From Clostridia bacterium (GTDB taxonomy: Bacteria; Bacillota; Clostridia; Christensenellales; Borkfalkiaceae), in NCBI GenBank assembly GCA_017466825.1, contig JAFTTJ010000025.1, positions 1 through 39,304 of the forward strand: a stretch of 39,304 nt of DNA. The letters run 5' to 3'. Numbering within the stretch: the first letter of the stretch is position 1; the number at the start of each line of letters is the position of its first letter. Under the pieces are notes generated by a model. The model saw only the letters and a list, made by a program, of their open reading frames with translations. It did no database searches and was not told where the DNA came from. Made by a program: the position numbers and the translations under genes. Of this stretch, positions 1-39,304 are shown piece by piece.

Positions 1-14
1 AGACTTTAAACCCG

Positions 15-140
15 TTTAAAGGCTTAGATGCGAGTTAGCCAAGGCTCGTGAGCCTGAAAAGACTTGGTTGACCTTGTCGGTCACCAAGGTTTTGAAGGCG
101 ATACAGTAACGCAGGCTAACGAAGTATATAAGCCTTTAAA
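15..140 (+). ncRNA. Structured RNA candidate, possibly raiA-like
   Basis: A 12-bp closing stem pairs TTTAAAGGCTTA (15-26) with TAAGCCTTTAAA (129-140). A second stem pairs GTTAGCC (34-40) with GGCTAAC (114-120). Inside are a hairpin AGGCT-CGTG-AGCCT (41-54), a larger hairpin made by CTTGG..GACC and GGTC..ACCAAG (about 63-89), and a GCG/CGC hairpin (98-112). Unpaired segments are purine-rich on the plus strand, which is why that strand is preferred. The 5' arm can instead pair within 4-21 (CTTTAAAC/GTTTAAAG), so a switch is conceivable. From memory it resembles the raiA RNA class of Clostridia, but I cannot confirm this. The partner gene, if any, lies outside the window. Confidence 0.55.
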
Positions 141-142
141 AT

Positions 143-3100
143 TTAGACGCAGGACACCAATATCCATCCCCCCACCCACACGGATACTAGGGGAACGAGT
201 ATGCTAGCAAATATTAAAATCATAAGGAAAATCGACTTTTCGTCGGAAACGTAGAGTTGATACCAAACGAATATAGTATATATTACGCATAAAATTATAG
301 GCAATTCAGAATCAAATAGAGAGTCGCCCATTCCAAACAAAGCGGCAAGCCCCATACCTGCAACGCCGAATAATAAGCCGAAGAAGGCGTAAAGGAACTT
401 ATGACCGATAGTCAAATCGTAGCCTTTTGAGAAGAAAGTTTGGTGAATGATATACCAAACGCCACCGCCAATAGGAAGTAAACTAAGCGCTATATAGCCG
501 ACTACTTCGGACAAATAATCGGGGACTTCAATTAGACCGGAATCAAAAATAAGGCTTACGACTAAACCTAACGCGACGGGAATAACCGCGTTTAAAAGCA
601 CTACGACAAATTGCGCCGTTCCCTTTATCTCTGACTTACAAATTACTATTATTGAAACGATTAACCAAGCAATCGCTGATAAAAACTCTATTTCGTCCAC
701 CCAAGCAATGGCCTCGGCGATAATGAAACCGAATAACGCCAATGCCACCGACGAGAGAATAAATAGGAATTTTGACCAACCTTTAAAAGGTCTTTCACCA
801 AAATAATCGTCGTCGGAAAAATAAGTTTGGTAAATTACGTATTCCAAAGCGTAAAAGCCGAGCGATACGAAAGCCGAGCCTTGTAAAAAGACTAAAAAGT
901 CTATGAAGATGTATTGGAAACCGCCTAAAATTCCTGCCGCGATTGCGCCTAGGATAAACGGACCTACGATCATTGCGAGAACGATCAAGGTCTTTTTTAA
1001 TTTTTCGGCGGCGAGTTCAGCCTTTTCTTGCCTGCGCGCCGCTTCTTCTTTTCTGCGTTTTTCTTCTTCTCTTTTACGTTGTTCTTCCGCTCTTTTTTGG
1101 CGCTCTTCCTTTTCCCTTTGCTTTGCTTCTTCTCTACGAATATTCTCGGCAATGTTGGCTTCTTGTTGTTTTACAAGGCGCATACATTCCGCTCTCTTTT
1201 CTTCGTTGACTAAGAGAAGATATTGAAGATATTCGGGCTCGTTTTTTATACTTTTTGTACTAGTTGCTAATTCGGTTTTATCCCTTGCGCCCGCCTTTAT
1301 AAGGCAAATTCCCCAATACGCGCCCGCGCACTTGTCGTCAATCGACAAGACGAACTCGTAAACGGACTTCGCCTGCTCAAAAAAGTTTTGCATTTGAGCG
1401 GATCTTGCAACTTTAATTAACGGTCTGGTTAAGTTTTGGGGATCGCCTTGATAATATCTTACTATTTCCAAAGCAAAATTCACGTGTTTTGGGGTGTGAA
1501 CGCGTTGAGCAAAGTTTTCAAGCGTTTTTTCTACCACGCCGTTTACGTCCGTAGAATACTGTAAAAGTTCTTTGAACTTTTCACTCGCTTGCGTGAAATC
1601 GTTTTTTTCAAGGCTGATTTGCCAAAGCATATCTAAAGCGTCTACGTTACCTTCTTCAACCGAAAGAACTTTTTCAAGACAAGCCTTTTTATGCTCTAAT
1701 GACGCCGTCGTCCTTGCAAACGCTACGTTATGGTAAATGTACGCGTCAATTTCGGTACTTTCAAGACCGCCGAGCAAGGTTTCAAAAAGCGAGTAATCGT
1801 CGCCGTCAACGGCTAGGGCGAACATGCGGTTTAACCAAATTCCCCTTCTTTCGTTTTTGAACGGCAACAAAATTTTAATTACTTTATTGGTGTAATTAGA
1901 CGGCAACCTTTCACATCCCGTATAAAAGGCGTTGAGAATAGCGGTTGCCTGCGCTTTGTCGGTTTCGTTTAAAACCCTTTCAAGCACGGTTAAGTCGGCT
2001 TTTACAAAACCGCCCATTTTATCCGCAAGAACCCTTTCGTTTTTGGCTCTATACTTAACCTTTAACAAATCCCACTTGGCTTCAATGAGATTGGGGTTTG
2101 ATAAAATGAGTTGATTTACGTAATTTTCGGCGCTATCCCAGTCTTCGTTGCTAATAAAAGAATCGACTAAGTCTAAAAGTTGTTGGTCGCTTACTTTAAT
2201 CGCTTCTCTTTTCTTTCCGCCAACGTCTCTCGTTTCAAGGGTTTCGTTTTTGATTTCCGAACTCTTTTTACCGATTTTTCCGCCTTCGATTTTAACGGTA
2301 TCGAGCGTGCCGAGCCTACTGCTCTCGTCGATAACGTGTTTTACGTGATTTAACAAAACTTCGTAGTTAGAGTGCAAGCCGTAGTCGATAGCCTGCTTGC
2401 CACCCGTTAGCGCCATGGGGATATCGTAGGGGTTTACGCCTTTAAAAACGGTAACCAACGCGTTTTTATGCTTTTCGCCCTTTTCCATACGCTTTTTAAA
2501 ACGGGACCACTCGTTTTTTATCCAAGTAGAACTAAAATATTCCGCCTTTCCGCCGTAAACTATCATTACCTTTGCGGTCTTTATAGCGTTGTAGATGTAC
2601 GGCTCGTACTGCTCGGCAACTTTATCCTTTAAACTTACACGGCTATAAAAGACTTTGTAGCCCTTGTCTACCAAAGCGGTGTAAAGGTCTTGCATTTCCA
2701 TACTGTCCACGGTACGGTTGCCTTTTTCGTCGCTGTCTTTAAAGGAAATGAACACGTCGTAAGGGGGCTCTTTGCTAGCCTTTTTAAGCCACTCTACCCT
2801 AACCTTGTCGATATATTCGGCTTGACGAGAATAGTCTTCGGCAATCTCGCTCGGGGCGAGAGATATTGCCGTTTTTACGTTTTTATCGTTTAAAAAACTA
2901 TCTTCGGTAATGTTGTTGCAAGTGGGAACTTTTCTTCCTTCTCTAATATCGTTTACGTATACGATACTGTACTTTGCAAGCGACAACCCCCAATAGGCTT
3001 CGTGGTCGGTTTTATCTTTCAAGATAATTTCTTCAAAGAGTTCGACCGCCTTTTCAAAGTCGCTTACTCTAATCGCTTCCCAAGCGTTGGCTCTCGCAAC

Positions 3101-3217
3101 GGCGTGGATATCGTCGGCAACGTCGATAACCCATCTGCTATGACAATGGTCGCAAACGAGATAATTGCCTTCTCGCTCGAGCGTACCGCCACACGATTTA
3201 CATTTTTGTAAAACCAT
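143..3217 (-). CDS. Zinc-ribbon TIR-TPR polytopic membrane protein
   Basis: The protein has 1024 residues. An N-terminal zinc ribbon uses C6, C9, C22 and C25. A short TPR-like segment follows (about 45-85), then a TIR domain (about 152-285) starting at the YDVFISF strand. In it E236, within the TWIKNEW segment, sits where NADase TIR proteins such as SARM1 carry the catalytic glutamate. A long helical, TPR-like middle (about 330-680) leads to a Glu/Arg/Lys-rich coiled coil (about 680-740) and about eight hydrophobic segments to the C-terminus. The N-terminal 300 residues closely match the protein at 9396, but the C-terminal half is unrelated. The ribosome site GGAGAAAG supports the ATG at 3217. 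NAD cleavage or adaptor-type signalling is inferred from family knowledge; the trigger is unknown. Confidence 0.85.
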   Translation of the reverse strand: MVLQKCKSCGGTLEREGNYLVCDHCHSRWVIDVADDIHAVARANAWEAIRVSDFEKAVELFEEIILKDKTDHEAYWGLSLAKYSIVYVNDIREGRKVPTCNNITEDSFLNDKNVKTAISLAPSEIAEDYSRQAEYIDKVRVEWLKKASKEPPYDVFISFKDSDEKGNRTVDSMEMQDLYTALVDKGYKVFYSRVSLKDKVAEQYEPYIYNAIKTAKVMIVYGGKAEYFSSTWIKNEWSRFKKRMEKGEKHKNALVTVFKGVNPYDIPMALTGGKQAIDYGLHSNYEVLLNHVKHVIDESSRLGTLDTVKIEGGKIGKKSSEIKNETLETRDVGGKKREAIKVSDQQLLDLVDSFISNEDWDSAENYVNQLILSNPNLIEAKWDLLKVKYRAKNERVLADKMGGFVKADLTVLERVLNETDKAQATAILNAFYTGCERLPSNYTNKVIKILLPFKNERRGIWLNRMFALAVDGDDYSLFETLLGGLESTEIDAYIYHNVAFARTTASLEHKKACLEKVLSVEEGNVDALDMLWQISLEKNDFTQASEKFKELLQYSTDVNGVVEKTLENFAQRVHTPKHVNFALEIVRYYQGDPQNLTRPLIKVARSAQMQNFFEQAKSVYEFVLSIDDKCAGAYWGICLIKAGARDKTELATSTKSIKNEPEYLQYLLLVNEEKRAECMRLVKQQEANIAENIRREEAKQREKEERQKRAEEQRKREEEKRRKEEAARRQEKAELAAEKLKKTLIVLAMIVGPFILGAIAAGILGGFQYIFIDFLVFLQGSAFVSLGFYALEYVIYQTYFSDDDYFGERPFKGWSKFLFILSSVALALFGFIIAEAIAWVDEIEFLSAIAWLIVSIIVICKSEIKGTAQFVVVLLNAVIPVALGLVVSLIFDSGLIEVPDYLSEVVGYIALSLLPIGGGVWYIIHQTFFSKGYDLTIGHKFLYAFFGLLFGVAGMGLAALFGMGDSLFDSELPIILCVIYTIFVWYQLYVSDEKSIFLMILIFASILVPLVSVWVGGWILVSCV

Positions 3218-3269
3218 TTTTCACTTTCTCCATTGTAAAATGATTCACTCTTAAAGAGTATATACGACC

Positions 3270-3298
3270 ATTTTAACACAAATTACGGTTTTTTGCAA
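3270..3298 (-). promoter_or_regulatory. Promoter of the TIR gene at 3217
   Basis: Minus strand: TTGCAA (3293-3298), 17-bp spacer, TAAAAT (3270-3275) preceded by TGT (extended -10). The predicted leader is about 45 nt and contains the palindrome ACTCT-TTA-AGAGT (3247-3259), which could be an operator or a small hairpin. Confidence 0.6.
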
Positions 3299-3335
3299 TC
3301 GTTTATACAATTTGTTCTCGTTTTATACAAAAATA

Positions 3336-3364
3336 ACGCGCGGGCGAGATTTTCGTCCGTGCGT
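3336..3364 (-). terminator. Probable terminator of ABC operon 1
   Basis: A 12-bp stem (3336-3347 with 3353-3364) lies between the ABC operon end and the TIR promoter. On the minus strand it is followed by TTATTTTTG, but two A-C mismatches weaken it. On the plus strand the same positions become G-U pairs and a T-run also follows. The rest of 3218-3471 shows only the TIR promoter and one copy of the AATCTACTTATAG motif. Confidence 0.4.
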
Positions 3365-3440
3365 TTTACGCTTTTTTTATTGGCGACTTGCGCCTTTTTT
3401 TATATGATTTTACTAGCTGTTTTTTAAAAAATTGCTGTTT

Positions 3441-3455
3441 AATCTACTTATAGGC
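3441..3455. repeat. Dispersed motif AATC(G)ACTTATAG, variant copy
   Basis: AATCTACTTATAGGC just downstream of ABC operon 1. It is a one-base variant of a motif (ATAATCGACTTATAG or its complement) that recurs in intergenic DNA at 7437, 24591, 27311, 29826 and 32759. Confidence 0.5.
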
Positions 3456-3471
3456 TGGTTTACTAAACTTT

Positions 3472-5361
3472 TTACGCCTTTGCCCCCATCATTTCTTTGG
3501 TGTATTGCAAAGTATACAAGTTGTAGTAGTTACCGCGAAATTTTAAAAGTTCGTCGTGAGAGCCTTGCTCTAAAATTTCGCCGTGGGCTAAAACTATGAT
3601 ATTGTCCGCCTTTTGTATGGTTGAAAGCCTGTGCGCAACGATAAGCATAGTGCCTACGTTCATCATTTTATCGAGAGAGTCTTGAATTAAAACTTCGGTT
3701 TCGGTGTCGATATTTGCCGTCGCTTCGTCTAAAATCATAACTTCGGGCTTATGGATAAGCGTCCTTGCAAAGGAAATGAGTTGCCTTTCGCCCGCCGAGA
3801 AGTTATTGCCCCTTTCACGGACTTCTTCGTCGAGCCCTGCGGGTAATTTTGCAATTAGTTTATCGGCGTTTACGTAACGGCAAACTTCCATAATTTGCTC
3901 GTCGGTAAAACTCTCTTCTCTCAAAGTTATGTTACTGCGAATAGTACCCGAGAAAAGGAAAACGTCTTGAAGCATTTGACCGAAATGTTTCCTTAAAGAC
4001 GAAGTCTTTATCTTGGTGATATTGATTCCGTCTACTAAAATTTCGCCCTGTTGAATATCGTAATTTCGGCAAAGCAAAGACAAAATCGTCGTCTTTCCGC
4101 TACCCGTCGAACCGACGAAAGCAACCGTTTGATTAGCCTTAACTTTAAAGGATACGTCCTTTAAAACCCACTCGCCGGGCACGTAGGCAAACCATACGTT
4201 TTTAAATTCGATTTCGCCTTTAATTTCATCTAACTCGATAGCGTCTTCGCCGTCGACGACTTCGGGTTGCATATCGAGTATAGAGAAAATCTTTTCGCCT
4301 GACGCAAACGCCGATTGAAGCCAGTTAAACTGCTCTGCAAGGGTTTGTATGGGGTTGAAGAATTTGGATATATACATATAGAACATAACCAAAATTTTAG
4401 CGCTAATCGCTTGCCCAAACACGTTCCAACCGTCGATATATCCTTTACCGCCAAGGAAGAATAAGCAAAGCACGGACGCAACGTAAAGCATATACACGGT
4501 GGGACGGAAAATACTAAATACGAACATTTGCCCCTTTCTCGCCTTTTCAAGCCTTTGGTTTTTGGCTGAAAAGTCGTCAAGTTTAGTCTGCTCGCGATTG
4601 AAGATTTGAATAACTTTCATACCCGAAAGGTTTTCGGATAAAAAGGTGTTTATATCCGTAGTGCCGTCTTTTACTTTACGGTATGCCGCCCTTGAAAATT
4701 TACGGAAAATAACCGTGAATAGGACGATAAACGGCACGAAACAAAGCACCATAAGGGTGAGCATATAGTTTAAACAAAGCATTGCTATAAGCACGCCGAG
4801 TATTACGAATACGTTTTTTGCAAGGTTTACGATAATGTTCGTAAACATCATTGAAATACCGTTGGTATCGTTGGTAACTCTCGTAACGAGTTTACCCACG
4901 GGGATATTGTTTAATTGGGCGTGCGAGAGTTTTTCGATATGCTCGAAAAGTTCTATACGCATTTGCGAAATAATTTTTTGTCCCGTTTTTTGCAAGATTA
5001 TCGCTTGGAAATAAGAACACACGAGCGACGCTACCAAAACGCTTGCGTACACGCCTACCCATATTAAAAGGGACGGAACTTCAAACTTGCCTTCTAGCAT
5101 CTCTTCAATATGCCCTATAATAAGGGGTGAAACGATTTCGTAAGAGATTGCGAAAGCCATTAAAAGACCTACTAAAATAAAACTGCCGATATGGGGTTTT
5201 GCGTATTTTAAAAGTCTTTTTATAAGTTCGCCGTCGGTCATGTTTCTATCAAAACCGAGCGCTTCTTTTTTGTCTTTCATAAGGGCGTAAGCCATTATGA
5301 AAATTGCCGATAAAACGCCTATGATTGCGCCGACGATTAAGAGTGGTAAATATTCGTACAT
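3472..5361 (-). CDS. ABC exporter half, catalytic-site subunit
   Basis: This is a type-I exporter half-transporter of 629 residues with membrane segments in the N-terminal 340 residues and a nucleotide-binding domain after that. It has one extra hydrophobic helix at the N-terminus (about 5-27) compared with the usual six. Walker A is GSTGSGKTT (about 417-425). Walker B ends MILDE with the catalytic E546. The signature is non-canonical, FSAGE (about 521-525). The partner at 5363 has the opposite arrangement, so the pair should form one working and one degenerate ATP site, as in TM287/288, LmrCD and BmrCD. ATG 5361 is chosen over GTG 5370 because AGGGGGG lies 8 nt upstream of it. It starts one base after the upstream stop, implying translational coupling. 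The substrate is unknown. Confidence 0.9.
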   Translation of the reverse strand: MYEYLPLLIVGAIIGVLSAIFIMAYALMKDKKEALGFDRNMTDGELIKRLLKYAKPHIGSFILVGLLMAFAISYEIVSPLIIGHIEEMLEGKFEVPSLLIWVGVYASVLVASLVCSYFQAIILQKTGQKIISQMRIELFEHIEKLSHAQLNNIPVGKLVTRVTNDTNGISMMFTNIIVNLAKNVFVILGVLIAMLCLNYMLTLMVLCFVPFIVLFTVIFRKFSRAAYRKVKDGTTDINTFLSENLSGMKVIQIFNREQTKLDDFSAKNQRLEKARKGQMFVFSIFRPTVYMLYVASVLCLFFLGGKGYIDGWNVFGQAISAKILVMFYMYISKFFNPIQTLAEQFNWLQSAFASGEKIFSILDMQPEVVDGEDAIELDEIKGEIEFKNVWFAYVPGEWVLKDVSFKVKANQTVAFVGSTGSGKTTILSLLCRNYDIQQGEILVDGINITKIKTSSLRKHFGQMLQDVFLFSGTIRSNITLREESFTDEQIMEVCRYVNADKLIAKLPAGLDEEVRERGNNFSAGERQLISFARTLIHKPEVMILDEATANIDTETEVLIQDSLDKMMNVGTMLIVAHRLSTIQKADNIIVLAHGEILEQGSHDELLKFRGNYYNLYTLQYTKEMMGAKA

Positions 5362-5362
5362 A

Positions 5363-7138
5363 TTATTCACCCCCCTTTTCGTCTTCGAGTTTTTGAAGGT
5401 CGACGGACGTTTTATATTCGGCGCACCTTGCGTAAAGTTCGTCGTGAGTGCCTACGTCTAAAACCTTGCCGTCTTCAAGATAAATTATCTTATCCATACC
5501 GACGATAGTCGAAATTCTATGAGCGATAAGTATCGTCGTCTTGCCCTTTCTCGTTTGGGCAAGGTTATTAAGTATTGCCTTTTCGGTCTTGGTGTCAACC
5601 GCCGAAACGGAATCGTCCAAAATTAGCACGGGCGCGTCTTTCATAAGCGCTCTCGCTATCGAAATTCTCTGTTTTTGTCCGCCCGAAACGGTAACTCCCC
5701 TTTCGCCTAAAACGGTTTGATAACCTTCTTTAAAATCTACTACGTTGTCGTGTATGTCCGAAAGTTTTGCGTACTCGACGACTCTTTCAAAACTCTTGTC
5801 GTCGGAAGCGAAAGAAATGTTGTTTTCAATGGTGTCGCTAAACAAAAAGTTGTCTTGCGGAACGTACGCCATAAAGCGTCTAAGCGAGCCGATAGATAGG
5901 TCGTTTACGTCCTTTCCGTCTACGAAAAGACTGCCGTCGGGCACGTTGTAAACTCTCAAAAGTAGGTCTACTATCGTAGTTTTTCCGCTACCCGTCTTAC
6001 CGACGATACCCACGTTTTCGCCTGCGTTTATCTTAAACGAAACGTCCTTTAAAACTTCAACTTCGCCGTCGGGATAAACGAAATCGAGATTTTTAAACTC
6101 GATATCACCGCTAACCGACTCAACGTCTACTACGCCTTCTCTATCGATAACGTCTTGCTTTGCATCTAAAAGTTCGCTTACTCTGTTTATAGACGCTTGT
6201 CCACGGCTAGACATTTCAATGAGTTCGGAAACGGCCATAACCGGCCAAATTACCGAGTTAAAATAACCCATAAACTCAAAGAGAGTACCGCCGTCGAACT
6301 CGCCCAAGTAAACGAGATATCCGCCGTAACCTAATATTACGCATATAACCGATTCGATAAAAAGGGTTATGAAAATGCGGAGCAAGGTCGAATATTTAGT
6401 ATAATCGACGTTGGCGTCCTCGTTTTCCTTACAAATCTTTTTAAAGGCTAAAAGTTCCTTAACTTCCTTTACGAACGCCTTTATTACGGCTATGCCCGAA
6501 AAATTCTCTTGCGAAAAATCAGAGAGCGACGAGAACGCGCCTTGACGAACGTCCCACTTTTTAGTCAAATAATTGCCAACGATTAAACTTATAACAAGCA
6601 TAAGCGCCATTGGTATTAAGGACAAAAGGGTTAAAAGCGCGTCCATTTGCCACATTTTGACGATTGCAAGACCGCCTAAAAACACGGCGTCGCAAAGCAT
6701 GAGTACGCCCCAGCCGAAACACTCTTGAATAGTTTCAAGGTCGTTGGTAAAAAGGGACATTAAGTTGCCGACTTTGTTTACTTGATAGTACTGTTGGGAA
6801 AGGTTTTTGCAATGGTTAAACATTTTGAGCCTAATATCCGCTTCGACCTTGATGCCTGCGCCCAAAAAACATACTCGCCACAAAAATCTACCTAAGACCA
6901 TTACTAAAATAACGATAAGCATTGGCAAGCAAATTTTATCTAGCAAAAACGCGCCGTCAAAGGGTACTTCTACGCCGTCGACTTCAACTCTGCCGTACGT
7001 TACGCCGTTAATGATCATTCTGTAAAACTCGGGTATTTCAAGTTGGAAATAGTCGACTGCAATGAGAGCGATTATGCCAAGCAAGAGCAAATGACCGTAT
7101 TTTAGGTAGTATTTGTTTACGTATTTTCCAAAAATCAC
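5363..7138 (-). CDS. ABC exporter half, degenerate-site subunit
   Basis: The protein has 591 residues: six predicted membrane segments in residues 1-310, then a nucleotide-binding domain. Walker A is GKTGSGKTT (380-388), the Q-loop is Q428, the signature is canonical VSGGQ (484-488) and the H-loop is H540. Walker B ends LILDD, so D509 replaces the catalytic glutamate. With the FSAGE signature of the partner this defines the degenerate site of a heterodimer. The start is GTG at 7138, with AGGAGGG about 8 nt upstream. It is the first gene of a two-gene operon. Export of a drug, lipid or peptide is inferred from the family. Confidence 0.9.
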   Translation of the reverse strand: MIFGKYVNKYYLKYGHLLLLGIIALIAVDYFQLEIPEFYRMIINGVTYGRVEVDGVEVPFDGAFLLDKICLPMLIVILVMVLGRFLWRVCFLGAGIKVEADIRLKMFNHCKNLSQQYYQVNKVGNLMSLFTNDLETIQECFGWGVLMLCDAVFLGGLAIVKMWQMDALLTLLSLIPMALMLVISLIVGNYLTKKWDVRQGAFSSLSDFSQENFSGIAVIKAFVKEVKELLAFKKICKENEDANVDYTKYSTLLRIFITLFIESVICVILGYGGYLVYLGEFDGGTLFEFMGYFNSVIWPVMAVSELIEMSSRGQASINRVSELLDAKQDVIDREGVVDVESVSGDIEFKNLDFVYPDGEVEVLKDVSFKINAGENVGIVGKTGSGKTTIVDLLLRVYNVPDGSLFVDGKDVNDLSIGSLRRFMAYVPQDNFLFSDTIENNISFASDDKSFERVVEYAKLSDIHDNVVDFKEGYQTVLGERGVTVSGGQKQRISIARALMKDAPVLILDDSVSAVDTKTEKAILNNLAQTRKGKTTILIAHRISTIVGMDKIIYLEDGKVLDVGTHDELYARCAEYKTSVDLQKLEDEKGGE

Positions 7139-7171
7139 AGTTTATCCCTCCTTTGTATAATAATAGAAACA

Positions 7172-7200
7172 ATTTTAAAACTTTTCGCCCCAAAAATCAA
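7172..7200 (-). promoter_or_regulatory. Promoter of ABC operon 1
   Basis: TTGATT (7195-7200), 17-bp spacer, TAAAAT (7172-7177) on the minus strand. The leader is only about 25-30 nt, so there is no room for an attenuator like the one at 37113-37457. Apart from this promoter and the bidirectional terminator at 7424-7460, I see nothing supported in 7139-7469. Confidence 0.6.
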
Positions 7201-7423
7201 GCGTTTTTACACACTTTTTTATTTTAATAAAAATAAAAATTAAGTCGTTTTGACGGTAAACGAAATAACGTGAAAATTTTTGCCCGTTTGGGGTGGTTTT
7301 TCCTTCGTTTAAGAGCAAAATAAAGGGGCGCAAAAAAGGGTAAAACTTGGTTTTAAATAAGCCGTGCGCCATACGCGGGCGGACTAAACCCCACGCCTGA
7401 GAGTTTTTGCCATTTATATATGC

Positions 7424-7460
7424 AAAAACCGCCTTTAATCGACTTATAGGGCGGCTTTTT
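7424..7460. terminator. Bidirectional terminator containing the dispersed motif
   Basis: AAAAA, then CCGCC (7429-7433), a loop carrying TAATCGACTTATAG, GGCGG (7450-7454), then CTTTTT. It would end the minus-strand gene at 7470. The loop is a copy of the motif found at several other gene ends in the window. Confidence 0.6.
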
Positions 7461-7469
7461 GGTTTATAT

Positions 7470-8156
7470 TCAATTTTTTCCTTCGTCTACGGCAACGTCT
7501 AATTTTGAAAAATACTCTTGCACGGGCTTTTCATTTTTGCCGATTAAACCGAGTTGCAAAACCCTGTTTTGCTCTTTTAAACTTTCAATTTCGGCTTTTA
7601 GTTTTTCATTTTCCGCTTTTAAAGATAAACCTATCCTTTCAAAAAGGTCGTTGATTTCCTTTTTTAAAAGGGCGAGGCTTGTCGCTTTTAATCGCTTTCT
7701 TTCAAAGGGATCGGCGCACTTGCCGTACTCGGTTAAAATCTTTTGGCGAGCCCTTTCAACCCTATCTCTGTCAAAGCGCAAAAGATTGCGATACTTGTTT
7801 TGGTTGCGTAGCGCGGTTTTGCCATCGGGTGAAATTTCAAAAATAACCCTTCTCACCGACTTGCCAAAGGTTACGCCGAGCAAGACTTTTTCAAGCAACG
7901 CGTCCGACTGTTCGTCGGTAAAACCTATTATTTTATTTGCGCTCAAATTTGCGCCGTCTAAATACTTTTGCCTTAACTCGCCGTCGCCTTCGGCTCTTTT
8001 TAAAGTAGAGTAATAAAAGTTGCGCACGCTACCCTTTGCCCTGCCCGTTTTTACCGCAAAGTCGGCAAATACCTTGTCTAACTTTTCACCGCGCTCTTTT
8101 GCTAAGTGAGCCGATTTAAAAAGCCCTTTCATTTGTGAGTCGCTTATTTTTACCAT
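7470..8156 (-). CDS. RsfA/SANT-like DNA-binding regulator with coiled coil
   Basis: The protein has 228 residues. The first 52 resemble the Myb/SANT-like DNA-binding segment of the Bacillus prespore regulator RsfA and its relatives. The cue is a helical stretch ending in a conserved-looking TGRAKGSVRNFYY. A long helical part follows, with a Lys/Glu/Leu coiled coil near residues 160-200 (ENEKLKAEIESLKEQN). AAGGAG lies 8 nt before ATG 8156. It is divergent from the unknown gene at 8252 across a 95-bp gap, so it may regulate that gene. The family assignment is by sequence impression only. A forespore-type regulatory role is inference. Confidence 0.55.
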   Translation of the reverse strand: MVKISDSQMKGLFKSAHLAKERGEKLDKVFADFAVKTGRAKGSVRNFYYSTLKRAEGDGELRQKYLDGANLSANKIIGFTDEQSDALLEKVLLGVTFGKSVRRVIFEISPDGKTALRNQNKYRNLLRFDRDRVERARQKILTEYGKCADPFERKRLKATSLALLKKEINDLFERIGLSLKAENEKLKAEIESLKEQNRVLQLGLIGKNEKPVQEYFSKLDVAVDEGKN

Positions 8157-8251
8157 AATTTTACTCCTTTTCCGTATAGGTTTTGGTATGATTATTGCCC
8201 ACTTTTCAAGTTATAATACATAATGAAAAAACTTTTTGAATAATAATAAAT

Positions 8252-9172
8252 ATGTTTTGCTATCTTTCAAGCGCAACGCCGTGCGCCGTAAAAGTAAACG
8301 GCGAATTCGTAGGCAAGGCAACGGTAAATTTGTCTTTTTTAGATTTAGAGCAAGCCTTTTTAGAGTTTGTTCCACTAGACCAAGCCCTTGCGCCCGTATG
8401 CTATTTTTTTGATAAAAAACAGCCTGTTTCAACTAAAAATATGCAAATAATCGACTTATACGGCGGTTTTTTGCTTGCGCCAAAATTTATTAGACAATCG
8501 CAAGGCGAACTGAAAATATTTGCTAAAAAGACTTTTTCGTTTACTCGCCCCTTGTACGTTACTTGTTTTAACCAAGGCGACGGAAAGATTTTTCTATCCC
8601 ACGAAAGGGACGTTTTTATTGAAAACACCCCCTTTTCGCTAACCGACGTACGCTTTGAAAGTTGTTCGGTTTTAGGCAAAGAATACCTGCTAATAATTTG
8701 CGTTAGCGGAAAAACGGTAATATACGGCTACGAGATAGGCGAAAAAATCACACCCGTTTTTAAAAACGTTTGCGACGGGTACGGCTTTGACGGCAATCTT
8801 TTGCACCTACTTGAAAACAAAAACGACCTACTGCGCCACGTCGTTTCTACCACGTGGGAATTCGGCGGTAGCGTAAAGGTTAAAAGTTGTACGGTTACGG
8901 CAAAGCGCGTGGCGTATTCTCTGCCCGACGCCCTTATCCCCTACGCCTTTTTTGAAGAAGTTTTAGTAAGTGGCGACGTTGAAAAGTTTTTAACGCCGAG
9001 ATTAAAACCCCGAGCGAGCGAATTTAAAGAGTTTTTGGGTGATTTTACGGCTATTTTACCACCCCCACACTTTAAAAACGACGATTTAGTTACACTTGTT
9101 TACGTAGACAAGGTTGCCTATGCGAAAGTCTTCGTGGTGGGTGGGCAGGTGGACAACGTGATTTTAGAATAA
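8252..9172 (+). CDS. Unknown protein, 306 aa
   Basis: I do not recognise this protein. It has 306 residues with no signal peptide or clear membrane segment. It is rich in beta-forming stretches and aromatic residues, so it is probably soluble and cytoplasmic. No Shine-Dalgarno sequence precedes ATG 8252. A TATAAT at 8212-8217 suggests a leader of about 27 nt, but no good -35 box was found. It is divergently paired with the RsfA-like regulator. A copy of the dispersed motif ATAATCGACTTATA (8447-8460) lies inside the coding frame. Codon use matches the neighbours, so I consider the gene real. Confidence 0.65.
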   Translation: MFCYLSSATPCAVKVNGEFVGKATVNLSFLDLEQAFLEFVPLDQALAPVCYFFDKKQPVSTKNMQIIDLYGGFLLAPKFIRQSQGELKIFAKKTFSFTRPLYVTCFNQGDGKIFLSHERDVFIENTPFSLTDVRFESCSVLGKEYLLIICVSGKTVIYGYEIGEKITPVFKNVCDGYGFDGNLLHLLENKNDLLRHVVSTTWEFGGSVKVKSCTVTAKRVAYSLPDALIPYAFFEEVLVSGDVEKFLTPRLKPRASEFKEFLGDFTAILPPPHFKNDDLVTLVYVDKVAYAKVFVVGGQVDNVILE

Positions 9173-9232
9173 CTTTTTAAAGCGCCCTCTTGCGCAAACT
9201 TGCAACGCTCGGTGAAAAATAGACCTAAAAGG

Positions 9233-9261
9233 TTGCTAAACTGCGATATTTGTGCTAAAAT
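9233..9261 (+). promoter_or_regulatory. Promoter of the TIR receptor-like gene
   Basis: TTGCTA (9233-9238), 17-bp spacer, TAAAAT (9256-9261) with TGC upstream (extended -10). The leader would be about 128 nt. It contains an AT-rich hairpin TTTTTTGGC/GCCAAAAAA (9279-9299) and a second GCCAAAAAATT near 9369 that could compete for the same arm. Confidence 0.5.
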
Positions 9262-9395
9262 TGTTTTATATTATATGTTTTTTTGGCTTTGCCAAAAAAT
9301 TTTGATTTAATTTTGGTTAAAAAAGATTTTTAAGCCTTTAAAACTAATGGCTAACTTGACTGTTTTTTGCCAAAAAATTCACTAGGGAGAAAGGT

Positions 9396-12300
9396 ATGGA
9401 ACGCAAAATTTGTAATTCGTGCGGTGGCGCGTTAAATAGAGAAGGGGCGTATTACGTATGCCCGTTTTGCGGTAACCGTTGGATAGCCGAAGTAAGCGAC
9501 GACGTAAACGCCGTTGCGAGAGCCAACGCATGGGAAGCACTTAGAAAAAGCGACTTTGACAAGGCAACCGAACTCTTTGAAGAAATCGTTTTAAAGGACA
9601 AGACCGACTACGAGTCGTTTTGGGGTTTAGCGCTTGCAAAAGCGAGTATCGTATACGTAGTAGACCTTGAAAAAGACCAAAAAGTTCCTACTCTTAACAA
9701 TATTTCGGAAGAGAGTTTTATTTTAGATAGAGCGGTGACGACGGCTATTAGCCTTGCCCCCAAGGAAGTTGCCGACGAGTACCGCCGTCAAGCCGAATAC
9801 GTTGAAAAAGTGCGTAAAGAGTGGCTTGAAAAGGCTAGCAAAGAGCCCCCTTACGACGTTTTTATATGCTTTAAAGATAGCGATAGAGAGCGTGGAATAG
9901 AGCGTACGCAAGACAGTTACGACGTGCAAGACCTTTACACGAGTTTAATTTCAAAGGGCTATAAAGTCTTTTTCAGTAGGGAAACTTTGCGTTCAAAAAT
10001 CGCCGACGAGTACGAGCCGTATATCTACAACGCTATAAAAACGGCAAAAATAATGATAGTTTTCGGTGAAAAAGCCGAGTATTTTAGTTCGCCTTGGCTT
10101 AAAAACGAGTGGATGCGTTTTAAAAAGCGTGTTGAAAAGGGCGAAAAGCATAAAAACGCTCTCGTTACCCTTTTTAAAGGCGTAAATCCTTACGATATCC
10201 CCACGGCGCTCACGGGCGGAAAACAGGCTATCGACTACTCTATCCCGAGTAACTTTGAACTGCTTATGAATCACGTCAAGTTGGTTGTAAACGAAAGTAA
10301 GCAAGCCAAAAAACTTGACAAAATAGAAATAAAAGGCGGTCAAATGGGCAAAAAGAGCGCGGAAATTAAGCAAGAAACGCTTAAAACCCGTGAAATAGGC
10401 TCGTCCGCCGTTGAAACTAGCATAACCGACAAGCAGACCTTAAATTTGGCGCTTGCATACGTTAGCGCAGGCGAATTTGCCGAAGCCGAAAAAATGCTTG
10501 CAGGGCTTATGATTGAAAGCCCTAACAACGCCGAATTCAAATGGCATTACCTTAAAATTAAGTACCGCACGGACGAAAAAGGGCTTATGGCTAAACTGCC
10601 GAATTTTGCCGACGACGACGTAACCCTTTTAAAAAATATCGTAAGCACGGCGGACAAGGCTTTGGCAACGCAAGTTTTAAACTTTTTGTACGATAGTCAA
10701 AACGCTATAACTGAAAGTAAGTTTTTAGAGATTTTAGACTTTGTTTTGCCTTTTAATTACGAAAACCGCTTAAATAAATTGAGCGTTGCTTTCGAGCGCG
10801 CTATAACTAATTCTCAATTTAAGGTTTTTCAAAAACTCTTGCCCACTTTGCAAAGCGGTAGCGTTGACGAGTATTTAGATTACCTTACTCGTTTTGCCCA
10901 AAAGACTGCCGTTACCGCCCAAAAAGAGTGGTGCGTAAACGCCGTTTTGGCAAGTGACGAAGGCAACCTTTGGGCAATAGAATACCTTTATAAAAAGGCT
11001 TTAAAAGACGGAAATTTACAAAAGGCTATCGAGCATTTTAAACAACTTTTAAAGTTTAGCCCAAGCGTTGACGAGCAAGTTGAAAGGGCTTTAAAGGAAG
11101 TAAGTTTAAACGGTCAAACCGAATGCGATTTTGTAAGACAAATTTTACGCTATTACGACAAAGATTTGGCGGAAATTGCTCAAATTCTTTCAAAAATAGC
11201 AATGACGGCTATTAAAAATAGGCTTTTTGACTTTGCTAAAGACCTTTGTGAAGTCGTTATAGATAAAACGCCGACCGTTGCTGAGCCGTATTGGGCGCTT
11301 TGCCTTGCCACCTTAAAAGCCACGGCGGAAAGCGCCGTTATAGAGTCGGACGTTCCTTTAAACGACTTGCCTGAATTTAAAAAGTATTTGACCTTAGTAG
11401 ATACTCAAAGGCAAATTGCCTGCATTAAACTTGCCAAACAGCAAGAAGGGGCTATTTTAAAACGCAAGCAGGTAAAAGAAGCCGAAGAAAGAAAGGCAAA
11501 AGCCCAAGCCGAAGCCGAAAAATTGCGTAAGCAAGCCGAAGAAAGAAAGGCAAAAATAACTAAAATAACAATTGCCGTTTTGGCAAGCGTTACTGCGGTT
11601 ATCGTTGCTTTTTGCCTTATTTTAAACACCGTAATTATACCTAACAATAAATATAACACCGCCCTTTCTTTAATGGAAGACGGAAAATACGAACAAGCGA
11701 TTTCCGTCTTTAAGGAACTCGGTTCTTTTAGTGATAGCCAGGTAAAAATTGTCGAGTGCAATACTGCAATACTCGACGGCAAGTATAACCAAGCCGTATC
11801 TTTAATGCAAAACGGCAAATACGAGCAAGCATTAAATATATTTGAAGAACTTAACAACTATAAAGACAGCCAAGCAAAATTTAACGAGTGTAATACTGCA
11901 ATACTTGACGGCAAGTATAACCAAGCCGTATCTTTAATGCAAAACGGTGAGTACGAGCGATCAATATCGGTGTTTGAATCCCTTGACTCATATAAAGACA
12001 GCCAAGCAAAAATCGACGAGTGCAATACTGCAATTCTTGACGGCAAGTATAACAATGCGATTAGTTTAATGGAAGAAGGGAATTTCGCTCAAGCCCGTCC
12101 TATTTTTGAAAGCCTTGACGGCTATAAAGATTCAGCCGAAAAAATAAATCAAATTTTAGCTAAATGTCCGCTTTTAAACGCTAGCGTTGGCGATTATATC
12201 AAATTTGGCAAATACGAACAAGATAATAATGCCGATAACGGCAAAGAGCAAATAGAGTGGCTTGTATTAGACGTGGTTGACGACAAAGCCTTAGTAATAA

Positions 12301-12794
12301 GCAAGTACGTCCTTGATCGTAAGCCTTACCATGCAACTACGGCAAATATTACGTGGGAAACGTGCTCCTTGCGATCGTGGCTTAATAATGATTTTTTAAA
12401 CAGCGCGTTTACTAACGCGGAAAAAGAGTTTATACCAACGGTACTAGTAACTGCGGATAAACACCCGCAATATACTATGAACAACCCCGGAAACGACGTT
12501 AATGACAAAGTCTTTTTGCTAAGCATAACCCAAATGAATAAATATTTGAGCAGTAACACGGACAAGCACGGCTGGACGTCCGATTATGCAATAGCGCAGG
12601 GGCTTTCAACAAGTGGGATTGGTTCGTGTAAATGGTGGCTTCGCACCCCACATAACGGCTACGTTAACGCTTCTTTCGTTGAATGGGACGGTACTTATTC
12701 CGGAACTAGCGTTGGTTATCAGTATTGTGGCGTGCGCCCCGCTATGTGGATAGACTTATACGCTACGACAAGCGATTATACCGACAACTATTAA
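9396..12794 (+). CDS. Receptor-like TIR protein with outside DUF6273 domain
   Basis: The protein has 1132 residues. A zinc ribbon (C6, C9, C22, C25) is followed by a short TPR-like segment, a TIR domain (about 152-287) with the candidate catalytic E238 in PWLKNEW, and a TPR-like helical region (about 340-690). A basic Lys/Arg-rich segment precedes one membrane span (about 722-745). After it come four 44-residue repeats (752-927) and a C-terminal domain (about 932-1125) that I recognise as DUF6273-like (WLVLD, WETCSLRSWLN, WWLRTP, GVRPAMWI). The basic side before the span puts the TIR part inside and the DUF6273 part outside. The start is supported by AGGGAGAAAGG. It is a paralogue of the protein at 143-3217. 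Signal relay from outside to a TIR effector is inference. Confidence 0.85.
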   Translation: MERKICNSCGGALNREGAYYVCPFCGNRWIAEVSDDVNAVARANAWEALRKSDFDKATELFEEIVLKDKTDYESFWGLALAKASIVYVVDLEKDQKVPTLNNISEESFILDRAVTTAISLAPKEVADEYRRQAEYVEKVRKEWLEKASKEPPYDVFICFKDSDRERGIERTQDSYDVQDLYTSLISKGYKVFFSRETLRSKIADEYEPYIYNAIKTAKIMIVFGEKAEYFSSPWLKNEWMRFKKRVEKGEKHKNALVTLFKGVNPYDIPTALTGGKQAIDYSIPSNFELLMNHVKLVVNESKQAKKLDKIEIKGGQMGKKSAEIKQETLKTREIGSSAVETSITDKQTLNLALAYVSAGEFAEAEKMLAGLMIESPNNAEFKWHYLKIKYRTDEKGLMAKLPNFADDDVTLLKNIVSTADKALATQVLNFLYDSQNAITESKFLEILDFVLPFNYENRLNKLSVAFERAITNSQFKVFQKLLPTLQSGSVDEYLDYLTRFAQKTAVTAQKEWCVNAVLASDEGNLWAIEYLYKKALKDGNLQKAIEHFKQLLKFSPSVDEQVERALKEVSLNGQTECDFVRQILRYYDKDLAEIAQILSKIAMTAIKNRLFDFAKDLCEVVIDKTPTVAEPYWALCLATLKATAESAVIESDVPLNDLPEFKKYLTLVDTQRQIACIKLAKQQEGAILKRKQVKEAEERKAKAQAEAEKLRKQAEERKAKITKITIAVLASVTAVIVAFCLILNTVIIPNNKYNTALSLMEDGKYEQAISVFKELGSFSDSQVKIVECNTAILDGKYNQAVSLMQNGKYEQALNIFEELNNYKDSQAKFNECNTAILDGKYNQAVSLMQNGEYERSISVFESLDSYKDSQAKIDECNTAILDGKYNNAISLMEEGNFAQARPIFESLDGYKDSAEKINQILAKCPLLNASVGDYIKFGKYEQDNNADNGKEQIEWLVLDVVDDKALVISKYVLDRKPYHATTANITWETCSLRSWLNNDFLNSAFTNAEKEFIPTVLVTADKHPQYTMNNPGNDVNDKVFLLSITQMNKYLSSNTDKHGWTSDYAIAQGLSTSGIGSCKWWLRTPHNGYVNASFVEWDGTYSGTSVGYQYCGVRPAMWIDLYATTSDYTDNY
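11649..12176 (+). repeat. Four in-frame 132-bp tandem repeats
   Basis: Units start at 11649, 11781, 11913 and 12045, exactly 132 bp apart. Each encodes a 44-residue TPR-like unit of the form KYNxAxSLMxxGxYExAxxxFExLxxYKDS followed by a CNTAILDG linker. The last unit diverges at its end. The middle units are nearly identical at DNA level, which suggests recent expansion or gene conversion. Confidence 0.9.
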
Positions 12795-12851
12795 GCGTTT
12801 ACTTTTACGCAAACATTAAAACCAATTAAAAAGCCCCCTATAAGGTGATTA

Positions 12852-13715
12852 ATGAGAGATTTTGACAAAAAAAGTTATGATTTTACGGTGGTTAACGCCA
12901 TAGCCGAATTTTTGAATTCGGACTTTGAAAAAGGCGTTACCCAAAAGGTTGAGTCCATTATGCAAACGGGCGTTGACGACGAGTTTGCCGTGCGTTTGCT
13001 AATAGGCGAAGGGGGCGGTATTGACACCTACGGCAAGGATAGGGATATTTTTAGGCGTTATTTTCCACTAGCCATAAAACGGCTTGAAAGCGCTATTTTT
13101 GCCCAAGACGAGTATTATAAAAACCTAACCTTTAACGGCGCTAAAGACGGTGATTTTGAACTGTGTTACCAAAATTACCAAAAGTACGAGCCTTTCGTTG
13201 CCGACGATCTAAAGGTAGATTTTAGCGGTACGGTTATTCCGCAAATAGGGTTTTTTGCAAGCGAGTTTACCTACCCTGCCGTAATGCAAAAGGGCAGAAT
13301 TTGGATGACGGTTACGCCTAACGAAATAAACACGATGCGCGCGCCGATATCTCGCGCTCACGGCAAAGTGCTTGCGCTCGGGCTTGGGCTTGGGTATTTT
13401 GCCTATCATTGCTCTTTAAAACCCAAGGTGGAAAGCGTGAGCGTTGTTGAAATAAGCGAACACGCCATCGCCCTTTTTAAAAAGCATATTTTGCCACAGT
13501 TCTCTCACCCCGAAAAAGTACAAATTATTAAAGCCGACGGCTTTGAATTTATGAAAAACCCACCCGTAACCAATTACGATTACGTTTTTTGCGACCTTTG
13601 GCACGACGTTTCAGACGGATTACCTATGATTGAAAAACTTAAACCCTGCCAAAAAAATTTCCCCAACGCCGAATTTGATTATTGGATAGAAAATTCCGTC
13701 AAATTCTACCGCTAA
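12852..13715 (+). CDS. SAM-dependent methyltransferase-fold protein
   Basis: The protein has 287 residues. The C-terminal half has a class I methyltransferase / spermidine-synthase-like fold. Its glycine-rich motif I is KVLALGLGLGYFAYH (about 172-186), the acidic end of strand 2 is VVEIS, and a DYVFCDLWHD strand 4 follows. The N-terminal half (about 1-110) is helical and unrecognised. It starts 57 bp after the TIR gene at 9396 with no terminator between, so cotranscription is likely. AAGGTG precedes ATG 12852. The substrate is not evident. It lacks the NPPY-type motif of DNA adenine methylases. Confidence 0.65.
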   Translation: MRDFDKKSYDFTVVNAIAEFLNSDFEKGVTQKVESIMQTGVDDEFAVRLLIGEGGGIDTYGKDRDIFRRYFPLAIKRLESAIFAQDEYYKNLTFNGAKDGDFELCYQNYQKYEPFVADDLKVDFSGTVIPQIGFFASEFTYPAVMQKGRIWMTVTPNEINTMRAPISRAHGKVLALGLGLGYFAYHCSLKPKVESVSVVEISEHAIALFKKHILPQFSHPEKVQIIKADGFEFMKNPPVTNYDYVFCDLWHDVSDGLPMIEKLKPCQKNFPNAEFDYWIENSVKFYR

Positions 13716-13731
13716 TTTAGGCTTTAAAAAT

Positions 13732-13829
13732 GGGAAGAGCAAGTCTTCGTTTATTGGGAGGAGCAAGCCCCTCCCCTACAATATTATATATTGCCTTTCG
13801 TAGGGGCGGAGCTAAACTCCGCCCTTTTA
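13732..13829. repeat. Cluster of three hairpins, REP-like, terminator at end
   Basis: Hairpin A is GAAGA-GCAAG-TCTTC (13734-13748). Hairpin B pairs GGGAGG (13756-13761) with CCTCCC (13770-13775) around AGCAAGCC. Hairpin C pairs GGGCGGAG (13804-13811) with CTCCGCCC (13817-13824) and is followed by TTTTAT, giving a terminator for the 9396-13715 unit. CCCCTAC (13773-13779) also pairs with GTAGGGG (13800-13806). A and B share an AGCAAG core with different stems. It looks like a dispersed palindromic element. Confidence 0.6.
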
Positions 13830-13859
13830 TTTTTCTTTTTTTTTGCCACTTTGCTAAAC

Positions 13860-13918
13860 AAGTTATTACTAATAAGTTAAATTTAGGGTAATAAAAAAGA
13901 TTTTAAGAGTAATAACTT
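13860..13918 (+). promoter_or_regulatory. Candidate operator: AAGTTATTACT inverted repeat
   Basis: A perfect 11-bp inverted repeat, AAGTTATTACT (13860-13870) and AGTAATAACTT (13908-13918), lies just upstream of the promoter at 13940. Related GTAATAA/AGTAATT words occur at about 13888 and 13929. It may bind the winged-helix protein encoded downstream (autoregulation); this is inference. Confidence 0.4.
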
Positions 13919-13939
13919 TTAATTTTTTAGTAATTTATA

Positions 13940-13968
13940 TTGACAAATTAAAAAAAGCGCATTATAAT
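13940..13968 (+). promoter_or_regulatory. Perfect consensus sigma-A promoter
   Basis: TTGACA (13940-13945), a spacer of exactly 17 bp, and TATAAT (13963-13968). It serves the gene at 13991, and GGAG lies at 13981-13984. A promoter this strong for a regulator suggests that tight repression is needed. Confidence 0.85.
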
Positions 13969-13990
13969 AGATATAAAGTAGGAGTAAATT

Positions 13991-15001
13991 ATGAAATATA
14001 GCGCAGAAAAAAAACAAGCAATTATTTCTTATATATTAGAAAAAATCGCGTCTAACACCCCTTCTCTTTCTTCTGTTGTAGCCGAAACGTTTGGCATAAG
14101 CACAAACACCGTGCATACTTATATAAACGAGTTGCTTAGCGAAGGTATTATAAAGAAGCAAAAGCGGGGCGAATACTCTCTCGTTTCTACGCAAAGAGAT
14201 TACGTTTTTTCCCGTAGTAAAGGAGAACTTTTTTCGGACACCCACGCTTTTGACGTTTGTCTTAAAAATCACATTTCTCACCTTTCAGAAAACGTGCAAC
14301 ATATTTGGATTTACGCCGTTAGCGAAATGGTAAACAACGTAATTGACCATTCAAATGCTGAAACAATGAGCGTTACCGTCGTTCAAAACTATCAAAACAC
14401 TCACGTTTTAATAACAGACAACGGCGTTGGAATATTTGAAAAAATAAAAAACCATTTTTCCTTGGCTAGTTTAGATGAAGCAATTTGCGAACTTTTTAAA
14501 GGAAAACTTACTACGGATGAAAACAACCATTCGGGGGAAGGGATATTTTTTACGTCTAAGATGATGGATAGTTTTTTAATTTTGTCTAGCGGTAAAGTTT
14601 TTTCTACGTCTAAATACAATAACGACAAAATCTTTAATATAACCGAGCCTGTTTCTGGAACGAGCGTTTTTATGTCACTTTCTAATTTTACAAACAAAAG
14701 CGCCAGAGATATTTTTGAATCTTATTCTAATCTAGACGGGGCGTTTACCACGACTAAAATTCCATTAAAAAACATCTTCGATTCTGCTCCAGTTTCTCGC
14801 TCTCAAGCAAAACGTCTTTGTAACCGATTAGACCAATTTGAAGAAGTTATATTAGATTTTGACGGTGTTGCTTGGATGGGACAAGGTTTTGCACATCAAT
14901 TATTCGTAGTATATCAAAAAGCGCACCCAACGATTTCTCTTAAAGCGGAAAATATGAATGAGAGCGTTGCTAATATGTACGCTCACGTTTTAAAATCTTG
15001 A
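13991..15001 (+). CDS. Winged-helix / HATPase / STAS-like fusion regulator
   Basis: The protein has 336 residues. Residues 1-65 form a winged-helix DNA-binding domain (TFGISTNTVHTYINELL recognition region). Residues about 95-230 form a GHKL ATPase domain with N-box EMVNNVIDHS (112-121), G1 box DNGVGI (143-148) and G2 box SGEGI (181-185). Residues about 262-334 match the STAS-like DUF4325 domain; the usual phosphorylatable serine region reads WMGQGF, without serine. Anti-sigma kinases and their STAS partners are normally separate proteins, so here sensor, ATPase and DNA binding are fused. It stands alone, flanked by repeat hairpins and a bidirectional terminator, and is AT-richer than its neighbours, hinting at transfer. 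The role is unknown; a stress or defence regulator is possible. Confidence 0.8.
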   Translation: MKYSAEKKQAIISYILEKIASNTPSLSSVVAETFGISTNTVHTYINELLSEGIIKKQKRGEYSLVSTQRDYVFSRSKGELFSDTHAFDVCLKNHISHLSENVQHIWIYAVSEMVNNVIDHSNAETMSVTVVQNYQNTHVLITDNGVGIFEKIKNHFSLASLDEAICELFKGKLTTDENNHSGEGIFFTSKMMDSFLILSSGKVFSTSKYNNDKIFNITEPVSGTSVFMSLSNFTNKSARDIFESYSNLDGAFTTTKIPLKNIFDSAPVSRSQAKRLCNRLDQFEEVILDFDGVAWMGQGFAHQLFVVYQKAHPTISLKAENMNESVANMYAHVLKS

Positions 15002-15025
15002 CGCTATCTTTATGTTTTAAATCAA

Positions 15026-15056
15026 AAACGGCGTGGTGAAATTCACCACGCCGTTT
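15026..15056. terminator. Bidirectional terminator, 15-bp perfect stem
   Basis: AAACGGCGTGGTGAA (15026-15040) pairs perfectly with 15042-15056 around one central base. A-rich and T-rich flanks serve the convergent genes ending at 15001 and 15094. Confidence 0.9.
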
Positions 15057-15093
15057 ATTTTGCGTTATTTAATATGCAATTTGTAGTTAACTC

Positions 15094-16686
15094 TTATTCT
15101 TCGTCCTTGTCAGCGTCGGCAATAACACCGAGTACGCCGTGACGGTTAGCGAATTCTACGAAAGTTTCCTTAGAATCGTCGTCGCTATCTAATTCGTCTT
15201 CAGCATAGAAATCTTCTGCTTTGTCTTCAGAGTCGTCTGCTTCCCAAGCGTCGAAGTCCTTTTTAAGTTCGGTCATGTTGATTGCGTAAACGTAATCTTT
15301 AAACTCAACGTCGCTATAAGATGCTAAAAGGAAGAACTCTTCGCCAACTTTAACTACTTCGGGCTTATACCAAGCGGTGTCGATAGCGTGCTTGTTTAAG
15401 CGGAATTCCTTAGTGTCTTTATTTACTGCGTCAATGCGAACTTTGTAGTAAATGCCGGACGCGTCGTGGAAATACATAAAGGTTGCGTCGCCTTCAACGT
15501 TTACAAAGTCTAAGGTTGCAGATTTTACGATATCAGAATAATATACGATAGAAACGCCTAAATCGGTGTTAGCGTCGGTTGCCTTTGCCTTGTCGTAAAC
15601 TAAAAGACCAAAGGTAGCGTCAACGTAATAAACTTTGCCGTCGAAGAAAATCGAAGTGTCGGCAAATATGCTTGCGGTATTTTTGTTGGTAAGACTTACT
15701 ACGTTTTCTGCCTTCTTCCAAGATTTAGCGCCCGCTTCGGTCAACGCGCTTTCAGCGATTGCCATATAAACGGGGTTAGTTCCGGTAACGGTGTTAAGGC
15801 TCTTGTAAGAGAAATAAAGTTTACCGCCGTCAACCCTTAAAAGGTCGATAGTTACGCCGATAAGGTCAACGCCTTCGCCCGTTTCGTTACCTACGTTGCT
15901 AATGCCCACGCCGTCTAATACAACGGCAGGCTTAACTTCGCTAGCGGTTAAATCGAGTTTATAAACGACGTGGTGCGATTCCTTTTGAACGCTATCTTCG
16001 TCGGATAAAGCCTTGTCAACGGGGATAGACGCAAAGTAAATTGCGCTGTCGCCAAACACTACTTCTGCAACGTCAACTTTGTCAAGTTTGCTTGCGCCGT
16101 CTTTTGCTTCGGTGGTGTAAACTTCCTTACCGCTAATTGCGTCGTAAACGTAGAGTTCGGTATTATGAACTACGAGATAAACCTTTTCGCCTACTGCAAT
16201 ATATCTATAAGTTGCCGAGTGGGGGAAATCGCGCGCGGTGATGTTTGCAGAAGTTTGAGTAGCGTCAAGTTTGGTGCGGAAGAAGTTGAGTTGGTCGTTT
16301 TTAACCGTACCGGTCTTGTCGTTTGCAGTCGAAGGAACTGCGTAGTAAACGTAATCGCCGTAGATATAGAATCCTGCATTCATATCGTCTGCAACGATAA
16401 GTTTAGAAACGACTGTTTCGTACGTTGCTTTTGAAAGGTCTGCAAGGTTTGCCTTTTTAGTCCTTAAAAGCGCGCCCTTGGTTACGCTACCCGTTTCGTA
16501 AGTGGTAGTATAACTTTCAACGCCGTTTATAAAATAAACGTAATCGGCAGTTTCTGCAACGAAACCACCCTTTAAAGTAGCGTCGGTTTTAGCCGAGCCG
16601 TCCATAGGTATACTGTTTGCGCCACAAGATGCAAGACCTAATACGCAACAGATAGCCATAATTAAGCATAAAAGTTTTTTGCCCAT
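15094..16686 (-). CDS. Secreted lipoprotein, beta-rich, acidic tail
   Basis: The protein has 530 residues. The signal peptide MGKKLLCLIMAICCVLGLAS ends in lipobox LAS-C21, so it should be lipid-anchored outside the membrane. The mature part repeats short YVYF/YIYGDYVYYA-type strands, as in beta-propeller-like DUF5050 lipoproteins of Clostridia. The C-terminus (about 480-530) is very rich in Asp and Glu. AAGGAG lies 8 nt before ATG 16686. It appears to be a single-gene unit with its own promoter and the shared terminator at 15026. The function is unknown; carbohydrate or cell-wall binding is a guess from the fold class only. Confidence 0.75.
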   Translation of the reverse strand: MGKKLLCLIMAICCVLGLASCGANSIPMDGSAKTDATLKGGFVAETADYVYFINGVESYTTTYETGSVTKGALLRTKKANLADLSKATYETVVSKLIVADDMNAGFYIYGDYVYYAVPSTANDKTGTVKNDQLNFFRTKLDATQTSANITARDFPHSATYRYIAVGEKVYLVVHNTELYVYDAISGKEVYTTEAKDGASKLDKVDVAEVVFGDSAIYFASIPVDKALSDEDSVQKESHHVVYKLDLTASEVKPAVVLDGVGISNVGNETGEGVDLIGVTIDLLRVDGGKLYFSYKSLNTVTGTNPVYMAIAESALTEAGAKSWKKAENVVSLTNKNTASIFADTSIFFDGKVYYVDATFGLLVYDKAKATDANTDLGVSIVYYSDIVKSATLDFVNVEGDATFMYFHDASGIYYKVRIDAVNKDTKEFRLNKHAIDTAWYKPEVVKVGEEFFLLASYSDVEFKDYVYAINMTELKKDFDAWEADDSEDKAEDFYAEDELDSDDDSKETFVEFANRHGVLGVIADADKDEE

Positions 16687-16762
16687 ATTTTTACTCCTTA
16701 AGTATTTGGAATATCCGAGTTTCTAATTACATAAAGATAATTAGATACATATACACTTTACA

Positions 16763-16791
16763 ATTATATACTAAATTTTTCAAATAGGCAA
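16763..16791 (-). promoter_or_regulatory. Promoter of the 530-aa lipoprotein gene
   Basis: TTGCCT (16786-16791), 17-bp spacer, TATAAT (16763-16768) on the minus strand. The leader is about 70 nt. Confidence 0.65.
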
Positions 16792-16840
16792 TTATTTGGC
16801 GACACATTTTTATTTAAAAATAAAAAAAGGAGTGAAAAAA

Positions 16841-17095
16841 ATGGAAAAATTCGGACTTTTCGACCTGATTGACAAATTCAACGCCGTCGCAAACGGCAAA
16901 AACGACTTCTCAAAACCTGCTTTTAACGCTCACGGTAATCCCCCTGCAAAAGAAACAGCCGACGAAAAAGGGACGGGCGAAAAACAATCTAAACTCGTAG
17001 ACCCGCAAATTTTTCCGCCTGCGCAATATTTGATGAACGCAAAAATGCTCGACTTTAACAAAAAACACGACGAGTTTGCTCGCCGTGTTAAATGA
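16841..17095 (+). CDS. Small unknown protein, 84 aa
   Basis: The start is ATG 16841, because AAAGGAGTG lies 7-8 nt upstream. A start further upstream would put this ribosome site inside the gene. The protein is small and soluble: an N-terminal amphipathic helix (EKFGLFDLIDKF), a charged Lys/Glu/Pro-rich middle, and a C-terminal helix (PPAQYLMNAKMLDFNKKHDE). No domain is recognised. It is convergent with the membrane protein gene ending at 17142. Its composition and ribosome site make it credible. Confidence 0.7.
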   Translation: MEKFGLFDLIDKFNAVANGKNDFSKPAFNAHGNPPAKETADEKGTGEKQSKLVDPQIFPPAQYLMNAKMLDFNKKHDEFARRVK

Positions 17096-17141
17096 TTTTT
17101 ATAAAATTGCTTTTTGTCTTGCACTTAGATTATATGCCCAC

Positions 17142-18092
17142 TTATATATCCACGTTAGATAAAAGATTTTCGTCGTTTTCTCTAAGTTCTTTAGGGATAA
17201 TAATCGTATCGTAATCGATAAAGTATTTCTTTTTGCAAATGGTGTAATAGTCGACCGTTTTCATACAAACTACCAAAAGCGAAGCAAACGGAATAAGTAA
17301 AAGTTCGCCGACGCCAAAGGTGAAAAGGGTTACGGATACGTGCAAGTAAACTAAAATTATGATAACGGTAAGATACGCTACGAACATCTGCCAAAAATAC
17401 TCTTTTTTAAACGAAAAACCTTCCTTTAAGGCTTGCTTTACCGTCTTGTGGTTGCCGAGTAAAACGTTTGCCATAACTTGGCTGAAAACGGTGTTGTAAA
17501 GCGAAGAAGAAAGTATTATTATAAGTAGCGCTCCAAAGAGCGAAAGCAAGGGGGTTACGAGCGCCAACAAAGTGAATACTCCCCACGTTAAAAGGCAAGT
17601 AAGCGCCGTCCATATTAACGCCGAAACCGTGTCTATAAGTTGATAAACGAGTATTTTTTTAAGATTTTCGATCATTACGCCGATATAACTGCGGGGGGCA
17701 AGTTCCGCCATGTGATCGTTGACTAAAATCATTAAAGTACAGTCGCTAACGCCCGTTAAAAACCTGTATACGAAGGCAAAGACGACTATGATAATAATCA
17801 TCCAAACTATACCGCCGATATTGTTTGAAAGGTGCTTGAAAAATGCGCTTACGCTATCTTTTAAAGCGGTTATCGCCGTTTCGTGCGCGTCACCGCTGAC
17901 GATGGCTTTGATAAGCTCGTAAACGGATGCAAATACGGGGCGAAGTTGGTCGATAAACGGTTGCAACGCAAGTCGCAATATAAGCCCGAGAAGAAGGGCG
18001 AATATTACGAAGAGCGTAATTTTATACAAAAGATTTTTAAATACCAGCGAATAGTTGCCTACCGCTATTTTAAGGGAGTTTTTTGCTCTCAT
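17142..18092 (-). CDS. Polytopic membrane protein, 316 aa
   Basis: About six hydrophobic segments lie near residues 25-45, 95-120, 155-180, 185-205, 240-260 and 262-285, with a short cytoplasmic tail. A distant resemblance to integral membrane proteins with DUF975-like or glycerophosphodiester-phosphodiesterase membrane regions is possible, but I do not assign one. The start is ATG 18092: TAGGAGTG lies 5 nt upstream, whereas the TTG at 18107 has no ribosome site. The leader of about 90 nt carries a CCGAGC/GCTCGG hairpin close to the ribosome site. The transport or regulatory role is unknown. Confidence 0.75.
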   Translation of the reverse strand: MRAKNSLKIAVGNYSLVFKNLLYKITLFVIFALLLGLILRLALQPFIDQLRPVFASVYELIKAIVSGDAHETAITALKDSVSAFFKHLSNNIGGIVWMIIIIVVFAFVYRFLTGVSDCTLMILVNDHMAELAPRSYIGVMIENLKKILVYQLIDTVSALIWTALTCLLTWGVFTLLALVTPLLSLFGALLIIILSSSLYNTVFSQVMANVLLGNHKTVKQALKEGFSFKKEYFWQMFVAYLTVIIILVYLHVSVTLFTFGVGELLLIPFASLLVVCMKTVDYYTICKKKYFIDYDTIIIPKELRENDENLLSNVDI

Positions 18093-18112
18093 AAACACTC
18101 CTACCAAGGTTG

Positions 18113-18132
18113 CCGAGCAAATTTTGGCTCGG
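18113..18132 (-). promoter_or_regulatory. Leader hairpin before the 316-aa membrane protein
   Basis: CCGAGC (18113-18118) pairs with GCTCGG (18127-18132), 20 bp ahead of the start codon at 18092 and just upstream of the ribosome site. It may influence translation or mRNA stability. Confidence 0.4.
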
Positions 18133-18190
18133 TTTAGGCTTTTAGTCCGTCTTGCTTAAATTTTGACAGTCACGGCTCGCCTTTTCAACT

Positions 18191-18219
18191 ATTATATACT
18201 ATAACACGAAAATTTGCAA
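18191..18219 (-). promoter_or_regulatory. Promoter of the 316-aa membrane protein gene
   Basis: TTGCAA (18214-18219), 17-bp spacer, TATAAT (18191-18196) on the minus strand. Within 18108-18458 this promoter, the leader hairpin, the long hairpin at 18248 and a small ORF at 18310 are all that I can support. Confidence 0.65.
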
Positions 18220-18247
18220 TACTTTTTTACCAAAACTTTTGTAAACT

Positions 18248-18286
18248 CAAAGAGCAGTTCGCGAACTCTTCGCAAACTGCTCTTTG
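18248..18286. repeat. 39-nt perfect nested hairpin
   Basis: The outer 12-bp stem is CAAAGAGCAGTT (18248-18259) with its complement (18275-18286). After one mismatch comes an inner stem GCGAA (18261-18265) with TTCGC (18269-18273) and a CTC loop. Neither side has a T-run, so it does not look like a terminator. On the plus strand it precedes the small ORF at 18310. Confidence 0.7.
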
Positions 18287-18309
18287 AAAAATATATGATA
18301 AGGGGGAAA

Positions 18310-18366
18310 ATGATGAGCTACGTAAGTCAATATCCAATTGACACCTTTATAATAAACCTTTATTAA
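18310..18366 (+). CDS. Candidate small ORF, 18 aa
   Basis: An ATG-ATG start follows AGGGGG (18301-18306) and encodes MMSYVSQYPIDTFIINLY, ending in TAA. The strong ribosome site and the hairpin just upstream are the only support. No promoter was identified. It could be a leader peptide, a remnant of a larger gene, or chance. Confidence 0.3.
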   Translation: MMSYVSQYPIDTFIINLY

Positions 18367-18458
18367 AGTTTTGTAAAACGATTAATTTTTTGACACCGCA
18401 AACTGTCTTTTTATCCACTTTTTATGTCCTTTTGTGTTGTTTTGAACTTTTTTTGAGT

Positions 18459-18770
18459 TTATTCTTTTTGCTTGTTAATAGGAAATCTTCTCTCTTCGCT
18501 TTTGGTTTTATCTTTAAACGTAAGGTCGTAATATTTGCCGTTTAAAACGGAGCAAAAAACGCCGTCAAACTGCGTTAAATCAAGTAAAATTTTTTCTTCC
18601 TTTCGACATAAGGCGACGACGTCCGCGCCAAGCGCAGTCAATTCGCTTGCAACGAGTAAGGAAATCTCACTCGCTTTTGGTGTTTCTTTTACCAAAACCA
18701 AGGGGTGGGGGCGCTTTGCAAATACCCCTTTCGTTACTTTTATTACCCATTTTTGTAAATCAAAAAACAT
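18459..18770 (-). CDS. Unknown protein, 103 aa
   Basis: No domain is recognised in this 103-residue protein. It has a short amphipathic N-terminus and a middle with alternating hydrophobic strands and helices (EISLLVASELTALGADVVALC), suggesting a small alpha/beta fold, and a Lys/Glu-rich tail. No Shine-Dalgarno sequence precedes ATG 18770. A TATAAT lies only 3 nt upstream (18774-18779), so either the mRNA is leaderless or the true start is downstream. No good -35 box was found. Confidence 0.5.
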   Translation of the reverse strand: MFFDLQKWVIKVTKGVFAKRPHPLVLVKETPKASEISLLVASELTALGADVVALCRKEEKILLDLTQFDGVFCSVLNGKYYDLTFKDKTKSEERRFPINKQKE

Positions 18771-18853
18771 AATATTATAATACGTCGGCGTTGATAAATT
18801 TGCTACGACCGCAAATCGTTGTCCGTTTTTTTGATTACCGCATAGTAAAATTT

Positions 18854-18912
18854 TAGGGGCGACGGAGACGGGAAACCTGTCGCCGTCGCAAAAGAAAAAA
18901 GGTAGCCGTTTA
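18854..18912. repeat. Left part of interrupted tRNA-flank duplication
   Basis: These 59 bp are identical to 19715-19773, including the GCGACGG/CCGTCGC hairpin and the left half of the tRNA terminator. The unit resumes at 19580-19622, which is identical to 19771-19813. The 667 bp between are foreign to the repeat. The remaining part of 18771-18853 shows nothing I can name. Confidence 0.9.
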
Positions 18913-18946
18913 GTGCGTCAGTAATAGGGATTATTACTGACGCACT

Positions 18947-19123
18947 AGTTATATTTGCCTATCGGCAAGTTATATTGCTTTCGCAGTTATATTTTGCTAC
19001 GCAAAGTTATATTTACCCACAGGGTAAGTTGTGGCAAATATAATATAACTTTGACTGCAAGTCAAAATCTAACTTTTAGACTTACTCTAAAAATATAACT
19101 GTTTGCTAGCAAACAATATCACT
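18947..19123 (+). repeat. Array of seven hairpins with inverted spacers
   Basis: Seven short hairpins (18955-18968, 18976-18985, 18993-19005, 19013-19027, 19050-19066, 19074-19092, 19100-19115) have different stem sequences but are joined by a fixed 9-bp spacer. The first four spacers read AGTTATATT (18947, 18968, 18985, 19005). The next four read AATATAACT or one-base variants (19042, 19066, 19092, 19115), the reverse complement. The spacers can therefore pair across the array into one branched structure. Variable stems with constant spacers mean that structure, not sequence, is conserved. Confidence 0.85.
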
Positions 19124-19151
19124 TTACTTAAAACTTGATTTATGCTATAAT
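19123..19151 (+). promoter_or_regulatory. Promoter of the four-helix-bundle gene
   Basis: TTTACT (19123-19128), 17-bp spacer, TATAAT (19146-19151) with TGC before it (extended -10). Six bases separate the -10 box from ATG 19158, so the transcript would be leaderless. Confidence 0.6.
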
Positions 19152-19157
19152 TAACTT

Positions 19158-19511
19158 ATGAGTGAAAGCATTTTAAGAGAAAAAGCAAAAGAGTTTGCTA
19201 AAAACATTGTATTCATTACAAGAGAAATTAAAGCCAACAATAAAGAAGGTGTTTTAACTAATCAACTTTTACGTTCGGGAACAAGTATTGGCGCAAATAT
19301 CCACGAAGCGCAATACGCTCAAGGAACGGCTGATTTTATTTCAAAACTTGAAATAGCATTAAAAGAGTGCTTTGAAAGTGAATATTGGTTAGAATTACTT
19401 TTTGAAACAGGATATTTAGAAGAAGCTCAATACAAAAAACTTAATAACGATTGTGGTGTTATAAGAAAAATGTTAATTTCATCGTGCAAAACACTAAAAG
19501 AGAAAAAATAA
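19158..19511 (+). CDS. Four-helix-bundle protein (23S rRNA-IVP family)
   Basis: The 117-residue protein matches the four-helix-bundle / 23S rRNA intervening-sequence protein family. Family features seen are LLRSGTSIGANIHEAQ, FISKLEIALKECFESEYWLELL and a C-terminal helix carrying the IRKMLISSCKTL segment. In some bacteria such proteins are encoded inside intervening sequences of 23S rRNA genes. A related fold is the Avd protein of diversity-generating retroelements. Here it is the only gene of the 667-bp element. No ribosome site precedes the ATG, and the promoter position predicts a leaderless mRNA. The function is unknown; binding the element's own structured RNA is an attractive inference. 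Confidence 0.9.
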   Translation: MSESILREKAKEFAKNIVFITREIKANNKEGVLTNQLLRSGTSIGANIHEAQYAQGTADFISKLEIALKECFESEYWLELLFETGYLEEAQYKKLNNDCGVIRKMLISSCKTLKEKK

Positions 19512-19515
19512 TCGA

Positions 19516-19544
19516 AACTCGACTTGTAAAAAGTCGAGTTTTAT
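19516..19544 (+). terminator. Terminator of the four-helix-bundle gene
   Basis: AACTCGACTT (19516-19525) pairs with AAGTCGAGTT (19531-19540), followed by TTAT. The 10-bp perfect stem begins 5 nt after the stop codon. Confidence 0.8.
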
Positions 19545-19714
19545 AAAATATTCAATTTAAATCCCTATGGGAAACGCCCTTAAGACTACCTTTTTTGTTT
19601 TTGGAGCTGGTGATCAGACTTGTAAGGAGAGCAACGCTCGACGGAATAGCGATTTTGACCGAGTAAGATAAAGTGAGCATTTTGGAAAATCGCGTCACTG
19701 ACGACGCGACACGC

Positions 19715-19813
19715 TAGGGGCGACGGAGACGGGAAACCTGTCGCCGTCGCAAAAGAAAAAAGGTAGCCGTTTAAGACTACCTTTTTTGTTTTTGGAGCTG
19801 GTGATCAGACTTG
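19715..19813. repeat. Intact copy of the 99-bp tRNA-flank repeat
   Basis: This copy contains a hairpin-forming flank, the tRNA terminator and the last 21 nt of the tRNA-Thr gene. The other copy is split between 18854-18912 and 19580-19622. Duplication of a tRNA 3' end is typical of integration sites. The 92 bp between the copies (19623-19714) show only a CGCGTC/GACGCG hairpin and no gene. Confidence 0.9.
19756..19787. terminator. Bidirectional terminator after tRNA-Thr
   Basis: GGTAG (19762-19766) pairs with CTACC (19777-19781). It is preceded by an A-run and followed by a T-run, so it can act in both directions; for the tRNA it acts on the minus strand. Confidence 0.7.
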
Positions 19814-19868
19814 AACTGACGACCTGCTGATTACGAATCAGCTGCTCTACCGACTGAGCCACACCAGC
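19793..19868 (-). tRNA. tRNA-Thr (CGT)
   Basis: The 76-nt gene has an encoded CCA. The acceptor stem is GCTGGTG with CACCAGC, the D-loop contains AGTCGGTAGA, the anticodon stem GCTGA/TCAGC encloses TTCGTAA with anticodon CGT, and the T-arm loop is TTCAAGT. Its 3' 21 nt are duplicated at 19602-19622. Threonine ACG codons would be read by this tRNA. Confidence 0.95.
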
Positions 19869-19889
19869 AAAATTCAATTGACTTTTAAC

Positions 19890-19918
19890 ATTATATCATA
19901 TAAAATTAGTTTAATCAA
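19890..19918 (-). promoter_or_regulatory. tRNA-Thr promoter
   Basis: TTGATT (19913-19918), 17-bp spacer, TATAAT (19890-19895), with TGA just upstream of the -10. In the remaining 19919-20070 only a GCCTAC/GTAGGC hairpin (20012-20032) stands out. Confidence 0.7.
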
Positions 19919-20070
19919 GGATTTTACCCACTATTTTTTTGCTAAAATTTTAATTTTTTTGTCGTGGGGAACTGTCTACCAAATAAAACTCAAACGGCTT
20001 TACTAAAAACAGCCTACGCCGTAAAAGTAGGCAACGCCCGTTTAAAAGACCATAATACAAGGAAATGCCA

Positions 20071-20373
20071 ATGTCTTTTTTTAAACAAGTTTACGAAATC
20101 GTAAAAACCGTGCCAAAAGGCAAGGTTACAACTTACGGCGATATCGCCAAGGCTTTAGGTATGCCACACTCGGCAAAAGTGGTTGGCTACGCTCTGCACC
20201 AAAACCCTGATATGTTACAAATCCCTTGCTATAAGGTGGTTAATCGCAATGGCGAACTTGCTAAAGCCTTCGTTTTCGGTGGGATAGACGCGCAACAAGC
20301 CATGCTCGAAAACGACGGAATTATCGTCGTCAACGGCAAGGTCGACCTTGAAAAATACCGCCATAAATTTTAG
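20071..20373 (+). CDS. MGMT/Ogt DNA-binding-domain protein (ATL-like)
   Basis: The 100-residue protein consists only of the C-terminal DNA-binding/active-site domain of O6-alkylguanine-DNA alkyltransferases. It shows VPKGKVTTYGDIAKALG, the helix-turn-helix region, and IPCYKVVNRNGEL. The active-site cysteine is kept but the usual PCHRV reads PCYKV, so the histidine that activates the cysteine is a tyrosine. Classical ATL proteins instead replace the cysteine by tryptophan. It may transfer alkyl groups poorly, or only mark lesions. The start at ATG 20071 is preferred because AAGGA lies 7 nt upstream; the ATG two codons earlier is too close. Confidence 0.8.
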   Translation: MSFFKQVYEIVKTVPKGKVTTYGDIAKALGMPHSAKVVGYALHQNPDMLQIPCYKVVNRNGELAKAFVFGGIDAQQAMLENDGIIVVNGKVDLEKYRHKF

Positions 20374-20387
20374 CAAAATTTATCCGT

Positions 20388-20651
20388 CTATTTACCGCTT
20401 TTATAATATTTAGGGGCTATCATACGGACGATTTCACCTTTCGGATTTTTAACTTTTTCAAGCGGAGTCGGCGGTGGAAAACCGCTTAAATCTTCTTCGC
20501 ACGAAAAAAGGCAAAGCAACGCGTCGCCCGCCATTAAAATCGCTTCTTCTAAATCGTTGCCTTGAGTAAAAACGGGCAAATCGTAAAACTCCACCCAGTA
20601 TCCGCCTTCTTCCGCGACGTGAAGTATTGCAGGGTATTCGATTTTTTGCAT
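20388..20651 (-). CDS. hicB: HicB-like antitoxin domain, orphan
   Basis: The 87-residue protein matches the HicB partial-RNase-H fold: YPAILHVAEEGGYWVEF, then DLPVFTQGNDLEEAILMAGDAL. In complete systems HicB neutralises the HicA mRNA interferase. No hicA-sized gene is adjacent on either side, and the C-terminus lacks an obvious ribbon-helix-helix or HTH domain. It may be a solitary regulator or a remnant. It is convergent with the MGMT-like gene, 14 bp apart. Confidence 0.75.
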   Translation of the reverse strand: MQKIEYPAILHVAEEGGYWVEFYDLPVFTQGNDLEEAILMAGDALLCLFSCEEDLSGFPPPTPLEKVKNPKGEIVRMIAPKYYKSGK

Positions 20652-20670
20652 AACTTTCCGCCTTTCCGTG

Positions 20671-20694
20671 AAACCGCCTATCGGGCGGTTTTTT
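20671..20694 (+). terminator. Rho-independent terminator
   Basis: AAACCGCC (20671-20678) pairs with GGCGGTTT (20684-20691), followed by TTT on the plus strand. It lies between hicB and the gene at 20759 and could stop plus-strand read-through from the MGMT-like gene. Confidence 0.7.
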
Positions 20695-20758
20695 GTTTCA
20701 CGGGAACTTTTTTCTTTACTTTGTCATACCAAAAAAGTTTTTAGAATACTCTTGTTAT

Positions 20759-21304
20759 ATGAAGGATTCTATTTTTAAAAACTCTGCTTTTTGGTGGCAA
20801 ATTTTTCGTTTTCTTTTCACGTCTTTTTTAGGTACGATTTTGCACTTTTTGTACGACTGGTCGGGCAAAAGTGTGGCTATAGCGCCGTTTTCAGGGGTAA
20901 ATGAGTCCACTTGGGAACATATTAAACTATTCTTTTTCCCTGCGCTCGCCTTTGGAATAATACAGAGTTTTTTCTTTAAATCTAACGAGTATTTTTGGCA
21001 AATCAAACTCTATGGAATTTTGGTCGGCATCATTGCTATTCCCGCCATTTTTTACGTATATAACGGCGCAATCGGCAAGTCGCCGGACTGCCTAAATATT
21101 AGCATTTTTTATATTGGCATAGCCATTTCCTGCTACTTAGAATACCGAGCATTTACGGGTAAAGAGCCTAAATTTTCTTACCCCGAAATTGCCGTGCTTT
21201 GCCTTTGCGTAATAGCGTTAGCGTTTATGGTTTTTACCTTTTTACCGCCAAATTTAGCGATTTTTCAAGATCCCGTTACCGGCAACTTCGGCATTATTCC
21301 TTAA
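20759..21304 (+). CDS. DUF6512-family membrane protein
   Basis: The 181-residue protein has about five or six membrane segments. The family hallmark GTILHFLYDWSG followed by PFSGVNESTWEH is clear, and I recognise it as DUF6512. Its biochemical role is unknown. The start is taken at ATG 20759, the first methionine giving the typical KNSAFWWQIFRF N-terminus. No ribosome site precedes it. A TTGTCA box (20721) with a weak AATACT/TAGAAT -10 about 9-11 nt before the ATG would give a leader of only a few bases. Confidence 0.75.
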   Translation: MKDSIFKNSAFWWQIFRFLFTSFLGTILHFLYDWSGKSVAIAPFSGVNESTWEHIKLFFFPALAFGIIQSFFFKSNEYFWQIKLYGILVGIIAIPAIFYVYNGAIGKSPDCLNISIFYIGIAISCYLEYRAFTGKEPKFSYPEIAVLCLCVIALAFMVFTFLPPNLAIFQDPVTGNFGIIP

Positions 21305-21346
21305 AATAAGAAGCAGTAAACTTATAGGGCGAGATTTTTAAAAGTT

Positions 21347-22285
21347 TTAAAAAATCAAGCCTGCGAGCATTATTAGTAGCGGCATAGTTATTATTGAAAA
21401 AATCGACGACGAAGTTACCGTTTTTACGGCGTGAGAATAGTCTTTGCCATGTAGTTCGGCATACACCGCAACGTTAGACCCAACGGGGCAAGATATTGCA
21501 ATAAACACGGCAGTCTTTATAGGTTCTAGCGAGTGGGGTACGAGCCAAAATACTAAAAGCACGACGAGCGGAATTACTATAAGTCTTACCATGCTTACCG
21601 TGTAAGTCGCCTTTGTAGTAAACAAAGTTTTCAAGTCCGTTTGAGCAAGATACACGCCGATAATCATCATTGCAAGTGGTGTGTTTACAACCGAAAGTCC
21701 GTCTATAACACCAAAAACGACCTTTTTTGTTATATCAATTTGGTATAGCATATCGCCTATCCCCGTAAAGAAAAGCAGCAGCCCGACGAGCGTTGCTATT
21801 ATAAAGGGCGACGTTAAAAGCTTGACGGGGGAAAAGGTTTCCTTTACCGATTTTTGGGTAAGGCGCATTACGCCGTAAGTCCATTGCCCAACGTTTACCA
21901 AAGCGACTATCGTTGCGATATAAAACACGCCGTCGTTGCCAAGCGGTGTCGCTTGAATAAGCGGTATCCCGAAAAAGCCAACGTTTGAAAAGGCGCTTGC
22001 AAACTCGTCGAGCGGGGCGTCGCTAAAAAACAGCCTTGAAACTATTATTGAAATTAGCAAAGCGCCAAGCCCCAAAAGGGCGGATATACCGAGCGCCGAC
22101 ATATTTTCAGCGGTGGGCGCTTTACAAAAACTCTTTACGATAACCGCAGGAAGGACTGCGTAAACTAAAATATTTGCAATCGTTTTACTGCCCTGCTCGG
22201 TTATTTTTTTAGTTTTGTATAGCAAAAAGCCTATCGCCATAAACAAAAACATAAGCGCGCTTTGCATTAAAATTACTTCAACCAT
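21347..22285 (-). CDS. AEC-family (auxin efflux carrier-like) transporter
   Basis: The 312-residue protein has about ten membrane helices in two five-helix halves. Typical family segments are IANILVYAVLPAVIVKSF, SNVGFFGIPL and NTPLAMMIIGVYLAQ. The Clostridia members of this family export or import small organic anions such as malate, though the substrate cannot be told here. ATG 22285 is chosen because GAGGAGAAG lies directly upstream. It is transcribed alone from the promoter at 22391-22419, divergent from the gene at 22536. Confidence 0.85.
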   Translation of the reverse strand: MVEVILMQSALMFLFMAIGFLLYKTKKITEQGSKTIANILVYAVLPAVIVKSFCKAPTAENMSALGISALLGLGALLISIIVSRLFFSDAPLDEFASAFSNVGFFGIPLIQATPLGNDGVFYIATIVALVNVGQWTYGVMRLTQKSVKETFSPVKLLTSPFIIATLVGLLLFFTGIGDMLYQIDITKKVVFGVIDGLSVVNTPLAMMIIGVYLAQTDLKTLFTTKATYTVSMVRLIVIPLVVLLVFWLVPHSLEPIKTAVFIAISCPVGSNVAVYAELHGKDYSHAVKTVTSSSIFSIITMPLLIMLAGLIF

Positions 22286-22390
22286 AAATCTTCTCCTCTC
22301 GTACCGTAAACGGCGACCGCTTTTAAGTTTTTCGCCATGCAATTTCGCAAAATTAAGGGCTAGTCAACCGGCAAAAGTTTTATCATTTTC

Positions 22391-22419
22391 ATTATACAAT
22401 TTTTGGCGCAATTTGTTAA
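22391..22419 (-). promoter_or_regulatory. Promoter of the AEC transporter gene
   Basis: TTAACA (22414-22419), 17-bp spacer, TATAAT (22391-22396) on the minus strand. The leader is about 100 nt with no clear riboswitch. Confidence 0.65.
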
Positions 22420-22467
22420 GCGTTTTTTTTAATTTAGCAAATTTCTTCAACCTTTCACCCTTATCTT

Positions 22468-22496
22468 TTGACAAGTCGGCAAAAATACTATATAAT
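22468..22496 (+). promoter_or_regulatory. Perfect consensus promoter of gene 22536
   Basis: TTGACA (22468-22473), 17-bp spacer, TATAAT (22491-22496). It is divergent from the AEC promoter. Confidence 0.85.
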
Positions 22497-22535
22497 AATG
22501 GTATAAAATAAAATTTAACGTAAAAAGGAATACTT

Positions 22536-23249
22536 ATGCAAGCAAAGAAAAAAGAAGTTGCGGTTACTCCCGAAGTAGAAAAACCGACTGAAAAAAAAGA
22601 AGTTCATTTTTATCCCGACGTGGCGTTCAACAAAAAAGAACGCATGCGCGCTCTCCTTCTCTCGTCGCTACTCTTACTCTTTTTAGGCGGTATCGGCGTA
22701 GCGATTATCGTGGGCGGTTTCCAAAACCCCGAAGAACCTATGGGTTGGATCTCGGGCGTGTTGATGCTCGTAATGTTCGTGCTTACGCTCTCGACTATCC
22801 CGAGCGCGTTTAAGCAATACCCCGTAAAGGAAGAGCCGATTATCACCTTAAAGCAAAAAGAAATTACTATCATGGGTGAAACGTTTAAGCAATCCGATAT
22901 AATCGAAGTTCGCCTTACCATAACCCTTGCTAGCGTTGGCAACAAACAAGAAAACGAAAAGTTTCTCGATTCGGTTTTAGGCGAAGAACCGCCCAAGAAC
23001 GTAACGGCTAATCTCGATTTTGCAGTTCCCGACAAAAAGGACAAGACCAAAACCCTTTACACGACCGTTGCTAACGGATACGAAGCGCTCCTTGCTTTAT
23101 ATCAAGCAGGTTACAAGCATTACTCTATCGTTTACTCGCTCAAAAAACTTGCAAAACTCTCGACTTACGATTTAGGTAAAACCAAAACCGAAGACGGCAA
23201 GGAACTTGCCACCCTTTCTAAAAAGGAAAGACTTAAACAACTTTTTTAA
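22536..23249 (+). CDS. Two-helix membrane protein with PH-like domain
   Basis: The protein has 237 residues. A charged cytoplasmic N-terminus (1-38) leads to two membrane helices (about 40-62 and 70-90). A soluble C-terminal part follows, whose beginning (PIITLKQKEITIMGETFKQSDIIEVRL) resembles bacterial PH-like membrane-associated domains. No named family is assigned with confidence. AAGGA precedes ATG 22536. Transcription comes from a strong consensus promoter, so abundant expression is expected. The function is unknown. Confidence 0.7.
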   Translation: MQAKKKEVAVTPEVEKPTEKKEVHFYPDVAFNKKERMRALLLSSLLLLFLGGIGVAIIVGGFQNPEEPMGWISGVLMLVMFVLTLSTIPSAFKQYPVKEEPIITLKQKEITIMGETFKQSDIIEVRLTITLASVGNKQENEKFLDSVLGEEPPKNVTANLDFAVPDKKDKTKTLYTTVANGYEALLALYQAGYKHYSIVYSLKKLAKLSTYDLGKTKTEDGKELATLSKKERLKQLF

Positions 23250-23338
23250 TTGCTACGGCTTTGAAAATCTTGTTTGATTCTTGTAAAACCCCGTCTATAA
23301 GCCGATTATTTAGGTTTTTACGATAAAATAAAAAATTT

Positions 23339-23362
23339 ACGGCTCGCCAAAAGGCGAGCCGT
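23339..23362. terminator. Bidirectional terminator
   Basis: ACGGCTCGCC (23339-23348) pairs perfectly with its complement (23353-23362) around AAAA, then TTTT. It separates the convergent genes ending at 23249 and 23383. A weaker AAAACC..GGTTTT arrangement carrying a TCTATAAGCCGATTATT motif variant precedes it (about 23286-23319). Confidence 0.85.
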
Positions 23363-23382
23363 TTTCATTTTGATATTTACTT

Positions 23383-23850
23383 TTATAAAGTTTCTTCTAG
23401 CGCTTTTACCGCCACTTTGATTTCTTCGTCAAAGGATAAATACCACTCGTTGCTCTCTTTTATATAACGCTTTTTAAACTCGTCAGAGCAAACGACGGCG
23501 CACCTTAAATTGTGCAACCTATCCGCGCCCTTTACCGCCTTTGCGATAGGGTTGGCTAAAATACCGCTTATATACTCGCTCATAACGTAGCCCTTAGCCT
23601 TAGTTAAAAGTTTAACGGCGGTTAAAACGTTTTCTCCGCCAAGGGTCAAAATTTCGTCTTCGGTGGCGTCGGTATCTTCGAGCAAATCGTGAAAAAGTCC
23701 TGCTATCTGCTCGTCTTCGCCGTACCCTTTTTCCTTTAAAATTTCGGCTACGGCTATGGGGTGAGTTACGTATTCAAGTCCCCCCGACCTAAACTGCCCT
23801 TTGTGTTTTTTAGTTGCAAATTCAAGCGCTTTTAAGTATCTTTCAGTCAT
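23383..23850 (-). CDS. Small (p)ppGpp-hydrolase-like HD protein
   Basis: The 155-residue protein covers only the RelA/SpoT hydrolase HD domain, like MESH1-type small alarmone hydrolases. All metal and catalytic positions known from the Rel HD domain appear present: R21 and H30 (QFRSGGLEYVTHP), H54-D55 and E58-D59 (FHDLLEDT), and D110 with N114 (GADRLHNL). No synthetase, TGS or ACT domain is attached. It begins 28 bp after mntP and is probably cotranscribed with it. The known hydrolases need Mn2+, which makes the pairing notable. Hydrolysis of other 3'-phosphorylated nucleotides is possible. Confidence 0.8.
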   Translation of the reverse strand: MTERYLKALEFATKKHKGQFRSGGLEYVTHPIAVAEILKEKGYGEDEQIAGLFHDLLEDTDATEDEILTLGGENVLTAVKLLTKAKGYVMSEYISGILANPIAKAVKGADRLHNLRCAVVCSDEFKKRYIKESNEWYLSFDEEIKVAVKALEETL

Positions 23851-23878
23851 TTTTCACCTGCTCTCGGTATGGGCTCTG

Positions 23879-24457
23879 TTAAAAGAATACGCCCGTTATA
23901 AAAATTTCAAGTCCGATTAAAACAAGTATTGCTCCGCCAAAAATCGACGCCTTGTTTGAAAATTTAGTGCCGAACTTTTTGCCGAGTTCGACGCCGACGA
24001 AACAGCAAATAAAGGTTACTAGCGCAATTATCGCCGTGCATACTACTGCGTTTAAAAGCGAATATTCGGCAATGGTAAAACCTACGGACAACGCGTCGAT
24101 AGACGTTGCAACGCCTTGGATTAAAATAGTTTTTATGCAAAGGTTTTTACACTCGCCGTCTTCACAAGGTTGAAAACCTTCAACAATCATTTTTATACCT
24201 ATAAATAAAAGTAGGGCAAGGGCGATATACGGCACGAAGGCTTGAAAAAATTTAAACTGCTCTACGATTGTATGAACGCATATCCAACCAATTAAAGGCA
24301 TTGCGCCTTGGAAAGCCCCAAAAACACCCGCAATAACCGTTTGCTTACGCCTTGACATGGTCGGCTCGTTTAAACCGTTTGCAAGTGAAACTGAAAAGGC
24401 GTCCATTGCAAGCCCTATACCTATTAAAAAACTGTTAAAGAAAAATAAAAAATCCAT
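23879..24457 (-). CDS. mntP: Manganese efflux pump MntP
   Basis: The 192-residue protein has six membrane helices in two inverted repeats. The family motifs GLAMDAFSVSLANG (helix 1) and ATSIDALSVGF (helix 4) supply the conserved aspartates of the Mn2+ path. A Cys-rich loop (PCEDGECKNLC) lies between the halves. MntP exports Mn2+ across the cytoplasmic membrane. Its leader is only about 25 nt, so the yybP-ykoY manganese riboswitch found before many mntP genes is absent. The small HD hydrolase gene follows 28 bp downstream. Confidence 0.92.
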   Translation of the reverse strand: MDFLFFFNSFLIGIGLAMDAFSVSLANGLNEPTMSRRKQTVIAGVFGAFQGAMPLIGWICVHTIVEQFKFFQAFVPYIALALLLFIGIKMIVEGFQPCEDGECKNLCIKTILIQGVATSIDALSVGFTIAEYSLLNAVVCTAIIALVTFICCFVGVELGKKFGTKFSNKASIFGGAILVLIGLEIFITGVFF

Positions 24458-24486
24458 TTTTTGCTCGCCAAATTTATTACTTAACT

Positions 24487-24515
24487 ATTATACAACTATA
24501 TGTTAAAAAATGCAA
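24487..24515 (-). promoter_or_regulatory. Promoter of mntP
   Basis: TTGCAT (24510-24515), 17-bp spacer, TATAAT (24487-24492) on the minus strand. Confidence 0.65.
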
Positions 24516-24586
24516 AGGAATTCAACTCGTTTTTACCCACGCTCTTCCAAACCCTTTTTAATTTTTTGTTATTTACTCTAAAAAAC

Positions 24587-24607
24587 GCCGATAATCGACT
24601 TATAGGC
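24587..24607. repeat. Dispersed motif GCC-GATAATCGACTTATA-GGC
   Basis: This is a copy of the recurrent intergenic motif, here closed by a GCC/GGC stem and preceded by an A-run. Further right, small AT-rich hairpins (ACCGCTCGTAAACGGT; AAAATTGC/GCAATTTT) fill the 24516-24708 gap, with no gene. Confidence 0.55.
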
Positions 24608-24708
24608 AGGGCAACTCATAAAAACCGCTCGTAAACGGTTGAGTTTTACAAATAAACGGTGGGCAAAAAAATTGCAAAAGCAATTTTTAATAAAAACCGC
24701 TAAAAAAA

Positions 24709-24739
24709 CGCCGTTTACTTAATGCGTAAGTAAACGGCG
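24709..24739 (-). terminator. Terminator of the small-multidrug-export gene
   Basis: CGCCGTTTACTTA (24709-24721) pairs perfectly with 24727-24739. A run of seven A on the left gives the T-run on the minus strand. Confidence 0.85.
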
Positions 24740-24747
24740 CGATTTGT

Positions 24748-25422
24748 TTAATTATCTTTTTTAGGCGCGGAAGAGTCTGCGTTGGTTTGGTCGGGCAAGT
24801 CGCCGTTTTCGACGGTTGGCTTTGCCGTTATTATCTTTACAATAAAAACTATTAACATAATTATCGCTATTGCAAACAAAACGTAAATAATGACGTCAAC
24901 GTACTCTCCGACTAGCGCGGTTAACAGGGTTATTATTGCCCCTGCAATCAAATTTCCTACGGCAATGGGCAAAACCGACTCTCTAAATTTAAGACCTAAA
25001 AACACGGCTATTGCAGTACCCGTCCACACCCCCGTTACGGGAAAAGGTACGGCTACGAATATAAACAACGACCACATCATAATTTTTTTGGCTTGACTTT
25101 CCGCCGAGCCGTCCGTTTTTGACGCTATTTCTTGGGCTTTGTTTTTAAAAATCAACTCTACCTTTTCAACAATCGTCCTTACAAAACCAATCTTTTTTAA
25201 AAGATTGAATATAGGTATAAGTAGAAAAAACACCAAGATTGAAACGATAGTCGAGCCGAGATAGGCTATGCCTGCCGTTTCCCACAGACCTAGCGAAAAA
25301 AGTCCCGTTCCAATAGGTATAGCCCCTTTTAATTCTATAAGCGGAAACATTGAAACGAACAAGGTTGCAAGGTGTTCGCTTTGAAAAATGCCTATTAAAA
25401 ACTTGCCTAATGCTTCGGTCAT
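24748..25422 (-). CDS. Putative small multidrug export protein (DedA-like fold)
   Basis: The 224-residue protein matches the small multidrug export family (Pfam Sm_multidrug_ex). It has SMFPLIELKGAIPIG near the N-terminus, then VAVPFPVTGVWTGT, which I take as the re-entrant-loop region, with five or six membrane segments. The acidic, hydrophilic C-terminal tail is not conserved in the family. The name rests on weak old evidence; a DedA-like transport or lipid-related role is equally possible. GGAGAAAG precedes ATG 25422. It is divergent from ttcA. Confidence 0.8.
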   Translation of the reverse strand: MTEALGKFLIGIFQSEHLATLFVSMFPLIELKGAIPIGTGLFSLGLWETAGIAYLGSTIVSILVFFLLIPIFNLLKKIGFVRTIVEKVELIFKNKAQEIASKTDGSAESQAKKIMMWSLFIFVAVPFPVTGVWTGTAIAVFLGLKFRESVLPIAVGNLIAGAIITLLTALVGEYVDVIIYVLFAIAIIMLIVFIVKIITAKPTVENGDLPDQTNADSSAPKKDN

Positions 25423-25558
25423 CTACTTTCTCCAAAAAATTTTTAAAATTTTAGTCGTCTTTGCTTGATATATATTCAAATTTTATTTAAAATAGTGCTA
25501 TAACTATTTTTCGTAAGCAAAATTATACCAAAATAAAGACGCTTTGTCAAGGTGGACT

Positions 25559-26302
25559 ATGAATTTACAACAAATAATGTCGAAAACCCGTAGGGCGGTA
25601 GACCAATTTAATATGATTGAAGAAGGTGATAAAATCGCCGTAGGGCTTTCGGGCGGAAAAGATAGCATGGCGCTTTTATATTCGCTCGCCGGGCTAAAAA
25701 GATTTTATCCTAAAAATTTTGATATCGTAGCGATTACCGTAGATATGGGTTTGGGGCTTGACCAAGCCGAAGTCGACGCCGTAAAAAAAGTCTGCGACGA
25801 ACTCGGCGTTCACTACCATATCGAGCCCACCCAAATAGGCGAAGTCGTTTTTGAAGTGAGAAAGGAATCAAACCCGTGCAGTCTTTGCGCTAATATGCGC
25901 AGGGGCGCGCTAAACAGCGCGGCGGCGGATTTGGGTTGCAACAAAGTTGCGCTCGGCCACCACGCCGACGACCTTATCGAAACACTTTTCCTTTCACTTT
26001 TTTACGAAGCAAGGCTTTCGACCTTTTCGCCCGTTACAAGACTTTCTCGCAAGAAGATTACGGTTATTCGCCCTATGATTTTTTTGAGAGAAATGGAAAT
26101 TATAGGCTTTACCAAAGACAAACCAATTATTCACAACCCCTGCCCTGCCGACAAAAACACCCGTAGAGAGTTTATTAAAACGCTACTTAAAGACCTTGAA
26201 AAAGACAACAAAAAACTGCGTGAAAACGTCCTTGGCGCGCTCACTCACCCCGAAAGGAACAACCTTTTTGACGATCAGCAACCGCCATTTGACGAAGAAT
26301 AA
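25559..26302 (+). CDS. ttcA: tRNA 2-thiocytidine synthetase TtcA-like
   Basis: The 247-residue protein is a PP-loop ATPase with SGGKDS (31-36), which adenylates cytidine 32 of tRNA before sulfur transfer. Cysteines C107 and C110 (NPCSLC) and C195 (NPCP) match the three residues that hold the [4Fe-4S] cluster in TtcA. ALGHHADD (131-138) is the second nucleotide motif. The start is ATG 25559 with AGGTGG 3-8 nt upstream; TTG 25544 would place that site inside the gene. Within the TtcA/TtuA family, sulfuration of a different tRNA base cannot be excluded. Confidence 0.88.
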   Translation: MNLQQIMSKTRRAVDQFNMIEEGDKIAVGLSGGKDSMALLYSLAGLKRFYPKNFDIVAITVDMGLGLDQAEVDAVKKVCDELGVHYHIEPTQIGEVVFEVRKESNPCSLCANMRRGALNSAAADLGCNKVALGHHADDLIETLFLSLFYEARLSTFSPVTRLSRKKITVIRPMIFLREMEIIGFTKDKPIIHNPCPADKNTRREFIKTLLKDLEKDNKKLRENVLGALTHPERNNLFDDQQPPFDEE

Positions 26303-26396
26303 GCAGTTTTTGCCGTAAAATTAGGCTGTTTAACACCGTTTTAAAGGGTTTTTATATCAAATTTTGCAAGTTTTTGAATAAATATTGCTTTTTGCG

Positions 26397-26425
26397 TTGT
26401 AAAAAGGCGTTATTTATGATATAAT
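26397..26425 (+). promoter_or_regulatory. Promoter of the 276-aa lipoprotein gene
   Basis: TTGTAA (26397-26402), 17-bp spacer, TATAAT (26420-26425) preceded by TGA (extended -10). Confidence 0.75.
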
Positions 26426-26457
26426 CTTTTTATACCGTTTATATTTTTTGGAGAATT

Positions 26458-27288
26458 ATGATGAAAAAGTTTTTTACCGTATTTGCTCTTACTTTAGCGC
26501 TCGTCATCTCTTGCGCGTCGTGTGTGAAGACGGATATTCCTACCCCTTCCCCCAAAGGCGAACAAGTCGAGCATGAAGACCTTTTAGAGTTTTGTAACGC
26601 CGTCAAAGAAAGCCAAACTAATTACGAAGTTTCGCTCTTTGACGCTTGGTACGTTATCACCCTAGAAGAAGTCGACCATAAAATTTGCGCAAACGACGAA
26701 GAATTCAAAATTCACAACTACACTTCGATTGACTTTTACCGCCCGATAAGCGCGCAAGACTTAAAGTATAGGGCTAGCGCAACCACGAGCGCGGAACGAC
26801 TCGTAAACGGTGAATCTTTGGCTTCTGAAATAACAAAAGGCTTAATCGTCGGCATAAACGGCGTCGCTTACGTAGAAACCTATCCCCTGACTTTAGAAGA
26901 AGACGTAGAGCCTTCTCGCCACAAAGAATCGGCAGATATGATCTACTCACCGCTTAGCAAATTTACGGAAATTTCGCTTGAGTCCATTTGTCACGGTTTT
27001 TCCGATTTAACCCAAGTCGCTTACCTTGACCGTGGCGAATCCGTTTCTACTCTCACCGTCGTCTACGAATACGAAACTAGCGACACCAAAATCGAACAGA
27101 CTGTTATTTTTGAGTTTGACTCGATAACCGGCGCGTTTATAAGCCTTAACGTACACGCTTGCAAACAAACCGTAACCGAGTCCGTTTCGGGGGACGATTA
27201 CCGCACTCAAATCGTGCAATTAACTTGCAAAACTTCAATACCCCTTCCAGTTTTTGAGCCTAATCTTGAAAGTGGCAACTGGGCGTAA
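26458..27288 (+). CDS. Lipoprotein, 276 aa
   Basis: The signal peptide MMKKFFTVFALTLALVISC carries a lipobox VIS-C19, so the product is a membrane-anchored surface protein. The mature part is beta-rich with no recognised domain and has few cysteines. GGAG lies 4 nt before the first ATG and 7 nt before the second (26461), which may be the one used. It is a single-gene unit between an extended -10 promoter and a strong terminator. The function is unknown. Confidence 0.75.
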   Translation: MMKKFFTVFALTLALVISCASCVKTDIPTPSPKGEQVEHEDLLEFCNAVKESQTNYEVSLFDAWYVITLEEVDHKICANDEEFKIHNYTSIDFYRPISAQDLKYRASATTSAERLVNGESLASEITKGLIVGINGVAYVETYPLTLEEDVEPSRHKESADMIYSPLSKFTEISLESICHGFSDLTQVAYLDRGESVSTLTVVYEYETSDTKIEQTVIFEFDSITGAFISLNVHACKQTVTESVSGDDYRTQIVQLTCKTSIPLPVFEPNLESGNWA

Positions 27289-27304
27289 TACTTTAAACTA
27301 AAAG

Positions 27305-27335
27305 GCGCTATAAGTCGATAATCGACTTATAGCGC
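27305..27335. terminator. 31-bp palindromic terminator with the dispersed motif
   Basis: GCGCTATAAGTCGAT (27305-27319), one central A, then its exact reverse complement (27321-27335), followed by TATTTTTAT. This is the most symmetrical copy of the TATAAGTCGAT motif. It separates two convergent genes. Confidence 0.9.
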
Positions 27336-27349
27336 TATTTTTATGCCTT

Positions 27350-28129
27350 TTAAATAATTGCTAAATGGGTAAGGGCTTCCCACACCCCGTCTAATTCTTC
27401 ATTGGTTACGTAAATTGCAATCGCCTTTAACGGCTCGGGCGAGTGCCCTATCGCAACGCCGTTTTTGCTCCAAACGAACATTTCGTAATCGTTCATACTG
27501 TCGCCGAAAGCGTACACGTTCTTCATATCTATTTTAAGTTCGTCCACGACGAGTTGAGCCATAACCGACTTGCCTAAATCTTTTTGCACGCACTCGACGT
27601 AGTTTTCAAAGTCAACTACCTTAAAATGTTTTTCAAGTTCTTCAATAACTTTTTTTGGCAAAGGTAAATATTCGCCCTTTTCCGTCTTTGTCTTTATTAT
27701 TGAATACTTGCTCACGGGGAATTTTTCAACGTCGAGCAATACGCGGATATCGTCTACTTGTTCACCGACGCGCCACTCTGTAACGACATTGCGCTTATAT
27801 ACACCGTTTACCCCTTCGTAAACGATATGCAAATCGTACTCTTCTTCTAAAGCGAGCGCAACGCCCATTTGCTCTTTGGTCATATCTCGCCTAAAAAGAG
27901 TTTTTGTAGCCACTTCCACGTGGCAACCGCCGAAGATAAACCCGTCGAAAGGTATTTCGCTAATCTTATCGAAATAGGTGTTACCTTTGCTTCTACCCGA
28001 ATTATAAAATATGTAATGCCCTTTTTCTTTTAAAGTTTTTAGCGCCTTTAATGTCCTTGCCCCAAACTGCCCAAACCAAATCGTGCCGTCAAAATCAAAG
28101 AAAAAGGCTTTTTTGCCTATGTTTTTCAT
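27350..28129 (-). CDS. Cof-type HAD-IIB phosphatase
   Basis: The 259-residue protein is a HAD hydrolase. Motif I is FFDFDGT with nucleophile D12 and acid D14, motif II is YNSGRS, and the motif III/IV region is GDSMNDYEMF preceded by a conserved lysine. The large inserted cap (about 75-185) is of the Cof/IIB type, which acts on sugar phosphates, FMN or pyridoxal phosphate. The start at ATG 28129 is chosen because a perfect promoter ends 6 nt upstream. A GTG at 28153 would lie between the -35 and -10 boxes. The transcript is therefore predicted to be leaderless. Confidence 0.85.
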   Translation of the reverse strand: MKNIGKKAFFFDFDGTIWFGQFGARTLKALKTLKEKGHYIFYNSGRSKGNTYFDKISEIPFDGFIFGGCHVEVATKTLFRRDMTKEQMGVALALEEEYDLHIVYEGVNGVYKRNVVTEWRVGEQVDDIRVLLDVEKFPVSKYSIIKTKTEKGEYLPLPKKVIEELEKHFKVVDFENYVECVQKDLGKSVMAQLVVDELKIDMKNVYAFGDSMNDYEMFVWSKNGVAIGHSPEPLKAIAIYVTNEELDGVWEALTHLAII

Positions 28130-28135
28130 AAAGGT

Positions 28136-28164
28136 ATTATAAAACTCTATCACCTTTTTGTCAA
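28136..28164 (-). promoter_or_regulatory. Perfect consensus promoter, leaderless HAD gene
   Basis: TTGACA (28159-28164), 17-bp spacer, TATAAT (28136-28141), then 6 nt to ATG 28129. Normal start-site spacing puts +1 on the A of the start codon. Confidence 0.85.
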
Positions 28165-28258
28165 TAAAAAAGTAAAACGTCTTGCATAAATGCGCTTGTA
28201 TGAAAAATTTGTAAACGAAGTTATATAAATTTTTTTACAAAATTTTCACAATAAACTA

Positions 28259-28287
28259 TTGACAAAAGGGTTTTTTCGTGTTACAAT
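28259..28287 (+). promoter_or_regulatory. Promoter of hsp20
   Basis: TTGACA (28259-28264), 17-bp spacer, TACAAT (28282-28287). The CIRCE operator lies 25 bp downstream, in the transcribed leader. Confidence 0.8.
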
Positions 28288-28311
28288 ATTAGCAGTCAAG
28301 GGGTTAGAGTG

Positions 28312-28338
28312 CTAACACTCAAAACAAAGGAGTGCTAA
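28312..28338 (+). promoter_or_regulatory. CIRCE operator (HrcA site)
   Basis: CTAACACTC, 9 bp, GAGTGCTAA. The right half is perfect and the left half has two changes from TTAGCACTC. A second GAGTGCTAA lies at 28307-28315, so two right half-sites flank one left half-site. HrcA is the known repressor of CIRCE heat-shock genes in Bacillota; hrcA itself is not in the window. Confidence 0.85.
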
Positions 28339-28411
28339 CCGCCTTTGATAAAGCCTTTAAGCCCGTTTTAAGGCTTGAATAAAAAAGATTATATATTAAA
28401 GGAGTAAAAAT

Positions 28412-28810
28412 ATGACAAACTATTTAATTAAAAGAAATTTAAGCAACTACGATTTATTAAACGCTTTCGACTCTTTCTTTGCGCCGACCGAAAGGACTTC
28501 GACTATGAGAACGGACGTTAAGCAGACCGAAAAAGAATATCTCTTGCAAATCGATCTCGCAGGTTTTGAAAAGGAAGAAATCAACCTTTCTTTTGACAAA
28601 GGCATTTTGACCGTTTCCGCGCAAAAAAAGACTACTGAAGAAAAAGACGACGGTTATATTTTTAGAGAAAGAAGTTCAAAAGTCAGTCGAAGATATAACC
28701 TTGGCGACGTAAATCAAGACGCAATAACGGCAAAATTTACAAACGGCTTATTAGAGATTTGCGTACCCAAAAAGGAAGTTCCTACTCCGCGCGCGATTGC
28801 TATTGACTAA
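28412..28810 (+). CDS. Hsp20/alpha-crystallin small heat-shock protein
   Basis: The 132-residue protein has an N-terminal arm (1-30), then an alpha-crystallin domain (about 31-122): MRTDVKQTEKEYLLQIDLAG, then the strands ending AKFTNGLLEICVPK, which carries the conserved A-x-x-x-n-G-x-L motif. A short C-terminal tail contains VPTPRAIAI, near the usual I-x-I assembly motif. It acts as an ATP-independent holdase in the cytoplasm. AAAGGAG precedes the ATG. CIRCE in the leader predicts heat induction through HrcA. Confidence 0.93.
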   Translation: MTNYLIKRNLSNYDLLNAFDSFFAPTERTSTMRTDVKQTEKEYLLQIDLAGFEKEEINLSFDKGILTVSAQKKTTEEKDDGYIFRERSSKVSRRYNLGDVNQDAITAKFTNGLLEICVPKKEVPTPRAIAID

Positions 28811-28889
28811 AAAGTTCGCCTATAAGGCGATTAAAGCAAAATTTATTCTCACAGTTTATTACTGACGTTTTTATTGTTTTCTCCATAAG

Positions 28890-28919
28890 GCGACTCCGAC
28901 TAAAATCGGGGTCGCTTTA
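28890..28919 (+). terminator. Terminator of hsp20
   Basis: GCGACTCCGA (28890-28899) pairs with TCGGGGTCGC (28906-28915), with one G-U pair, then TTTATTTAT. A smaller CGCC-TATAA-GGCG hairpin follows the stop codon at 28817. Confidence 0.8.
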
Positions 28920-28971
28920 TTTATACTAAAAATTAATCTGATTGCATATATTTAGTCAAGGAAAATTTTAT

Positions 28972-29817
28972 ATGAAATTCGTAAAAATGCAAGCGGTTGG
29001 CAACGACTATATATACGTTGATTTTAATCAAGTTTTAGGTCAAGACCTATCTGCTCTTGCAAAAAATTTGAGCAGACGAAGATTTAGCGTCGGCTCGGAC
29101 GGAATTATAACCGTACAAAAAATCGACTGCGAAAGGATAAAAATGCGCATATTTAACGCCGACGGTAGCGAAGGAAAAACTTGCGGAAACGGGGTTAGAT
29201 GCTCGGCGGTTTTCGCGCGCAAATATTTGGGCGTTACGAGTAGCGCCGTTAAGGTTCTTACCCGTAGCAACCTAGCAACGGTCAACGTTTTAACTAAACC
29301 GCCGTTTGAAGTAAGTTTAAAAAGCAAAGCGACTTTTGCAAGCGCAGATATGTGCGACTGCGTTTGTGAAAACGCCGATTATTTATGTGAAAATTTTCAA
29401 AAAGTAGGGCTATATGTCGATAAACGACAGGTTTATACCGTAAACACGGGCAACGAGCATCTCGTAGTTTTCACAAAAGACGAACTTGAAAAAATCGTGG
29501 ACGGAGTTAAAAGTAGCGGTAGATTTTTAGACGGGGTAAATATAGAAAAGGTTTTTGCTGTCGAAAGTAAAAATAACGGTCTTTTCCGCTTGAACGTCGA
29601 AATTTTTGAACGGGGAAGCGGTAAAACCCTTTCCTGCGGTAGCGGTGCGGTTGCCATTGCGCGGGCGTTTGCAAAAAAAGAAAATATTATAGACAGTAAC
29701 GCCGTCTTTGAAATTGTGTCTAGCGGAGGAAGTTTGTTCGTTACCTTCGACGGCGATAGGGCTACGCTTTGGGGCGAAGTGGTCGAAGTCTTCCGTGGCG
29801 AAATTGATTTAAACTAA
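28972..29817 (+). CDS. dapF: Diaminopimelate epimerase
   Basis: The protein has 281 residues. The two catalytic cysteines of the epimerase are present: C71 in TCGNGVRC and C222 in LSCGSGAVA. The N-terminal FVKMQAVGNDYIYVD and the RIFNADGSE segment are typical. It interconverts LL- and meso-diaminopimelate for peptidoglycan and lysine. The start is ATG 28972, with AAGGA 9 nt upstream and the family's usual N-terminus. It is followed 47 bp later by dapL. Confidence 0.95.
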   Translation: MKFVKMQAVGNDYIYVDFNQVLGQDLSALAKNLSRRRFSVGSDGIITVQKIDCERIKMRIFNADGSEGKTCGNGVRCSAVFARKYLGVTSSAVKVLTRSNLATVNVLTKPPFEVSLKSKATFASADMCDCVCENADYLCENFQKVGLYVDKRQVYTVNTGNEHLVVFTKDELEKIVDGVKSSGRFLDGVNIEKVFAVESKNNGLFRLNVEIFERGSGKTLSCGSGAVAIARAFAKKENIIDSNAVFEIVSSGGSLFVTFDGDRATLWGEVVEVFRGEIDLN

Positions 29818-29825
29818 AAACCAGT

Positions 29826-29843
29826 CTATAAGTCGATTATCGG
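29826..29843. repeat. Dispersed motif CTATAAGTCGATTATCGG
   Basis: This copy lies between dapF and dapL, which point the same way. It is bounded by AAACC and GGTTTA. Here the motif separates cotranscribed genes, so it is not only a terminator part. Confidence 0.55.
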
Positions 29844-29864
29844 CGGTTTAATATGGGTGAATAT

Positions 29865-31028
29865 ATGAAATACAACGAGAATTTTTTTAAACTAAAAAAC
29901 GATTACGTCTTTACCGACCTTGCGCAAAAGGTCGCTTCTAAAAAGAGCCAAGGGGGTGAAAGCATAATCGACCTTGGCATTGGCGACGTAAAACTGCCCA
30001 TTTTTGACCTTGCTACAAAGGCTATGCAAAAAGCTTGCGAAGAACTTTCAATTAAGTCCACCTTTAGGGGTTATCCCCCGTCGCAAGGATATAAATTTTT
30101 AAGGGATAAAATATCGGCGGAGTATTTTGAAGCGGGGGCGCAAATAACCCCCGACGAAATTTTTATAACCGACGGCGCAAAAGGTCAACTAGGCGGTGTG
30201 CTAGAACTTTTCGGCTCGGGGGCAAAAACCCTTTTTCTTTCCCCCTGCTACCCTGCTGGGGCGGAGAGCAATATTTTATACGGCAACTCGGTCAGTTATC
30301 TTTGCGGAAGCGTGGAAAACGGATTTATCCCTAGCCCCCCTTTCGGCAAATTTTACGATCTGATTTACATTTGTTCGCCCAACAATCCAACGGGCTCGGC
30401 AATGACTTTTAGCGACCTTGCGCTTTGGATAGACTACGCCCTTTCTACCGACGCCGTTATAATTTACGACTCGGCTTACTCTGCGTATTTGACGGACGAA
30501 TTTCCTAAAAGCGTTTACTGTTTGCCAAAGGCAAATCGTTGCGCCATAGAGATAAATTCTTTTTCAAAATCACTTGGTTTTACGGGGGTTAGATGCGGAT
30601 ATACCGTTGTCCCTACCGCCCTTGGCGACTACAATAAACTGTGGAAAAGACGGCTCGCTTGCCGTTTTAACGGCGTATCTTATCCCGTTCAGCGCGGAGC
30701 GGAAGCCGTTTTTTGCGAGCAAGGCCGACTGGAAATAAAAAAACGCATAAATTTTTATAAAACCAACGCTGAAATTTTAAAAATCGCTTTAAAAAATCTT
30801 AATTTGTGGTATAATAATAGCGTGTGTTCGCCGTACGTTTTTGCTTCCACGCCAAAGGGGGTAAGTAGCGCCGAATTTTGCTCTAAACTGCTCATGGAAA
30901 AGAGCGTGGTAGCAACCCCCGGCGTCGGCTTTGGGGACGGGGGCGAAGGGTATTTTAGGCTTTCCGCCTTTGGCGATAGACAAGAAATTTTAACGGCGAG
31001 CGATAGGCTAAAAACCTTAAAATTTTAA
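29865..31028 (+). CDS. dapL: LL-diaminopimelate aminotransferase
   Basis: The 387-residue protein is a fold-type I PLP aminotransferase. The N-terminus NENFFKLKNDYVFTDLAQKV, LGIGDVKLP, FRGYPPSQGYKFLRDKI and CSPNNPTG match DapL. The PLP lysine is K235 in NSFSKSLGFTGVRCGY. It converts tetrahydrodipicolinate directly to LL-diaminopimelate, bypassing DapCDE, and DapF then makes the meso form. ATG 29865 with GGGTGA upstream gives the standard N-terminus; an ATG four codons earlier is less likely. Confidence 0.93.
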   Translation: MKYNENFFKLKNDYVFTDLAQKVASKKSQGGESIIDLGIGDVKLPIFDLATKAMQKACEELSIKSTFRGYPPSQGYKFLRDKISAEYFEAGAQITPDEIFITDGAKGQLGGVLELFGSGAKTLFLSPCYPAGAESNILYGNSVSYLCGSVENGFIPSPPFGKFYDLIYICSPNNPTGSAMTFSDLALWIDYALSTDAVIIYDSAYSAYLTDEFPKSVYCLPKANRCAIEINSFSKSLGFTGVRCGYTVVPTALGDYNKLWKRRLACRFNGVSYPVQRGAEAVFCEQGRLEIKKRINFYKTNAEILKIALKNLNLWYNNSVCSPYVFASTPKGVSSAEFCSKLLMEKSVVATPGVGFGDGGEGYFRLSAFGDRQEILTASDRLKTLKF

Positions 31029-31129
31029 GGCTTTATCTAAGTTTAAACCTACGATAAACCCAATTGAGTTTTTACTAAGGCTATGGCTCGGCGCACGGCT
31101 GATTTTTGGAAAAGGAGCAAACGATTAAG

Positions 31130-32587
31130 ATGAATAGGTCAGGTATACTAATGCCCGTCTTTTCCCTGCCCGGGGATTACGGAATAGGCACTTTTGGAAG
31201 AGAAGCGTACGAGTTCGTCGACTTTTTACACTCGTCGGGGCAAAGGGTTTGGCAAATGCTACCCCTTTCGCAAACGGTGTTTGGCGATAGCCCTTATCAA
31301 ACGACGTCGGACTGTTCTTTCAATCCCTATTTTTGCGATTTAGAAGACCTGTTTTGCCGTGGGCTTTTAACCCAAAAGGAATTGGACGGCGCAAAAGAGC
31401 CCGTAAAAAAAGTAAACTACGGCAAGTTATATAAAAAGCGCACCGCTCTTCTTAAAAAGGCGTTTTTTAGATTCGATTGCTCGGACGAATTTTTAGATTT
31501 CGTAAATTCAAAGCGCTATTACGACTACTCGGCTTTTATGACGGCAAAAGGGGTATACGGTGAGATTAAAAACTTCCCCGATTGGTTTAAAAACGGCAAT
31601 AAACGACTTATAGACGAGTTTTTGCTCGATAACGCCGAAGAGTTTTTATTTTATAACTTTACTCAATTTATAATTGAAAAACAGTTTTTTAAACTAAAAA
31701 AATACGCCAACGAAAAGGGCGTTAAACTTCTCGGCGACCTACCGCTATACGTTGCGCTAGACAGCGCCGACGTATGGAAAAATAAAAAACTCTTCCTTTT
31801 AGACGAAGAGTTTAAACCGAGAAAAGTTGCGGGCGTTCCCCCCGATTATTTCTCGGCGGACGGACAACTTTGGGGCAACCCCATCTACGACTACGACGAG
31901 ATGAAAAAGGACGGCTTTAAGTGGTGGAAAAATAGGCTTAAACGCAGTTTAACTCGCTTTGACCTTCTTCGCATTGACCATTTCCGTGGGCTCGATAGAT
32001 TTTGGGCTATCCCCTTTGGCGAAAGCGCAAAGACGGGCGAGTGGGTAAAGGCGTACGGCGAAGAAATTCTCTCTTCCGTCAATCGCAAAAATCTTATCGC
32101 CGAAGACCTTGGCGTTGTTGACGACGGCGTTATAAATCTTTTAAAAGCAACGGGACTACCCGGTATGAAGGTTTTACTCTTTGCCTTTGACGGCAACCCA
32201 AACAACCCCTATCTACCTAAAAACGTTCAAAAAAATAGCGTTGCTTACGTTGGCACGCACGACAACGACACGGCGTACGGCTACGCGAAGAGTTTGACAA
32301 AAGACGAGTTTAAACTATTTGCAAAAAGCATAAACGAAGTTTTACCCGCAGGCGTAAATAAAATTAAAAATAAATCGGACGTTGCGCCCGCCCTTATCGA
32401 AACGGCGCTTTCAACCGACGCAAGTTTGACGATTTTATCCTTTGCCGACCTTGTCGGACTAGATAATTCCTACCGCATCAACACGCCGTCTACCGTTGGG
32501 AATTGGACGGTTAGATTTAAAAAAGAGCACTTTACCTTAGACCTTGCAAAAAGGCTAAAAGCCCTTACTAAAAAGTACGATAGATAA
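31130..32587 (+). CDS. malQ: 4-alpha-glucanotransferase (GH77, MalQ)
   Basis: The 485-residue protein belongs to family GH77. The predicted nucleophile is D283 (LLRIDHFRGL), the acid/base E325 (IAEDLG) and the transition-state stabiliser D378 (GTHDND), with spacing as in known amylomaltases. The N-terminal RSGILMPVFSLPGDYGIGTFG is typical of the family. It moves alpha-1,4-glucan segments between chains in maltodextrin or glycogen use. The start is ATG 31130, with AAAGGAG 12 nt upstream. No other glycogen genes are adjacent. Confidence 0.95.
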   Translation: MNRSGILMPVFSLPGDYGIGTFGREAYEFVDFLHSSGQRVWQMLPLSQTVFGDSPYQTTSDCSFNPYFCDLEDLFCRGLLTQKELDGAKEPVKKVNYGKLYKKRTALLKKAFFRFDCSDEFLDFVNSKRYYDYSAFMTAKGVYGEIKNFPDWFKNGNKRLIDEFLLDNAEEFLFYNFTQFIIEKQFFKLKKYANEKGVKLLGDLPLYVALDSADVWKNKKLFLLDEEFKPRKVAGVPPDYFSADGQLWGNPIYDYDEMKKDGFKWWKNRLKRSLTRFDLLRIDHFRGLDRFWAIPFGESAKTGEWVKAYGEEILSSVNRKNLIAEDLGVVDDGVINLLKATGLPGMKVLLFAFDGNPNNPYLPKNVQKNSVAYVGTHDNDTAYGYAKSLTKDEFKLFAKSINEVLPAGVNKIKNKSDVAPALIETALSTDASLTILSFADLVGLDNSYRINTPSTVGNWTVRFKKEHFTLDLAKRLKALTKKYDR

Positions 32588-32602
32588 CTCGCTTTATCTT
32601 AG

Positions 32603-32669
32603 CGAAAAGGCCCTAAAATCACCATTTTAAAAGGCTTGCCATGTTGCCGACCGAAAAGGCCCTAAAATC
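32603..32669. repeat. Two copies of an 18-bp direct repeat
   Basis: CGAAAAGGCCCTAAAATC occurs at 32603-32620 and again at 32652-32669, 49 bp apart, between malQ and its terminator. The purpose is unknown. Confidence 0.7.
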
Positions 32670-32718
32670 GCCAACCTAAACGGCTAAACTTTTACCACAA
32701 CTCTTTCAAACAATATTA

Positions 32719-32747
32719 AACGCCCCGTTTTATAAAAACGGGGCGTT
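32719..32747. terminator. Bidirectional terminator between malQ and the sirtuin gene
   Basis: AACGCCCCGTTT (32719-32730) pairs perfectly with AAACGGGGCGTT (32736-32747). A copy of the dispersed motif (GATAATCGACTTATAG, 32758-32773) follows it at the end of the sirtuin gene. Confidence 0.88.
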
Positions 32748-32767
32748 ATTATTAGCCGATAATCGAC

Positions 32768-33502
32768 TTATAGCGTGATTTTTGACAAAATTTCGCCAAC
32801 TTTTTCCCTAATGACTAGCGTTGCTACGCCGTCGGCAACGGTCGGGGTTTTGTTTATCAAAACGAGATTTTTACCCTTGAAATAATTTATAAGTCCGCTC
32901 GCAGGATAAACGGTGAGCGACGTGCCCGCAACGATTAAAAGGTCGGCGTTTATAATAGAATAAATCGCCCCTTCAACCGTTTGGTCGTCAAGCCCTTCTT
33001 GGTATAAAACGACGTCGGGTTTTATAACCCCACCGCATTTGCACCTAGGAACTTTAACCCCCGATTTTTTACACTCTAAAATATAGTTTTGGTCGTAAAA
33101 CTCACCGCAATCTAAACAGTAATTTCTCTCGACGCTACCGTGCAACTCGTATACCTTTTTACTGCCTGCAAGTTGATGCAATCCGTCGATATTTTGGGTT
33201 ATAACGGCGGTGAGTTTGCCCGCCTTTTCAAGTTCGGCAAGTTTATAGTGGGCAGGGTTTGGCTTAACGCCTTCAACTAAGAGTTTATCGTAATAAAACT
33301 TGTAAAAGTCCACCGTTTTTGCAAAGAAAAACTCGTGGCTTAGAATTTGCTCGGGCGGATAATCGTATTTTTCATTGTATAGTCCGTCCACGCTACGAAA
33401 GTCCTTTATTCCGCTTTCGGTCGAAACGCCAGCCCCGCCGAAAAAGACTATTCTCTCACTCTCGTCAATTAATTTTTGTAGTCGTTTTTGATTTTCTTGC
33501 AT
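32768..33502 (-). CDS. cobB: Sir2-type NAD-dependent deacylase
   Basis: The 244-residue protein is a sirtuin. NAD-binding motifs are GGAGVSTESGIKDFRS near the N-terminus and TQNID. The catalytic histidine is in YELHGS. The zinc cysteines are CLDC and CKC, and the C-terminal NAD motif is GTSLTVYPAS. It removes acyl groups from lysines using NAD. The Pro of the common GIPDFR is Lys here (GIKDFR). It has its own promoter at 33542-33570, with AAGGGG before the ATG. It lies 69 bp downstream of the ABC pair. Confidence 0.93.
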   Translation of the reverse strand: MQENQKRLQKLIDESERIVFFGGAGVSTESGIKDFRSVDGLYNEKYDYPPEQILSHEFFFAKTVDFYKFYYDKLLVEGVKPNPAHYKLAELEKAGKLTAVITQNIDGLHQLAGSKKVYELHGSVERNYCLDCGEFYDQNYILECKKSGVKVPRCKCGGVIKPDVVLYQEGLDDQTVEGAIYSIINADLLIVAGTSLTVYPASGLINYFKGKNLVLINKTPTVADGVATLVIREKVGEILSKITL

Positions 33503-33541
33503 AATTCTTCCCCTTGGGTTTAAACTGCTTTCACTAATGCT

Positions 33542-33570
33542 ATTATACCCTTGTCGAGCAATTTTTTCAA
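33542..33570 (-). promoter_or_regulatory. Promoter of the sirtuin gene
   Basis: TTGAAA (33565-33570), 17-bp spacer, TATAAT (33542-33547) on the minus strand, immediately after the upstream ABC stop codon. Confidence 0.75.
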
Positions 33571-33571
33571 G

Positions 33572-35350
33572 TTATTTTTCATATCCGTACTGACTATTGT
33601 ATATTTTTGCGTAAAGCCCACCTTTTTCTAATAGTTTCGAGTGCGTGCCCGTTTCAACAATCTTTCCTCCGTCGACGACCAAAATTACGTCGGCGTTTTC
33701 TATGGTGGAAAGCCTATGCGCTATTACGAAAGCCGTACGCCCTTGCATAAGGTCGTCCATTGCACGTTGAATAATTAGCTCGGTGCGAGTGTCGACGTTG
33801 CTCGTCGCTTCGTCTAAAATTAAAATCGGTCTATCCGCAAGATACGCCCGAGCGATAGTTAGAAGTTGTTTTTGCCCACCGCTGATATTCGTGCTATCTT
33901 CGTTTATTTGGGTTTGATAACCGTCTGGCAAAGAATTGATAAACGAATCTAAATGCGCCATCTTTACGGCTTTTTCAACTTCTTCATAACTAGCGCTTGG
34001 GTTGCCGTACGCTATATTATCGTAAACCGTGCCCGAAAAGAGCACGGTATCTTGTAGCACCATGCCAAATTTTTCCCTTACCGCCGAACGGCTTATCTCG
34101 CCGACGTCTTGTCCGTCGACTAAAACGCGCCCTTTTTGCGGATCGTAAAACCGCATCAACAAATTGACGAGAGTTGTTTTTCCTCCGCCCGTAGGACCTA
34201 CTATGGCAACCTTTTGCCCTGCCTTTATTTTTAACGAAAGCCCTTCTATAAGCGGTTTATCGGGCAAATATGAAAAGTATACGTCGTCAAAAACGACTTC
34301 TCCAAGCGTGGGATTATCGCTCCCATGGTTGTCCGTTTCCGCCATTTCTTCTAAATCTAAATAATCGTAGACTCGTTTAGACGACGCTATCGTCGACTGC
34401 ATCATAGACATGCCCGTGGCGATAGATTCAAGCGGACCTGAAAAGAGTTTAGTATACATAATGAAGGCGACCAAACTGCCCACCGAAACTTGCGAGTTTA
34501 TAACGAGATATCCGCCGATTAAGCAAATTACGACGTATGCCAAATTGTTGACGAGCGCGACTATCGGCTGTACCATGCCCGACGTCACGTAACCTTTGCG
34601 CCCCTTTACGGCTTGTTCATCAATCAGTTTTTCATAACGGGCGTTTTGACTTTGCTCAACGCCAAAAGTTTTTACCGTATCAAACCCCGTAAGGTTTTCT
34701 TCGCAAAGGGCATACACCTTGCCTGAAATCTCTCTGCTTTCGTCAAAGTATTTCTCGCTTTTGCTTGAAAGTATACCCGAAAGTATTATTGATACGGGCA
34801 CGAAAACCACGACGGCAATAGCAAGGTAAAAGTTTTCTATGAATATAACGACCGTAATAACCGCAAGCCTTATCACTCCGTTTATTATAACACCGAATAT
34901 ATTATGCACCGAACTGCCCATTACGGACACGTCGCGCGTCATACGTGAAATAATCTCTCCGTTTGGCGTAGAGTCCACCGTTTTAACCGGCAACTTTGAA
35001 ATCTTTTCACTCATCTTTACTCTTATGCGACAAGTAAAATGCCTTGATACGCTATTGTTCATAATTGCAACCGAAGCAAGTCCAAGTAGCGCAGATCCAA
35101 CGTACACGAGCGCTAGTAAAATTACGTCGTTAATAAACAAATGCCAGTCAATAGGTTGATTATCGTTAATTGAAGCGTAAACCGTATCAGTTAACTTGCC
35201 TAGTAAATCGGGGGCGAAAACGTTTAAAATTACAGACGCTAGACTGACCGTAGTTGCCAAAACTAGCCACCATAAAATGGGCTTCATATCTTTAATCAAT
35301 CTAAAAACAACGTCAAAAGCCGACTTTTTTCGTTCCGTAGCCTTACTCAT
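33572..35350 (-). CDS. ABC exporter half, catalytic-site subunit (pair 2)
   Basis: The 592-residue protein has six membrane segments (about 25-305) and a nucleotide-binding domain: Walker A GPTGGGKTT (about 385-393), signature ISGGQ (489-493), Walker B LILDE with catalytic E514, and H-loop VIAHR. It pairs with the degenerate subunit at 35343. ATG 35350 is preferred to GTG 35359 because AGGGGG lies 8 nt upstream of it. It overlaps the upstream stop by 8 bp, so translation is coupled. By architecture and leader control it resembles BmrD/BmrC-type multidrug exporters; the substrate is not known. Confidence 0.9.
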   Translation of the reverse strand: MSKATERKKSAFDVVFRLIKDMKPILWWLVLATTVSLASVILNVFAPDLLGKLTDTVYASINDNQPIDWHLFINDVILLALVYVGSALLGLASVAIMNNSVSRHFTCRIRVKMSEKISKLPVKTVDSTPNGEIISRMTRDVSVMGSSVHNIFGVIINGVIRLAVITVVIFIENFYLAIAVVVFVPVSIILSGILSSKSEKYFDESREISGKVYALCEENLTGFDTVKTFGVEQSQNARYEKLIDEQAVKGRKGYVTSGMVQPIVALVNNLAYVVICLIGGYLVINSQVSVGSLVAFIMYTKLFSGPLESIATGMSMMQSTIASSKRVYDYLDLEEMAETDNHGSDNPTLGEVVFDDVYFSYLPDKPLIEGLSLKIKAGQKVAIVGPTGGGKTTLVNLLMRFYDPQKGRVLVDGQDVGEISRSAVREKFGMVLQDTVLFSGTVYDNIAYGNPSASYEEVEKAVKMAHLDSFINSLPDGYQTQINEDSTNISGGQKQLLTIARAYLADRPILILDEATSNVDTRTELIIQRAMDDLMQGRTAFVIAHRLSTIENADVILVVDGGKIVETGTHSKLLEKGGLYAKIYNSQYGYEK

Positions 35351-37112
35351 TTTCACCACCCCCTAAAGCCTGCTTTCCGAGTTGCGACTCGCAAATTTCA
35401 CGGTATATCTTCGACGTTTTCAAAAGGCTTTCGTGCGTGCCTTCGTCGACGATTCGCCCTTCGTCCATTACGAAAATTCTTTGAGCCGAAAGGGCGGTTG
35501 ACACCCTTTGCGTGACTATAATTTGTGTTTTTCCTTCAAGCCGAGTTTGGGTGTTTGCGCGAATAATGCTCTCCGTTAGATAGTCCAACGCCGAAAAACT
35601 GTCGTCAAAAACGTACACGTCGGCGCGCCTTATAACCGTTCTCGCCATGCTTGTTCTTTGCTTTTGTCCGCCGCTGACGTTTTGTCCGCCACCAACCAAA
35701 AAGTAATTTAAACCTTCTTCATGCTCGTTTATGAAACTTTCCATTTGGCAGTCTTTTAAGGCGGATAAAATCTCTTCGTCGGTAGAGTCGGGATTGCCCA
35801 TTTTAATATTTTCCTTTATCGTCCCTTCAAAAATCATTGGTTTTTGCATCGCGACTGAAAATCTCTTTCTTACGGCGACTTTTCCCACTTCCCCGTACGC
35901 TTTTCCACCAACGCTTATAACTCCGCAATCCGGCTCGAAAAGCCCTAGCGCAAGTTTTACGAAAGTCGTCTTTCCGCTACCCGTTCCGCCTATTATCGCA
36001 ACCTTTTCACCTGTTTTTATTTTAAGATTAACGTCCGTAAGCGTCGGCGCTTTCGATTTAGGATAAGTAAATTTTACCCCAGTAAACTCTAAATCGAAGT
36101 TATCGTTTTCGCCCGTTTCCGCGATTTCTTCACCTTTATCCGCAGACGGCTCTAAAGGAGTATCTTCTTGCTTAAAAGAGTGGATTTCGCTTATTCTGTC
36201 AATCGAAACTTTAAGTCGCGGAAGCCAAGAAATCGTCCACGTCAAATTTATAAGCGCACCCGTAAGCAAGGCGACGTACTGCACTATTGCAATTATATCG
36301 CCTGCGTTGTCCATAAGTCCCGACGTTGCTCTAACACCGCTGACCGCAACCATGACGACGGTTGCAATATCTAGCAAAAGCATTGCTATAGGTTCGATAA
36401 ATCCGCTTCGCACGTTTGCGCGAATCATATATTTAGCCATTTCTTCGGTGGCAAATTTTGCCCTGCCGTGCTCTTTATCGTCGTTATTAAAAGCCCTTAC
36501 GACTCTTAACCCCGAAAGACGCTCTCTTACGATTTTATTTTGTTCGTCAACGTATTTATCCGACTTTTCCCACATTTCGTGCTCGGGTTTAACTAAAAAG
36601 AAAACGACAACGCCCACTATAGGAACTACTGCAACGAATATAAGCGCAAGCACGACGTCTGCCATAAAAGCAAGCACCGCCGAGCCGATAAGCATTATAG
36701 GTATAGTTACCAAAGTGTAAACGACGGTATTTGCCATACCCTCAATATTCCAAATATCGTCGGTTGCTCGCGTCAATAACCCCGACGGACCTATTTTAGA
36801 ATATTGATCGTACGATAGGCTGTTTATCTTTTTAAAAGTGGCTTTAAACAAATCTGCGGTATAACCCGTCGTCAAGCGCGAATTGGTTGAGTTTGCGATT
36901 AAACTGCCGATAATTGAAAGGACCGAAAGAAGAACCATCACTCCAGAGCCTATCCAAAGTACCGACTGATTGCTTTTAGCAACGCCTTCGTCGACGATAT
37001 AACTCATCACGTAAGGCATTAAAATCAAAGTTAGCGTTCCGATTGCGTCGGTTATGGCGTTTATTATTAAAAGTTTTTTATAAGGTTTAAGTAAATTTAA
37101 AAGCGTCTTCAT
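35343..37112 (-). CDS. ABC exporter half, degenerate-site subunit (pair 2)
   Basis: The 589-residue protein has six membrane segments and a nucleotide-binding domain: Walker A GGTGSGKTT (375-383), Q423, and canonical signature VSGGQ (479-483). Walker B reads YVFDD, so D504 replaces the catalytic glutamate. The H-loop histidine is also lost (Q535 in IIVTQRVS). Both changes mark this as the degenerate site of a heterodimer, more degenerate than in pair 1. AAAGGT precedes ATG 37112. It is the first gene after the attenuator-like leader at 37113-37457. Confidence 0.9.
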   Translation of the reverse strand: MKTLLNLLKPYKKLLIINAITDAIGTLTLILMPYVMSYIVDEGVAKSNQSVLWIGSGVMVLLSVLSIIGSLIANSTNSRLTTGYTADLFKATFKKINSLSYDQYSKIGPSGLLTRATDDIWNIEGMANTVVYTLVTIPIMLIGSAVLAFMADVVLALIFVAVVPIVGVVVFFLVKPEHEMWEKSDKYVDEQNKIVRERLSGLRVVRAFNNDDKEHGRAKFATEEMAKYMIRANVRSGFIEPIAMLLLDIATVVMVAVSGVRATSGLMDNAGDIIAIVQYVALLTGALINLTWTISWLPRLKVSIDRISEIHSFKQEDTPLEPSADKGEEIAETGENDNFDLEFTGVKFTYPKSKAPTLTDVNLKIKTGEKVAIIGGTGSGKTTFVKLALGLFEPDCGVISVGGKAYGEVGKVAVRKRFSVAMQKPMIFEGTIKENIKMGNPDSTDEEILSALKDCQMESFINEHEEGLNYFLVGGGQNVSGGQKQRTSMARTVIRRADVYVFDDSFSALDYLTESIIRANTQTRLEGKTQIIVTQRVSTALSAQRIFVMDEGRIVDEGTHESLLKTSKIYREICESQLGKQALGGGENE

Positions 37113-37151
37113 ATTTTACCTTTATTTTTGAAAGTTTTAATCTAAGCGCGC

Positions 37152-37198
37152 AAAAAGCGCGCCCTTGCAAGCGTAATTTTACTCATGCAATGGCGCGC
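37152..37198 (-). terminator. Second leader terminator-like hairpin
   Basis: Minus strand: GCGCGCCATTGCA (37198-37186) pairs with 37169-37157 with one mismatch and is followed by TTTTT (37156-37152). The 3' arm can instead pair with GCGCGC at 37151-37146, which would break the terminator. It lies 40 bp before the first ABC gene. Confidence 0.65.
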
Positions 37199-37269
37199 TT
37201 AATAATAAACGTGCTTTTATTTTTAATCGCCGACAGACTTAACCCCATTAAAGAAGAGTCGCAGGACAT
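37183..37269 (-). CDS. Candidate second leader ORF, 28 aa
   Basis: ATG 37269 follows the T-run of terminator 1. The frame runs 28 codons and stops at 37183. Its last codons form the 5' arm of terminator 2, so a translating ribosome would disturb that hairpin. The only ribosome-site-like sequence is GGGG 7 nt upstream, inside terminator 1. Support is weak. Confidence 0.25.
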   Translation of the reverse strand: MSCDSSLMGLSLSAIKNKSTFIIKRAIA

Positions 37270-37295
37270 AAAAAAGCCCCGACGCAGTCGGGGCT
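37269..37295 (-). terminator. First leader terminator (attenuator)
   Basis: Minus strand: AGCCCCGAC (37295-37287), loop TGC, GTCGGGGCT (37283-37275), then TTTTTT. This strong intrinsic terminator lies inside the transcript leader of the ABC operon, 157 bp before its first gene. Confidence 0.9.
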
Positions 37296-37319
37296 CAAAT
37301 AACGATAATAAGCAATTCG

Positions 37320-37400
37320 TTATAAGACTATTACTCCGGAGGCGCTTGCATGATAAAAAAGTATTGAGTTATTTGAGTTCGACTTTTCTCTTATTAACAC
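37320..37400 (-). CDS. Leader peptide of ABC operon 2, 26 aa
   Basis: GTG start at 37400, preceded at 7 nt by AAAGGAGGT (37408-37416), the strongest ribosome site in the window. The peptide starts MLIREKSNSNN and ends SASGVIVL, with TAA 25 bp upstream of terminator 1. Codons 8-11 (CTCAAATAAC, 37377-37368) are exactly complementary to 37303-37294, next to the terminator. That same segment can instead pair with the leader stop region (37323-37317 with 37305-37299). Mutually exclusive pairings around a short ORF and a terminator are the pattern of ribosome-mediated attenuation, as known for bmrB before bmrCD. Confidence 0.75.
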   Translation of the reverse strand: MLIREKSNSNNSILFYHASASGVIVL

Positions 37401-37428
37401 GTTTCTTACCTCCTTTGATTTTTTCTTT

Positions 37429-37457
37429 AGTATAACACCGCTAAAGCAAATTGTCAA
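37429..37457 (-). promoter_or_regulatory. Promoter of ABC operon 2 and its leader
   Basis: TTGACA (37452-37457), 17-bp spacer, TATACT (37429-37434) preceded by TGT. Start expected near 37422, giving a leader of about 310 nt to the first ABC gene. Confidence 0.85.
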
Positions 37458-37574
37458 TTAAAATTTAGTAGTTTTTGTAAATTTTTTTGGCGTTTTAGGG
37501 CTTTATTTTTTAAGTTTTATATTAAAACTTATATCTAGACTTAGTAAAGTAAAAACCGTTCCGCCATATAAAAT

Positions 37575-37598
37575 GCGCCCGAGCAACCGCTCGGGCGC
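37575..37598 (-). terminator. Terminator of the metallophosphoesterase gene
   Basis: GCGCCCGAGC (37575-37584) pairs perfectly with GCTCGGGCGC (37589-37598); ATTTTAT follows on the minus strand. Nothing else is seen between here and the promoter at 37457. Confidence 0.85.
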
Positions 37599-37617
37599 AA
37601 AAATTTTGCAACTAAAA

Positions 37618-39304
37618 TTAAGCCTTTCCGTAAACACCGTTTTCACAATAGTAAATATAAGGATTTATTATCGTGCCGTCGCCTTTTTGTAAACTGAATA
37701 CAGTTCCGCCGACAAGCGACTTTTTGGTGTCGTTTACAACCTTTACGTCGCTAAACACTACCGTTCCGTTAGGTTGAAGTTGATTAAACTTGTCGTATTC
37801 GCTAGACTTACAACCAAACTGATAACGCACGCCGTTATGAACTACGCTTGCGCTAATATTGTGTTCGTGTCCGACGAAGAAAGAGTCCGCTCCGAGCCCT
37901 ATCATATCCGACTGAATTTTACCATTTGCGTCCCATTCGCCCATATATCCGCTAAGGTAACCGAAATCGCCGTCGCCTTTTTCAGGGTGTTCGTCAATAT
38001 TTATTACGGCAGTTTGTCCTTTCGTATAACCGTACTTTTCAAAAGCCTTTACGAAACCGTTTTGCGGAATATGGTAAGCAAACGAAATCTTTACGCTAGG
38101 CATAGATTTTTTAAGTTCTAAAATCGCTTCCGTATACCAACTAATTTGGTCGCCGAAAATACCGATTTCTCTTCTGAAATGAGTGTTTGCAAGAGTTGCG
38201 TTACTTGGGCTTGCGCAACCGTTGGTATCCAGCATATAGAAGGCTCTAGTAATATATCCGTCTTGAGCAATACCTACCGAATAGTTGCCGTTACCTGTAA
38301 GTTCTCTTTGCAAGAATAAGCAATTTTCAGCGTTTTCAAACTGGTCGCATTGCCAGTCAACGCCCTTTGCGCTTTCGTTGTCGTGGTTGCCGAATACGGG
38401 CGCCCAAGGAACGTTTAAAGTTTCCATAAATTCTACGAGAGCAAGGAAGGAACTGCCCGAATCGTCAAATCTACCGTAAACTATATCGCCCGTAAGAAGG
38501 ATAAGGTCGGGTTTGGTCGCTTCGACGGCTTCTTTTATATAAGCAAAACATCTATTGTACATTTGACCTTTCTGCCAGAACCAATAATTACGATCTCCCC
38601 CGTAATTTGAAGGCGCTTGCGACAAATCTATAATTTGAGTGTCCGCAAGATGTAAGATAACCGGATCTTTGCCCGTTTCGACTTCTACTACGAAATCGAC
38701 TGCCGAATAGGGCGCTTTAGTCGTAAGGTCGCTTGCTTCAACTTGGGTTTCGCCTATTTCGTCAAGATAAAACTTACCGCAGATGTCGCATTCCCAATAT
38801 TCTACCTTTCCGCTTTCGTAACGTTGGGCTAATACGGGGTCGTTATGAATCATTTCGTGGGGTTTTTTAGCAATGGTCAAATCTTTCTCGTTTATTCTGT
38901 TTGCGCCCTTGTCGTCGGAAAAGAGCGTGGGACAAGTTTCACACGCGTAGTGACTTAGAATACCTTCTTCTTCGCAAGTGCTGTCTTCGCCTTCAACGAA
39001 ATAAACCGTGTGCGCAAGTTGCGCTATAACCGTATCCGCCTTGGTAATTTCAGTTTTGCCTGCGCTGTCCGAAAAATACTTGTCGCAGTCTTTGCATTGC
39101 CAATAGTCAATGTTGCCCGCCCTTCTGCAATTTGCGTCGCGGTAGGGCACGTGCGTTAAGTTGTGTTTTTCCGCAACAGAAACCGAAAGGCTTTCACTCT
39201 CGCTTTCGCTTTCAGATTCACTTACTGAAATCGTAATCGATTCAGGGGTAGAGTCGGGCGAAGACGTAGACTCTTCTTCACCGCAACAAACCAATGCTAG
39301 CGAC
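37618..39304 (-). CDS. Metallophosphoesterase lipoprotein, N-terminus cut by edge
   Basis: At least 560 residues; the frame is open to the window edge. The visible N-terminus LALVCCGEEE looks like the end of a lipoprotein signal peptide. A Ser/Glu low-complexity linker follows. Next come three repeats of about 60 residues with CxxC pairs (YWQCKDCDKYF, YACETCPTLF, YWECDICGKFY), common in Clostridia surface proteins. The C-terminal 360 residues are a calcineurin-like phosphoesterase: LHLADTQ, LLTGDIV, FGNHDNE, the AYHIPQ histidine and GHEHN, giving a complete two-metal site. It is probably an extracellular phosphodiesterase or phosphatase of the DcpA/purple-phosphatase type; the substrate is unknown. 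Confidence 0.88.
   Translation of the reverse strand, partial: SLALVCCGEEESTSSPDSTPESITISVSESESESESESLSVSVAEKHNLTHVPYRDANCRRAGNIDYWQCKDCDKYFSDSAGKTEITKADTVIAQLAHTVYFVEGEDSTCEEEGILSHYACETCPTLFSDDKGANRINEKDLTIAKKPHEMIHNDPVLAQRYESGKVEYWECDICGKFYLDEIGETQVEASDLTTKAPYSAVDFVVEVETGKDPVILHLADTQIIDLSQAPSNYGGDRNYWFWQKGQMYNRCFAYIKEAVEATKPDLILLTGDIVYGRFDDSGSSFLALVEFMETLNVPWAPVFGNHDNESAKGVDWQCDQFENAENCLFLQRELTGNGNYSVGIAQDGYITRAFYMLDTNGCASPSNATLANTHFRREIGIFGDQISWYTEAILELKKSMPSVKISFAYHIPQNGFVKAFEKYGYTKGQTAVINIDEHPEKGDGDFGYLSGYMGEWDANGKIQSDMIGLGADSFFVGHEHNISASVVHNGVRYQFGCKSSEYDKFNQLQPNGTVVFSDVKVVNDTKKSLVGGTVFSLQKGDGTIINPYIYYCENGVYGKA

What the first reader, a model, noticed from the sequence alone, without database searches (positions are those of the whole stretch)
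18913..19579. 667-bp mobile element carrying a hairpin array and an IVP-family gene
Comparing the split repeat with its intact copy at 19715-19813 fixes both ends. TTA occurs on both sides. The ends are 20-bp inverted repeats (14/20), with GnGCGT tips and an identical ATAGGGATT placed exactly 11 nt in from each end. The cargo is one four-helix-bundle gene of the 23S rRNA-IVP type plus a structured region, with no transposase. I know of no named class of element with this make-up. IVP genes are known from 23S rRNA intervening sequences, so an element next to a tRNA is of interest.
Basis: partly seen in the sequence, partly recalled or inferred. Interest (0 to 1): 0.85.

Follow-up and report, generated by a model that had tools for sequence, protein, structure and literature searches.

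The report
Hairpin-loop mobile element carrying IVP gene
A small piece of mobile DNA that has no jumping enzyme of its own sits in the hairpin loop that ends a tRNA gene, and the protein gene it carries belongs to a family that in several bacterial phyla lies next to arrays of short repeats and sometimes inside loops of RNA hairpins, which may tie together several old puzzles.

Summary
An intact copy of the target beside the split one fixes a 667-bp insert in the loop of a tRNA-Thr terminator. It belongs to a real family: the exact terminal motif GNGCGTN5ATAGGGATT occurs 54 times in 32 of 151 genomes of the bacterial family, the reversed pattern once. Twenty elements with both ends (237-2193 bp) lie between complementary terminator arms; mismatched flanks match in 11 of 380. 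Ten have IVP, 17 the array, three neither. No recombinase shares these ends in 78 loci tested. A fixed 3-bp duplication is not supported (3 of 20); a shared TT is commoner.

The larger finding concerns the gene. In 22 plasmid/phage loci from several phyla, IVP genes are flanked by tandem 7-mers with their complement across the gene in 15, against 1 of 27 distant neighbour genes. Among 29 IVP loci from evenly drawn genomes, at least five lie in 23S rRNA and two in RNase P RNA. Ten paper searches found no general link between IVP and such repeats; one paper notes heptamers in a single intervening sequence. Movement and IVP function are inferred, not shown.

The parts
18854..18912 (.). left part of the interrupted target copy, with the A-rich terminator arm 18890-18905 and TTA at 18910-18912
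   Evidence: 100% identical to 19715-19773; arm pairs with 19586-19601, 16 nt, 94%
18913..18932 (+). left terminal inverted repeat GTGCGTCAGTAATAGGGATT
   Evidence: exact family motif; same left end beside TTA in relatives
18911..18947 (+). left-end hairpin, 16-bp perfect stem, 5-nt loop, made of the terminal repeat and its own complement
   Evidence: (I1)
18947..19123 (+). array of hairpins separated by AGTTATATT (left half) and AATATAACT (right half)
   Evidence: 70 of 78 scored named IVP loci have at least 4 such linkers within 300 nt upstream, 0 of 138 control windows do; pair counts
19135..19151 (+). promoter-like sequence (TTGATT ... TATAAT) between array and gene, read by eye
   Evidence: sequence; alignment; not tested
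19158..19511 (+). IVP (S23, four-helix-bundle) gene, 117 aa
   Evidence: PDB relative 2rld_A, 1.2e-31
19515..19541 (+). hairpin AAACTCGACTT..AAGTCGAGTTT after the gene, also found beside right ends of elements with other genes
19560..19579 (-). right terminal inverted repeat (reversed: GGGCGTTTCCCATAGGGATT)
19580..19622 (.). right part of the interrupted target copy, with the other terminator arm 19586-19601
   Evidence: 100% identical to 19771-19813
19715..19813 (.). intact (empty) copy of the target: terminator of tRNA-Thr plus the tRNA 3' end
19793..19868 (-). tRNA-Thr(CGT), owner of the terminator

Best explanation
The insert is a transposase-less mobile element, moved in trans by an enzyme not yet identified, that enters the loop of an intrinsic terminator hairpin. 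Its terminal repeats GNGCGTN5ATAGGGATT define a family of small elements, some with an array and IVP, some with the array alone, some with another single gene. The window copy carries IVP with its hairpin array, a module far more widespread than these ends. The most likely role of the IVP protein is to bind its own short-repeat or hairpin array, as an oligomer, and so help the element fold and engage hairpin targets. Shown: the insert, its exact ends, the family, terminator-arm flanks, the folded array, the IVP-repeat association in several phyla, IVP insertions in 23S and RNase P RNA genes. Inferred: movement in trans, recognition of the hairpin loop by the moving machinery, binding of the array by IVP. 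That S23 proteins form pentameric rings is taken from PMC4990558 (passage), not tested here.
For: Exact target copy beside the occupied one. Same ends at unrelated places: 54 exact terminal motifs in 32 of 151 family genomes, 1 for the reversed control. Twenty elements, the window included, with stem score at least 12 between their outer flanks; mismatched flanks reach it in 11 of 380 (the finder had demanded a score of 8.5, so the control matters). Of these 20, 10 have IVP, 17 the array, 3 neither (most were found by similarity to the array, so these are not rates). IVP-repeat link: named loci 70 of 78 against 0 of 138 control windows; plasmid/phage loci 15 of 22 for both tandem and inverted 7-mers against 1 of 27; phylum loci 22 of 29 for period 7 or inverted repeat against 4 of 57 displaced controls. 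RNA-gene insertions: 5 loci in 23S rRNA, 2 in RNase P RNA; the one RNase P case aligned has the insert in a terminal loop after model position 136, which I take to be P12 (recalled).
Against: No recombinase with these ends was found: 30 Y1, 18 IS110 and 30 serine-recombinase loci, none with the ends or the array. Eighteen of the 32 genomes with the ends have no detectable IVP, and three elements have neither IVP nor array, so neither is shown to be needed. The loop preference may in part be survivorship. Nobody has shown that IVP binds the array. The linker-free test is weaker: 88 of 155 IVP loci against 11 of 278 controls.
Confidence: 0.5

Rival explanations
1. An ordinary non-autonomous TIR element (MITE with passenger) of an unrecognised transposase that prefers palindromes; the IVP module is only cargo and plays no part in movement.
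For: The same ends bound elements with other genes and neither IVP nor array (3 of 20; genes); 18 of 32 genomes with the ends lack IVP; outer and inner conserved blocks look like transposase binding sites; a shared TT would fit a 2-bp duplication.
Against: No transposase with these ends in the loci examined. IVP modules in other Clostridia also sit in or directly after terminator-like hairpins, and some IVP loci lie in RNA genes, so the target preference goes with IVP as well as with these ends.
Confidence: 0.33
2. The element moves through RNA: the folded array is copied by a reverse transcriptase acting in trans, with IVP as its partner, as Avd is for diversity-generating retroelements (recalled).
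For: Targets are RNA hairpins. IVP is on the sense strand of the host RNA in 7 of 7 rRNA and RNase P cases, two of them near-identical, and on the strand of the preceding tRNA or tmRNA in 16 of 16 loci where one was found, among 20 loci mostly picked by eye.
Against: In the window the IVP gene is antisense to the tRNA whose terminator is interrupted, and both ends are DNA-type inverted repeats. No reverse transcriptase was searched for.
Confidence: 0.08
3. IVP plus array is a regulatory, defence or addiction module, and its repeats and hairpins serve expression, not movement.
For: On plasmids some IVP genes stand between defence genes: hsdS/hsdR, drmD/pglX, cas2/cas1. The array lies upstream of a promoter-like sequence.
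Against: No PADLOC match. The neighbours differ from case to case, which looks like insertion into gaps of operons, while the repeats recur.
Confidence: 0.07
4. Assembly artefact or chance: a misjoined repeat in a draft genome.
For: The genome is a draft in 39 contigs, 83.6% complete, and the target is duplicated within 1 kb.
Against: Elements up to 94% identical stand at other sites in other genomes.
Confidence: 0.01

Closest known systems
23S rRNA intervening sequences (IVS) with S23p/IVP gene
   Same: Same protein family; insertion in a hairpin; inverted flanking sequences. For one IVS, heptameric repeats directly upstream of the ORF, replacement of tetraloops and an older mobile-element idea are described (PMC4990558, passages read). 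Four of the five 23S loci found here have inverted repeats with z above 9, the fifth (L345, a fragment) does not.
   Different: The window element sits in a transcription terminator, has its own 20-bp ends, places the array upstream of the gene instead of on both sides, and uses 9-nt linkers with hairpins instead of tandem heptamers.
MITEs / non-autonomous TIR elements, some with passenger genes
   Same: Short, terminal inverted repeats, no transposase, several copies at unrelated sites.
   Different: No autonomous parent found; terminator-loop target; no consistent target duplication; varied single genes carried.
Integron gene cassettes
   Same: Small mobile units with conserved ends that often hold one gene.
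   Different: No integrase or attC was tested for; targets are scattered terminators, not one attI site.
IS200/IS605 and REP/RAYT elements
   Same: A hairpin at one end, no clear target duplication, a conserved short sequence on the left (TTA in 16 of 20).
   Different: True terminal inverted repeats; no Y1 locus with these ends among 30; no Y1 match in the own genome.
Heptanucleotide short tandem repeats (STRR) of cyanobacteria and others
   Same: Seven-base units as found around IVP genes in cyanobacterial plasmids. STRR within cyanobacterial RNase P RNA genes is the subject of Vioque 1997, seen here only as a reference-list title.
   Different: Passages read in PMC4679880 and PMC4692102 do not mention IVP/S23; the window array is not heptameric.

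Membership tests
23S rRNA intervening sequence element | IVP/S23 gene | tested here: met
   Pfam 1.5e-28
23S rRNA intervening sequence element | location in a 23S rRNA helix | tested here: not met
   only the tRNA matches Rfam in the window; the insert is in a terminator
23S rRNA intervening sequence element | insertion in a hairpin loop | tested here: met
   arms 18890-18905 and 19586-19601
23S rRNA intervening sequence element | removal from the transcript by RNase III | not testable with these tools
   needs RNA work
MITE (non-autonomous TIR element) | terminal inverted repeats | tested here: met
   14 of 20; family motif
MITE (non-autonomous TIR element) | target-site duplication of fixed length | tested here: inconclusive
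   triplets equal in 3 of 20; right flank starts TT in 16 of 20
MITE (non-autonomous TIR element) | autonomous parent with the same ends | tested here: inconclusive
   none in 78 loci of three recombinase families; other families not searched
IS200/IS605 | Y1 transposase with the same ends | tested here: inconclusive
   0 of 30 loci; the list of matches was longer
IS110/IS1111 | DEDD transposase with the same ends | tested here: inconclusive
   0 of 18 loci, all that were listed, within 1.5 kb
Integron cassette | attC site and integrase | not tested
   no search was run
Diversity-generating retroelement accessory protein (Avd) | reverse transcriptase and template repeat nearby | not tested
   no search for reverse transcriptase was run

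The most novel reading that the evidence does not exclude
IVP/S23 proteins are the partner proteins of short-repeat arrays throughout bacteria, and IVP genes with their arrays form one class of transposase-less mobile elements that enter hairpin loops: terminators in Clostridia, 23S rRNA helices (the known intervening sequences) and a loop of RNase P RNA. Free-standing heptamer repeats in cyanobacteria and other bacteria would be their gene-less remains, as the array-only elements of 237-361 bp are in Clostridia.
Probability: 0.4. Interest if true: 0.9.

Novelty: new variant of a known kind. Interest (0 to 1): 0.8.

Why it matters
The function of the S23/IVP family, the origin of 23S rRNA intervening sequences and the origin of heptameric repeats in bacteria have been separate questions. 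The data join them: IVP genes carry short-repeat arrays in several phyla, and some lie inside structured RNA genes. That gives one testable idea: IVP binds its repeat array and the element enters hairpin loops. The family of terminator-loop elements with varied genes is also a route of gene gain at places where insertion may do little harm.

Tried and rejected
A strict TTA duplication was rejected as the general rule. Y1, IS110 and serine recombinases as owners of the ends found no support in 30, 18 and 30 loci. The Y1 and serine loci are only the best-scoring part of longer lists and reach about 1.5 kb on each side, so this is not exhaustive; DDE and tyrosine recombinases and reverse transcriptases were not searched. 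The viral collection gave 36 stretches with the terminal motif; I judged them likely chance without computing it and did not follow them. No viral contig encoded a relative by tblastn, although two unannotated phage records match IVP and one was fetched. All ten paper searches found no paper stating a general link between IVP and short repeats; only open-licence papers are held. PMC10910872 names 23S rRNA IVP in a figure legend on CRISPR adaptation modules; it was otherwise only searched for terms.

Error corrected: genome loci come in contig orientation, so the minus-strand IVP loci of the phylum sample were read on the wrong strand. One search repeats this with the right strand and replaces those numbers (either sign in 22 of 29, earlier 23 of 29). 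A first impression that some rRNA and RNase P insertions were antisense was wrong for the same reason. One search has the same fault and is replaced.

Results against the reading: of 29 phylum loci 7 show neither sign, and of 26 family loci 14 show neither AGTTATATT linkers nor heptamers (controls 0 of 47). Of those 14, twelve were printed and show, by eye, arrays with other linkers; L363 and L366 were not looked at. Three family loci (L351, L372, L374) had flanks too short. The linker-free exact test gives 88 of 155. In the pair counts helix 1 is paired in only 74% of cells, four rows having another left-end hairpin, and the further-pair-types measure does not exceed shuffles. For first hairpins of other Clostridia a 9-nt complement of the left flank was found downstream in 10 of 29, some perhaps by chance. 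L040 was left out of the array counts because its match is cut at the contig start, L025 because its flank is too short. Of the plasmid and phage hits near-identical records and one phage record (H22) were not fetched.

Full report
What is in the window. A 99-nt stretch with the terminator and 3' end of tRNA-Thr(CGT) is present twice: intact at 19715-19813 and split at 18854-18912 plus 19580-19622. Both parts are 100% identical to the intact copy and overlap by TTA. The insert is therefore 18913-19579. It lies in the loop of the terminator: arms 18890-18905 and 19586-19601 pair over 16 nt at 94%. The ends agree at 14 of 20 positions. The insert holds a left-end hairpin, an array of small hairpins separated by AGTTATATT and then AATATAACT, an IVP gene and a hairpin after the gene. 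The array region is much more stable than shuffles as RNA or DNA. In 12 aligned relatives 7 pairs show changes on both sides, 0 of 500 shuffles do as well, and slid versions pair at 31-54% of cells against 92%; the measure of further pair types does not exceed shuffles.

The element family. The own genome has one IVP gene and a second, IVP-less element with the same kind of left end in the loop of another terminator (L002). DNA similarity to the element was found in 67 of 151 genomes of the bacterial family, part of it covering only the right end or part of the gene. The exact terminal motif occurs 54 times in 32 of 151 genomes, the reversed pattern once. A boundary finder over all loci then held gave 27 flank pairs. 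Without three second views of the same elements 24 remain; 20, the window included, have a stem score of at least 12, and 11 of 380 mismatched flank pairs reach that. These 20 are 237-2193 bp long. Because the finder required a stem score of 8.5, this is not a rate of loop insertion; of 28 left ends looked at one by one, some gave no right arm in the stretch held. All 20 have a T-run on the right and 18 an A-run on the left, as intrinsic terminators do. Ten of the 20 have IVP, 17 the array, three neither (L119, L126, L146); most were found by similarity to the array, so these are not rates. Elements stand behind trx, rpsR and ssb genes, judged by eye from reading frames. At trx and rpsR sites of several other genomes a complete terminator can be read by eye, with diverged letters. 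The window gives the only letter-exact empty site.

Ends and target. The left triplet is TTA in 16 of 20, the right flank begins with TT in 16 of 20, and both triplets agree in 3 of 20. A fixed TTA duplication is thus not the rule. A shared TT, as a 2-bp duplication or a recombination core, or no duplication at all, fit better.

Cargo and mover. Elements with these ends but without IVP include array-only copies and ones with another reading frame that looks like a methyltransferase, an acetyltransferase or an ATPase, or is of unknown kind (names by eye, no family search). I saw no transposase in the frames printed. Of loci with Y1, IS110 and serine recombinases in the same 151 genomes, 30, 18 and 30 were examined and none has the ends or the array; the same scan marks 24 of 30 loci of the set. 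Genomes with the motif have IVP more often than others (14 of 32 against 26 of 119, Fisher p 0.022), but 18 of 32 have none. IVP is therefore not shown to be the mover.

IVP and short repeats in Clostridia. A protein search gave 80 named loci, chosen by similarity to the window protein and so not an unbiased sample. Of 78 that could be scored, 70 have at least 4 linkers of the AGTTATATT type within 300 nt upstream, against 0 of 138 control windows; 58 of 72 have a hairpin of at least 7 bp ending within 6 nt of the first linker. In many, for instance Ruminococcus bromii (L048) and Sporobacter termitidis (L084), the array begins right after a complete terminator-like hairpin. Of 20 loci, mostly picked because they looked so, 15 have a tRNA gene and one a tmRNA gene in the held stretch, each on the strand of the IVP gene; not all of these genes adjoin the array. 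In another group the first hairpin follows an A-run and one arm, as in the window (by eye; a partner arm was found in 10 of 29).

Beyond Clostridia. Twenty-two plasmid or phage loci (cyanobacteria, Chloroflexota, Bacteroidota, Spirochaetota, one Bacillota, one phage) were fetched. Flanks show tandem 7-mers in 18 of 22, inverted 7-mers across the gene in 16 of 22 and both in 15 of 22; distant neighbour genes show 3, 2 and 1 of 27. Neighbours whose flanks come near the IVP flanks were counted apart (tandem 14 and inverted 1 of 20). Exact repeats occur at period 7 (641), 14 (488) and 21 (341) and at most 9 times at any other period from 3 to 20. An approximate test gives 20 of 22 against 4 of 44 displaced controls. 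Of 199 genomes drawn evenly over the phylum, 35 have IVP; of the 29 loci returned, 22 show period 7 or an inverted repeat and 18 the inverted repeat, against 4 and 0 of 57 displaced controls. In the window's own bacterial family, of 26 loci 8 have AGTTATATT linkers and 4 have heptamers, controls 0 of 47 for the latter; twelve of the other 14 were read by eye and have the same plan with other linkers such as AATGATG or GTGAAAT. A test that needs no linker but demands exact 6-mers gives 88 of 155 IVP loci against 11 of 278 controls.

RNA genes as hosts. Of the 29 phylum loci I gave the Rfam search the seven that looked like RNA genes by eye: five lie inside 23S rRNA and two, from one genus, inside RNase P RNA, so 7 of 29 is a lower bound. 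The RNase P case that was aligned has an insert of about 400 nt after model position 136, in a terminal loop I take to be P12 (recalled), with units such as GAAGTTG on one side and their complement on the other. In all seven the gene is on the sense strand of the RNA. Four of the five 23S loci have strong inverted repeats, the fragment L345 has not.

Literature. PMC4990558 (passages read) describes an intervening sequence in helix 45, heptameric repeats directly before its S23p frame, tetraloops replaced by such insertions, and the older idea that the frame serves mobility. PMC4679880 (passages and one section) speculates that a repeat-binding protein could be the mobile part of heptamer repeats. 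PMC4692102 (passages) reports heptamers in Xanthomonas and Nostoc. In what I read none links IVP with short repeats in general, and the searches named under Tried and rejected found none; most subscription papers are not held.

Judgement. The element, its ends, its family and its terminator-loop position are established by sequence. The IVP-repeat association in several phyla is strong and, as far as I could search, not described in general. That IVP binds the repeats and takes part in movement is my best inference, at about even odds.

Noticed in passing
window 18854-19813: The tRNA-Thr terminator and 3' tRNA end are duplicated with about 92 nt of other sequence between the copies (19623-19714), which could be the remains of an older integration at the tRNA end.
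   Followed up: no
L335 and L337, 1229-2003 (minus strand): RNase P RNA genes interrupted by an IVP gene with repeats on both sides; the two genomes are of one genus and only L335 was aligned.
   Followed up: partly
L296, L300, L304, L314: IVP genes stand between genes of defence systems on plasmids (hsdS/hsdR, drmD/pglX, cas2/cas1), as if inserted in operon gaps.
   Followed up: no
L119, L126, L146: Elements with the window's ends but neither IVP nor array, each with another single gene, that is a cassette-like family with varied cargo.
   Followed up: partly
L355, L358-L361, L364, L365, L367, L368, L370, L371, L373: Arrays of the same plan with other linkers (AATGATG, GTGAAAT, ATGAATTG and others), several after tRNA genes and one (L370) after a tmRNA gene; linker sequence seems to be a lineage mark.
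   Followed up: partly
L200, L202, L203, L204: One identical terminal repeat GTGCGTCTTTCATAGGGATT in four genomes of two genera, beside reading frames of unknown function; a possible separate branch of the element family.
   Followed up: no
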